Shown in pieces: positions 1 through 64,000 of a DNA stretch of 64,000 nucleotides; within the stretch, counting starts at the first letter, position 1, and each line of letters starts with the position of its first letter. A model generated the notes under the pieces. It had not been told where the DNA came from and ran no database searches. It saw only the letters and a list, made by a program, of their open reading frames with translations. The position numbers and the translations under genes were made by a program. Source of the DNA: Cochliopodium minus (Eukaryota > Discosea > Himatismenida > Cochliopodiidae); NCBI GenBank assembly GCA_024220525.1, contig JAMYWO010000135.1, forward strand, positions 56,849-120,848, written 5' to 3'.

Positions 1-2172
1 CATCTAATGTAATGAGGGGTGGTGCTGCAAAGGGTATCATAAAGATTCTTCAACTGATTCTTAAAGTTTCCACCAACAGTCTGAACCTTTGTAGCACCTC
101 TAATGGTATTGGTGCTGGTGTTAGGAGTATTACCTGGCTTTTTTTCTTCTTGTTCCAACATCTTTTTTCTTAAAGTGGAAAAAGCAAAGTTATCCTTTGG
201 AGCCTCATCTTTTTTTGGAGGTACATTCTTTTGATTTTGTACGTTCTTTTTGACAGGAATTCCACGGCCTCTTCCACGACCACCTTCTGGAGGTGTGTTG
301 GTATTGTTACCTTGTGTTTCCTTGGGACCATCATTCCCTTCGTGACCTTCGTTTTCAGACTCAAATAATTCTCTGAGATACTTAATACCACTCCCAGAAA
401 GCAAAGAAACGAGAAGTTCGGGAATTGCGTCTTTGTTTTTATCCAAAAATCCTAATCATTCCAAAAAAAAATTAAAATAACTATGGAGATTGTTTAAAAG
501 GAATACCATTAATAAGATAATTGACTTCACCAGCATAGTGATCAATTCCAAAAGTGGTATCTTTTTGCAAACGAGGAATTTTGAAATTGTTGTGTGATTT
601 GAAATTGGTTTGAATTTTAGAAAGAAAAGTTTGATCAGTGGAAGTTCGGAGCCTGGATTCTTCATCCAAAATCGAGAATATACCAAGCTTACTCTCAATG
701 AGATCGAGGCAGGGTTGATTATCAACAAACTCTACGTGAGAAATATCGATCTCTTCCTTTTTGTATTCCTCTTGTTCTTGCTTGAAGATGTATTGATTGA
801 ATTGTTGTTGCAACTTTTCATTGGCAAAATTGATACAAAGCTGCTCAAAACTATTCTCTTTGAAGTTTTCAAAACCAAATATATCGAGAACACCTATGAA
901 TCTCCCTGTGATCTTTGAAGTCTGAACAAGAGATTTGTTGATTCTTTCTACCAACCAGGTGAATTGCTTGGAGTAGATAGCTTTTGCCATTGCATCTCTT
1001 ATATCATTACATTGATCGGGTTGCAAAGGGACAACAAGTTTTTCTCCTTTGATAGAATTGTATCTTATAGTAAGAGCCTCTTCGAGTTTTTCTGGTTTGA
1101 TCTTTAAAAGGCTCGCAACAATCTCCAATTGATCAGTGTTTTTAACTCTTGATCCCTTGGTGAATTTTGCGCTGGGATCATTAGATTTTACCATACATTC
1201 TCCCTCCACGAATTGGATATTACCCAGATTCAAAATGGCAGAAGTGAGGGTGAAGATGTTATCTTTTTCAAGAGGGGTGAAGCCAAGGAAGTTCAATGCT
1301 TCCTTCATCTTTTGTAATTCATCCCCCACAACTTTTTCTCCCAAATCATATACTCCACTTTGATTAATATAATGATATTCTTCCATGGATTTCGTCAAAT
1401 GTAATTTTTCTTTTTCCTCATTTGACAAACCAGTGAATAAATCGTAGAATATATGATAATTTCTTTCTCCTTCTGCTTGAAGTACTATTCTTGTTTTTTC
1501 AAGCAAATACTCTTGTATTTTTGCTCCCTCAATTTTCCCAAGGGGATTAAAATGGACTTCAATAAATTTTCCAAATCTAGAAGAGTTGTTATTACGCACT
1601 GTTTTTGCATTACCAAATGCCTCCAATACAGGAGATGCTTCAATCAATTTTTGTTGGACACTGGTATTTGTAGATGTATCTTCTCCTGATTGCATTGTTC
1701 TAAATGCGAGATATTGCAAGATTAATTTTGTTGCTTCTGTTTTTCCTGCACCAGATTCTCCCGACACCAATACACATTGATTTTTTCCTTCTTCTGTCAA
1801 ATTGTGATATGCTGCATCCGCAATTGCAAAGAGATGCGGTGGTACCTCATTCATTGATTTTTTGAAATAATTTCTCAGTATTGATGGTGTGTAGATTGGA
1901 AGCAGTGAATATGGATTCATGCTCACAAGAATGCTTCCTGTATATGTCTATGGAAAAAATATAAAAAAAAAATTAATCAAAATGAGTACTTTTTTGAATT
2001 TTGGCAAAAATATAAAATTGAAAAATTTCACATATATAATTTTTTTGTGATATCTGTTTTCTATATTTTGTAATAGTGTTTCACTATTCATTTCTTCAAG
2101 ATTGATCATATCTTCCACGCCAACACTTTGCTGCAAGAGATCCCATCCATTTTTATTCTCTTCGTCTTCCAT
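1..2172 (-). CDS. Myosin heavy chain, motor domain (partial)
   Basis: Actin-based ATPase motor; only the 5' part is present and the gene runs off the left edge. Exons are about 2172-2032, 1947-506 and 451-1, with phases that join cleanly. The start is the ATG at 2172; alternatives upstream are not ATG. The P-loop GESGAGKT, switch I (NNSSRFGKF) and switch II (DIFGFENF) are intact, followed by the usual relay-helix region. After the HYAGEV strand, exon 3 continues the 50K domain and then carries a long polar insert with a Gly-Arg repeat (GRGRGRG) at the position of actin-binding loop 2, before the conserved FKNQL and TTPHYIR motifs. The tail is outside the window, so the myosin class cannot be assigned. 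The short N-terminus lacks an obvious SH3-like subdomain. Confidence 0.95.
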
Positions 2173-2649
2173 CAAAATTTTTATAGTGCTTTCTATGGTT
2201 TATTTTTTTTTTATTTTTTTTATTTTTGCAAATATAATTTTCCTCAAAGTAAAAATTGAGAAGATCATTAGAAAAATCCTTGAGCAGATTAAATTTTAAA
2301 TAGAATTTTAAATAAACATTCAACTGTTTTCTTTTTTATAAATGTTTCTTCAAAGCTTTTTCTAATTTAGAAATTTGGTAGACATGTCCAAAATTTACAA
2401 CTTTGTTAGCGGATATTAATTTATGACTAACAAATTTTAAACTGTTGTAAAATTTTGAACATCTCTAGAAATTTGGAAGATTTATAAAATTAAATTTTGA
2501 AGATCTTGAAGATACTTTTTTAATTTAAAATGCTTTTTTACATTTGAGAATTAAAAACATTCTGAAAGTAGATTGAATTATCAAGTCCAGAAGATTAATT
2601 AATTTTTTGATCAACCTTTATAAAAAATATAAAAAAAATTTATTCGTGA
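2173..2649. other. Intergenic, AT-rich
   Basis: About 480 bases of A/T-rich sequence between divergently transcribed genes. It should hold both promoters. I see no coding exon, RNA gene or clear motif. Confidence 0.6.
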
Positions 2650-3118
2650 ATGGAAACAAAAAATGAAGAATTTGATATCATTGATAAAATACAAGGAGCT
2701 TTATCAAATAAAATCATATTGAATTCTATTTTTCTCATAATACCATTTATAATTGGATATTATAAAGGATCACAAAAACAAAAAATCAAAAATAAAAGTA
2801 AAAAATATATATAAACAAATTTTTTACCTTCCATTTTCAAATATTTTACCATCAGAATTGATGATGTTGACCAAATTAAAGATAGAGGAAAATGAAAAGG
2901 AATTATATTCAAAAACACTTGAATTTATAGATAATACAAGAGGAAAAGGAAATGATATCCATCTTTATCAAAATTCTGAAAATAGGGAAGAATATATGCT
3001 GATAGAAGAATGGGAGAATGCATCCACAAAGAAAATCCAAAACGATGAAAAATTAAGAACCAATTGGAGAAATCAATTTAAATCACAAGAAGAAATAAAG
3101 TATATTTCTTTTTATTAA
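2650..3118 (+). CDS. Small membrane-anchored protein, possibly ABM fold
   Basis: Two exons, 2650-2797 and 2856-3118, joined across a 58-base GTAAAA...CATCAG intron with matching phase, give about 136 residues. A hydrophobic stretch near residues 24-38 (ILNSIFLIIPFIIGYY) looks like a single membrane anchor followed by basic residues. The rest is soluble. The segment EEYMLIEEWENAST resembles the strand-helix motif of antibiotic-biosynthesis-monooxygenase-like (dimeric alpha-beta barrel) proteins, but that assignment rests on a short pattern and is weak. No function should be assumed. It is transcribed away from the myosin and towards CD2BP2. Confidence 0.6.
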
Positions 3119-3245
3119 GAAGGCAAAAGTATAATTAGGTAGATTTTATCTGCAAGAATTGCCTATAAATGACAAAAGATCCCAACCATTAAACAAATAA
3201 AAAAGGAAAATTTAATTCTTTTGTTTTGTTTGTGTCAAAAAGAGT

Positions 3246-4343
3246 TTATTTGATAAACTGATCGAAATCATCATCATTAATCTCACGATTATTGTCATTA
3301 TTTTCTTCAGAGGGAACCAATTCGACTTCAGAGATCTTTGACCAATTGATAGAGCCATTCTTCTTTCTCACCAAGAGATCAAGAGGAAAGTAATTCTGAT
3401 CCATCCAGATCTTCATCTGCTCACCACTAAAGGGACCAAAAAGAGTGCCCTCTAGATCCTTATACTCCCAATCATCTTCAGAGCCCTTCTCCAATTCAAT
3501 CTCGGTCTCCAATCTCTCTTTTGTAGCATCATAAGCATCATAATAGCTCAATGATAAGAGATGATTAGCTTTTTCGATGAGAACATCCAATGACTCTGCT
3601 ATATTGTTCGCTTGGTTATTATTATTGTTATTGTTTTTTTTGGTATCTTCATTTCTCGTTATAAATATCTTTCCCTTTTTATTTGTTTTTGATTGATTTT
3701 TCTCCTTCGATAATCTGGTCATCGCTTTTCTTGCAGTCTCACCCTTATTCAACAATTTGACGATTTCCATCTTCAATTGCAAGATGGTTTTCTTTTCATC
3801 CCTCTCCTCCACCACATCCTCCTTTTGATCATCTTGCTCCTCTTTTTTTTTCTTTGGTGTATAAAATTTTTTTTTGTTGTCTATGCTATCCAGCCATGGA
3901 TCTTTTATTACTCCCCTTTTATTTTCTATATAAAATCCTTCCTCGTTGAAATCTCCTCCCTCCATCTCTTCTTTCAAATTGAAGGGCTCCATTTCATATC
4001 CCATATCCTTTTCTTTTTCATATAATTTCACTTTTTCTTTTTCATAATCAATCTCTCCATCCACATGCATTATAAATCCAGTGGCATTATCTCTTTCGAA
4101 TTGTGCATTATCTTCATCATCATATTTCTCTTCTCCTCTTCCCTTCTTTGATTTCTTTTTTGAAATATTGGGTATTTTGGAATCATCCTCTTCACTATCG
4201 TCCTTTTCATATTTCTTATTTTTCAATATTTTGAGATTTGGCTTTTTGAAACCATCATCCTCCACATCATCTTTATCATCCTTCTCGAATCTGACTTTTT
4301 TATCTTCTTTGTCTCCATTGTCACTTCTTTCTCTTTTCTTCAT
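3246..4343 (-). CDS. U5 snRNP 52K protein (CD2BP2/LIN1 family), GYF domain
   Basis: Intronless gene of 365 residues. The N-terminal two thirds are highly charged (Lys/Asp/Glu) with the family's central acidic and basic blocks. The C-terminus holds a GYF domain from about residue 292: WEYKD, LFGPFSGEQMKIW and YFPLDLLVRK match the Tyr/Trp and GPF core that binds proline-rich peptides. In the family this protein is part of U5 snRNP assembly, where it contacts PRP6 and the DIM1/15K protein, and it leaves before the mature tri-snRNP forms. Length is close to human CD2BP2 (341). A short polyasparagine run sits near residue 235. The start is the first ATG of the open frame. Confidence 0.92.
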   Translation of the reverse strand: MKKRERSDNGDKEDKKVRFEKDDKDDVEDDGFKKPNLKILKNKKYEKDDSEEDDSKIPNISKKKSKKGRGEEKYDDEDNAQFERDNATGFIMHVDGEIDYEKEKVKLYEKEKDMGYEMEPFNLKEEMEGGDFNEEGFYIENKRGVIKDPWLDSIDNKKKFYTPKKKKEEQDDQKEDVVEERDEKKTILQLKMEIVKLLNKGETARKAMTRLSKEKNQSKTNKKGKIFITRNEDTKKNNNNNNNQANNIAESLDVLIEKANHLLSLSYYDAYDATKERLETEIELEKGSEDDWEYKDLEGTLFGPFSGEQMKIWMDQNYFPLDLLVRKKNGSINWSKISEVELVPSEENNDNNREINDDDFDQFIK

Positions 4344-4740
4344 TCAATAATATAAAATAATTTCTAATTTTTTTTTTTTTATATTTTCTTCTTGAATCAA
4401 AAAAAAAAAAAGTTTTGTTTGGAAAAGTTAATAATATTTTGTTCTATTCATTGATGGATATATTTTTAGATTTTTGACTTTGAGATTGAATTATTAGTGA
4501 GATGGTCATCAAAAAAAAACTATTTTTGATTTTTTTTTTTTTTTTTTTGAAATGTCATTTTTGTTGTCAATTAAAAAATCCTTCACTTTTTTTTAACTTG
4601 CAGTTTTCAATAAAGGTGCTTCAAGAAAAGTTTTCAAATACTTCTTTCAACACCGGGATTCAAAAAAAATATTGACACCCTTCATTTTAAAAAAATAATT
4701 ATTTTAAATATAAAAAAAAAAAAAAATCGAACAATCGCCA
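4344..4740. other. Intergenic, AT-rich
   Basis: Divergent promoter region between CD2BP2 and the secreted-protein gene. Long A and T runs; no coding segment or RNA gene seen. Confidence 0.55.
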
Positions 4741-5663
4741 ATGGTAAATTAAATTTTTTTTAAACTGTTTTCTTAAATTTTTCTTTTTTCAGAAATTTTT
4801 AGTGGTATTAGCTGTATTTTTAGTACTCATTTCTAGCTGCCAAGGAAAGCTCAGAAAAATTAGTAAAGCAACAAAAAGAGGTTTAACTATTGAACCTGTC
4901 GCATTAGATATTGAGTATCTCGGTACTTGCAGTCAATTCGATACTAATGTTGCTCCAACTGTCCAAATTTTTGCAGTCTCCCCGACTCTTCCTGCACCAG
5001 CTTTATCTGGTTGTCTTCCAATCATAAATGGAAATGATGCATCCAATGGAAATAATCTTGATGACACCCCTTCCAGATATTCAACCCTCACTGGTGATTA
5101 TTTTTGTAGAAATGTTGGACAAGGAAGAAGTATCATTCATTTGGTAGAGGTTTATTTGGGTACTGATACTCCTGCTACCCAAGTTTCAAATTATTTTCTT
5201 TCTCTTGTTTCTGATGCACCTTTTAAAACTACCTTAAACTATTTTAGAAGACCTTCTTGTACTTTGGCAACTTCTCTCTGTTCTTCTAATGTTGTTGGTA
5301 AGAAAATTTTAATAATTATACTTATACACGCTTTATTAAAATTTCTTTTTTTTTATCAATAGTATCATCATGTGTCTCATCAGAAGTTACTACAAAAAAA
5401 GATTTTGTCCTCAACACAGATAGAATATTTATGTGCTCCACCAACTGTATCGCAGGTATATAAGATTTAAAACCAAATATATAAACATTTTTTATAGAAA
5501 TTTTTATAAAGATACTTGCAGAAATACTGCTACTGGATGTTGTGATTATCTTGCTGATGCACCTGGATTTTTGTGCCCATATACTCCATCTACTTCTCTT
5601 CTTACCCTCCCAGCAAGACCAACAAAAGCTCCAAAACCTCCACAAAATTCTTACAAAAATTAA
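4741..5663 (+). CDS. Secreted cysteine-rich protein, unknown function
   Basis: Four exons: the ATG alone at 4741-4743, then 4793-5297, 5363-5455 and 5512-5663, all phase-consistent. The first intron therefore splits directly after the start codon. The product begins MKFLVVLAVFLVLISSCQG, a textbook signal peptide, and the mature part has many cysteines spread along its length, ending in a Pro/Lys-rich tail with no membrane anchor. It is likely secreted or lumenal. I recognise no domain. The last intron ends AAAG; an earlier TATAG acceptor would shift the frame out of the Cys-rich reading. Confidence 0.8.
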
Positions 5664-5714
5664 ATATGATTTGTTATTTCTTTTAAATATGATTAAATTC
5701 AAAAAAAAAAAAAA

Positions 5715-6448
5715 ATGAAAAGATTTTTTAATATTATCTCCAAAAAAAAGATTCCATCAAAAATAAATTTTACCACAAACATCATATCAAAATATTTTTT
5801 GAAAAAACACAAATATAAATTTACAGCGAGCATCATATCTTTATCTTTACCAGCCCATTTCTTGATTAATCAAGATTATACTTTTTCTAATCCAATCCCA
5901 TCTTATTCAGGTAAACTATTTTGAAAAATTTGGCAAATTTGACTTTTATCCATATCAATTTAGAATCTTATCAAGTGATCAAAAAAAGAGAAGAAATAAA
6001 ATCCAAACCAAAGCCCATTTTTTATAAATTTCATAAAAAATATAAATTACCTTCTTTATTTACAAGATCATATGCATTATTGATTGATATCTCTATTCCA
6101 TTGTTGGGTATAATCACCTTGTCAATTACAAAATACTTTCTCCCTTGCCAAAACGTTTTGATGGGGTTTTTTGAAAAGATACTTTATGGTTTAATGCCTT
6201 TCACCTCAATCATAATGGATCTTATGAACTTGGATGGAAAGTTTAGATCATTTGGAAAACAATTTATGGGTATAGAAATCATTGATCTTAAATCAGGTGC
6301 TCCAATTGATCAAAATAGAATAATACAAAGAGTTTTATTCTCCATTTTGTTTATTTTTTTAGATCCCTTCTTTGTCATTTTCTCTGCTGGTAATAGATCT
6401 CTCACTGATAATTTTTGGGAATTTCTTGTGATCAAATCTGAGAATTAA
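5715..6448 (+). CDS. RDD-family membrane protein
   Basis: Two exons, 5715-5910 and 5964-6448, joined in phase. The N-terminus (MKRFFNIISKKK...) is basic, hydroxylated and poor in acids, so it could be an organelle-targeting presequence. The conserved part starts near FTRSYALLIDISI, which carries the Arg and Asp of the RDD signature, followed by membrane segments and the GKQFMGIEII motif typical of the family. RDD proteins are small, mostly bacterial-type membrane proteins; some transport Na+ or Li+ in exchange for protons, but most are uncharacterised. Mitochondrial or organelle location is inference from the N-terminus only. Confidence 0.8.
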
Positions 6449-6901
6449 AAAAAAGAATATTTTACGGAATTAGAAATTTTGGATTCGTTTTTGTTTGTTT
6501 TTTTTCAATTTTTTCCTATGATGATCATCCAAAATGCTGACAATTGTGATATTTTGTTTGAATCTGAGTTAACTTTAAAACAGGTAATTATCCACAAACT
6601 TTTACAAATCATTTCACATATCTAATCGATTAGAGATTAATTCAAAATTAATTTTTTCTTATAAATTTAACAAATTTTTTTGAAAGATGATAATCAATTA
6701 TTAAATTAATTTTCAATGAAACCAAGTCATTAAGAGTTTTACGATATCAAATAATTCACAAAAGAGGTTTTTTATACAAAAATGAAATTCCATTAAAATC
6801 AAAAAAGAATTGAAAAGAGATTTGTGAAAAAAAAAAAAAATTGAAAATTATTTGAAAGAGTTCTAACCCAATTACAATTAAAAAAATTTGAAGCAATAAG
6901 A
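6449..6901. other. Intergenic with one orphan exon-like segment
   Basis: Mostly A/T runs. Positions 6518-6583 form an open, higher-GC stretch starting ATG ATG ATC and ending in CAG before GTAATT, so it looks like a 22-residue first coding exon. I found no acceptor downstream that keeps a frame open, so it is not joined to the MFS gene. It could be a 5' leader, a relic, or an exon of an undetected short gene. Confidence 0.35.
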
Positions 6902-9127
6902 ATGAACGCAAAGGATAGATGCAAGAATTTATTGAGCGGAATATTTAATTATAACATCGGAATGCTCTTCTTGTTGCTTCTGGTGACCATAGTTATCATA
7001 ATGGGCAATATTTTGCTTTCTGTACTAAATGCACTTAGTAATGAAACAATAAAATATTTCCCTCTCTTTTAACTATATAAAATAATAAATTTAAAAGTCA
7101 TTGGAGACACAAAAACAACAATAACGAAGACAAATGTGGCAACAATGATGTTCACAAGTTTATTATGTCGTATGGCTGGAAAATTTATTGCAGGATCTTT
7201 GGTTGATTCTTTCAATCCAAAAGCTATCTTGATCATCTCCATCCTCGCCAAAGAAGGATTTTTAATCCTTTTTGGCTTATCAAGCGACTACATCTTCCTC
7301 ATTTTGTTTTGGTCCATCCAAGATTTTTTGTAAGTGACTTTTTTAAATCAAAAAAAAAGATTATTAAATAAATTGAATTTTAAATCATTAATCAATCTAC
7401 TTTAATACATTCAAAATAATCAAACTTGTTTTTCAATTTTAGTTGGGCCCCAATATGGTAACAGGAGTTTTTTTTTTTAAACGATTTTTTATCGATGCTT
7501 ATCATGATAATTCTCTCAGAAAAATTAATCTCAATAAAATTAATTATTAATCACTTTTTAAATTCATCACTCCAAAAATTAAGGCCTGCTTTGGTCAAAA
7601 TTGTCGCAAATTGGTTCGACCAATCTACTATTTCCGAAGCATTAGCTATACTCAGTCAGTCCTTCTTAATTGGTGAAAGTATTACGAGAGGTATCGAGGG
7701 GTTGTTGATTCTCAAAGTAAATATATTTAAATTAAACATAATATAGCAAATAATTTGATTATATATCTAATTTGAAAACTTTTTTATCAAAAAGGGATTT
7801 GGTTGGAGAACTATTGTCATATCAACTTCTTTGTGCGGTATCTTTTCCACTGTTTTGGTATTCTTGTTAGTAAAAATTGGGCCTCACGACAAGAGATGCA
7901 TTGTTCCTTTCAAATGGTTGGTTGGACAGCACAAGGTGACAGGCCACAACCACAACCCATTACAACATGACGAGATTGTATTGCAACCTATAGGAAACAA
8001 TGCAAATCAAAACACTAAAATCGAACATCAAAACGAAAACAAAAATGAAAACAAAAACGAAAACAATAAAATTAATAATATTCTAAAGGAGGATAATAAA
8101 AATCTCACCATGGATGATAGTTCTGATAAAAAAGATCCAAGTGAGACAAAAAAAGACACCAACGACAAAAGCGACACCCTAGAAACCAACAAAGGAGACG
8201 AAGCAAGCAAGGTCGATCAGATCCAAGACCACCATGACGATCTCATCCCCGAAACACCCAAAAAGAAAATGTCCTTAAAGGAGTTCTGCATGTCTACATA
8301 TGTTCCCCTCTTTGTCGACAGAACCTTCTGGATCATCTTTTTCTCTTACACCTTGATGTCCGTCGTCAATTTTACTTTCTACATCTGGACTCCTCAGTTC
8401 CTTCTTTCTTTGGGGGCTTCTGCTGGTAAAGCAGCTCTAGGAAGTATGTTTTTCCCCGCTTTCGGTGGAATCGGAACCATTGTAAAAATTTTTTTTTAAA
8501 GTTAATTTTTTTTAAAAAATATTAATTTTTTTTTAATCTAAGGTTGTTGGAATTTTATACGATAGATTCAAGTCAGATTTTTCCAAGGATATCTTGATCG
8601 CTTCTTTTTTCTCTATTGCAGCTTCTCTCGTTTTTCTCTTCTGGTTGTTGACTGTGAAACAAATTCTCACCATGAACATGTGCCTCTTCTTTTTGGCTCT
8701 CTTCGGATTTTTCTTCAATGCAATCTATTATTTGCCATCTGTAATTTTATATTATTTTAAATGTTATTTAATTTTTATAAATTTATATATATCCCAGGGT
8801 GTTTTGTCGCTTCGTTTTGGAACAAAACTATGTGGTACTGCAAGTAGTTTAATGGATGTGGGTGCAGCATTTAGTGGATCATTTAGTGGTTTCAGTAATT
8901 TTTTTATTATTTAATATTTTTTATTTATTTTTTTTGAAATTTTTTTTTTTTTTAAAATTAAACACTTTTATCTTTTTGAAGTGAGTTTACTTGCTGGTCC
9001 AAATAATGATCAATGGGCACGAGTTTTCTTTGTTTGCTTGTTGTTTTCTGTAGGCTCATTGTTAGTTTTGGGAGTGCTCATCCTCTCTGATAGAGCCAAA
9101 GAAAGAAAGAATGTCGTCAAACTTTGA
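6902..9127 (+). CDS. Major facilitator superfamily transporter
   Basis: Eight exons: 6902-7037, 7098-7329, 7443-7457, 7584-7716, 7795-8481, 8543-8740, 8798-8894 and 8982-9127; every junction is phase-consistent. Exon 3 is only 15 bases (FWAPIW across its joins). The product has about 12 hydrophobic segments in two halves, with RMAGKFIAGSLVD after helix 2 and GFGWR between helices 5 and 6, as in organophosphate:phosphate antiporter-type or related MFS carriers. The central cytoplasmic loop (about 7940-8270) is unusually long and made of Asn/Lys/Asp-rich residues. Substrate cannot be read from the sequence. The protein ends in a short basic cytosolic tail. Confidence 0.88.
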
Positions 9128-9437
9128 AAAAAAAACTTCAAAATGAGAATCAATTCTCTTTTTGATAAAAAAAAAAAAATATTTATTATTTATTTGTTTA
9201 ATAAACCTCAAAATAAAAACTGTGTACAAATTTTATTTAATTTTATCCAGCAGGTTTCTCTTTTCACTGGTATATCTCTTTTCCTACTCCCTTGAAATCA
9301 AGGTTTTCATCCAGATTACTCCTCTAGATTGGGAAAGTCATTCAAATATTGTTCCATGTATCTATTTTTCAATTACAAAAAAAAAAAAAAAAATTAAAAA
9401 TTTCAATTGTTCTTATTTGAATTTAATGAATCAAATT
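9128..9437. other. Convergent 3' intergenic region
   Basis: Lies between the 3' ends of the MFS and SPRY-like genes. The part at 9245-9350 is less A/T-rich than its surroundings but has no supported reading frame; it is probably 3' untranslated sequence. Confidence 0.4.
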
Positions 9438-10290
9438 CTACAAAAGGGTCCTTTTAATTATTTCGAACAAAACAAATTTTGGAATTTTTAAATTGGTTCT
9501 GTTTTGAATTCTTTTCATTGAAAAGAAAAAATAAAGAATGGTGCTATTAAATTGTTTTCCAAAAAAAGAGTGATTTTGAGGAGACCAATCTTTATTTACT
9601 AATTCAATTTGATAATGATCTTGATCATGAACAAAATCTAGAGCAAACACCCATTCTGAAACATCTTTTGATATAGCATATTCTTTCGTTTTCGTTTCTC
9701 CTTTAAATTCACACTTGAAAACCACTTTGTGATCTCTTTTTATTTAAAAATTAAATTTTAAATTAAATTAATATTTTTTAATGACATTGATTTTCCAAAA
9801 TATATTGATTAACTTTAAAGATAAATATTAATTTAGTTGTAATTCTTGCATATTAAAAAGTTATTTAAATTTCTAACCTTGGATAAAGAATAACAGAATA
9901 TATTATGTCTTTACATTTATTGGGATTCTTAATTTCATGGAACCATCTTCCCCATTTGGGTCTATCTTTTTTCGTTATAGTATCAAGGTAAACCAAATCA
10001 TCATATGGGCAATAAAAGATTCCTTTGTCGGAATCTCCTCCGTTATCGAAGCAATATGAAGATAACTTTCCATTGATTAAGAATTTCTCTTTTGGTATTA
10101 TCCCAAAAGAAGTCTGTGCATAATCACTTTTCAAGATTTTGATCTTCATTTCACAAATAGAAGTAAGAGGGATTATGCTCGTAGAAAATGCACTATCGAA
10201 TGCATTATTCCCTTTTTTGAGAATCTGTAATATCTTGGTATCAATACTATTTATTACTAAAAATTGTTTATTATACTCTCCAATCTCCAT
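9438..10290 (-). CDS. SPRY/concanavalin-like beta-sandwich protein, unrecognised
   Basis: Two exons, 10290-9878 and 9735-9438, spliced in phase, about 236 residues. The start is the ATG at 10290, just after a poly-A tract on the coding strand. A middle segment (SSYCFDNGGDSDKGIFYC, then a Trp-Gly-Arg-Trp patch) resembles the GxYCFDNGG/S pattern of SPRY-type beta sandwiches, and the C-terminal strands alternate hydrophobic and polar residues. No catalytic motif or membrane segment is seen. SPRY domains usually bind other proteins; the partner here is unknown. The last 40 residues are Phe/Lys/Arg-rich and may be less reliable. Confidence 0.55.
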
Positions 10291-10406
10291 TTTTTTTTTT
10301 TTTTTTTTCAAAATCTTTCTTCTATTCGTACAGCTGTTTTAAGGTAATCCCCGAACAATAAGAGTTAGGCGGACATTTTTTATGCCACTAAATCATAGAA
10401 GATTCA

Positions 10407-10568
10407 ATGGACGGCTATATCAAAATATTTGATTGAAATCTAGATGAGAAAATTATTGCAAAGAAAAAAGTTAAACCCAATTTGGGAAGCCACATAAGGC
10501 TACGAAAGAACTCAAATATCAAGATCATCAATAAAGGGAACTATCCAGTTGAGTTCAAGGAAACTTAA
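10407..10568 (+). pseudogene. Short coding-like fragment with an in-frame TGA
   Basis: In an otherwise A/T-rich gap, 10407-10568 reads as protein for 53 codons except for one TGA at 10434. The encoded text (MDGYIKIFD, stop, NLDEKIIAKKK and on to NYPVEFKET) looks like real polypeptide and ends at a TAA. If the TGA were a tryptophan codon the frame would be continuous. No other gene here reads TGA as sense, so this is more likely a decayed fragment. I do not recognise the family. Confidence 0.35.
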
Positions 10569-10672
10569 ATTTTTATGATTTTTCAATTATTATCATTTAA
10601 AATGGTTTTCGATCTGAAAAAAATTATATTTTAAACAATAAATATTTATTCAATTGAAATTCTGTTTCTTAT

Positions 10673-12724
10673 CTACAATTTGGGCTTCATGGTATCAACA
10701 AAATTATGAAAGCCAGATTTCTGATCAACAGAAGAAGAGGTGTCCTCCAACTTCCACAACTTCTCGAGATAAGGATCGCTAAATTCGATCTTCTCCAACA
10801 AAGAAAAGTCCTCTTCAAAAGGATGCTTCAAACTGAAACTGATCAAAGGCTCCAAAATGTTTAAAGGAACACTCAAATTTATTTTGGGCAAAATCTTCCC
10901 AGATTGGGTTTGAGTAACGTTGCAAGTCAACAAACCCAAGAAATTTCCATTTTCGTCCAGCAAAGCACCTCCACTATTTCCTCCATGGACCGCGGCAGAG
11001 CTTTGGAGCATCACAATCGTTTTTTTGTGAGTGATTATTTTGGAAATCACTCCTGAAGTCAATGTGGGCATCATTTTTGTACTGGGCCCTATTTTTGAAT
11101 AAAATTTTAATTAAAGAAAAGATGATTATTAAAAAACAAAATTTTAAATGAATTCCTTTACAAATTATTTTAATTAAAAAAAAGAAAAAAAAAAAATTAC
11201 CCCATAAACCATGACCACCCGCATAAATATTTTGTCCACGTTTGTAATCCAATTGAAAGTTGATTGGAACAGGTATAAAGTTCTTGAAGCTGTTGTTGCT
11301 AGAAATTTTGTTATTTTTGTTGTTATTTATATTAAAGTTGTCCACAATTTGCAACAACGCGACATCGTTGTGAGAAGAGGAAAGATAGATCAACTTGGCT
11401 TCGTACCAAGTGAGGACTTTTGGATAATCTACACGAACACGGATGGACTCTCTACAAATTGGGCTCGTAATGTTGTTTTTCAAACTTCTTTTGATCTCCG
11501 TCTAGTAACATAAATTAATCATTTTTTTTTAAAAAAAAAATTTTGGTTGCACGAAAGAAATGATCTTACAAAAGGTTCTAATAAATGCCCACTTGTCAAA
11601 ATATGTCCTTGTTTGGTTATAATCACACCAGACCCCCAAGAAGATCCAATAGAAACCAAGACTACTGATTTTTTGACAACAGAGGCAACTGTTTTAGACT
11701 TTGTTTTCTCATGTGAGAGAGGTTTTGGTAAGTTGTTAAAATTGCCAGAAAAAAAAGAGTAAAGATGCGGAAGAATGACTCTCCACGAAAGAACCTTACG
11801 TTTCAATTCAATGAATATTGGTTAAAGAAAAATTAAAAAAACTTACCAAGTTGAGTTCTACAGTGTGGCCATCTCTCCTATACAAAGGCGGCAACAATAA
11901 ACCTGCAAGTTTTCCGTTTGAAAAATAAACGGGGCTTCCCTCTGATCCAGGATGGCATTCGGCATCGGTGAGCATCAAAGTAGATACGGAAGGATGTGTC
12001 GTGACAATGTTTGAGATGATCCCTTGTGATATTGAATTCAAAAATGCTTTTGGAGATAACATCCCGAATGGGGAGGAAATCACCGTCACATCTTCTCCTC
12101 TCTTTGCAACTTTGTAATTGTTATCCATTATCAATTCAGAGAAGGATGGATTCTCTATTTTGCTGTTCATCAATGCCAATACCACCAAATATTCATTCCC
12201 TCCCCATCTAGAATTTATTTGCTCCCATGTGATGATTGGTGATCTTCCATCTCCTATATTTAATTCATATCTTTCCTCTTCCATACTCTTCTTATTCCAT
12301 CCCATCCTCCAATTATTTATGAACGTCAGATTTTCCAATGATTCCATCAATCTTTCTATCTTTATCAATCCCAAGAAGATCGCTTCCTCCCATATCTCAT
12401 TTTCATTATCTTCCCTTTCTCTTTGAAATTGGATAAATGATCCTTCTATCATTTGGGGTATGGGTGATTCAACCGAAAAAAATGGTGAGAAACAAGATGA
12501 ACTCGTAATTATTATAGTCTTTTCGTTATTTATGAAAAATCCAGAACAACTCAAAGATGCTATTCCATCTCTGTGAAAGAATAGATCAAATAAATTTTTC
12601 AGTTAATAAATAATTCTTTTATTTACTCAGATACCAAGAATGTTCTATTTCCTGTGCGAACATTTGTTGCATCAGGCCCACTTACTTTGATAAGAATAGA
12701 ATTTTTGAAATCAATGTTGCTCAT
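10673..12724 (-). CDS. TYSND1/DEG15-like peroxisomal serine protease
   Basis: Five exons: 12724-12627, 12570-11847, 11794-11570, 11501-11201 and 11088-10673, giving about 587 residues, close to human TYSND1 (566). Family members sit in the peroxisome and trim leader peptides or process imported enzymes. The trypsin-fold catalytic residues are visible: His in LTSGHLL, Asp in SSHNDVALLQ and Ser in HGGNSGGAL. The GGHGLWGP segment and the VMLQSSAAVHGG approach to the serine match the family closely. The N-terminal 320 residues form the second, degenerate protease-like half. The protein ends Lys-Pro-Lys-Leu, so its last three residues (PKL) resemble a peroxisomal PTS1 signal although Pro at the first position is not canonical. 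It is divergently transcribed from RPL8. Confidence 0.9.
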
Positions 12725-13040
12725 TTTATTTTTATTTTTATTTTGGGAATTACATTTTCTTTTGGAAATGATCAGTTCAACATACTGCTCATGAAATAAT
12801 GTCTGATGATTTTGATTCAACAATTCTTAAAATTTTTTTCAAATTAATTTTATGCATTGTATTAAAGAGTATGATAATGTTTTTTTTTTTCATTTAATTA
12901 TAAATATAATAAATAATTAAAAAAAATCGATTCAAAGGTAATTAATTATTAGAATATTCAAAACTTATAAAGTGAAAATTTTAATAAACTGTAATAGAAT
13001 ATAAATATATAATTATTTTCTTAAATTTTATATTAGGTAA
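12725..13040. promoter_or_regulatory. Divergent promoter region, protease / RPL8
   Basis: A 316-base A/T-rich gap separates two start codons facing opposite ways, so it must contain both promoters. I see long T and A runs but no motif I can name. Confidence 0.45.
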
Positions 13041-13896
13041 ATGGGTAAAATTATTAGAGCTCAAAGAAAGGGATCATCCACCAATTACAAAGTATTTATT
13101 TTTATTTAACATTTTTTCAATCAAATGGAGAGATTAATCATTTAAATTCTATCAAAAACCAAATAAATCAATTATATAAATATTTTTTTAGGCCAGAGTA
13201 TTCCACAGAAAAGGACCAGCTAAATTGAGAGCACTTGATTATTCCGAGAAAAATGGATTTATTCGTGGTGTAGTTAGAGAAATTGTACATGATCCTGGTC
13301 GTGGAGCTCCACTTGCAAGAGTCCAATTTAGACATCCAACCAAATATAAAAAAGTAAATGAACTTTTTATTGCACCTGAAGGAGTTTATACAGGACAATT
13401 TATTTATTGTGGAACTAACGCAAAACTTGCCATTGGAAACATTCTTCCATTGGGAAGCATGCCTGAAGGTACAATTGTTTGTAATCTTGAAAAAAAACCA
13501 GGTGATCGTGGTATTTTTGCACGTACTTCTGGAAATTATGCAACAATTATTGCTCATAATGAAAACGGATCTACCCGTGTAAAACTCCCATCTGGAGCTA
13601 AAGTAACTGTACCATCTACTGCTCGTGCTACAGTCGGTATTGTATCTGGAGGTGGACGTATCGATAAACCTATAATGAAAGCTTCTAACAGTTATTATAA
13701 ATTCAAATCAAAAAGAAAAGCATGGCCAAGAGTAAGAGGTGTTGCGATGAATCCTGTAGAACATCCTCACGGAGGAGGTAATCATCAACATATTGGAGGT
13801 TCTTCAACTGTTTCTCGTAACGCACCTCCTGGAGCTAAGGTAGGTTTGATTGCTGCTAGACGTACTGGTAGATTGAGAGGATCTGACAATAAATAA
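13041..13896 (+). CDS. RPL8: 60S ribosomal protein uL2 (RPL8)
   Basis: Two exons, 13041-13091 and 13192-13896, about 251 residues, the normal length. It opens [11 protein letters not shown] and holds the family hallmarks: [11 protein letters not shown], the [13 protein letters not shown] loop, AGGGRID-like GGGRIDKP and the near-invariant peptidyl-transferase region [13 protein letters not shown], where the His contacts the rRNA active site. It ends RTGRLRG. uL2 is needed for subunit joining and tRNA placement in the large subunit. Codons favour A/T at third positions like its neighbours, but the protein is by far the most conserved in the window, so its frame and intron are certain. Confidence 0.99.
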
Positions 13897-14032
13897 AATA
13901 GTTAAAATTTAGTCATTTTTGCAATAACATTATTTAAATAATAATCACTTACTCTGTGATATTGAATCAATAAAAAAATTTTTATATATTAGAATGTTGA
14001 AATTTTATCAATGAAAAAAAAAAAATTGACGC

Positions 14033-14678
14033 ATGGAAATTTTCTATATTATCATTTTTATTGTGGGTTCTCTATTTGGACTTTTTGTGACAAAGGTTTG
14101 CTCCACAATTCAATATTTTCTAATTTGACATTTTTTTTTAGCTTAATAATAATTTGAATTCGTCTTCAAATAACAATGAAACAGGAAATAAGACTGATGA
14201 TAAAAAAAGTATTAATGAAAATGAAAAGAGTAATCCTTCTATCATAAATGATTCAAAGATAGGAAATGAAAATAATAAAGAGAAAATAAATTTTGTAAAT
14301 AATGAGGAAGATAGCAAAGAACCCCAAAACATTGGAGTGTATAATCATATCGAGGAAGCAGGAGATAATTCAAAAATGAAAAATAATATAAAAAATATAA
14401 ATTTAAAAGACAATGAAAAGGTCCAAAATAATAAAGATGAGAATAATATAATCATAAAGACTCAAGTCAATCGAAATAATGATATAAAGAGTAAAAATAA
14501 TTCCAAAGAAAATGGTAATCCCGAAAAAGTGAAAGATAAGGAGAATGAAGAAGAGATGATCGAAGAATCTTCAAAGGTTAGTTACCACAAAAGAGAAGTC
14601 AAAATTGAAGAAAGCGAAGTAAAAGCAGTCTCGCCAAATGATCAAGGAACAATAAAGAAAAACATCAAAAAAGAGTGA
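14033..14678 (+). CDS. Asn/Lys/Glu-rich protein with N-terminal membrane anchor
   Basis: Two exons, 14033-14095 and 14142-14678, phase 0. Exon 1 encodes a hydrophobic N-terminus (MEIFYIIIFIVGSLFGLFVT), either a signal anchor or an uncleaved membrane segment. The remaining about 178 residues are low complexity: Asn, Lys, Glu, Asp and Ser with almost no hydrophobic core, so probably disordered. No domain is recognised. The gene lies 137 bases after RPL8 and 63 before eIF2B delta on the same strand. Confidence 0.65.
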
Positions 14679-14741
14679 TAAAATTTAAAAGAGTTTTTTT
14701 TTACCTTCATTTTTTTAAATCTTTTTTTTTTTTGTTTTCAA

Positions 14742-17644
14742 ATGATTAGAAAACCAACTGTGAGCAAACCTAAAGCCACACCAAAGCCAAAGTATTCAAA
14801 AGAGCAAAAAATAGAATTTGCATTAAAGGTTTTAATAAAAACAAAAATTTTTCAATTAATTTTTTCAATTTATTTTTAAATTTATTTTTTAATTTATTTT
14901 TTACTTTTTTTTTATTTTCAGAAAATGGGAGTAACACCATCTCAACCACCTAAAATTAGTAATCCTGTAAAAATAGAGAACAACACAAAGATAGAGAACA
15001 ATGTCAACATTACAGATAATTCCCCTCCTAAGGGTATTCCTCCCAAGCTTGTACGTAGGAATTCTCCTCCTAAAATCGTCAAGGGAAGTTTGTCAAGAAC
15101 TTTGTCCAAGACCAAAAAGAATGCCACAAAGCATGCTCAACAAGAAACCACTGTTGGTAAATCTTATTTGTCTTTTTTTTTCTGAGAGAATTTTGTAACA
15201 AAAAAAATAATAGAAAAAATTACAAAAATAAAATCGTGATAAGCTTACTTTTCATTTAATATTGGAAAAATGAAAGAATAAATCATTGAATTATTTTTAT
15301 TACATATCAATTCTATGAAAAAATTAAATTTACTAAAAATGAATCATCCCTTTTAATTCTGTTTATAACAAACATAAATTTATATTTGTTATTTAAAATA
15401 TATTTTATTCTTTCAAAGTTAATTTATTTTTTTTTAATTAAGACATCTCAAACACCAATGTGGTGAGACTTTTCTCTCATCTTTCTCCGCAATACGAGAA
15501 AATATACATGAGCTACAAAGAAGAGCTCAAAACCAACATCATTTCGAAGGAGATCCACCATTCCATCATGCAAATCGCTTACAAGTATTCCGACAGGTCC
15601 CTCACTGGCTCTAATTCGAGGTGCATTGCTTTGTTGGAGGCTTTCAGAGATGCCATCAATGATTTCGATTTGTTCAAGCATGGTGGAAATAATTTGAGAG
15701 GCAATTTTCATATTTTTCTTCGATCAATTTTTTTTTTTTAACCTTATTCAATTTATGTACATATTAAAAAAGAATATTTTTTCTTGTGATTTTTCGTGGA
15801 TTCTTCAATAAAATTTTAATTTTAAATTTTTCTTCAACAATATTTTTTTTTTAACCTTATTCAATATATGTACATATATATATTTTTTTATTTTAATTCA
15901 TAATTTTTTAATTTATAATTTTTTTTATTTTTTTTTGATTTTTAAAATTTAATTTTTTTTTAAAGGATCCACCATTTTTGTTTGGTCCACTTCCTTTGAG
16001 CAATACCAAAAGAAGCAGATTCAGTTTGTCAGCCAGTTTCGCCCCATCTCCATTCCGATGGGTAATGCTATCAACTTCCTCAAAAAAAAAATATCGGAGC
16101 TGAACGGAAAAGTAAAACAAAAAAATTAAAATAATAAAAAATTAGATAAAAAATAGAAAAAATAAAATTCAAATTAAAAAAAAAAGAAAAAAAATAAAAT
16201 TTAAAAAAATTAAAATTAGATAAAAAAAAATTAAATTCAAAAATTTTATTTTTGACAGTCGGAAAAAGAGTCCAAAGAGTATTTGATCGACCAGATCGAT
16301 AAGTTCATCAATGAGAGGATTGTTGTTGCGGATGAATTGATCTCGAAATATGGGGAAGAGAGAATCGTAGATGGTAAAAAGAAAAAATACTTTAACATTT
16401 CATTTCTTCTTATTTTTTTACTTAATATTATTTTTTATTCATTATTTTCAATTTAAAATTTCAATTAATATTTTCAATTTTTATTAATTTTATTATTTAT
16501 TTATTTTTATATGTTTTATATTTTATATTTTTTTATTTTTTTATTATTTATTTTTTTTTTAAATTTTAAATTTTAAATTTTTTATTTTTTTTTTTAATAT
16601 CTTAATTTTTTTTACTTACGACTTTCATTTTTTCATTTTTTTTAATTTATTACTTCTCAGGAGACGTAATTGTCGTTTATGGAGCTTCTTCAGTAGTCGA
16701 AAAGACAATAGTTCAGGCCTATTCTTTGGGCAAAAAATTTGAAATTGTTATAGTGGATTCCAGGCCCAACTTAGAAGGGAAATCCATTTTGAAAAATCTC
16801 ACCAAACAAAAAATCCCTTGTACCTACGTTTTCTTAAATGCCATTTCTTATGTCATGAAGAGGTAAAAATATTTATTTTTTCTTTCATTTTTTTGTTTTT
16901 TTGAATTTATCTTTATATTTTACAATTTTTATTTAAAAATTTATTTTGTATGAATTTTGAATTTTAATTCATTTATTTATTCTTATTTAATTTATTTTTA
17001 TTTATTTTTATTTATTTTTATTTATTTTTATTTATTTTTATTTATTTTTATTTCATTTTATTTATTTTGGTTTTAAATTAATTCATATTCATAGAACCAC
17101 AAAAGTGTTTTTGGGAGCATACTCATTGTTGTCCAACGGAAATATGGTTTCTCGCTGTGGATCGTCCATGGTGGCAATGATGGCCAAAGAGTACAACATC
17201 CCCGTTCTCCTCTGCTGCGAAACGTACAAGTTTTCTGAGAAGGTTCGTTTGGACAGCATCTGTGAGAACGAGTTGGCTGATCCCCTTCGGTTGTTGACTT
17301 CCATATGGCCTGAGGATACGTAAGATACTTATTTATTTTGTTTGTTTTATATTTTATTTTTATTTTTCTTTTATTTTTAAATTTATTTTATTTTTTATTT
17401 TTATTTTTTAAATAAGGTACCTTTTTTTTGTTCATATTTTTTTAATTTGTTTCATTTTCTTTATAAAAATAGTTCAATTTCAAAGTATAAGGATAACGAA
17501 AACCTGCAACTCCTCAACCTTGTCTATGATCTGACCCCCATGGAATTTGTTACGATGGTCATTACCGAATTCGGTGTCATTCCTCCTTCCAGTTGTTATG
17601 TCGTCATCAGGGAGTACAATTATGAAGAAAACTATCTCTTGTGA
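14742..17644 (+). CDS. Translation initiation factor eIF2B subunit delta
   Basis: Eight exons: 14742-14828, 14922-15156, 15443-15700, 15966-16111, 16259-16373, 16661-16862, 17095-17319 and 17473-17644. eIF2B is the guanine exchange factor for eIF2; delta is part of its regulatory core, which senses phosphorylated eIF2. After a basic, disordered N-terminus come the conserved alpha/beta/delta-family motifs: SNSRCIALLEAF, PISIPMGNAINFL, VIVVYGASSVV, FEIVIVDSRP, GNMVSRCGSSMVA and, at the C-terminus, YDLTPMEFVTMVITEFGVIPPSS, which marks delta. The intron at 15701 starts GC rather than GT if the phase-consistent junction is correct. Introns 3 to 6 are extreme low-complexity sequence. Confidence 0.95.
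15728..15876. repeat. Direct repeat pair in eIF2B delta intron 3
   Basis: A segment of about 35 bases (T-run, then AACCTTATTCAAT and ATGTACATAT) occurs at 15728-15765 and again at 15843-15876 with one or two changes. It looks like a local duplication inside the intron. Confidence 0.7.
16991..17050. repeat. 10-base tandem repeat (TTTATTTTTA) in intron
   Basis: Six perfect head-to-tail copies of TTTATTTTTA in intron 6 of the eIF2B delta gene. Confidence 0.95.
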
Positions 17645-17897
17645 TCACTTTCAAACTTATTTGAATTTAAATTAAATTGTTTCTAAAGAGTTTTCTTTCA
17701 CCGCTCTTGGTTTTAATATTAGAATGATAAGATTGGTTAAAATTTAATAACACAGTTTAATTTGAAAATATTTATACAAAAAAACATTCCCCTTGATTAA
17801 GCTCATTCACTTTGGTTTTAAGAAGTGTTGAGAGAGAAACTTTATTATGAGGAGCAAAATTGGTTTGGGAGGCTTCTTGATTTTTTTGGATGTTTTC

Positions 17898-19084
17898 TCA
17901 AACGAGCATTTGGAAATCAACAGCAAAATAAAGGTTATCTTCTTGAATTTTTTGGGGAAATATTTGTGTAAGTTTTGATTCTTTGGAATAAATTTTATAA
18001 CATAATTTTAAACAAAAAAAAAAAAAAGAATAAAAATATTTTTACCCCTTTATTAAAAAAAAACAACATTCTTGATGTTAACATGTAGTTTTTTTTTTTT
18101 TTACATTCTCTTTTCTCATACGTGTCTTTCAAGAACACTTGTAAATTGTTTTTTTTGTCCTTTTCATTGAACCATTGATAAGAGGTTTTACCTTCAGAGT
18201 CTTTAACTGTTCGGTAATTTTTTATTATTTTATTCATCGTTTTTTAAATATTTATTTTAAACAAGTTTTTAATTTTTTATTGAAATTATTTTTTTACTGT
18301 TCGGATCAGCTCCATAACTTATCATTAACAAGATTAATTCTTTTTTTTCAAAATCTTTTCTTGAATCAGCAAGGTAGACAAAAGGAGAATGACCACAGCT
18401 ATTTTGTAAATTAGGATTAGCCTTATTATCCAGCAACTTTTTTACAATGTTAAATCTGTGAAATTAAATTGATTAAAATTTCAAAAAAAAAAAAAATTTA
18501 AAATTGAATCAAAATTAAATAAGAAATAAGAAATAAGAAATAATAAATTAGTTTTGACAAAAAGTAAGTTGTCAATCATAGCAAAAAAAAGATTGTAGGA
18601 GAGTTGTATAAGATTCAGATTTTTATCACCATTATTCTAAATTAAATGCCATGTATTTAAATAAATGTTTAACAATTTTCATGTAGCAACTTTAAAAATA
18701 CATAATATTCTCGTTCAAAATGTTTGTTTCAAATTTATAAGACACCTTTGTTTAATATGTTTCAATTAATATGTTTAATTGAAATAACTCATATATAAAA
18801 TGTTAATTGTATCAATTATTTTTTATGTAACCTTCCTGTGAACAAGGCCATGTGTAATCCTGTATCACCATTCGTGCCTGGTTCATTCAAATCAAACTTG
18901 GGGTCGTTTATCATTTTATCAACACCCCATTCATTACCTGCTTTGCAAAGATCATATAATTTCTGTCCCTTATCGGTCGATATAAGAGCTATTTTAATTT
19001 CTTTTTGAAAATATATTCATATTGTATTTTATGATCCTTACTATCTTTAGTTCGAAAAATTTCTTTCATTTTGCTATTTCCCAT
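17898..19084 (-). CDS. Ankyrin-repeat protein
   Basis: Exons 19084-19042, 18988-18832, 18455-18298, 18206-18105 and 17938-17898 join in phase. The product begins MGNSKMKEIF and contains ankyrin repeats: TNGDTGLHMALFTG, then VKKLLDNKANPNLQ, GHSPFVYLAD and YGADPNIKDSEG. It is short (about 165 residues). Ankyrin repeats bind other proteins; nothing points to a partner. If the fourth exon is not spliced at 18105 the frame runs on into a Phe-rich tail ending at 17995, which looks like intron, so the spliced version is preferred. The first ATG lies only 14 bases from the apparent start of the opposing ankyrin gene. Confidence 0.7.
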
Positions 19085-19098
19085 TTTTTTTTTTTTTT

Positions 19099-20638
19099 AT
19101 GAAAAAAAACTGGAAGAGTTTATCAAGCAATTGATCAAAGATAATCCCAATAAATATTGGGATGACATTAGGAATCAACCTCCCTTGAATTATCTATTAA
19201 ATTGCAATTCTCTCGATATTGAATCTGTAAGAGTATTGATCAAAATGAAAGCAGATGTAAATTTGATAGATAGATCTAGAAAAACACCCTTGCAAATAGT
19301 TTGTGATAATGATTTGAATGGGGAAAATAAAGAGGAATATTTGAAATTATTGATAGAAAATGAAGCGGATGTGAATTTAAAAAGTTCATCATCAAATTAC
19401 AAAAATACACTCCTCCATATAATGATAGAAAAGAAAATGGCTACAAAAGAAATGATCAAATATGTGGTGGAGAAAAAAGCAGATTTGAATCAAAAAGACA
19501 GCAGGGAGATGACCCCATTCCATATGATCTGCTCCAATCATGAAGATTTGGATCAGATAAAAGAGTTTGTAGAATACAAAGCGGATATCAAAAGGGCGAA
19601 TGGATATGGAGATACGCCGTTACACATCTATTGCAGAAAATCGATAATAGTATGAATGTGATCAAATATATGATCGAAAAGAAAGTTTCTATCAATGCTG
19701 ATAACAAAAACATGAATACGCCTCTTCACATTTTGTGTGAAAGGGAAAACATCAGTGCAGAAATGATCAAATATTTCGTCGAAAATAAAGCAAGCGTAAA
19801 CATAAAAGGGGACAATGGCAAATCGGCTTTGAGTGTCATTTGCAAGAATGAAACTTTCGATTTAGAAATGGTAAAAGTGTTGATTGAAAACAAAATGAAT
19901 GTAAACCTCATTGACCAAAACGGAAACAACGCACTCAATTTTGCCTGTAAAAATAAGAATATGTCTTTTGAAGTTTTGAAATACTTGGTAGATTCCAAAA
20001 TGGATGTGAATCAGAGAAATAATGTTTCTGGATCAACTCCTCTCATCAGAATCTGCAAAAAATCCAAAATTAGTTTGGAGATGATAAAATATTTGGTTGA
20101 AAACAAAAGCAATGTCAACGCTTCTCTTATTGACCATCCTAAAAATACTTGTTTCTACTTTTCTCTTTTCAACAAAAATGTTTCGCTTGACATTCTAAAG
20201 TTTTTGATTGAAAGTAAATCTACTTTGATGACAAAAGGGAATGATTTATTGATCTATAATTATATCTCTTTATCTTCCATAATTACAGAAGAAACGTTGA
20301 TAACACTGCTTGCTCATCAAAGGTCCCACTTCAGATTAGAATTGCCCGAAGCTAAAGAAAATATTCTCGCTTTGTTTTCTGATTTCAAAAAAGGAAAGTT
20401 GTGGAATGTGAAGAGAAACAAGTTTTTCTCACAAGGTGATCAAGAGGTTGTTCTCACTTTGTTTCTATCTTTAAAATTGTTTTCTCAAGTAATAAGACAT
20501 ATTATCCCCAAACCTCTCATTCATGTTATTATCCAGTCAATTTTCTCTTTCGAAGAGGTGAGAAACTATGAACACATAACAAAAAGAATAGAAGAAGAGG
20601 AAGATCAACTTTATGATTTGTTTGACAGTGATGAATAA
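19099..20638 (+). CDS. Ankyrin-repeat protein with shared C-terminal module; frame broken
   Basis: Two long open frames, 19071-19655 and 19631-20638, overlap and carry one continuous ankyrin array (motifs such as KADVNLID, YGDTPLH, NMNTPLH, VNADN). The frame changes near 19637 inside an AAAA run; one extra A would restore GDTPLHIYCRK into the next repeat. The start is also unclear: the only nearby ATG (19099) is out of frame by one base across an A8 run. The C-terminal 100 residues are not ankyrin: they hold FKKGKLW, then LFLSLKLF and IPKPLIHVII, and match the end of the Arf-ankyrin gene at 35 kb. Either a gene with sequencing errors in homopolymers or a young pseudogene. Confidence 0.75.
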
Positions 20639-20711
20639 AAAAAAAAAAAAAGCTTTTTATTTAAATTTATTTTAATCAAAGCAAATATAACTTAATATGT
20701 TAAGCATTTGA

Positions 20712-21368
20712 TTATTTATGATTACAAAATCCTTCGTGGAAACACAATGGAATGAAAAGGGTGTTATTTTTTTCGCATAATCTCATACGCTCAAATAGAT
20801 CCTCCCTAGTATAGGATTTTACTTTAGGAACCTCGATATGCTCTTGGATATCTTCAAAGGTATTATTCATATCAACCCCATTGAGACCACCATCGATATT
20901 GGATTCCATTGGGATATCTAATCCTCCAAGAGGTTCACTTTCTTCAGTTGTGATTTCAATTTCAGTTGTCTCTCCAGTCAAAGGATCGTATTTGTGGAGG
21001 AATCTTCTCCATTTCTTCACTTGGCCATCCCAACTTCTTTTGCTGCATACTTGATCTTTAGGTGGGGTAACCATATGTTGATTAGTTCTTTGGTCCTTAG
21101 GAACTAGTTTAATATAATTGTTGTATTCAGGTGTTTTCTTTCCTATTTATAAAAAATATCGTTATTATATTCTAAAGAATGATTAATAATTTATAAAATT
21201 CGTTATCTGTGGATCAATTTTTTTATCAAATATTCTCAATTTTTTACCAAGCAATACTTGTTTTTCTCTTTGTACTAATCTTTGTTCATTTGTTTCTTTG
21301 GATGTAGTATTCAAAAAGTTAGGATATAAATTTTTGGTGTGAGGCTGGTTTTTTTGGATATCGGTCAT
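20712..21368 (-). CDS. Histone RNA hairpin-binding protein (SLBP)
   Basis: Two exons, 21368-21248 and 21142-20712, joined in phase, about 183 residues. SLBP binds the stem-loop at the 3' end of replication-dependent histone mRNAs and directs their processing and translation. The RNA-binding domain runs over the intron: ETNEQRLVQREKQVLLGKK, TPEYNNYIKLVPK, then VTPPK and SKRSWDGQVKKWRRFLHKYDP, matching the family's ETDExxLxRRQKQI, TPxY, TPNK and RRSWDxQIKxW motifs. The TPNK motif, whose Thr is phosphorylated in animals, reads TPPK. Outside the domain the C-terminus is acidic and unrecognised. The protein is small compared with human SLBP (270). Confidence 0.9.
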
Positions 21369-21531
21369 TTCTTTTTGCTAAACTTTTGGACAATGCTTTT
21401 TTTTTAATTTTAAAATGTGTTGATGAATAACTGAAAAAAAAGATTTTTTTAAAAAAGGCGGCAAGAATAATATGAAATAATATCGTTAAATAATTGAATA
21501 CTTTTTATTTACAAAATTAATAACGTTATAA

Positions 21532-22644
21532 TTAATTATCATCAAACTGGACAATTTGAGGAGCATCTTCATCCATATCAACAGAATCGAAAACGAGATG
21601 GAATTTCCTCTCCAAGAAAGATTTAAGGGAGAAGATCTTGGTTTTCAAAAGAGGAAGGAAAGAATTATCGAAATCCTCATTGATCTCCTTAAAAATGGCT
21701 CCAAAAGCTTTCTGTAAGAAATCAGAGCCAGTGAATTCATCAATAAAGAAATCATCCTCCACCTGCTCCATCTGAACGTGGAAGTTATCAATGAAACATC
21801 CGAAAAGCTCCTCCCGAGAGGATAATGCATCGAAACTGTTGCAAAACAAAGAAATGAAGCGCTTCCACTGTCTAAATCCCTCAAAAGAAAAACAAAGGAG
21901 GAAAATGACGAATGAAAATTGAAATTCACCAATGAGATTCTCCTCGTTGTATTTATCAGTCAAAAGGAGATCTCCAAAGATGTTGGATCGATCCATACCG
22001 CATTGGGAGATCATCTTGGGCGTTGCATCTTTTGGGATATGTTTATCAGGGATGGTGGTCCAAAAGATGGTGTTTTTGTTTTTGGGTGGTTCCTTCTCTA
22101 TATCTTCTTTTGTGAATTCTGGGAAGACACCTTTTTTGGATTTGGATGAAGTTATCTTTTCATCGTCGATATCTATGAGAGGAGAGATCTTTTTGCTAAT
22201 GGGATCCAATTTGTCCAATATTCCATCGATTTTGCTGCTCAACAATTTCCATCTCGCATGCAGCTCGAATGGATATGCTCCCAGATTGCTATCGAAATCG
22301 AATTTCCTCACCCCCATCGCATATCTCTTCGCTTCTTCCTCCTCTACATCACATATATCTTCTTGCTCCTTATCCCATCTCTTTACTATCACCTCTCCCT
22401 TCTCTTTTATTCTAAAAAAGAAGCCACTCCTAATAGAATTGGATGCCGTATCTTGATTTGTGGATATCAAGTTATAATAGAGGAAATGCAGGCCCAAGGG
22501 TATCATTTTGATCCCTTTAAAATTATTTCCTATCAACCAGTGCTTCATATTCAGTCCCATCACTGATGATTCCGGAAAATCCAATATCAATATTGTACCT
22601 CCCTCTTCATTCAATCTATTTGCCTCATCTTGAGAAATATTCAT
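21532..22644 (-). CDS. AAR2 splicing factor (U5 snRNP assembly)
   Basis: Intronless, 370 residues, near the usual 384. AAR2 binds PRP8 in the cytoplasm and keeps BRR2 off until U5 snRNP matures. The N-terminal beta domain is clear: LNEEGGTILILDFPE, GIKMIPLGLHFLYY and SGFFFRIKEKGEVIVKRWD. The linker has GAYPFELHARWKLL, and the C-terminal helical domain starts at GEFQFSFVIFLL with the FEGFRQWKRFISLFC helix and ends in an acidic tail DAPQIVQFDD. All are at the expected order and spacing. Start chosen at the first ATG, which aligns with the family start. Confidence 0.95.
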   Translation of the reverse strand: MNISQDEANRLNEEGGTILILDFPESSVMGLNMKHWLIGNNFKGIKMIPLGLHFLYYNLISTNQDTASNSIRSGFFFRIKEKGEVIVKRWDKEQEDICDVEEEEAKRYAMGVRKFDFDSNLGAYPFELHARWKLLSSKIDGILDKLDPISKKISPLIDIDDEKITSSKSKKGVFPEFTKEDIEKEPPKNKNTIFWTTIPDKHIPKDATPKMISQCGMDRSNIFGDLLLTDKYNEENLIGEFQFSFVIFLLCFSFEGFRQWKRFISLFCNSFDALSSREELFGCFIDNFHVQMEQVEDDFFIDEFTGSDFLQKAFGAIFKEINEDFDNSFLPLLKTKIFSLKSFLERKFHLVFDSVDMDEDAPQIVQFDDN

Positions 22645-22784
22645 TTTTTTTTATTTTTTTGAGAAAATGTTGATTTTCGTAATATGATTAATCTTTTGGA
22701 TGAATTGTTGTTAAATAGTTGATTCCATGGATATCAATATAATTAAAACTTTTGAGATTAAATTAATTTATTTATACATTAAAT

Positions 22785-24587
22785 TTAAATAATGACCAAA
22801 TCTTCAAATTCAGTATCATTTGTTTCTTGAAAGTTCTCATATACAGGAGAGTTTTCTTCGCATGAAAAAATGAGGATTTCTTTGTAGTCTTGCTTCTTTT
22901 TGATGGACTGAAAGAAATGATCGAATTGGGTGACGTTGCTAAAGTAGAACCCAATCGACATAGAAGGATCCATGTCACTCATTTTCATTTGGCCAAAACG
23001 ATTCAAATGGAAAGTCTTTAATAGAAAATTTAAAAATAAATAAAAATGTTGATAATAAATAATGAAGAAAAAACTTAGTTTAAATGAATAAAAATAATTT
23101 CTTTTTTTACAGAGGAATCGAAATAATCTGATAGAGATACACTGCTCTGGTTATAGTGAGGATCCATATACAAAACATTTTCACCTTGATAACCAAAAAA
23201 GTAAAGTGAAAAGTTTAAAGTGCCTCCAATGATGCCTAACATGAAAAAAATTTATAAAAAAATTTTTAAGACCAAATTTTTCAAAGAAAAAAAAATAAAA
23301 TTATTTAAATGAATAAAAAAATCAATTTTAGTTGTTTACCCACAAAGTGCTCCAATTCAAAACAAGTTTTGACAGAGTGGAGATACCTAGAGTTGATGTT
23401 CTCTAGCCCGATTCTCAGAGGCAACAACAAAAGAAGCCCCGAGTTGTTCTTCTTTTTAAAAGCTTCGAGAGCTTTGTTTCTGTAAATTGCACTGTTGTCT
23501 ACGCTATAACAAACCATGTCGATATTATTGTTTTTATTGATCATTTCTCTTTCAAATCAAAATGAAAAAATATAAAATAAAAAAACATGTTTGGAATAGA
23601 AAATTACTCTAAAACTTTGGAAACAGTAGAAGGGCCTAAAATTTTACAAAAAATTGATAAAAATGTGAAAAATTTCTTTTTACATTTAAAATTTATTCAC
23701 TTTGTAATGAAAATTTTTTAAAAATTATTAACCTAGCCATTCCCCAACTTCTTTTCCGTACTTGGTTGCTGTATAACATATGTTGTGAATAGAAAAAGGG
23801 CTACTGTTCGAATCTTCAAAATATCTCAATATCTTTTTGTGTGAATCTGAGCCTCTTGAATCTTTGTCCAATACCCAATCTAAAAAAAATTTAAAAAATT
23901 TAATATTTCGAAAAACACTCATAATTAAAATTGATGTTAAAATAAAAAATAAATAATAAAAAATTGAATAATTAACTAATTAATTTAAAATTATTTTTCC
24001 TCTTCCTTGATAATGAGCCATAAATGCTTGTGCCAAAAGCATCTTTTTTCCAATTTGAATTTATTAATTAATTTTTCCGATATTTTTTTTTATATTATTT
24101 ACTTGCTTGAATATTCAATCGAAAAAATTAATTAGATTTCTAATGAATTTTATTTCTTATTCTTACTGATGATCTAATTGTGCATCCCCATCCTGATTTA
24201 TTTATCCTCACTTTTATATTAAAGGTTAAAATTAATTTTTTCTTTTTCTTACCAGCATCAGATACGAGATTGGTATCTCTTATTGGCTGGAATCCTTTTC
24301 GATAAGTCATCCATATTCTACTGGCCAAATCCATTTCGAAATAGATCATCTCCTTTTCATTCTTGGGGTTGTATTTTTTTGATAATAAATAAATATCCCC
24401 ATTTTCTATTTGGTAATATTTGTGGAAGCAGGTTAATATAATCTTTTATTTTGTTCAATATTTTTAGAAAGGATTTATTTTTACTCATTAGAGATTTATT
24501 GTTGAATGAATTGAATAAAATGAGTAAATTTTTAATGCTATAGAACAAAGAACAACAGTTATATTTCCAAAATTTTTTATCAAGCAT
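22785..24587 (-). CDS. Cysteine protease ATG4 (autophagy)
   Basis: Processes and deconjugates ATG8. Eight exons: about 24587-24253, 24192-24167, 24042-24000, 23879-23733, 23635-23608, 23548-23340, 23235-23111 and 23015-22785. Family landmarks: ASRIWMTYRKGF; the catalytic Cys in GWGCTIRSS, encoded by a 26-base exon; MLLAQAF; SPFSIHNI and GEWLGPSTVSKVL; LLLLLPLRIGLENIN; VGIIGGTLNFSLYFFG; and the catalytic Asp and His in LYMDPHY. MDPSMSIGFYF follows near the end. The intron after exon 3 has no GT donor: the junction that gives the conserved GRDW begins GA. Upstream of 24440 the reading frame must change by one base to reach the only ATG, so the first 55 residues are uncertain. Confidence 0.9.
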
Positions 24588-24671
24588 TTTTTTTTTTAAT
24601 TTTTTTAAATAAGAAATAAATCAAAATTTCATTAAGATATCTAAAATAAAAAAAGAAAAAAAAAAGTACAA

Positions 24672-24845
24672 ATGCAACAAATATCATATTTATACAAAGA
24701 AGAATGTTTAGATTTGGTGCCATTAAGTTTTAAGGAATTAGAAAAGGAATGCCAGTAAAGGATTGTCAATTTTATGGGAGAAGAAGAAGTCGATCAACTG
24801 TGGCAATATAGAGGTGAAGCCTTATTAAACATCAGAAATGGATAA
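24672..24845 (+). pseudogene. Coding-like fragment with internal TAA
   Basis: From the ATG at 24672 a frame reads as protein for 57 codons to a TAA at 24843, interrupted by one TAA at 24756. Both parts look like real polypeptide (SYLYKEECLDL before, FMGEEEVDQLWQYRGEA after) and are richer in GC than the surroundings. No family recognised. Probably the relic of a gene. Confidence 0.3.
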
Positions 24846-25455
24846 AACAATTTCCCTTTATCAAATTATTGGTGATAAATTTGCTAATTAAATGATTTTT
24901 GAAAGAAATTTATTCGAATTTGTTGCTATAGTTAAGTTTAACAGGATCTTGAACCTTTGAGGTTTAATTTCAAATTAATTAATATTTAAAATATTATATT
25001 TAAATTAAATTTATTTTAAATGTTAATGGATTAATTTTCTCAATTGAATCACTTCTTGATTAAAATTATTTTTGATCATTAATTGATTCCTTCATTAAAA
25101 TATCCTATAACAAAAATAAATCTTTCTTATTTTTTTCTCAATAACAATCCTATTCAATAATACTAACAATATCATGTTAAATTTATATTTTTTTATTAAT
25201 ATTAAATCAAATAAAAAAAAAAAATTGATGCTCTTAAACTAATTTATTTAAAAAGAAAAAAATGATTATGTAATTTTCGAATGATATAAAGTGGGCCAAC
25301 CTTCGCCGAGGTCTTTGCCACTTTAATAGTTGAAATAAGATTTTTTAATGATTTTTCTTTAAATAAATTAATACCTTCTCATAAGAAGCAGTACAATGCA
25401 AAATGAATTTAAATACGTTTTATTAAAATTATATAAATTGTTAAATTAATGTTTA
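24846..25455. other. AT-rich gene-free stretch
   Basis: No coding segment. The only departure from A/T-rich sequence is a compact GC-rich hairpin at 25288-25324, listed separately. Confidence 0.5.
25288..25324. other. GC-rich imperfect hairpin, possible structured RNA
   Basis: AAAGTGG at 25288-25294 pairs perfectly with CCACTTT at 25318-25324, and inside it ACCT (25299-25302) pairs with AGGT (25309-25312) around a TCGCCG loop. It is the only GC-rich spot in about 1 kb of non-coding A/T sequence. It does not fold as a tRNA. Whether it is transcribed is unknown. Confidence 0.35.
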
Positions 25456-25459
25456 AATC

Positions 25460-25703
25460 AGAATCGAATGTTTTAAGATAAAGATTAATGTTGAATATGA
25501 AAATTTTTTTTTATCAAAGATATGTTAATCTTGGGCATAATGAGCATCAACAAAATTTTTCAAGAAAAAGTGATTTCAATTATACAATAATCACCATGAT
25601 TTTAAGCATTATAGCTGATATGATCTGATATGAACAGAACTCAAAATTTGATGATAAGAAAGTAATTTCGAATAATTCAATTTTTTTAAAAAATATCACA
25701 TAT
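25460..25703 (+). repeat. Dispersed repeat, copy A (upstream of Gag-like gene)
   Basis: Shares a run of motifs with copies at 27.6-27.9 kb and 38.2-38.5 kb, in this order: AGATATGTTA, CATAATGAGCA, AAGTGATTTCAATTA, AATCACCATGATTTTAAG, TGATCTGATAT, ACAGAACTCAAAA, TTTCGAATAATTCAA and AAAATATCACATAT. No ORF. Could be a terminal repeat of an LTR-type element or a small non-coding transposon. Confidence 0.85.
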
Positions 25704-25926
25704 CTTTTGGTAGTCGCTTTGTATTTATTTATTAACTGGTGAAGAAAATACAATTAAAACAATCAACCTAAAAAAAAATCTGAATAAATCAATGTCTTTG
25801 AGTTTAATTAATAAATTTTAAAAGATCCCAAAGAATAATTTTTAGATTAATAATCAAATTCGCCTTTTTTATTTTTTGAATTAAGCTTTAATGTTAAAAA
25901 GCTTTTGAAAGAAATAAAAAAAAAAA

Positions 25927-27393
25927 TTGAAAATGATAAATATTAAAAGAAATAATCACAATGACTCAAAGGAAAGAATGATCGAATCACAAATGAGATC
26001 TTGTCAAAACACCCTAGGAGTAGGAAAACAAAATGAATTTGATAATTTGGAGATCCCAATTGAGATTAAAGAAGATTTAATGAAGAGACAGATTACAAAT
26101 CTGAAAGACGAATTTGAAAAGATTGATCATATTTCAAAAAGATACAGAACAAGATACAGAACAAGATATCTTTTTGAAGAAAGAGTAAAGGTAATGAAAT
26201 CATTTATCCAGAGCATATATAGATATCATAATGATTTGGGAGAGAGATATGAATATGAAAATGAGGATATGAAAGATATCATCCTGATCAAAAAACACTG
26301 TATTGAAAGATATGGTCTCAAATTAGAAAGGAAATACAAGGAATTAGAAAGTGATCTTACAAGCCTTAACTATACTCCGCAGGGAAGTAATGGACTGTTT
26401 GGGCAGTTTAAATTCCAAAAGAAGTACAACGAGTTCATAGAAGATGACAGAATAATTGTGAACAAAGAAATAAAAAAAAATGAACAAATGAACAAAGGAA
26501 ACCTTTCCATCTTAAGAAATCCATTTATTGGGACAGTCTCTGATTCCGGAGTCAACAGAAACATAACAAAATGCATCATAAGTTATGGAATCTTCAGTTT
26601 CAATTTCAATAATGGAAATCAAACAGTTTCTTCTGACAATGTTAGAATGTGGGTCAAAGAAAGAAAATTAGTGAAGGAACTACAAATCAAAAACGAAAAT
26701 TCTTTTCTTTCTTTCTTGAGGCTAATTGACAACATACGTATGAAAATCATTGAAAATTGTTATGGACTTAGTACTGCTGTCAAGTTAATTAAAGGTTGCT
26801 TGGAGAAAGGATTCATAATCTCAGTCATGTATAATTTTGATGAAGAGGAAATGGACGCAAAAGATATTTTGGGAAAATTGATCATTCCCGTACTTAAATA
26901 TTTTGACATGGACAAAAATAAATTCCTTAATCTAATAGCAAACAATTCAATGGGTACAAACGAGAACATCAGCAACTGGAGAGACAGGTGTTATGCTTAC
27001 ATGAGATGCTTGACAGATTGTTCCAAAGAAGAAGTCAAAGATGTTTTCGTTTCAGGTATCAACATTAACTTTAAAACTCAACATCACTACCATTACAAGA
27101 TGTTGAAAAAGAATGATGACAACTACATTTTCTTGATTGATGACACCTTGAACAAAGTCAAAAAATTAGATGAGGAGAACCATAAGCTGAGAAGACAGAA
27201 TCAGAGATGGTGCAATAAGTGCAAGTCAAATTCACACAACACTGACAAGTGCTATTTCTTGAAAGACAGATATGTTAGTGAAAGTCATCACATAGAAAAA
27301 CGTCACCACAACAGTGACAAAGGAGAATGCAGAGAAAGACAAGGCAACATCACTTCAAGAAGGAAAACATCTGGCACAACATGGGAAAGGTGA
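25927..27393 (+). mobile_element. Gag-like protein with CCHC zinc knuckle
   Basis: Single open frame of 488 residues without introns, unusual beside intron-rich host genes. The charged N-terminal half includes a short duplicated RYRTRYRTRY. A helical segment near residues 330-395 (NISNWRDRCYAYMRCL, then FVSGI) resembles the retrotransposon Gag capsid region. Near residue 434 there is one zinc knuckle, C-x2-C-x4-H-x4-C (CNKCKSNSHNTDKC), followed by a basic tail, the standard Gag order. No protease, reverse transcriptase or integrase follows: the next ORF, 62 bases downstream, is the F-box gene. It is either a non-autonomous element or a domesticated Gag. Repeat copies lie on both sides. Confidence 0.75.
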
Positions 27394-27454
27394 AACAGCG
27401 ATGTCAATGAAGAAGACTGAAAATATAAAGATTTTAAAAAATAAAATAAAAAAA

Positions 27455-30400
27455 ATGCAAATTAATATTCCCTCTGTCCCATTGATAAAAATTTTTTCTT
27501 TCCTTGATATCAATTCTCTCAGTAAACATTTTTCTTTCCATTAATCATTCCTTTTTGAATTTTACAATTAAAATATTATAATATCCAAGCTTTTCCTCAA
27601 TTTCAATATATGAAATTTTTTTTTATAAACTTTATCGAATAAACAGTAAAAACCAAGAATCGAATCGAAATTAAAACTAATTAAGATATGTTATTCTCGA
27701 GTATAATGAGCACCAATAATTTTTTAAATCATTTGAATGCATTATAAAGATAAAGTGATTTCAATTACGGTAATCACCATGATTTTAAGGATTATACTTG
27801 AAATGATCTGATATAAACAGAACTCAAAAATTTGATGCTAAGAAATTTCGAATAATTCAAGATTTTTGAAATTTTTATAAAAAATATCACATATAAACAA
27901 GAATCAAATTGATAAAAAATCTTTATTTCGGTCATTCTGAAATATATTATAAGATTCATTCTGAATAGGACCCAAATTGATATTTTTCATCAAGAATACT
28001 TGTTCTATAAATAGGTTTGAATATATCTTTTTTTATTGTTAGATAATTGCTCGTTGATGTGCAAAAAATGGAGCAGATTGGTGAATATGGTTGATTCTAT
28101 TTGGTATACACACATAATATCGATTTTGAAAGATAGGCTAACATTTGATAAAATCAAAAAACTCATTTCGTTGTGTGATCTAAGAAAACTTAAAAACTCT
28201 AGATTTTCTTGCTTGGTTGGATTATACAAAGAAGTAAAAAAAAAATTAAATCATAGAAAACAATCAATTATATATTTCAATAAGAAATGATAATATAATA
28301 CAAAAATATATCAGAGGATCTCAATAGGGATTTTTTCAAAATGAAGACTCTTTTGAATTTTATTTGAAGTGATGCAAAAATTATTTTTGTTCTAGGACAT
28401 TGAAAATAAATCGTTAACAATCGAACATCAAGGAAATATAGTTAAAGAGTACAAAATGTTTGACTTTATTACCCAAATGATAGATGGGAACAAAGTAGAA
28501 AAGTTTAAAGAAGAAATTATTTTTTATGATAGAAAGAGATTCAATGAGTTGATCTCAAAGTGCAACAAGATTAAACATTTGAAACTTCCCATCTTTTATA
28601 ATTTTCGAGAGCTGGACATTGAAAATATCTGCATTCACTTGCCCCTAATAGAAAAGTTATATATCAAATCTCCTTTGTCTTCCACTTCCATCAATGTTTT
28701 GTTGGATAGATTGAAACATCTGAAAGAAATCAAATTTTCTGCGATGAATTCTGAAACGATAGAGTGTTTGGCATACCACAAAAACTTGAAACAGTTGAAG
28801 AAAATAACTTATTTGGAGTTAGAAAGGGATAATTATTCAAAAGAAATCGAAGAAAATAAAAAGAAATTGTTTTTGGATCTCATTGGGAACAGTGGTGACA
28901 GTTTAGAGGGGTTGGGATTTTATGACTGCTTTTTTCTATGTGACGAAATCTTTGAAATGATAAGCAAATCCTGTCCTAATTTACACACTTTAATTATTGA
29001 TGAAAACAATAAACCCTCGAACATTTCCGGTGCGAAACCTTTTGATATTTCTCATTGGAATAAAATTGCCGAGAACAGTGTGAAGTTTCCCAAGAAGTTG
29101 GTTCTATATTACGTTGAAAATGAAGTGGTTGGAAGTGAAGAAGACAAAAGTGAGTTTTTTGAAAAGTATTATGCTCGTTTGAAAAGTTTCTTGTTGGTTG
29201 ATTTCGACTCTCACAATGGCTTTCTTGTTCAAGTAGAGCACTTCTGCCCCAAAAGAATCGAGGAAATCACAATAAAGGTAGAGAACACTTTCAGTGAAGA
29301 AAGATTTTCCAACGCAATTGAGAAGATGCAGAATTTGAAAAGGTTGTCAGTAGAACCAAGTTTTTTTGGAGGGGAAATAAATAATTTGGTGATCAAATCC
29401 AATTCTCTCGAGTCATTAGCCAGATTTCGTTTTAATAACAACCCTATAGAGATTGATTGCCCCAATCTCGATTGTGAACTCGGCTCGGAGTGTCTCAAAC
29501 TTTTGAGCAAGCCCAAATCTCTGAAATTTGTGTTTGACATTGATAGAGAAGGAATCAAATTGAACGATCATTTGGAAACTAGCAGAAAATACTCCGCTGA
29601 CAGTTTTACTTTTACTTATTTGAATATAAAGGAAGATTTTGTTTCACTTTTCCCTCGTTTTTATGAATTGTCCAAAAACATTGTTATTGATGGGCCCAGT
29701 ATCGGACTTCCCATTCTCGAAACATTGAAAGAACATCCTTTGTTAACGAGTCTCATTGAATCTGTTCTTCTCAAGTTGGATCATCACGAGGAAGAAAATT
29801 ACTCCATCAGCGAGCTCCCCGAAGTTTTCCAAAATTTGTCAAAGCTTTATTTTAGAGAGTTTGATTTCAGAGTTGACAAAAAAAATGACATGCAACTTGT
29901 GGATGATTTTTTCTCTCTTCCTCTACCCTCCCTCGTTTTCCAAACCAATTATTTTAGCGAACTTCACGATCTCCGCGTTAACAACGATTTTGTAAGACAA
30001 CTCGAAATAACAGACAACTCCAAGATCAAGTCGATCTCTTTGAATTGTAAAAACTTGTCAAAACTGGAATTGATGAACAATCACATCAACAATGAAAGTG
30101 ACGATCATTTTCAAGTTTACTTGGAAAATTTGTTTGAAAAACTTTCAGATCCTTTTAGTTTCCCTTTTCTTACTTCACTCGATTTAAATTGTTCCGCATA
30201 TGGGGAAATTTTACCCCAAAGCAGTGCTATTACTCCCACTTCTCTCTCTTTTCCCCTTTCCTCTTTTCCTTCTTTGAAAATCTTGTATTTGCATTTTTTA
30301 ATCAATTTGGTTTCTTTTAAAATCGAAAACAATTCTCTTCTTCTGCTCCACATATTTCAAACATACTTTTTAGAGAGCTGTGAAATCGTTTCTACTTCAC

Positions 30401-31065
30401 TAAAACAATTAGTAGTGTAAGTTTGTTCCCTCAATCTTTTTTTTTTTTTGATCACTAAAAGCTTTTTAACTTGATAAAGGTCGTGCGATAGATTGAAATC
30501 TCTCAAAATAAAGAATTTAAATCAATTGTTATCTTTGGAGATCTATTCGTACTATTTTAACGAATTGGAAATAGAAGCACCCATCTTGAAGCATTTCTGT
30601 TTAGAGTTTATTTGTGATGAAAATCAACTCTTGAATTCTCTCAGAAATTGTCCGTCTTTGGTTTCTTTAGAATTCAAGTTGAGAACTTCTCTTCCAATAG
30701 ACACCACTTTCATTCTTTCTCAACTTCCTAATGTTTGTCCAAATCTAAAAATCATTCAGGTTGTTAAATCTAATGTTGAATTTAAAAAGTTTGATTTGAG
30801 AATTTTGAAGACTTCTTTCGCCAAAATGGGGAAGGAACTCACTGTTGTTTCTACTTTTGGATGTATCAAACCTTTTTTGAACGATGAAGAAAGAGAAAGT
30901 GAAAGAAAATCCGAGTTGATAAGAAATTCTCTCCACAAAATCATCCATTTCAAGAAGTGGAAGGCTTTCAACACGTTGAGAAAATACAAGAACTTGTATT
31001 TGAGAAGAGGAATCGAAATGAATTGTTTTAAATCTGAAGAGAGAAAAAATGATTTTGATCTTTAA
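27455..31065 (+). CDS. F-box / leucine-rich-repeat protein
   Basis: Four exons: 27455-27521, 28043-28233, 28396-30416 and 30480-31065, all in phase, about 954 residues. The F-box is split over intron 1: IPSVPLIKIFSFLDINSL in exon 1 and CSLMCKKWSRLVNMVDSIW in exon 2, which together match the SKP1-binding consensus. The rest is degenerate LRR with repeated Leu spacing (SKLELMNNHI, LKSLKIKNLNQLLSLEI and similar). Such proteins recruit substrates to SC-F ubiquitin ligases; the substrate is unknown. Intron 1, about 520 bases, contains repeat copy B. The gene starts 62 bases after the Gag-like ORF. Confidence 0.85.
27615..27894 (+). repeat. Dispersed repeat, copy B (in F-box intron 1)
   Basis: Same orientation as copy A and same motif order, ending in AAAAATATCACATAT. 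Its left part (TTTATAAACTTTATCGA, AAAACCAAGAAT, ATCGAAAT) is shared with copy C. It lies wholly inside intron 1 of the F-box/LRR gene, so it is removed on splicing. Confidence 0.85.
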
Positions 31066-31259
31066 TCTCAGAACTTGTTTTCATACTAAAGCACCAATTA
31101 AAAATCTCATTTATTGAACATCTATTGAAATGTGATGATCAAGAAAATATTTTAATCTCAAATTTGTGAGAGGGAGGAAACAATAAATTAAAAATTAAAA
31201 AATAAAATTTTAACAAATATAATATTAAAATAAAAAAAAAACTAAAAAAAAGTTTTAGA

Positions 31260-32911
31260 ATGGAAAACGAAAAAAAACAACTATCAAACAGAAGAACAGA
31301 AGAAGGTGAAATTTTTTTTTGAAATAATTTATCAAATTAAATTAAAATTAATTATTTAATAACTAAATCCCAAAATATATAAAAATTAATCTTAAATCAT
31401 TTTAATCATGTTATTATTTAGTTTTGAAGAAATGGGGAGTGGAAGGAGAAATGAATGATGAAGATATCAGAAATGCAGCAAGCTCATTCGCAAGAATCAG
31501 GGTAGGGTGAAAAACACGATAATGAAATGGGTGGCAATAGGAGGAGTTTTATTCATTGCAACCTTTATAGGATTGATGATCGGATCAGTGATACTTGGGA
31601 TGGAAGCAACCAAAGATTTTAAAGTGAAGGAGGAAGTATTGTTGCAAAACAATGACAACAGTACCGCATTGGGAACCTCCGAGGCATTCTACACTTTCAA
31701 TTTAAAACTCACAACACCTTTAACAACAATTAAGGGAATCAAAAGTTTGAAGTTCAGTACTAACAATGGAGGAACATTGCAATTCAACGTAGTTTCGTTC
31801 TATTACATCCCTGGTAAGACATTGACCTTCTATGGAGTAAATCATGTAGCGGAAGTTTTGTTTGATGGAACTGTGGATGTTTATCCTATCACGACAACCA
31901 ACGGAGCAAAAAGTATCGATGAGGAGAAGAGAGACAGTTACACCGAAATCTACCTCAGCATGAATATAAACGGGCCTGCCGCATTGTTTTCTTCCCTCGA
32001 TAAAGCGACTATCATCAATTTATTGTTGAGAGGAAATGTTACAGGTGTTCAAAACTGTGGTGGAGTTGCAATTGAAACCTATCCTGGAACTAACTTTGTA
32101 TCAAATGGGGTCTACCTCAACGTCACCTGTTTTAACAACGGAACCCAAGCTCCAACAACCATTGGAATTTACACATCTTTGCTAAGAAACTATAACAATG
32201 ACAGAACCCCTGTCCTCTTTTCCACTACAGTGTCTCAAGGAAACTTGACGATTTCTTTATCAGAACCCAATCTTCCAAACTTCCAGGGAGGTTTTTATGG
32301 TTTGGCTCTTGAATCTGTCGCTACCAACTTTACCTTCAGTTACTCTGCCACCATTCCTCTTTATACTGGTACTTTTTACAAGGCAGATCCTTTTGGATAC
32401 AAGTATAATCCTTCTACCAGTTCTAATACTGACAAAAGAGATGTATACGTTCCAGAAGATTGCTACGGTTATAATCATACTGATCCTCAAGTAAGAAAAA
32501 AATTTTTAATTAAACTCTAAATAATTTTGTTTTCTTTGATTGCAATCATTTTTAAACAATCAATAAACTTTTTTTTCTCCATTGAATCAGTACATCAACA
32601 TGTGTGCCCAATTCTGTATTGAGAATTCTTATGCTAATCCATGTTGTTGTTCTTGCTTCGATCCATGTTATTACATCAACTGTGCCACCCGTAAAATATT
32701 TTAAACCATAAAACAAAGTTTTTTTTTAATCATCCTTTTAGATCTTGATAAACTCTGTCCTTGTTGCCGTATCACCAACCAGAAGAAAAACGATGCTCAG
32801 GGTGAATTTGAATCCAAATCCAACATGAAAAGATCATCTGGGGAGAGATATTTGGTCGAGTTGATCCCCTCTGTCCAAAGACTGTGCCCCACCACTGGAA
32901 GATCAAAATAA
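31260..32911 (+). CDS. Type II membrane protein with Cys-rich C-terminus, unknown
   Basis: Exons 31260-31305, 31422-32490, 32591-32690 and 32742-32911. A short acidic cytosolic N-terminus leads to a single membrane helix (WVAIGGVLFIATFIGLMIGSVI), then about 290 residues of beta-rich, Asn/Thr-rich ectodomain with possible N-glycosylation sites, and a Cys-rich end (NPCCCSCFDPCYY, LCPCCRITNQ). I recognise no family. Around 31499-31506 the frame of the N-terminal part does not continue into the membrane helix: four bases (GGTA/GGGT tandem) are in excess. Either a small unannotated splice, a sequence error or a frameshift. Alternatively translation starts at a downstream ATG. Confidence 0.7.
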
Positions 32912-33064
32912 TCTCTTGGGATTCAATTTTTCAAAATAAATTTAATTTTAATGAATTATTTATTTATTTTATATATTATTTTATTTTAAAAAAATTCTCT
33001 GAAAAAAAATTGATGCAAAGAAAAAAAAAAATGACAATTTTTACTTTTTTTTTCAAAAATTTTT

Positions 33065-34721
33065 TTATTTTTTAAAAGAGTTCGTAATGAAAAGAACGAG
33101 GACATAGACCAAAATGAAAATGAGAGAAAAAATGGAGAAGATGAGAGCGGCGGCAGAAATGCTGCTGGATGTTTTGGTGGTTTCAGTTGGGGTGGAGCCA
33201 ATAGTGGCAACTACATCCCAGTGGAAAGTATATGAACCGAAAATGGTATTGTTGACTTTCCACTATTGACAACGAAGCCTTTGATTTTTCAAAATAATTA
33301 AAATTTTTTAATATAAAATTTATTTTATTTTTAAAATAGAAAAATTCAAAAATAAAATTGCTTTCATTTAAATATTTTTTTGTACCTTTAGCGAACATTA
33401 TTGAACCATCAGTTGGAGAGTTTGTGACTAAAAAAATTTTTTACTATATTTACCATGATTTCGAGTAAATATATTTTTATTTTATTATGATTTTACATTT
33501 TATAATTTATATTTTATATATATTTTTTTATTTTATATTTTATATTTTTTATTTTATATTTTTAATTTTTATTTTATTTTTATTTTTAATTTTTTTTTTT
33601 TTTTTTTTTTATTTTTATTTTATTTTATTTTAATTTTTTTAAAAAACCTGGTTGACTGGTGACCCTAATTAAAAAAATCATGGGATTGTTGATTGGACGT
33701 TGTCCACTGCGGGAATGATTGCACCATTTGTCGTGGTAGTTTCGAGTCCTCTGATGGAAGGAGATTTTGCCGCAGTGATTGTTTGGAGTGTCACTGGTGT
33801 TTTCCCATTTGCAGCTAAATAAGTATAAAAATAAAATTTGAATAAAAAAAATAAATATAAAAAAATTTAAATATAATAAAATTTAAATATAAAAAATATA
33901 AAAAAATAAAATCAATTAAAATAAAATACTTAATCAGCATTGATGAAATAAAAACCTTATCTATTAAATTAAATTTTCAATTATCTCTATATAGTGAAAT
34001 TTTTTTATAAGGCGCTATAATACCTCATTTTTACAAATAATGCATTCTCTATATTGAAGATATATCTTCTAATATACAATTGATATTTACATACAGTGTA
34101 TGGTGATTAAGCATAATTATGCAGATTATTTTTCCTTATGATATATGATGTGGCATGAGAATTTGAATATATTTTGTTTGATTAAAATCAAAGACATACC
34201 TATCTTCCATGCTTTTTCAGTGACATCATAATTGATGGATCCATACACATCATTCTTTGGCAAATCGATATCTGTGAGATTATATGACAGTGCCACATCT
34301 TCGAAGGTACCCAAAGAGATTGCAGCTGCTCCTGTTTTGGATTGAGGACCCCCTATCTGATATTGAAAAGGCTCAAAATCACTTATACTGATATAAGTGA
34401 TATCACAGTAGTATTATAACATGATGACTATATCCATGATATGATCTTGGGAATTAAATGAATTTTATTATCAAACATGAAATAAATTTTTGTCAAATAT
34501 ATGAAGTATGCACATTTGATGTATATATAATATCCAAATAAATTTAAATGATGATTATATCTATACAAAAATGGTTGTCCATCCTCAAGGCAATAAGAAT
34601 TTGAGAATTGAGATTCTTGGAAGGTCTTGGTGACGGATGTGAATGGCCATATGGATTTGAGGGTATTCTTTGCAGCAAAAGAAACAGAAAGGACAATAAG
34701 AATCAAAAAGATAATTTTCAT
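33065..34721 (-). CDS. Type I membrane protein with secreted ectodomain, unknown
   Basis: Exons 34721-34567, 34387-34200, 33814-33648, 33427-33386 and 33278-33065. Starts with a signal peptide (MKIIFLILIVLSVSFA) and ends with a Thr/Ser-rich stalk (TPTETTKTSSS) and a membrane helix followed by FKK. The ectodomain looks beta-rich (TFEDVALSYNLTDI, FGSYTFHWDVVATIG). Two one-base frame breaks are needed: one in exon 3 near the CCC/T7 runs at about 33690, one in exon 5 in a GGAAAG context near 33260. Adding one base to each homopolymer gives a single open frame. It faces the Cys-rich membrane-protein gene tail to tail. Function unknown. Confidence 0.6.
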
Positions 34722-35014
34722 TTTTTATTTTTTATTTATAAGAAATTTAATTTTCTCAAAAAAAGAAATGTTCTCACCTTTTTTGAAAGAATGAACCCCA
34801 AAAAAACCTTTTTTATATGTGAAAAAGTCTGAGTGAGATTATTTCTGTTTTAAAGTTTATTTGAAAAGAAAATTAAAAAAGAGTTTATAGGGTGAAATGA
34901 AGAAATGCCTCATAGATTCCTTTTAGCTTGTTCTTTTGAAACTAAATCAAAGTTTTCAATAACTTTAACACTTTTAAAACTTAGAAAAATGAAAAACTTT
35001 AGAAAAAACAATTT

Positions 35015-37263
35015 TTATTTGGTGTTAGTTTTGAAAGTAAGTAGTCTTTCAGTGACATAATTAGCCATAAAGTTGATAATCACGAATAATACAGGTTTAG
35101 GAACTCTGAAAAAATTTCTCTTGAGACACAGTAAAAAAGAAAAGGTACGGAATTTAAAATTAGGAGGGAAAAGATGGTGAAATTTGCTCATCCAAACGTT
35201 TCCATCTTCAAAACTTTGGATGACTTTGAAGCCGATATTTTTAGATAAGTTTTGGGACTTTGAATAAACAGAAGTTTTTATCTCTTGATCATAATTGATT
35301 TCAATGTAGGGGTTTGCTGAATGAATCAAAAATAAGCGGAAAAAGTCTTCATTCTTAATGTTTTTTGTGATCGAGTAGAAAAAGGGAGTATGTCCGTAAT
35401 ATTCGACCAAGTTGGGATCAGATTTTTGCTCGAGGAGATACTGTACCACTTTGAGTTGGCTGGATTTGTTCCTGCAATACCTTGATAATGCGGAGTTGTT
35501 ATAACTAATCACTTTTTTCACATCGATTTTTTGTTCAACCAAAAATCTTTTTTAGAATGAAATTAAATAAAAAATTTTGGGTAAATTATTCAAAAAAATG
35601 AACCTCAAATTCTCAAGTGTGACGTCATCTAAAAGGACATAGCTTAAAATGAAAGTTTCTCCATCTTTAGAAATAAAGTTCAAGTCTATACCATTCTTGA
35701 TCATCAGTGAGACAACACGGAAGTCTAGATTTTTGTGGTAGGACAGTGCAGAAAGCAAACAATTATTCTCGTTGTAGGAATTTCGAGAATTCAGGTTGAT
35801 TTTCAATTCAATCAGATATTTGGCCACTTCAAAGTTGTCTTCGTAAGAAAAAGAGAAAAGACAGCTTTCATTGTAATTATTGGGTGCTCTCACATCTACT
35901 TTCTGATCCACCAAAAGTTTTATGATTTCAATGTCGTATTTGGTATAGTTCCTCGTGTATAAATGCAATGCAGTATTGTCTGACCCGTCTTTGAGATTGA
36001 ATTTGCATTTGTAGTCTAGAAGAAGCTTGATTGAGTCGTAGGTAAGGGTTTTGTTGTGGAACAATCTGTGCAGACATGTTTCTCCCTCAGAATTAATGAT
36101 GTTTGGATTTGCTTTGTTCTGTAGAAAAAGTTCCTAATTAAAAAAAAATTTATTTGAAAAAAAAATATTTTAAATTAAATTGAAGAAAATATTCAAAAAA
36201 ATATTTTAAATTAAATTGAAGAAAATATTCAATTAGTTTTACCAAAATTTCTGCAGAAAATTCGGAATTAGAAGAAATGTTATGAAGAGGACTGTTTTTA
36301 TACTTGTCCGTAATGTTTGGATCGGCTTTAACGCTGAAAAGATACTTCAACACTTCTTTCGAAAAGGAGTAGCCTGCAGCCAAAAACAAGTATGTCCACT
36401 CATTGAAGTCAGTAGTTTTATTAACGTTGCTTTGGTCGATGTGCTGTTTAATAAACTCTAAATCTCCGTTTTTTTGGCATAACTCAGATCGGAGTTTTAA
36501 ATCTTCGAGTTTAAAACTGTTTTTGTCCAATTCTTGGATAAGCCAACCTAATCCCTCGTATATCCCTTTTCCTTGAGTGGCACAGCTCCCTACTATTCTC
36601 CATTTTCTGTCTTTGATTTGGTTCAAGTCGAACAATTGAGCCAGATACTCTATTTTCTCTGCTCCTGGAAGATCTTGTTTGTTTGCATACACCAACAAAG
36701 GAATTCCTCTTAGGCTTTCATCTTCCAAGAAATTGACTTCGAAAAAAAAAATTCAATTTGAAGTTTTCTCAAAAAATTTGTTATACTTGGTTGTTTGATT
36801 ACAAACAAATCATTCATAATTTTGCAACAGAAGAAGAAATAATTTCTATTTATTGATTATTAATTTAATATGATTATATTATATATTAATTATTATAAAT
36901 GAATTTTCATTAGTTTATTTTATACATAATTGGTCTTTGCTATCTTGAAATCTGGATTGATCAATGCTATCTATCATGTATATTATTCCCTTTATATTAT
37001 GCAATAAACTTCTATAAAAAAACATTTTTTGACACCCTAAATCCCAACTCATTATATTAAGATTTGAGTATTTAATTGTCTCTATATTCATTCCTGTATA
37101 AGGTATTCTATGGAGGATTTGTTAGGAAAATATTGGGTGATATGTTTTCTTATTACGTATAATCAATGTTGCCCAATCTCGATTTATAAAGAAAGGTTGT
37201 TTTCCCCACAGAATCCAATCCAATAAATATAATCTTTAATTCGTTTGAAAAAAGATTTCCCAT
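35015..37263 (-). CDS. Arf-family GTPase fused to ankyrin repeats
   Basis: Five exons: 37263-37157, 37107-36926, 36736-36243, 36133-35604 and 35546-35015, every phase consistent, about 614 residues. The N-terminal 180 residues are an Arf small GTPase: [12 protein letters not shown] with Gly2 as expected for N-myristoylation, P-loop GLDSVGKTT, switch II WDLGCQK (GGQ of Arf reads GCQ, catalytic Gln kept), NKQDLP and [16 protein letters not shown]. Then come about eight ankyrin repeats ([35 protein letters not shown]) and a C-terminal module ([26 protein letters not shown]) shared with the ankyrin gene at 19-20.6 kb. Arf proteins recruit effectors to membranes in the GTP state; here the effector arm may be the ankyrin array. 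No stop or frame break separates the two halves: SCATQG through the first ankyrin repeats lie in one exon. Confidence 0.93.
36159..36230. repeat. 36-base perfect tandem duplication
   Basis: Two identical 36-base copies, 36159-36194 and 36195-36230, in intron 3 of the Arf-ankyrin gene. Confidence 0.95.
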
Positions 37264-37827
37264 CAATTTTTTTTAATTTTAAATTAAATTTATAAATATT
37301 AAATTAAATATATAAATTAATATATAATTCTTTTAGATGTTTTTAAAAATCTTTTTAATGTGTTTTTTTTTATTAATGTATTGAAAAATTGTTTATTTTA
37401 ATATTCTCTCTTTTACTTATTCCTTTTTTGAAACAAAATTAAAAAACAGCTTTTGACTGATTTCATTCATTCATATAAGAACTTTTTTCAAAAACATCCT
37501 CTGATAACTGGATTTATGGTTCCTGTGTTCTTTCAAATCTGAAAGAATTATTTTATTTATCTTTAAAAAGGGAATTGTTGTACTACAACTAATTTGTCCA
37601 TTTTATTTATTTGAATTTAACTTTTGTACATGAATAAAACTTCAAATTTTGCAACAATTGTAGGCATAATATTAATTAATAGATTAAATAGATTTAGATC
37701 TCAAACATTAAAAACTATATTAGTTTTTTCAAAATTTTTAATCTTAAAAAAAACAAATTAAAAGAAAAATCGCAAAAGGATTTACAACATAAGTTGATTT
37801 TGGCAATAATCCAAATTGATAAAAAAA
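37264..37827. other. Intergenic, divergent promoters
   Basis: About 560 bases between the Arf-ankyrin and Sel1 genes, A/T-rich, with no reading frame, repeat copy or RNA gene that I can support. Confidence 0.55.
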
Positions 37828-39282
37828 ATGGAGAAAAAAAGATATGAAAACATGTCCGATGAATTCTCTCAATATTATAAAAGAGCTATCTTGGGCGATC
37901 CATTTGCCCGAGCAGTTTTGAGCTATAAATTATATTATGGAAATGGGATCGAAAGAAATCTCAAAGATTCTAAAGAATGGTGCCTATCGTCTTGCAAAGA
38001 GGGGAACAAATTTGGTTTAGCACTCAAATATATCTATGGATTAGATTGTAAGGTCGATAATGAGGAAGCCTTCAAATTATTGGGACAATTGGAGAATGAG
38101 ATGGATCATTTCACTGAAAATGATAAGGTAATTTAAATAGATTAATAATTTGACCATCAATTGAAATTGATATCTATTCATTTATTTTGAATTGATTATA
38201 TTTTCTTTATGAATCAGAACGAGATTATTGTATTCAGAATTTATAAATTATGTTTATATCAGATCATTTTAAGTATAATGCTTAAAATTATGGTGTTGAT
38301 TACTAGAATTGAAATCACTTTATCTTCATAATGCACTCAAATGATTTAACAAAAAAAAATTTTGGGGATACTCATTATGCCCTAGAATAACATATCTTAA
38401 TTAGAAAGAAAAATATTTTAATTTTTGTTTTGATTTCGATGCAATTCTTGGTTTTTGTTTGTTTGCTCGATAAAGTTTATAAAAAAAAATTAAAAATTAA
38501 AGGGAAAAAAAAAAATTTTACATAGGCCATAATTCTAAACTACGTAGGATTCATGCACAGCTCAGGCCGAGGAACAATTAAGAACCAAATGATAGCAAAA
38601 GAGTATTACCTGAAGGGAATAGAGCTGGGAAATGACAGCAGCATGTTCAACTTGGGAGTTCTTTATTTGAGCGGGTATCCTGAGAAAGGATTTAACCCCG
38701 AGCATGCTGTAGAATACCTCCAAAAAGCTGTTTTGATGGGAAATTCTGATGCTGAAGTGACTTTAGCTAAATGTTACGAGGTTTTTTCCAGAAAATAAAT
38801 TGTTCAAATTTTTTTTATTTTTTTTAAATTGAATTATTCTTCAAAATAAATATTTTTGTTCAGAGTTAATAAATTATTTTTTTTAAATTATTTATTAGCG
38901 TGGATACGGTGTAGAAAAAAATATAAAAACAGCAATCCATTACTACGAAAGATCCGCAGACCGAGGCAATTCCTACTCGCTCATGGCCATTGCAAACAAC
39001 CCTCAATTTTGGACAACCATCAACCTCGACAAATACGCCTACTACTACTTTAGGGCCATCAAAAACGACCCAAAATTCGAAAATATATTACGAGTACTCT
39101 TGAAAGAAAACAAAGTCACTTGGCTTAAGGAGTATCACGTTTATTGGGACCGATTGGAAATGTTGCAGAGTGGCATTGTTACTTTGCTGCTTGTTTCTAA
39201 GTTCAGAAGTTGTTCAAATGCCAAATTTTTCGTTAATGGCGTGTGTATGATGGTTATAAAACATTATTGTTCTCTCAATTAA
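37828..39282 (+). CDS. Sel1-like repeat protein
   Basis: Three exons, 37828-38127, 38526-38780 and 38899-39282, all phase 0, about 312 residues. Several Sel1 (TPR-like) repeats are visible: ARAVLSYKLYYGNGIERNL, MHSSGRGTIKNQMIAKEYY, NLGVLYLSGYP...EHAVEYLQKA and KCYERGYGVEKNIKTAIHYY. Sel1 repeats form superhelical protein-binding scaffolds, often in ER or signalling complexes. There is no signal peptide or membrane segment, so it is probably cytosolic. The C-terminal 80 residues are not repeats. Intron 1 (about 400 bases) contains repeat copy C in reverse orientation. Confidence 0.85.
38245..38490 (-). repeat. Dispersed repeat, copy C (in Sel1 intron 1)
   Basis: Reverse complement of the sequence shared by copies A and B: reading on the minus strand, TTTATAAACTTTATCGA, AAAACCAAGAATTG, AGATATGTTATTCTAG, GCATAATGAGTA, AAGATAAAGTGATTTCAATT and AAATGATCTGATATAAACA. 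It fills most of intron 1 of the Sel1 gene. Confidence 0.85.
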
Positions 39283-39416
39283 AAATGTACAGTTCAAAAA
39301 TGTGTAAGATTTTTTGAGGAAAAAAAAAAGGATTTTTAAAAATCATTTAATTTTTTTCAGTTGAGTTGGGAACTTTTTTGAAACGTCCATTCTTTTTCAA
39401 AAATTTTTATTTTATT

Positions 39417-42400
39417 TTATATATATTTCGCGATGAAATCTTTCAATTTCAAGAATCTTTCCCTACAAGCGGACTGCCAAGGAATCATGGAAGGATCCAT
39501 GATGAACTCGTGCTCGACCAAAGCCTTTTCGGACAAAGAAAGGAACATCAAAAGAGACTGTTTGAGCTTGAAAATGAGAGGATCATCCTGGTTAGGCTTC
39601 TCCAAAACGGGGGTAGATTTATCAAAGCTAGGAGAACTTGCAATAATGATGCTGTCCAAACTGTAGTTGGTATTTGAAGTGCTAGTAATTAAATTGTTGG
39701 ATGTGTTGTTGATGTTGTTGATGGTTGGGCTGCTGGAGTTATTGTTGTTGTTGATGTTGATTACGTTGTCGAAGTTGGGGGAGGACTTGTTGAGGCGTCG
39801 ATCGACTTTGGGGGAGGTGATGAAGGTGGGAGTAGTGGTGCACTTTGAAACTTTCTCCAGGGGAACGAAAAATTCTTTCTCCGAATTGGAAACGGAACTA
39901 GAAGATTGAGAAAGGTTAGAATTGGAAGTGTTGGGAGAATTAGAAACGGAATAGGAAGATTGGGAAAGATTAGAAAGATGGGAAGAAGGAGGCAAAGAAA
40001 CTTTTTCACAAGGAGGAGTGTCATTGTTGAGAGTTTTGTCGAGATCAAGAGGTTTTTCCAAGATCGAAGTGTAAGAGGGGATTTTCTCGAAAAGAGGCAT
40101 TCTTTGTAAGTTTTGTCGAGGCGAGGCCCTTTCGAATTGAGTTCGGGGTGAGATCGATTTTTCGGTGAGCACTCTCGGAGAAATCGTTGATTTTTCTATG
40201 GGTGACACGCTTCTTGGGGATGTCGACTTCTCGGGGTAATTTGGTGAGGGGGTTGGTTGCATACTTGTCAAAGAAAGTGGATTTTTTTCTTGCAAAAAGG
40301 ATGAACAAATCGCTTCTGGTCCTAAGAAAAAAAATTTAAATAATAAAAAAATATAATAAAAAAATGAAAAAAAATAAAAAAAAATCATTTTTTTTTTTTT
40401 TGACCTTCTGAGATAGTTGTCATTAAGTTTCCGTATAACAACCCCGAAAGGACGGTGGCTTGGGGAGAAATGAGGGCAGACTCCAACGCCTTTACCCTTT
40501 GTTCTACTAATTGTATTGCATTTTCGAGTGGGTTCAGAATCACCTTTAATTAAAAATCAAAAAAAATTTAAAAAAACAAAAAAAAAAATTTTAAAAAAAA
40601 TTTTAAAAAAAAATATTTAAACAAAAAAATTTAAACAAAAAATTTTTAAACAAAAAAAATTTTAAAAAAAATATTTAAACAAAAAAAAAAATTTCAACAA
40701 AAAAAAATTTAAACAAAAAAATTAAAAAAACCTCTTTTGTTTCACATATTTCAATCATGTTGTTAAAATGAGGAAAAGGAAAAAGGGTGGTGAAATAATT
40801 GATTTTTCTTTGTTGATTCGCAACGTTTTGTTGCTGGTTTTTTTCGAGCGAATGGGCCACATCCAACGAAAAAACTCTGTCGGAGAAATGGTTGACGGAG
40901 GCCACTTGGATGTAGCCCTTCTCCTTTTCTTCTATGTATTTCTCGAAATCTGTTTCCAGGTTGCTCAAAATCTCCAATTTTCCAAATTCTTTGAATTGCA
41001 ACTGAAAAAATAAAAATATTTTAAAATTAAAAAATATTTTAAAATTAATAAAAAATATTTTAAAATGAAAAGATTAAATTATATTCAATCACTTTTTAAT
41101 TTAATGAACAAATTTTTTAAAAAAAAGAATAAAAATTAAGATATAGAAAAATTTAAAAAAATTAAAAAATTTAAAAAATAAAAATGAAAAAAATAAAAAA
41201 TTAAGAAATAGAAATAAAAATATAAATTATAAAATGTAAAAAATAAATAATAAAAATAAAAAAAAATAATAAAATAATAAATAATAAATAATAAATAAAA
41301 AAATAAAAAAATAAAAAAAAAATTACCAGCATCTTCTCTTTAAAATCAGAGATTCTCATGTTCAACTTGTCCCTGTAGATGAAGTTGAGGCCGTTGTATT
41401 TGTTGAAGATCCTGCCATAAAAAGAAGCCCGGAAGAACTTGTAAGAGACCTTGTCGGACGAAGCCAAGTTGATAGTACTGTTCGAGCTCGAATAGTTGTT
41501 GTTGTTTGTCTTTGTGATCTCCTTTAACAATGACTCAGATGCTTTGGATGCTTTGAGGTACGTCTCGTTGAGCTTGGCGATCTGGTTGGTGCTGGAGTAG
41601 ATCATGATGATGTGGTTGTAGAACTCGATGCTGTTTTTGTAGCATTTGGCTTTTTGGAAGTAGTTGGCTGTGAACTCCAGGTATTTGGTGAGCCCTTCCA
41701 CGCTCCAAAAAGCAGATTTTAGCTGCACAATAAATTAAAAGTTCAAAAATTTTTGTAGTAATCAAAACAATGTTGTTAAGAATTTTTTTGAATATAAAAA
41801 ATAAATTCATTTCAAAAAAAATTCATTTCTAAAAAATTTAAAATAAAAAAAAATTTATTTAATAAATTCAATTTTTCGAAAAGAATTTTTTTGAATAAAA
41901 AATAAAAAAAAAATTATATTCATAGGAGAATTTTGATTTTCAAAAGATGATAAAAATTTTTTTGTTTGAAAATAAATTCATTGAATAATATTTTTGATAA
42001 AAATAAAATAAAAAAATAAATTTATTTAAAAAAAAAAACTAAAAGATTGAAAAAAAATAAATATACAATCATATAAGAATGTAAAGTTTTTAATTTTGAT
42101 TTTAAAAATTACAAAAATAAATTAATGCATATTTATTAATAATTTAAAACAAATATTACGTTTTCAACGTCGTCTTTCATGAGCCTAAACTCATCTTGTT
42201 GGACTGTTGGGGAGATGCTCATCAAAACCTTGTGGATTGACTTAACTTTTATGTTGGAGGCTTTTTTGGAAAGTTGGAGGTATTGTATCACAAACGAAGA
42301 AACAATGCAGTACGTGTGAGCAGCTTCTTCATAAAAGTTTCTTTTTATATTGATGTCGGCTATAAGATTAAGCCAAGTTACCTATTTGTAAAATAAGTTG

Positions 42401-45400
42401 TAAATAAAAAATATAAAATTAAAAAATAAGAAATTTTAAAAAAAATAAGATACTTTATAAAAATGAAAAAAAATAAACAATTAGATCAGAATTTAAAAAA
42501 TTTAAAAAATTAAAAAAAAATTGAAAAAAATATAAAGAGTACTCTTAAATCAGGACTCCTTGCGTACCCAGAAGATATTTCTTTGCAGATTTCAATCTTG
42601 AGCTCAGGATTGTTTTCGAAAACTCTGAGCTTCTTGACATTCTCACAAACCGACAAAATGGAAGTCTGAAGCTCACAGACGTCGCTGTAGAGTTCTTCCT
42701 GATTCTTTTTGGCGATCTCCGTCAAATTGTGGAGAGAAATCTCAAGAATTTCGACTCCATCGATCAAATGTTCAGAAAGTAGTTTGGACAAAGAGATGCT
42801 GATGATCATCTTGACGAAACTGAAATTTCCTTTGGTTTTGTGGTTTTTTTGTATCAAAAGAAACAAGAGTGTCGTTGCATCTTCCCTGATTTGTTTGTAG
42901 TTGGATTCGAAAAGCTGCAAGATGTTCAAAATGAGATCTTCGCAAAGCAAGTTCTTGTTGTCAAACAAACTGGTCATCTTGGTTATGATGACAGAAAACT
43001 GAGACAAAAGGGCTTTTTGGAGAAACTCCGAGCTAGAATGTTTGAGGATTTTGTTCAAAATGGACAAGTAAGTGGACAAAAACGGAGATTTTTCGCCGAA
43101 CAAATTGAGGAAAGTCTGGGAAAACAAAATACTTATCTCCACAATCGCCAAATTGCTCTCCTCTTTGAATTCTTGAGTGATTTGGAGCTCAGGGATTCTT
43201 TGGGAGCAATGGGAAAGGAGGAGAAGAAAACTTCCGACGCGAGAAGTGTTCTCTGTTTTCCACCAGTTGATCAAAAACTCTTTTCGGCAGTTTTTCAGGC
43301 AATAAATGAAACACAAGATCCAGTTTTGGTTCTTTTCTGGATTGAGCATCTTTGTGGCAACAGAGGACACTTGCATGATGAATGGGAAGTACATGGTGGA
43401 AACAATGCGAAGATCTTTCAAATCTGAAATTTCAGAATCGTGTCTCTTCAGGAGTTTCAGCAAAATATTGATTGCATAAGAACTGTCTTGATCATTTAAT
43501 ATCGCATAATCCAAACAATGCAGAAACCCTCCAGACAATGGAAAAACAGATCTCCACATTGGTGTTCCCTCTATGTAAGATTGCACAATAGTACTTTTTT
43601 TTTTTTGAAAAATTTAATAAATAAAATGAAGAAAATTTTTTTACTATTCAGGAATTTCTTTTGGCATGTTTAGTGTCAGATAATCGGTCATGTCTGTTAC
43701 AACGTCCAAAAACGAAAAAACATTTTGAAAACTATTTAAATAATCGCCAGCCAATACTGAATGACAAGAGCTGCCCAACTAGAAATAAAAAAAACAAAAT
43801 TAATTGAAAAAAAAAAATTTGTTTTTTAAAAAAAAGGTTGACAGTTTTAATTAGATATCCTCTATCTAAAACTAAGAACAAGTCCCTGTAAAACCACGCA
43901 AAGTCTATAGCAGAGTTTTTATCACAATTTTTGAAAATCAAAGTGGAAAAATCACTAAATTTTTGCTTGAAAGAAGGAGATATATGCTTGTCTACTCCAA
44001 CAGAGTCTCCCTTCGACAAGCAAATGGATTTAAAGATGAGATCAAAAAACACCCAATACATTGTGAATCCAATGACGGATTTATGTTCCTTGTTTAACAA
44101 GACGATGAGGTTCTCTACAATAATCTCGAAGAGGTTTTCAGGCGGTTGAAACACTTTTAATAAATAAGATTTTAAAACAGAGTGTTGTATTATGTCTGAC
44201 TCAAAAACGCTTGCAGCTCTAAATTGGAGAATCATTTTTGTATTAAATTTTTGGAGAATTAAAAGTGAAAAATATTAGTTTTACTTTTTGAGCAAATCAA
44301 GTAATAGAGTGAAGCCACAGAGATTTTTTTCTTTGACATCGTAGGAAAACTTCAACAAAGTTTCAAATATGACAGGAAAATGGGTCGAGAAAACAGAATT
44401 GCTCATTCTGTTAATCTTTTTTTTTTAAAAAGTAAAATATCATTTAGAAAAATAAAAAAAAAATTATTTTTTTTACACTTGTAGAAGCAATAATCAACCA
44501 GTTGCTATTTATGATATTTTCAGCTGGGGACATCACCCTCAAAGACCTGATGGAGTTCATAAAAGAATGGATCTGCTCGTTTTGGACGACGATGGAAGAA
44601 GAAAAATAGATGTCGTAAACAAACTCGAAAGGATCTTCTTTCTTTTTGGATTTCTTTGTCTTTGAAACTTCGTCATACAAAGTATGTCTCCCGTTGTCCA
44701 TAATGAGAGCCTTCTTGTTGAGCAATGGTATCGTCATGATCTTTTCGGCTTGTTTACTTCCATTCTTGGAGACGGAGTAAAAGACAAGTTTGATGAGAAC
44801 TTTAGGAGTGATCAAGATAGGGAGATCCATAGAAACCTCGAATAAAAAAGGTTGTCCTTCTGAAACGAGGGGAGTGCAGAATTCTTTGTACTTGATCTTT
44901 TCTCCTGTGACACTCATCTGTTGCCCGTACAGCTCATATGGTTCGTTTTTTTCTTCGGACTCTATGATGCTAAAAGCGACATACAGCTTGTGTGATGTTT
45001 GGATTCCCTTTAGAGAGACAGGAGTTATGTGCAACCTGTTTTTGATGGATTTGTTCATTTGGCATTGCGAATAGTAGCAGTCCAAAAAATAATAATCAGT
45101 GATCAGCTCATTTTCAGTCTTCTTTCTTAAATCTTTCCCAATCTCCAAAACTAATTTCGATTTCAATGTTTTCCACTTTTTATTCAAAAATAAAAAAGTT
45201 GATTGTAAGAAAATTAATTAATTTACGTCTTTGTGTTTTTTTGTTTCTATCAGAAGCAAAGAATCGTCAATGCTGGGAGGGAATGCTTCATATAGAACTA
45301 ACTCTATTTCCCCATGAACAGGCTTGTCTTTCTCAAATAACTTCTTTGCAGACCAAAACAAGAACTCCCATTGAACAAAATCAGAAGAAAGAATCTTTTG

Positions 45401-46859
45401 AGTAAAATGCTCATATTTATCTTTTTCTTTAGAGGTTTCCCATTTATTAGATGAATGGGCATGTGGTTCATTATTTCTGAACACGTTGAAACCAAAAACA
45501 AGCAACCAAGAATCGTGAGTCTTTTTGCTGATCATTGAAATGAATTTCTTGTGGTGCTCCACTACTTCGTTGGCATTGCAGCGAACGTGGAAGTCCTCGC
45601 ACAGTTTTTGTTTCAAAGTCTTATCGTACAATGTGAACACAATATTTATTGGCTCGCTATTGGAATTATTCTCCAACTTGAAGCTCTTTAAAGAAAATGA
45701 AAAGGTTTGGACCATACTATATTGTTTTTTTTTTATATGATTCAATGTTTTTCGAAAAAAACTTAATTTTTTAAAATGGAAAATTTTTTTACTTTGTATG
45801 TTCCAAGTAGTTCGAATCACAAAGAACAGGAATTCTGGGGATGTTAAAAGTATTTGTCAAGTTTAGACCCTCATACTGAAAAATACGGTCACATTGGTGT
45901 TGGGTGTAATACCTCAAGTCCTCCATTTCTTCAAAGTCCAACAAGTTTTTGGTGAACTCGAAAATGTGACCTCTCTTCAAAATTGACTCCTTTAGAGGTG
46001 GAGAGCTCACCTCTTTTTCGTTGGTGAGTGTATTGATTAAATATAATAAGTCTTGTGAATAGATATTCAGTGATCCAAATATGATCAAACTACTTGTATT
46101 TGAAAACAGTTTGTCTGTTTCACTCATCGGCACTGTGTTTTCTAGCTTTTCTGATATGTTTTTGAGCACCTCTATTTTCAAAATGTTCTTCCTCAAGTAC
46201 AGCAACTCTGGATCACGATGCTCGTTTTTTGAGATGAATTCTTTGAGATTTTTTTCGTACTTGGTGAGTATCTTTCATAAATCAAGATTTGTTAGAGTTT
46301 ACAAAATATGAATTGATGGATTTTATTATCTCAATAGTTCTTTATTGACAACATTAATTTGCTTCAAAGTTTATAAAAAGATTCATATTATATGAGATTT
46401 CAAAAACTTAATTTTGATTTTTTTTCAATGATATATTGTGATCAAAATAATATTTTCTTACCTGTAATGATTGTTTGAAGATAGGTTGTGAATTACGGCT
46501 ATGCAAATAATAATTAATTATAAATGATAGGTGAAAGAATATTTAAACCTAATGAAATTGGGTGAGAGATTGTCGGTAAAAATGGATTCCATTGATGGCA
46601 ATATGGATGGCCTATTATTATTCAATGAGAGATTATTGAAAGAGCCGGGATCTGGCCAGATTATATCCCCTATATCTTCTTCCACAAAAGATTTTCTTGT
46701 GATAAGATTATTTTGTCTCAATTCTTCTTTAAGAGAGAGTTTCTTGCTGGATCCCTTTGAAAAAAAGGTGATGAATTTTGTAGAGGAACTCCTCCTCTTA
46801 TCCTTGATGACCTTTTTCTTTTCTTCTTTTTGGGTCAAAGACCTCTTTTTTTCTTCCAT
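39417..46859 (-). CDS. DOCK-family Rho guanine nucleotide exchange factor
   Basis: About 14 exons from the ATG at 46859 to the stop at 39417, roughly 1850 residues. Low-complexity basic N-terminus; a DHR1/C2-like region at about 45.2-44.5 kb (ITDYYFLDCYYSQ, HKLYVAFSIIESEE, LYVAFS-type strands); a long helical middle part (GTPMWRSVFPLSGGFLHC, QQDEFRLMKDD); and the C-terminal catalytic DHR2: YEEAAHTYCIVSSFV, SVEGLTKYLEFTANYF, YKFFRASFYGRIF, FIYRDKLNMRISDF, KGYIQVASV, NPLENAIQLVEQRVKALESAL. The final exon inserts about 240 Ser/Pro/Asn-rich residues with SPR repeats before the last helix (FIMDPSMIPWQSACRERFLKL). DHR2 loads Rac or Cdc42 with GTP; which one is not readable here. No SH3 domain is seen. 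Confidence 0.88.
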
Positions 46860-46972
46860 TGTGATAGAATTGAATTCCCTATTTTCTTTATTTTATTCGC
46901 CAATCAAAGATAAAAGGAAAATATATTCAAAAAAAAAAAAAAAATTATCAAAGAAAATAATCTAATCTTTAA

Positions 46973-48944
46973 TTAAATGTTCATTTTTTCTTCAATGTTG
47001 GACAAAATGTGCTTCAACAATTGCATCTGATTGATATTGTTGGTCATGGCATTGCTCATCTCCTCGTCCGAAAGTTTGGGGAGATTGCCTTGGACGATTT
47101 CCTCCTTTGCCCTCTTAATCTTTTTGTGGATTTGCTTCTCTGTCTGAGACAATGAATCTTCAATGGACTTGCAAATTTTATTGAAATAATTTGATTTGAA
47201 GGAATTATAATCCCGACATCCAGTGACATTTTTCTTGTCCCAAATCAAAATGAAATAGTATAAATTGAGGCCATTACAAATGATATCGAAATTCTCATTG
47301 ATGGACTTTAAATTGCTTTCAGAAAAAATGATAGGAAATATTTTGGAGGAGATTCTTTTAGAGAGGAAATAGTTCTTGTTAGATTTATTGTCCAGAAGAT
47401 TATCCTTGATGATATTAACAAAGAGACCACGAAGGTAATGGTAAGGACAATCTTTAAGAAGTTTTTTGAGAAGAATATAGCGGGTTTTTTCATTGAAAAT
47501 TTGAAGAAATTTCTTCAATACCGAAAATGAAAATGATCTAAAAAAAAAAAATAAATATAAATTGATAAATTAAATAATTAATGATACCTGTATTCCAAAA
47601 CTGGACATTTGGCAATAAAGTCCGAATATCTCTTTGTTTTAAAATAAATTTCATTTACAAAAAAAATAAAAATAAAAAAAATTTACATGTAAAAAAATTT
47701 GGAAAGATTCTAAGTTAGACAAGGAATATATGGTAAATAAATCAAGAGAATAATAAATTAGAAAGGTTGATTTAAATTGAATGTGAACATTGGTGTTAGC
47801 CAAAAGAGAATTGCAACTGGAGAGGATCAAATTCAAAAGATGTTCCTTGTTGTAAACCTGAGGAATTTCTGTGCGAAAATTAAAAGAATCAGTATTTTGG
47901 CCCGCCAAAAGACAAAGAATATACAGAGAAGCTCCTATTTGAGAATAATCTATGTTTATTTTTATAGTGTCTTCATTGCTACTCTCTTCTTGTTTTTTAA
48001 TCTCTTCTTCGACTTTAAAATTGTGAGTGAGATAAGAGTTGATGTCTACTTTAAGATTGTTTATCAAATTCTAAATTTTAAAAAAAAGTCTTCAAATTTT
48101 TAAGAAAAGATTAAACAAATGATTACTATTATTTCGACCATAAAATTTTGGATGGATTCATCATATTCACTAAAATTATCATTCTTTGAGTTTGGAAATT
48201 TCAGTAGTTTGTCTTGCGAAAGAGAGTCAAGAATTGATATCAAAAACTTGTTGAAGCAAGCCCTCTCTTGAATATCCTTCAGTTTGTTGATAAAGTACTT
48301 GATGAACTTGATGATTATAGGCATGTAGATCAACATATTCTCATTTATTTCTACATATTCATCAACTTCATCGTTCAAAATACTCACATTCATCAATTTC
48401 CCATACGTTTCTGTTTTGGGTTTGTGATCTTTTTCTTTCATTTTGATCACTTGAAACAAAATTTCGAAGAAAGAATTAAACATTTTGAACTTGTTATTTG
48501 CGTCCCTGTCTAACACTATCATCTGCAATTCAATCAAATATTTTCTCACTTTTTCGTTCTCATTGTTTATTATCGCTTCTTTGATCAATAAGGTTATTTC
48601 CCTCACTGAAAATTTTTCACAAATAATATTCAAAATCTTCCTGCTTTTCTCTGACACTTCATTATTTGTATCATTTATGAAAGGAAGGAGTTTAAGAAAT
48701 ACTTCCCAAAATATTTGTTCAAAATTCTTGAAAATTTATTAGAGATTATAGATAAGGAATGATAATTTGAATAAAAAAGAATACATCTTCTTTTATCCCA
48801 TCTATAAAATAGTCCAAAAGTTGAATATTCATATTTTGATCCAAATCATTTAATGATTGAAAGATATTTTCTGTTGATACCTATAATTTGTATTAATAAT
48901 ATAATTATGGATTGGTTGATTACCTCAAAGTTATTTTTAATCAT
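46973..48944 (-). CDS. Glomulin / ALF4-like protein
   Basis: About six exons: roughly 48944-48924, 48880-48785, 48735-48125, 48070-47695, 47630-47588 and 47537-46973. Glomulin binds RBX1 and blocks E2 recruitment to cullin-RING ligases. The C-terminal part matches the family: LIWDKKNVTGCRDY, the FNKICKSIEDSL helix, the long Lys/Glu coiled segment, LPKLSDEEM and QLLKHILSNIEEK. The rest is all-helical HEAT-like sequence as expected. The start at 48944 avoids a frame break; an ATG further upstream (about 49032) would need one extra A. About 620 residues, close to human glomulin (594). Confidence 0.75.
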
Positions 48945-49196
48945 ATTCAATTTTAATTTAATTTATAGAAGGCATCTTTATATTGATTGAATACATGATG
49001 GGAGAACGATTCTCTCAATCGAGTCATATTCATTTTGCCAATTAAGTTTTATTAATTCTTTGGTAAATTTGATTATTAAAATTCAGTGAAAAAGTATATT
49101 AAATTTTAATTTAGCAAAATTCAAAATAAATAAAGAAAATAAATTTAAAAAAAATTAACTTTGTAAAAAAACAACTTCTTTGTGCAACTCAAATAA

Positions 49197-51446
49197 ATGT
49201 CTGAGATTCAAGTAAGTATAAAATTCATCAACTAATTAATTTCTTTAAAATTTAAATTGGACAACAAAAATTTTATTTTTCATTTTTATCCACTAGAAAT
49301 CAATTGAAGAAAAAGATAAGGGAAATAAAGCATTGCAAGAAAAAGATTATCCAAAAGCTCTTGAACATTATACCAATGCTATTCAATTGGACCCAAAAAA
49401 TCACATTTTCTATTCGAACAGATCATCAGTATATGCTTTATTGGAGAAATATGATGAAGCATTGGAGGATGCAAACAAAACATTGGAATTGGATCCTAAA
49501 TTTGTTAGAGGGTATTCAAGAAAAGGAACTGCATTGTTTTTTTTGAAGAGATATAAAGAGGCTCATGAAGTATTCAGCGAAGGATTGAAATTGGAGCCAA
49601 ATAACGAAAATTTCAGACAAGAGCAAGGACGTTCCCAAACCTTCATGCTCGCTGAACCATTTTTGAGAGATAATGTTTGGGATAAATTGAAAGAAAGCAA
49701 AGAAACAGTTGGGTTCTTGAATCAACCTGATTTCGTTCAAAGAATCAATCAAATTAGAACAAATCCTATCATCTTTAATCAATTTTTGCAAATGGATCAA
49801 AGAATCTTGCAAGCATTCGTCACTTTGAGTGGTATCACTGTACAAAATAATCCTCCTGTAGATACTGAAGAACAACCACAACAATCCAAGACTCAACAAC
49901 AACCACCTAAAGAGAAGGCAACCATCCAAGATGATGAGGATGAAGATAAGAAAGATATCGAAGAGGAATTGAGAAAAAGAGAAAGAGAAGAAAAGAGAAG
50001 AAAAGAAAGAGAACAAAGAGGTAAAAAAAAAAATATTGTGACATCCTTTATATAATAATTTTCAGAGAAAAATTATATTTTTTATTCCAAATATTTTCCA
50101 TCTTATTCTTATTTTACTTTTTTGTTCAATAGAAAAGGAAGAAAAAGAAAAGGAGAATGAATCCAGAAAGGAAGTTAATGAGGAAGAAATGAAGCTCTTT
50201 AATGAGGCTCAAGAATTGAAGAAAAAAGGTAATGATCACTATGTTAAGAAAGAATTCGAGAGTGCTATTGAATATTACGATAAGGCATCTCAATTGTATC
50301 CAAAGGATATTCTCTTCCTCACAAACAAGGCTGCATGTCTTGTGGAAATGAAGAAATACGAAGAATCTGTCAAAGTATGCGATGAAGCAATCAAAATAGG
50401 GGAAGAAATGCAAGCATCATACGAATCTATCGCCAAAGCATTTGAGGTGAAATAAAAAAATCATTGAAGACTTTATAAAATAAATTATAATTACATAAAA
50501 TTAAATTAATTAAATAAATAATAATTTATAATTAATTATAAAATTAATAAAAATTTTTATAAAGAAATTAACATTTTTTAAAAAATTAACAGAGAAAGGG
50601 TAATGCTCTCGTTAAATTAGAGAACTATGAGGAAGCTATCATCGCTTACGAGAAGTCCCTCACCAACAATCGTACTCAATCTGTCATCAAGGTTCTCAGA
50701 ACTACCAGAGAAAAGAATGAAAAGAAAAAAAAGCTTGACTACATCAACCCAGAACTCAGTGAGAAAGAAAAAGAGCTAGGAAATGAATGTTTTAAAACTC
50801 AAAGATTTCCAGAGGTACTTTTTTTAATATTTTTATTTTCATTTTTTTTTTAATTTTTTTGACCAATAGGCAATTAAACATTACAGTGAGGCTATTTTAA
50901 GAAACCCAAAGAATCACGTCTTGTATACAAACAGATCTATTGCTTATTTGAAACTCGGAGAGTATCCACATGCTCTTGCTGATTCCGAGAAGTCTGTCGA
51001 GCTTGATCCTACTTATGCAAAGGGATGGTTGAGGTAAAACTTTTCAAAATATTTTCAAATAAAATTTTGAAGGTTATAAATTATAAATTAAAAAAAAAAA
51101 TAGAAAAGGAAAGGCTCATCATTGCTTGAAACAATACCACAAAGCTATTGAGAGTTATGACAATGGTTTGAAACACGATCCTAACAATCAAGAAATCCAA
51201 CAAGGTATTGTCGAGACCACCAAGGCCATCCAAATCCAAAACTATGAGGGTGTCACTGAGGAGCAAAGAAACCGTGCCATGCAAGACCCTGAAATCCAAA
51301 ATATTTTGAAGGATCCTTCTGTTCAAAAAGTTTTGCAAGCTTTCCAAACCAATCCACAAGAGGGTAATCGTTTGTTGAATCTTAACATGCAAATCAAATC
51401 TAAAATTGAAAAACTCGTTCAAGCTGGTATCATTTCCATGAGATAA
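49197..51446 (+). CDS. STI1/Hop Hsp70-Hsp90 co-chaperone
   Basis: Six exons: 49197-49211 (MSEIQ only), 49297-50020, 50133-50446, 50593-50814, 50870-51033 and 51104-51446. Three TPR blocks flank a STI1/DP domain: TPR1 (EEKDKGNKALQEKDYPKALEHY, NHIFYSNRSSVYALL), DP1 (FLNQPDFVQRINQI), a charged Lys/Glu linker, TPR2A (EAQELKKKGNDHYVKKEF), TPR2B (KELGNECFKTQRFPEAIKHY, NRSIAYLKLGEYPHAL) and C-terminal DP2 (DPEIQNILKDPSVQKVLQAF, ending AGIISMR). The TPR clamps bind the EEVD tails of Hsp70 and Hsp90. Order and length (about 590) fit the family well. Confidence 0.96.
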
Positions 51447-51524
51447 ACTGTTGATTTGGAGAACTGAATAAACTAAATTTATTTTATTAATTCCTTTTTT
51501 TGTTTTGTATAAAATTCATTTATT

Positions 51525-54500
51525 TTAAGATTTGCATTGTTTTTCAATAAATAAAATCAAATCATTAAAATCTTGCTTGGATGGGACATCTTTTTCGGGA
51601 TAGTTCGACATTAACACTTGAAAAGATAGGATTGGAGATAGAAGATTGTCTTTGAGTGCATTCAAGACTTGTAGTTTTTGACTTTTGTCAGAAATATACA
51701 AGAAAAGATTTCCAATGTAAATAGAAAAGTTTTGTTGGAAAGAATTTTCAGTTTTTTTCCAAATCTGATTGATGGACTCTTTTGATGCGAAATCCTGATT
51801 GCAAAGAGAAGAACGGACATCGATATCCTCTTTCCCGTCATCATGAGAATTTTTCTGGGAGTTGATCATATTTACATAGTTAGTGGCCTTGTTGATAAAG
51901 TCGATCATCTCTGCCATCAGATCATCCTTGCACAAAACTATGAAATCATTCAAACTGTTGACAAGACGAAGCTCCAAATCTTTCTTGGTATCCAAAGTGT
52001 CCTCTCTAATCTTCGGCAAGACACTAGTAATCAAAATATTCTTTTCGTTAAGTGAAAAAATAGACTTTGGAGAGTTAAAAAAACTCGAGAAAATGTTCCC
52101 CAATGAATATTGCAAAGACTTTTCAGTGCCAATGAAACTCAGATCAAAAGGGGCGATCTGCTCTCTCAAAACGAGCAAGTGTTTGAGGAGGAAGAAAATC
52201 TCATGCTGCTTTCCCTTCTTCTCGGAGATCATCTTGGAAGCGTCAATGAGAGTTTGGCAACAGATTGAGACTGCTTCTTGTGCCAATCTTTCGAAGATGT
52301 TGTTCTGTTTTTTTTTTTTTTGAATAATATTTTAAAAATATAAAAAAAAAAATAATTTTTTTTATACATCAAGCGTTAAATAGAGCTTTGACAAATTGGA
52401 AAGAGTCTTTTCGAGAGTGGGGTACCAAGTTGCATAATATGACTTGTTGTCAAGATTGTCTATTTTTATTTTTAAAAAATTTGAAATAAAAAATAAAAGT
52501 AAAAAAATAAAAAATAAAAATAAAAAATATTAAAAATTTTGAATTTTTACTAGGATTAAGTTTTTCGGGGTAATTGAGATCTTCGGAGTTTGGGAGATAA
52601 CACTCCACTTGGTCGCGCATGTATTTCTGAAAGATGAATGTGAGTCTTTCTTGGACGTCAGCTTTTTAAATAAAAAAAAATATTATCTTCAAAAAATCAA
52701 ACATAAAAAATAAAAATAAAAAATAAAAAATGATTTTGAAAAATTAGTAAAAAATTATTATTAAAAAAAATGATCAAAATAATATTTAAAAAAATCAATA
52801 GAATAAAATTAACAATAAATGATAAAAATAAAATAAATAATGTAAAAAAAAAACCAAAACATTTTAGAAATGAAAAGACAATTAAAAAATAATTAAAAAT
52901 TAAAAACTACTTTTAAATGAAAATAAAAAATAATAAAAAAAAAAAAAAATTAATTAAAAAAACTTGTTTGTAAAAGGTTACAAATGGTCCTTTCGATGAC
53001 GGGTTTGATGGAGACGATGGATAAAGAACCCTCGTTCTTTTTATCGATCTGAACTTCCACTTCATTGCGGAGAATTTCAATGACGTTGCAGAGCATGTCT
53101 ATTTGGTGGGAATGAAGGAAAATTGGTCTCAAAGTTTGGTAAAGAGAATATGCCAGTTGGATCATTAGACCACTAAAAAAAAAATAAAAAAAAATAAAAT
53201 GAAAAATAAAATGAAAAATAAAATGAAAAATAAAATGAAAAATAAAATGAAAAATAAAATGAAAAATAATAAAAATTGAAATTTTTTAAATCAAAATAAA
53301 AATAAAAAAAAAAAATGTAAATTTTGATGATGTTTTTTTGAAAAAATATTTTACTCCAAATGATCTGAGTGATTCATGAAAAAATGATGGTAGAGTCCAA
53401 CTTCCTAAATTTTAAAGTATCATAAAAATTTTTCATTTTTTTTATTTTATTTTTATCATCTATTTTGATTTTTATCATGATTTTTTATTTTTATATTTTT
53501 TTTTTTTAATTTTTTTTTGTTATTTATTTAATTTTTTGATTTTTTATTTTTTATTTTTTTATTTGATTTTTTATTTTTACTTTCTGACACATTCTGATGA
53601 CCTCCATGAAGCCAGAGCGCACCAAAGTGGGCAAGTGGTTGCCAACCTTAAGAATTTTGTCGATGCAAAGCTTCAAAATGGGCAAAATGAGTTGGAGTCT
53701 CTTTGTGAAATACGAGTTGTAACAATCCTCCAGTAACAATTGATATTTCTCCAATTTTACTCGATATTCTATCTCCTGCAAAAAATGTATTGAATATTTT
53801 TTAAAAAATAAGAATTTGAAATAAAAAATAAAAAATTTGAAAAAATAAAAAATAATTAAAAATAAAAAATTTGAAATAAAAAATTTGAAATAAAAAATAA
53901 AAAATAAGAAATAAAAAAATGATTTGTGTTAAAATTTGGGAATATGAAATCATTTGAAAAATAAAGAACAAAATTTTTTAAAATTAGAAATAAAAAAAAA
54001 TGATTTTTGAAATACTACAAAAAAAAATAATATAAAATGAAAAAAACTAAATAAACAATAAAAATTAAAAATTTAAAAAAATATTAAATGTAAAAAAAAA
54101 AAATAAAAAAATTACTTTGATGATCAACTTCATTTCTGAGGAAATCGATCTGAATTTTCCGTACAAGGAAGCCTCAGAAAACATAGACTCGCTTTCGTTG
54201 GGATTGTTTTTCATGGAGAGAATCTTCTGGGTTGTCTGATCCACTTTGTCGTTGAAGTAGTCTCTCACTTTGTTGAAGGCTTTTGATTGGTACACTTGGA
54301 ACTTTGCTAAATAGAGCGAGGCTTCTTTGTAGTCGCTCTTTTTTTTTAATTCAAAAATAAAAAATAAAAAAATAATTTACCAAAAAAATAAAAAAAAACT
54401 CTGAAATGAGTTAAATTAAAAAACCAAAAGAAAAAAAAATGAATATTCAGTTAAATTTTTTAATTTGACGTCAAATTTTTTTAAAAAATTTATCAAAAAA

Positions 54501-55706
54501 AAAATCAAAGAAAAAAAATATGACTCTGAAATAAGTTAAATTTAAAAAAGAATCAAAATTTTGTAGTTTTAAAAAGTTTCAAAAGAAAAAAGAACTAAAT
54601 TACATCTAAGTTTTTTTCAAAAATGTATAAAGTTAAAAAATAAAAATCAAAAATAATTTGTAAAATTTAAAATTTCATTTCATAATTATTTGTTTGAAAA
54701 TATTTACGTGCTTTTCGATGAAATCAATGCACTCATCCAATTTTTGAAGGATGGTGAAAAAAGACTCATCTGTGACAAACACCTTTTTGTTAAGCTCCCT
54801 ATCCAAAAAGTCCAGCTGGTTGAAATAATACAAATTTTTTTCCATTAACTCTGTGAAAGCTATTAAAGAGTTCTAGGAAAAAATTTGAAAAATAATGAAA
54901 TTAAAAACATTCATAATTTCAAAGGCAAAATCAAAACAAAAATTGTGAAATTTTCTGAAATTAAAAACAAAGTAAAAAAAGTTCTTAAAAAATTAAAAAA
55001 TTGTGAATGAACAGTCAAAAAGAAACAAAAAAATGTAAGTGAAAAAAAAAGAATTAAGTTTATATTAAGAAAAAAGAAATAAAAAACAGATATTACTTGC
55101 TCTTGTAATAACACTTCGCAAGCGAGGTGAAGTTGGTTCGACTTTAGGGAAACTTTGGTGTGATTCTTTTCGATCTGCTTGAGAGATTTGATGCAGCTGG
55201 TGATCTCCTCACATACTTGGTCGCAGAATCCAAGATGTTCCTTCAGTTTGTTGCCATATTCTGTAGCTTTTTTCTCTATGTCTGTTGTTTTCACAAGTGA
55301 CTTTTGGTTGAGCTGGTGGTACCATTCGTAAAATTGTTGGACGTTTTCTATGTTGTTCAATGAGTTTTCTTGTGATTCTATGTCATTGTTATCTATTTTA
55401 TCCTTTAAAAAAAATTGTTTCGTTAAAATCATTTTATGATCTATAATTTTGAAAGGATTGAAAATTCTAAATTATAATATTTGCTTATGATATATCATTT
55501 CTACTGTTTTATTAATGGTACATATAACTTAAAGAAGCTATATATCTATATATTTCTAATCTATTTACATCAAATAGCTGAAATTTTCTGTTTTCTGATA
55601 ATTTATTGATTTCTGACAACTTATTGTTGCAATTGGGCGATATTGATCTCCATTTGTTGAATATGCTGGGCTGATTCTTGCTAGGGCTGAGATCATTTTT
55701 GATCAT
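51525..55706 (-). CDS. Conserved oligomeric Golgi complex subunit 3 (COG3)
   Basis: About ten exons from 55706 to 51525. COG3 is part of lobe A of the COG tether for retrograde traffic within the Golgi. Matching segments in order: QQFYEWYHQLNQKS, KSNQLHLACEVLLQEQ, LMEKNLYYFNQLDFLDRELN, LQKLDECIDFIEKH, SLYLAKFQVYQSKAF, VKLEKYQLLLEDCY, LPTLVRSGFMEVIRMCQ and YSLYQTLRPIFLHSHQIDML. The C-terminal exon (SICCQTLIDASKMI, FDLSFIGTEKSL) continues the family's helical region. Introns are long T/A-rich stretches, and intron sequences near 53.2 and 53.5 kb hold repeats. Very small internal exons around 53.4 and 52.5 kb are uncertain. Confidence 0.9.
53190..53269. repeat. 12-base minisatellite (GAAAAATAAAAT)
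   Basis: Five perfect head-to-tail copies at 53201-53260 with partial units on each side, in a COG3 intron. Confidence 0.95.
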
Positions 55707-55882
55707 AGTGTTAATAAAAAAAGAAGAGCTATTTTTTTTTTATTTGAACAATTCAAAAATAAAGAATGCGTAAATAAAAGGAATATGAAATAATTTTTTT
55801 TGAAGAATACGTGTTTGAAAATGGTAGATTAATAATCCTTTCTCCCAAAACTAAAAAAATTATAAAAAAAATAGGTGATAGA

Positions 55883-57289
55883 ATGCAACTCTATTTGGTA
55901 AATCCCATCCAAGAATTCTTTCACGATTCATGCGATAGATCTATCCCTGCATTGTTCAGAAGCCAGGATTTAATCGTCGTCTTTGCCATATTCATAATGT
56001 GGGTGATATTCGAACAGGTTAGTTTCATCTTGTTTATTTGATCTCAATATTTTTTCAATTCCCATCATTCAACTCCTTTCACAATCAAAATTTTTTGTTG
56101 GATGAAATCATGAATTTCTATCATCAAATATAATTTGATTCTTATCGGAAATTAATATCATTCACCTTTAAATTTGACTCAACAAAATTACCTTCTTCTC
56201 AATAGATCTTGAGATTCTTTTTGAGAGGACAATATAAATACTTTGATTCCAGAATTGGAAAAGAATATGCGATGCAAATAGCAAGCTTTTTTAATTCGGT
56301 CTTATTGTCGATATTTGGAGGTAAATTTGATTTGAATCCACAATTCTAATTTTATAATTCTCACTGTCCACTTAAAACAAGTTTGGGGACATTTCGAATC
56401 TTCAAATTTGGAAAATAATATGTTTGGGCATAATGATTTATCCATTATGTTGATTAGACTCTCAGCTGGGTAAATATTATTCCCTAGTTGAAATAAATTA
56501 AAAAAATTATATTATTTCCCGCCTTATTCAGTTATTAAAACTTTTAATTTATTATATCAGATGGTTCCTCTATGATTTGTATATTCTTTTCAAGTATTAT
56601 ATCAACTATTCAGATCTATCAAAAAGGTGATTCAAAAAAAAAAAAACATCAATTAAATATCCTATATCTTATCTTTTTTTTTTTTGAAAAAAAAGTGAGC
56701 CACAAACCATGGCTTACTTCTTGCATGGTGGAATCGGATTGAGCGCATATTTATTAAGTAAAAAAAAAGTTATTTAAATTTTAGCTTAACTTTTTGATTG
56801 TATAAAGCTTTGAGACCCATTGCCAATTATTTTTCATCCAAATATTTATTCTTTGAAATCACTACCATCCTTTTGAAAGTGGACTGGCTCCTCAGAAAAG
56901 CGTATGATAAAAAAAAAAATTTTAAAACCCTTACAATTTATTTTCAAAAAAAAAAGCTACAAAAAACAAAGAACTGATCCTGTTGTCAAAACAATATTAA
57001 TAATTTTTTTCATCTTGTACTTCTTTTTGAGGGTGATTTGGGGTTCCTATTGGACTTACCAATACATCCTCTCTTTCGTCACTGCCAGCAGAGTCATGGA
57101 TGCACTCACAACTGTTATTTCCGTTTATTTAGTAGTAACAATGTGTGCCTTGATGGTTCTTAACTACGTTTGGTTTTATCAAGTTACATTTTTTATTTTT
57201 CAAAATTTAATTTTTACCATTTTAATTTTTTTCAGATCTTTTGCATGGCTTTCATGCCTTCCAGAAATACCGAGAAAAAGATTGATTGA
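55883..57289 (+). CDS. TLC-domain membrane protein (TRAM-LAG1-CLN8)
   Basis: Eight exons starting 55883-56017 and ending in a TGA at 57287-57289; the others lie near 56206-56321, 56382-56470, 56561-56626, 56697-56757, 56808-56900, 56956-57180 and 57236-57289. About six membrane helices. Typical motifs: FRSQDLIVVFAIFIMWVIFE, a GWFLYDLYIL helix, the MAYFLHGGIGLSAYLL helix where the family has its His, FFEITTILLKVDWLL and LRVIWGSYWTYQYI. Ceramide synthases have His-His in this helix; only one His is present, so this fits the TLCD/TMEM56 branch rather than a ceramide synthase. Location is probably ER or plasma membrane. An in-frame upstream segment has no ATG. Confidence 0.82.
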
Positions 57290-58008
57290 TGCTCCTTCGA
57301 ATAAAATACAAAAAAAATATAAATTATCCCTAACATTTTATCAAATTTCTTTCTATTTTATTGATAAATTATAATAAAATTTTTTTTAATTTTATCTTTG
57401 ATTTACTTTTCATTGTCATAAATATCCTTTCTTCTAATTTTCATTTTCTTAATCATTCAAAATTTAACCGTTTTTTTTTTTTAAATAACGAGATAAATAG
57501 GAAATTTTGTCCTTTTATGTTTGCATATAACTTTTATGCTTTCTTAAGAAATTCAAAATATATCTTTTAGTTCTAAATTAAATATTTTTTCAATATAACT
57601 CCAAAATCAAACAACTTATTTGATTATTAAGTCTCAAAATATTTAAATGAAATATCAATCTTAATGATCTCTTTTTATATTCCAAATTTTCTTGTTTGTG
57701 AAAATAAAATAGCTTGTTTCACTGAAAATAAACAATTTTCTTTTATCACTAAAGAAGATAATCAAGATGATACCTTTTTTTGGTATTTTGGATCAATTTG
57801 TTTGTTTCTACCAAAAAAAAAATTTTCAAATATCAACATTAAAGTTTTGAGAAAATATTGAGTATATACCACAAATTATAAATAAAAAAAAAAAAAAAAA
57901 AATCAACTCATAAATATATAATGAAAATATACTCAAACAATCATGAAAATGAAACAATTAATTATAAAAGACAAAATCATTTTACACAATCAACTCAATT
58001 CAAAATTA
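57290..58008. other. Gene-free stretch of about 700 bases
   Basis: A/T-rich. Open frames at 57361-57570 and 57664-57861 read as Phe/Lys/Asn-rich text with no splice partners, so I do not call genes. It holds the 3' region of the TLC gene and the promoter of the next gene. Confidence 0.45.
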
Positions 58009-59253
58009 ATGATTACTTCTTGCGAATTTAATGATGTAAGGATAATTATTTTTTTATATCTTGTATTAAAAAAATAACGTAATATAAAATAAAAAAAAAA
58101 ACTTGTAGATAAATCTGGATAATATAGAAGATTCGGTGTTCTCATCTCAGCGCAGAAATCGAGAAGATTCAGAAAGCTATGAAGATGAAGATTCAAATGG
58201 GGAATATGTTGGAGGGAGATATGATGAAGCCGATGATGATTGCATATGTTTCGAATATGAAAAAGAAGAAGATGCAATGGAAAGACCTGAAGCGACCAAA
58301 GCGGCCACAAGCAGTAGAGGAACAGAAAGTGATGATGAAGACGATGATGAAGAATGTTCCTATGAATCCTCCTCTACAGATACAGATAGCGATGAAATAA
58401 ACATCGAAATCCTTCTTATCTGCAATAATAATAATAATATGAATGCTAACGAGTTAATGATAGAAAAGGCCATGGAATTGGAAGACAAGAAACTCACAAA
58501 ATCAAATATATTTCCTCCAGAAAAAATGTGCTTTTGGTTTGGCAACGAAGAACAAGAGCAAATCCAAGAGATCTTCAAGATATATACCGAGTATCTTCAT
58601 CCTCAAAATCATTTGAAGAATTATAGACGTGGGGCTCAATCTTATGTTGCTTCTATCAAAAGAGAACCAATAGCACCAATAAATAAATCAAACTCCTTCC
58701 AAACTTTGGATACTATCTTGATTTTCAGAAAAGATTTAAGTACGGAAAAATTTTTAATTATTTTTATCCTAAATTCATACCTTTTGACAAAAAAAATATA
58801 TATATTATTTATGCAATTATATAAATCTGAAAATATTTTTCTTTTACTTACCATATTATTTTTTTTTCTCTTTTAGATATTCCCAATGGGGTGTCCTTTC
58901 CAATCACTAATATTCTTTTCTCTCTAACCAATTGGAACATCCAAGAGGGGATTCCAACTAATGTTGACATCATCTCGTGTCAACAAAGATTTTCTGACAT
59001 AAAAACCTTGCGTGTGGCCACCAACATTAAACCCTCCTTTTTATCTTGTTTGCCTCTCTCGGAGAATCTCCAAAATGAGCATCATTACATGGTATCTAAT
59101 CAATTCATCGACATCACACGTGATACCTCTAATTTCAAGACCAATTATCATCAAAAGTATTTTCCTTATAGGAATTATGAAGATGGCAAGGGCATTTTTT
59201 TCGATGTTCGCCAGCCTTTGGATCAAAGCAATCCTCTTTTGCGGGACCTCTGA
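58009..59253 (+). CDS. Acidic protein, unrecognised, two-part structure
   Basis: Three exons, 58009-58035, 58109-58739 and 58877-59253, in phase, about 344 residues. The first 110 residues are Asp/Glu/Ser-rich and disordered with a short polyasparagine run. From about residue 135 it becomes a compact domain: MCFWFGNEEQEQIQEIFKIY, NSFQTLDTILIFRKDL, FPITNILFSLTNWNIQEGI, FSDIKTLRVATNIKPSF and KGIFFDVRQPLDQ. I do not know this family. No membrane segment or catalytic motif. The order acidic tail then folded domain could suit a nuclear factor, but that is only a guess. Confidence 0.7.
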
Positions 59254-59521
59254 TTTAGTATATTAATTTATTTGTATATATAAGCCTATAATTTAGTAAA
59301 TAAAATTGTTTTTTTAAAAGAGTAAATATGTTTATTTTTTTTTTATTATTTAATAATTTATTTTTTAATAATTCAATTTCAGATTCTTTATTATGTTTTC
59401 ACATCCCATTTTGATGTTTCTTATCAGGTTTTGGGAGGTTGTGTTTCCTTTCAAGTTGTTTGATTGAAAATTCAATTTAAATAAAATATTAAAGGAAAAA
59501 GATTATCAAATAATTTAGGTT

Positions 59522-60286
59522 TTATTTCTTCTCTTTTCTTTTCTTTTTATTTTGTTTTGTTTCTCCACTTTTCTTTTGTTTGCTGAATTTCGGAGATTTC
59601 TTCTCGAAATTATTGCCAGAGGAAGTGATCTTTTTATGAAGATAGCTGGCTTGGGAATCTTTGATGGATTGTAACATTTCTTTTCTATCTTCCCTTTTTC
59701 TTTTGTTTTCTTGCAATTTCTCTTTCAATTTCTCCCTTCTTTTCCTTTTCTTCTGTTTGTTTATCTCTTTCTTCTTTGTATATTCATCAAATTTGTCCAA
59801 TCTTTTTTGTACATTTTTGAGATGTTGCTCTGATTTCAAATGTTCCCTCAATTCGGCGATCGTCAATATAATCTTGTCTTTGCAAGCACTTTAGTTTTAA
59901 TTATAGGAGGACAAATATATTAATTTAAAGAATGGCAAGTATCAATAGAATAGTTATTGCATCATGAGAAAATATAATAAATTATTTCTCTTTTAATTCT
60001 CGAGAAATTATCATTATTCTTAATATTTTTCAATAAAATTTGATAATATAATATTCATTTTAACTCACTCACAATCAAATGGTCCCTCTAGATCAGAGTT
60101 GTCCAAATCCTCTTCCATCAAAGGTTCTACAGCCCCTTTATAATTAAGTTCATAATTGATATCTTCTTTATTTATGGGGATGGTGTCGAATTTAGTATCA
60201 TCAGTAGATTCTTCAGATGAATGTTGATTATCTTCTATTTCTATGTTCTGGGCTATTTGATAATAATTTTCTAATCTTTTTATCAT
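59522..60286 (-). CDS. U1-type C2H2 zinc-finger protein, basic
   Basis: Two exons, 60286-60069 and 59888-59522, joined at a GTGAGT donor, about 194 residues. The acidic N-terminus leads into a zinc finger created across the splice junction: C-x2-C (CDAC) then REHLKSEQH, the wide-spaced CC/HH pattern of U1-C and matrin-type fingers that bind RNA. The rest is a very basic Lys/Arg/Glu coiled region, ending in KKKRKEKK. Probably nuclear or nucleolar and RNA-associated; specific partner unknown. Confidence 0.75.
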
Positions 60287-60759
60287 TTTTCCTTTTTTTA
60301 ATTTTTTTTTTTTTGTAATTTTTCATTTGGCTTTGAATTTCATTAAAATATTTTCTTTAAAGTTTTCCCTTTTTTGTAAAATTTTGTAAATCTCTGTTTT
60401 CAAATCTAAAATTTTTAGAATGAAATAGCTTTTCTTCCTATTCCATTAATGTCCATGGAAGTTTTATTTATTTTTCTTCCTTCATGATGTGATGAGCAAG
60501 GCTTTAAATTGTTTGATTCAACAAAACTCCTCAATTTGTGTTTAACAGGTCAACAAATTAATAGAAGATTTTGCCACAACTGTTTGACCAGAGTTAAATT
60601 AATTTTGAAGATAAAATATCAACAAAGTTTTTTTGTTAAATATTAAAAATTTTATTTGTTTGTTTGTTTTTTTTTTGATAATTAATTATTGTATAAAAAA
60701 AATTTTGTTGGTTTTTCCTCCACAACAAAGAAAACAACCAAGTGTGAGAAAGACTACAA
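60287..60759. other. Intergenic, AT-rich
   Basis: Between the zinc-finger gene's start and the sestrin gene's 3' end. No exon-like segment. The part at 60470-60600 is slightly less A/T-rich but has stops in all frames. Confidence 0.5.
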
Positions 60760-62546
60760 TTAATTGTTGTTCTTCTGAGTGAGGAACTTTTTGATGGCGA
60801 TGAAAGCATAGGTCATGATGGACTGTTTACGAGACTCCAAAGATAACAAAGTGATGTGGAGCTTTTCATCAGGGCGGAAGTGATAACCGATGTTGGAGAA
60901 ATCACTGACTGTGACGGACTCGGGAATACAGACAACTTTCTTGATGAAGAGCTTGATTTCTTTGTTGAGGAGGATGTTGACCTCGTGGTAGTTGTAGGAG
61001 TCTTCGAAGACTCCCTGGAGCCTTTGGGCGTATTGCCATATAGACTCTCTGAAGGCGGAGGTGTCGACGTTCCCAGTGTCCGAAAATCTAGTAGTTTTTT
61101 TTTTTTTGAAAAAAAAAATTATTTTACAATCAATAATAAAAATAAATAAAAATTCTTGGTGAAATAATTAACACAAATAATATAACACAAAAAAAAAAAT
61201 AAAAATGAAAAAATTCAATTAATAAATAAAGAAAGAGAGTTTACGAGAAATCTGTCATAGTTTTTACTAAGTTGAACTCTCGATCCAGGAGGGGAGCGAG
61301 GTCTTTTTGGAACCTGGCAAGTTGTCCGTAGGTGTCCTTCGACCAGTTGAAGTCTGTGCTTCTCATAAAGTTGTGTTTAGTGTCGAAATCCTGATACACT
61401 ATGTTTGCATCGCCTTTTTGAAAAAAAGAAATTATAAATTTAAAAATATTAATTTGATGAATTTGATTAATTTTTTCTAAAAAAAGATCTAAGGAATGTT
61501 TGAATTATTTTTATTAATAATTTGTATATCACACTGATTTTTTTTCATTTTCTATGTTTATATTTTATATTTTATTTTTGATTTTTTATTTTTTATTTTT
61601 TATATTCATTTTATTAATTTATTTATTTCATATTTTATATTTTATATTTTATTTTATTTTGGATATTTTATTTTTGATATTTTATATTTTATTTTATCCA
61701 ATTATTTTTTAATTTATTTTCCATTTAAATATTATTTATTTTTATATTTACATTTCTATTTTAAAAATTTTTTTTTTTTTTTTTTGATTTTTTATTTACA
61801 TTTATAGCATTTAAGAGTGTTGTCAGAAAATTCGTTATATTGAACTTTTTCGTTGTTTTCGGATTGAGACCAAATGGAACCTTTGTCCTTCTCCTTCATC
61901 CAGCTCTCACGCGACACGTGCAATTTGTACTTGTCTTCGATGAGCGCTCTTTGGACGAATTCTATGGTCTTTTGTCCCAATTCTTTGTGTTGTTCCACTT
62001 TGGTTGAATCTAACAAAAAATAAAAATGAAGACAATTAAAATAAAAATAAACGAATCTTAAAAATTTTTTTTATAAAAAAAATAAAAAAAATATAAAATT
62101 CAAATAATTGAAACATTTTAAACATTTCATGTCAAAAAAAAAAAATATAAAAGTAGAAAAAAAAAATTGTAATAAAAATGAATTGTAAGAAAAAAAATAA
62201 ATTGTGATAAAAAAATAATAATACAAAAAAAAAAATGGAAATTTTTAAACAGAAAAAAAATAAATAAAAATTATTGGAAATATTGGCGGAATATATAATT
62301 AAAGATTTTCTGTTCTAAAAAAGAAAAAGAAAAAGGTATGTTACGTCTTTTATTAGTGTTGTTGGGGACTTGGCAAGGACTCATGGCATCCATGGAATCA
62401 ACTTCGTTTTCGATTCCCAAACCAAAGACAATGCCAGAAAGACAGTGAAACTGTATTATGATCAAGATGGCGTGAACCAACTCGTTCAAGCCCCATGCTT
62501 CATTTACTTCCCCTCCTTGTATTAACTCTGATATGTTTTCTATCAT
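60760..62546 (-). CDS. Sestrin (linker and C-terminal domain)
   Basis: Exons about 62546-62345, 62009-61800, 61413-61245 and 61087-60760, all in phase. Sestrins inhibit TORC1 through GATOR2 and respond to stress and, in animals, leucine. Clear matches: GLNELVHAILIIIQFHCLSG and IVFGLGIENEVD for the helical linker; YQDFDTKHNFMRSTDFNW, GQLARFQKDLAPLLDREF, then DTSAFRESIWQYAQRLQGVF, YNYHEVNILLNKEIKLFIKK and HFRPDEKLHITLLSLESR for the C-terminal domain. The N-terminal peroxidase-like domain is not found upstream. The start shown is the ATG at 62546; the first exon may instead be spliced (acceptor near 62533) to exons lost at the N at 62824. Against human SESN2, the Glu of the leucine pocket (E451) is kept in DEK, but the lid Trp (W444) aligns with Gly. 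Confidence 0.85.
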
Positions 62547-62752
62547 TTAACAAAAAAAATGTGAAAATAAAAAATTAAATTATAAAATTAAGAATTATAA
62601 AATTATAAAATAAAATAAAATTATAAAATAATAAAATTATAAAATAATAAAATTATAAAATAATAAAATAAAATAAATTAAAAATAATTTTTAAATAAAA
62701 AATAGTTAATATTTTATACATTCAAACTAGATAAAAAATAAAAAATAAAAAT

Positions 62753-62823
62753 AAAATTATAAAATTATAAAATTATAAAATTATAAAATTATAAAATTAT
62801 AAAATTATAAAATTATAAAATTA
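62753..62823. repeat. 8-base tandem repeat (AAAATTAT)
   Basis: Nearly nine perfect copies, ending at the ambiguous base N at 62824, after which the strand changes from A-rich to T-rich repeats. A likely difficult point in the assembly. Confidence 0.95.
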
Positions 62824-62835
62824 NATTTTTTATTT

Positions 62836-62872
<37 letters not shown>

Positions 62873-62899
62873 ATTTTTTATTTTTTATTTTTTTATTTT

Positions 62900-63817
62900 T
62901 TACTTTCCCTCCTTGATCAAATCGTTACAACTCTCGATGATTTCGTTGAAGCAAACGTTGAAATCTCTTTTGTAGATGCCCAACTCCAAATCCTTCTCTT
63001 TCCCTTCTGTAAACTTTCTTATCATCACCTTTTCCCTGAATATGTCTTTAAGTTCTCCCGATACCACTTCTCCACTTTTTTTACAATTTAGTGAAAAATT
63101 AAAAAATAAATATGTAAATGAAATAAATAATTAAAAAATAATATCAATATGAAAAAAAAAGAATTTTTTTAAAAAAAACAATTTTTAAAAATAAAAAATA
63201 AAAAAAAAAATAATTTTAATTCAAATGTAAATCTAAAAACAAAAAACAAAATAAGGAAAATTAAAAAAAAATGTTTTTATTTAAAAAATAATTATTATTA
63301 TTAAAAAATGAGCAACTTTTTTTTGTTAAAAAAAATGTCATTAAAACTAAAATTACCAAAAATAAAGAATGAATAAATAAAAATAACAAAATAAACAAAC
63401 AATAAAAAATAAAAAAAAGAATCATAAAATTACAATAAATTAAACTAAAATTAAAATTAATAAATAAATAAAAATCAATAAAAAATAAAAAAAAAAATGA
63501 TACAAAATAAAAATAAAATAAATATTTTAAATGCAATAAAAATCTAAAAAAATAAATGAACAAAAAATTATTCTAAAAAAATTCTAAAAATAAAATAAAA
63601 TTTAATTAACTTTTTACCAATTAGAAGCTGCAAAAAACTTGTGAGGAGAAACAACATTGGATTTGGTGAAACCAACACTGCATATTCTGTTGGAGAAATA
63701 GGGTTTTCCATACGATGCCACGTTTTGTTGTCCCTCCATTTTTAAGTCAAATAGTTTCACTTTCCTGTCACATCCTCCACTCACCAATATTTCCACATTG
63801 TGGCTCGACCATTCCAC
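62900..63817 (-). CDS. WD40-repeat protein, 3' part (partial)
   Basis: Two exons, 63817-63618 and 63074-62900, joined in phase; the 5' part is beyond the right edge or further upstream. Exon 1 carries a WD40 blade: VEWSSHNVEILVSGGCDRKV then KLFDL, and a following strand (ICSVGFTK...HKFFAASN). The second exon (GELKDIFREKV to NDLIKEGK) is helical and ends in TAA, although a GT donor overlaps the last codon. The blade is too general to name the protein. Its closeness to sestrin is discussed as a finding. Confidence 0.65.
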
Positions 63818-63940
63818 CTAAAATAAAAAATAAAAAATAAAATAAAATGTGAAATAACAAAATATAAAAATATAATTTAAAAAATAAATTTAAAATAACA
63901 AAAGAACTAACAACAAGTAAAATATATAAAAAATTTGAAA

Positions 63941-64000
63941 TAAAAAATAAAAAATAAAAAATAAAAAATAAAAAATAAAAAATAAAAAATAAAAAATAAA
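63941..64000. repeat. 7-base tandem repeat (AAAAAAT) at window end
   Basis: Head-to-tail AAAAAAT units run to the right edge of the window, probably inside an intron of the WD40 gene. Confidence 0.85.

Follow-up and report, generated by a model that had tools for sequence, protein, structure and literature searches.

An arrangement in which a short end-module stays constant while the recognition domain in front of it varies is typical of ubiquitin-ligase adaptors; in SOCS, F-box and BTB proteins the partner is ankyrin, LRR, RCC1 or a GTPase. TRIM23 consists of a RING, B-boxes and a C-terminal Arf domain, in this order; the GTPase domain of RhoBTB is atypical, and the ankyrin-bearing ArfGAPs ASAP, ACAP and GIT possess an ArfGAP domain acting on Arf, not an Arf domain. 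In Rab40, as outlined in PMC10509765, the GTPase is combined with a C-terminal SOCS box recruiting Cullin5. Combinations of ARF proteins with TRIM, BTB or F-box modules are on record in section 13 of a eukaryote-wide survey of the ARF family (PMC8358228), which counted 75 multidomain members among more than 2,000 sequences and noted that ARF members have repeatedly been drawn into architectures linked to ubiquitin. The main text of this survey contains no words starting with 'ank', and in the main text of a survey of dictyostelid GTPases (PMC8923023) 'ankyrin' is absent and 'ank' occurs once. At the level of titles and the beginnings of abstracts, no description was found of an Arf-ankyrin protein or of the C-terminal box presented below. 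Multidomain Arfs are already known, and the novelty of the architecture lies more in the box.

The gene considered here belongs to Cochliopodium minus (assembly GCA_024220525.1, 44.65 Mb in 598 contigs) and lies in a window of 64,000 nucleotides with a GC content of 28.6%, the window being the whole stretch of DNA that was analysed. Its predicted product combines an N-terminal Arf domain, an ankyrin array and a short C-terminal box. The likeness to Rab40 consists in the presence of a small GTPase and a short C-terminal box of about 40 residues in one protein and, furthermore, in the CaaX-like tails that Ras-type box proteins carry in this genome. However, Rab40, as far as the above source describes it, is a Rab and not an Arf, is devoid of an ankyrin array, and its SOCS box, which contains a BC box together with an LPLP Cul box, shows no detectable homology to the present box. 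TRIM23/ARD1 and the BTB- or F-box-bearing ARF proteins (Vargova et al. 2021, in its account of these architectures) similarly unite an ARF domain with ubiquitination-linked modules; the differences here are the N-terminal position of the Arf domain, the ankyrin repeats and the unclassified box. In ASB proteins (ASB9 and ASB7 being compared by the names of their PDB entries) an ankyrin array is likewise followed by a short helical C-terminal box, but they carry no GTPase, and the present box is not homologous to theirs by the tests run. RhoBTB, linked to Cul3, likewise joins a GTPase domain and a ligase adaptor module in one protein, in that case with a Rho domain, the BTB fold and no known ankyrins. 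Finally, ASAP, ACAP and GIT resemble the present protein in combining Arf and ankyrin biology.

The original prediction made from this DNA was of an Arf GTPase fused in one protein to an ankyrin array. This Arf-ankyrin fusion gene, at window positions 37263-35015 on the minus strand, was confirmed, with its splicing predicted from the sequence: the 614-codon product is distributed over five exons and fits four GT-AG introns of 49, 189, 109 and 57 bases (introns 1-4), as follows.

Exon 1, 37157..37263, minus strand: start Met, Gly2 and P-loop GLDSVGKTT; the start aligns with that of the C41 paralogue
Intron 1, 37108..37156, minus strand: GT-AG
Exon 2, 36926..37107, minus strand: switch I (IPYTG) and switch II (WDLGCQ, followed by a gap of two residues)
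Intron 2, 36737..36925, minus strand: GT-AG
Exon 3, 36243..36736, minus strand: NKQDLP, SCAT, the Arf domain up to its end at about 36522, the linker and the beginning of the ankyrin array; the reading frame stays open across the domain junction
Intron 3, 36134..36242, minus strand: GT-AG
Exon 4, 35604..36133, minus strand: ankyrin repeats
Intron 4, 35547..35603, minus strand: GT-AG
Exon 5, 35015..35546, minus strand: end of the ankyrin array, C-terminal box, stop codon
C-terminal box, 35066..35200, minus strand: 45 residues, three helices predicted

Average GC content of the exons was 34% versus 16% in the introns. The Arf domain was complete, as the original prediction had it: the MGNLFSN start, the motifs GLDSVGKTT, WDLGCQ and NKQDLP and SCATQGKG were all found, and residues 6-165 matched the Pfam family PF00025 with 154.4 bits (cut-off 22.3), covering profile positions 12-173 of 174. 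It indeed runs without a stop into the ankyrin array, for which about eight repeats had been expected; Pfam Ank_2 gave 144 bits with eight matching stretches, and nine repeats were recognised by eye at residues ~209-519. As predicted, exon 3 (36736-36243) is shared by the two domains: it encodes the GTPase end and the opening repeats, and the junction between them lies in an uninterrupted frame. The last 60 residues of the product are non-ankyrin and include a recurrent module, the C-terminal box. No ArfGAP was matched by Pfam in the fusion protein at E<=10, and no F-box or BTB either in the whole fusion or in 20 boxes at the same threshold. The combination of Arf and ankyrin in one protein had been taken for an unusual architecture, in agreement with the count of multidomain members in the ARF survey cited above.

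Searching the assembly with the 614-residue protein brought up, apart from the gene itself, the paralogue C41. This gene, situated on another contig, has a 619-residue product encoded by four exons, which is collinear with the window protein from residue 1 to the box, with 207 of 618 positions identical (33%, E 1e-99). Pfam assigned 201 bits to its Arf domain, and its ankyrins scored above the cut-offs. The intron positions differ between the two genes, and in C41 one exon also spans the Arf-ankyrin junction. Among ankyrin matches in the genome, the C41 ankyrin exon reached E 1e-50 versus ~1e-24 for the next best, so that the arrays of the window protein and of C41 look like nearest relatives. 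A third gene, C519, starts with MGN and ends in the same box as the window protein; its Arf part is degraded, the first exon scoring 44 bits, above the Pfam cut-off. Its ankyrin-like pieces gave Ank_2 E-values of 0.0011 and 0.0014, below the Pfam cut-off, and Pfam found no ankyrin in its junction exon and last exon. One exon, delineated by eye, links the Arf end to the ankyrin-like start, with splice sites partly unsettled. Because of the sub-threshold ankyrin matches and these splice sites, we consider C519 a probable, not a proven, third Arf-ankyrin-box member. In C189, an Arf domain (89 bits in the scanned stretch) is followed by an intron and the box, without ankyrins (splice sites by eye).

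The Arf tree (26 rows, 173 columns) was poorly resolved and did not group the three Arf-ankyrin genes, with C519 forming a very long branch. Trees holding them together were not rejected and were slightly better (p-AU 0.63 with two genes, 0.68 with three). The linker and the ankyrin part argue for a common descent of the window gene and C41.

Judging from its sequence, the window protein is an Arf family member by descent. It was compared with C90, the canonical Arf of the genome (41% identity), and with human ARF5, and we presume that the switch and P-loop residues have the roles established in work on Arf1 and Ras. The P-loop (GxxxxGK[ST]), NKxD (as NKQD) and SA(T) (as SCAT) base-binding motifs are all retained. 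The predicted switch II change, GCQ instead of GGQ, is present: DLGCQ has Cys for the Gly of DxxG. The change proved to be wider, since two residues are gone after the Gln and, moreover, switch I has Tyr at the Thr position (IPYTG), so that the protein has neither the switch-I Thr nor the DxxGGQ typical of the Arf family. Only 14 residues precede the P-loop Gly versus 19 in C90, which points to a shortened amphipathic N-terminal helix. Gly2 is present, and the start MGNLFSN presumably agrees with the myristoylation pattern.

The other fused Arfs deviate as well, each of the four differently. C41 retains the switch Thr and Gly and has Ser for Gln; C519 has GKR in the P-loop, with the Thr/Ser lost, and lacks DxxG; C189 retains DVGGQ and has an odd P-loop start as spliced by eye. 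The decay of motifs is not limited to fused Arfs, since the single-domain Arf C171 (one open frame) reads WDIEANKQ, without DxxGGQ. These altered switch or P-loop residues make a classical GTP switch doubtful, and the GTP cycle of the fused Arf domains is probably not conventional. The proposal of a membrane switch carrying its own binding arm thus stands as far as the single Arf-ankyrin protein is concerned, and the conventional switch is the doubtful part. It should be added that the Arf profile search of the genome gave 129 exon-level matches, the weaker of which include other Ras-type GTPases, and that C90 and C127 had equal top scores.

The C-terminal box comprises about 45 residues and can be roughly written as W-x(5)-H-x-L-F-P-x(2)-F-K-x(3,4)-F-x-F-L-L-C-L-K-x(5-12)-I-P-K-P-x-L-x(2)-I-I. 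Searching the genome with one box query revealed at least 150 places, all those listed having E<0.03 (150 of 279 candidates scored); two further queries gave at least 150 each (150 of 311 and 150 of 705 candidates scored), with places partly shared, and for the genome as a whole 150 places is therefore a lower bound. In an alignment of 20 chosen boxes, W and H were invariant and P-K nearly so. This alignment left out the box loci L061, L063, L068, L069, L073, L074, L075 and L076, and the box of L073 has F and Y where the chosen boxes have the invariant W and H; an alignment of 28 rows had zero invariant columns, with W, P and K at >=90%. The structure of the exon-5 stretch, modelled with 28 sequences, had a mean pLDDT of 81, rising to 95-97 over residues 121-160. 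In the numbering of this model, the predicted box helices are a short one at 122-127, a long one at 130-145 and a third at 152-162 after a VPKP turn.

In Pfam and NCBIfam, any family hit at E<=10 was hit by just one of the 20 boxes, and the profile of these boxes returned nothing from the PDB sequences at E<=10. Foldseek gave no significant match for the ankyrin-containing exon-5 model; in the structure search only the ankyrin part preceding the box was aligned to known ankyrin chains. With one box query, no confirmed relative was seen in 24 pattern stretches of viral contigs or in 177 of prokaryote genomes, in a scan that detects close relatives only. The SOCS box was considered as a possible homologue, without success. 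SOCS_box was absent from the Pfam matches of the 20 boxes at E<=10, and the Pfam SOCS_box profile had zero places in the genome at E<=1, in a weak test with a 39-position profile and no eukaryotic positive control. In hhalign, the 20 boxes against a two-row SOCS profile reached a probability of 0.1%, with 57 of 100 column-shuffled controls scoring as high or higher, and we conclude that homology is not detectable by these tests.

The proteins carrying the box are diverse. Eight further box loci were taken with their upstream sequence (L082-L089), and seven of them have a partner domain above the Pfam cut-off: ankyrin in L082 and L087, LRR_6 in L083 (G000:C65), where a leucine-rich-repeat open frame of 562 codons ends in the box, RCC1 in L084, L085 and L088, and RCC1_2 in L086 (22.3 against a cut-off of 22). 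In L089, Ank_4 was seen only at E 0.045. Seventeen ankyrin loci were fetched (L019, L021, L022, L024, L025 and L027-L038), eight of which have the box in the flank (L024, L027, L028, L033, L034, L035, L037 and L038) and nine are without it inside the fetched flank; L033 and L038 represent one gene, and L028 lies inside the window.

Ras-type GTPases constitute another group of partners. By eye, at least ten places have a box 67-347 bases behind a same-strand Ras match, with an eleventh in L080. A scripted proximity count, which took in 43 of 129 Arf matches, 150 of 164 Ras matches and the listed matches of the first box query, found four boxes within 100 bases behind a Ras match; on the opposite strand, by comparison, a single neighbour was seen, at 205 bases, and on the same strand no box lay upstream up to a distance of 600 bases. 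L080 (G000:C34:171700-176700) harbours four Ras-type GTPase and box genes in tandem and L081 (G000:C51) a fifth, and the open reading frames of all five score above the Ras cut-off. Four of them end in the CaaX-like tails CIIS, CLIN, CLIN and CVLN (three of these in the L080 cluster) and the fifth, also in L080, is cut by the stretch end. Judging from these tails, each such Ras-box protein would carry a GTPase, the box and a probable lipid anchor. The first L080 gene reads, by eye, CEPEPVDYF in place of the Rab DTAGQE motif, so switch II has been lost outside the Arf versions as well.

A wrong joining of two neighbouring genes (one Arf and one ankyrin), an assembly chimera or a pseudogene might be suspected behind the window locus, the gene model being drawn from DNA alone. 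Evidence of a separate start codon at the ankyrin part, which the original prediction had named as speaking against a fusion, was looked for. There is no in-frame Met between residues 80 and 405; Met 405 could start a short ankyrin product, and any such ATG-started product would consequently lack about the first six repeats. However, exon 3 spans the junction without a stop, and the spliced frame 0 is clean over 614 codons, its only stop being the terminal one, whereas the two alternative frames contain 40 and 48 stops. Furthermore, the same join is retained in the 33%-identical paralogue and probably in C519. Since C41 carries the fusion on a different contig, it is very unlikely that the assembly is wrong here or that two genes run into each other by chance, and explanations of this kind are on the whole highly improbable.

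Given a genuine fusion, its sharing of the box with many other proteins is the best clue to function. We tentatively favour a membrane-targeted three-module adaptor, whose box would dock to a common machinery. A cullin-type ubiquitin ligase appears the most likely candidate, because the box is a constant short end behind variable ankyrin, LRR, RCC1 or small GTPase parts; cullins were found by search at several loci of the genome. The modules, their order, their conservation in the paralogue and the partners of the box can be read from the sequences themselves. The Arf-derived domain, probably N-myristoylated, would bring the protein to a membrane and could have kept its capacity for nucleotide binding, without acting as a normal GTP switch; the ankyrin array may bind a particular partner or cargo; and the box might dock the whole protein onto machinery common to the box proteins of the organism. 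In this manner, the Arf-ankyrin protein would ubiquitinate ankyrin-bound clients at one membrane, a step that is possibly involved, as suggested by the architecture and by analogy with Rab40 and TRIM23. If, on the other hand, the Arf part were a relic serving only as lipid anchor or folding platform, the ankyrins and the box could function in a non-ubiquitin scaffold, for instance with the box as a homotypic assembly module. The loss of GTP motifs across the family and the occurrence of the box on very different proteins, as expected of a homotypic interaction module, are in line with this; but the window Arf still has P-loop, NKQD and SCAT, the Arf-box gene C189 has DVGGQ, and binding between boxes is a supposition, so we consider such a scaffold unlikely. 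Even less probable, in our opinion, is a working GTP-regulated trafficking protein, in which the Arf domain would cycle between membrane (GTP) and cytosol (GDP) with the ankyrin effector arm carried along, and the box would cap the ankyrin stack or aid dimerisation. The intact Gly2, P-loop, NKQD and SCAT and the Arf score of 154 bits would suit it, against which stand the switch-I Tyr, the Cys in DxxG and the two absent switch II residues, the missing catalytic Gln of C41, and the missing P-loop Thr/Ser and DxxG of C519. Moreover, the box is also found on non-ankyrin proteins (Ras-type GTPases, RCC1 and LRR), and hence is not merely an ankyrin cap.

Extending the favoured adaptor reading, the box may represent an undescribed adaptor module of this lineage, parallel to SOCS, F-box and BTB, which would couple receptors of the ankyrin, LRR and RCC1 types, and Ras- or Arf-type GTPases with lipid anchors, to one machinery, with altered-switch domains addressing ubiquitin ligases to particular membranes; in this full form the proposal is speculative and somewhat unlikely. 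The box constitutes an uncharacterised domain family, and its presence on many other proteins of the genome points to docking on a common system, by which proteins might be marked for destruction. The Arf-ankyrin family, together with the Ras-type GTPase, LRR and RCC1 box proteins, could be another independent invention of the 'GTPase as address, box as enzyme' principle.

Several minor observations concern the box genes and the surroundings of the Arf genes. RCC1-repeat genes (L084, L085, L086 and L088) have many small exons followed by a box exon of ~47-56 codons, and among the matches listed some RCC1-type box exons are up to 96% identical, which points to a recent expansion. Three more boxes were present in the window, namely a match at 9447-9590 (minus strand) and those of the open reading frames 17810-18007 (minus strand) and 19544-20635 (plus strand), the last located near the end of a 364-codon ankyrin frame. 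In L053 (G000:C3), a 197-codon box frame at 2336-2926 (plus strand) lies between two Arf genes of the same strand, with no other domain recognised in it by eye. The opposite-strand neighbour of the window gene, an open reading frame at 37810-38136 (plus strand), contains a Sel1-like stretch (24.8 bits against a cut-off of 30.7), and a frame similar by eye is found next to the Arf gene in L050.
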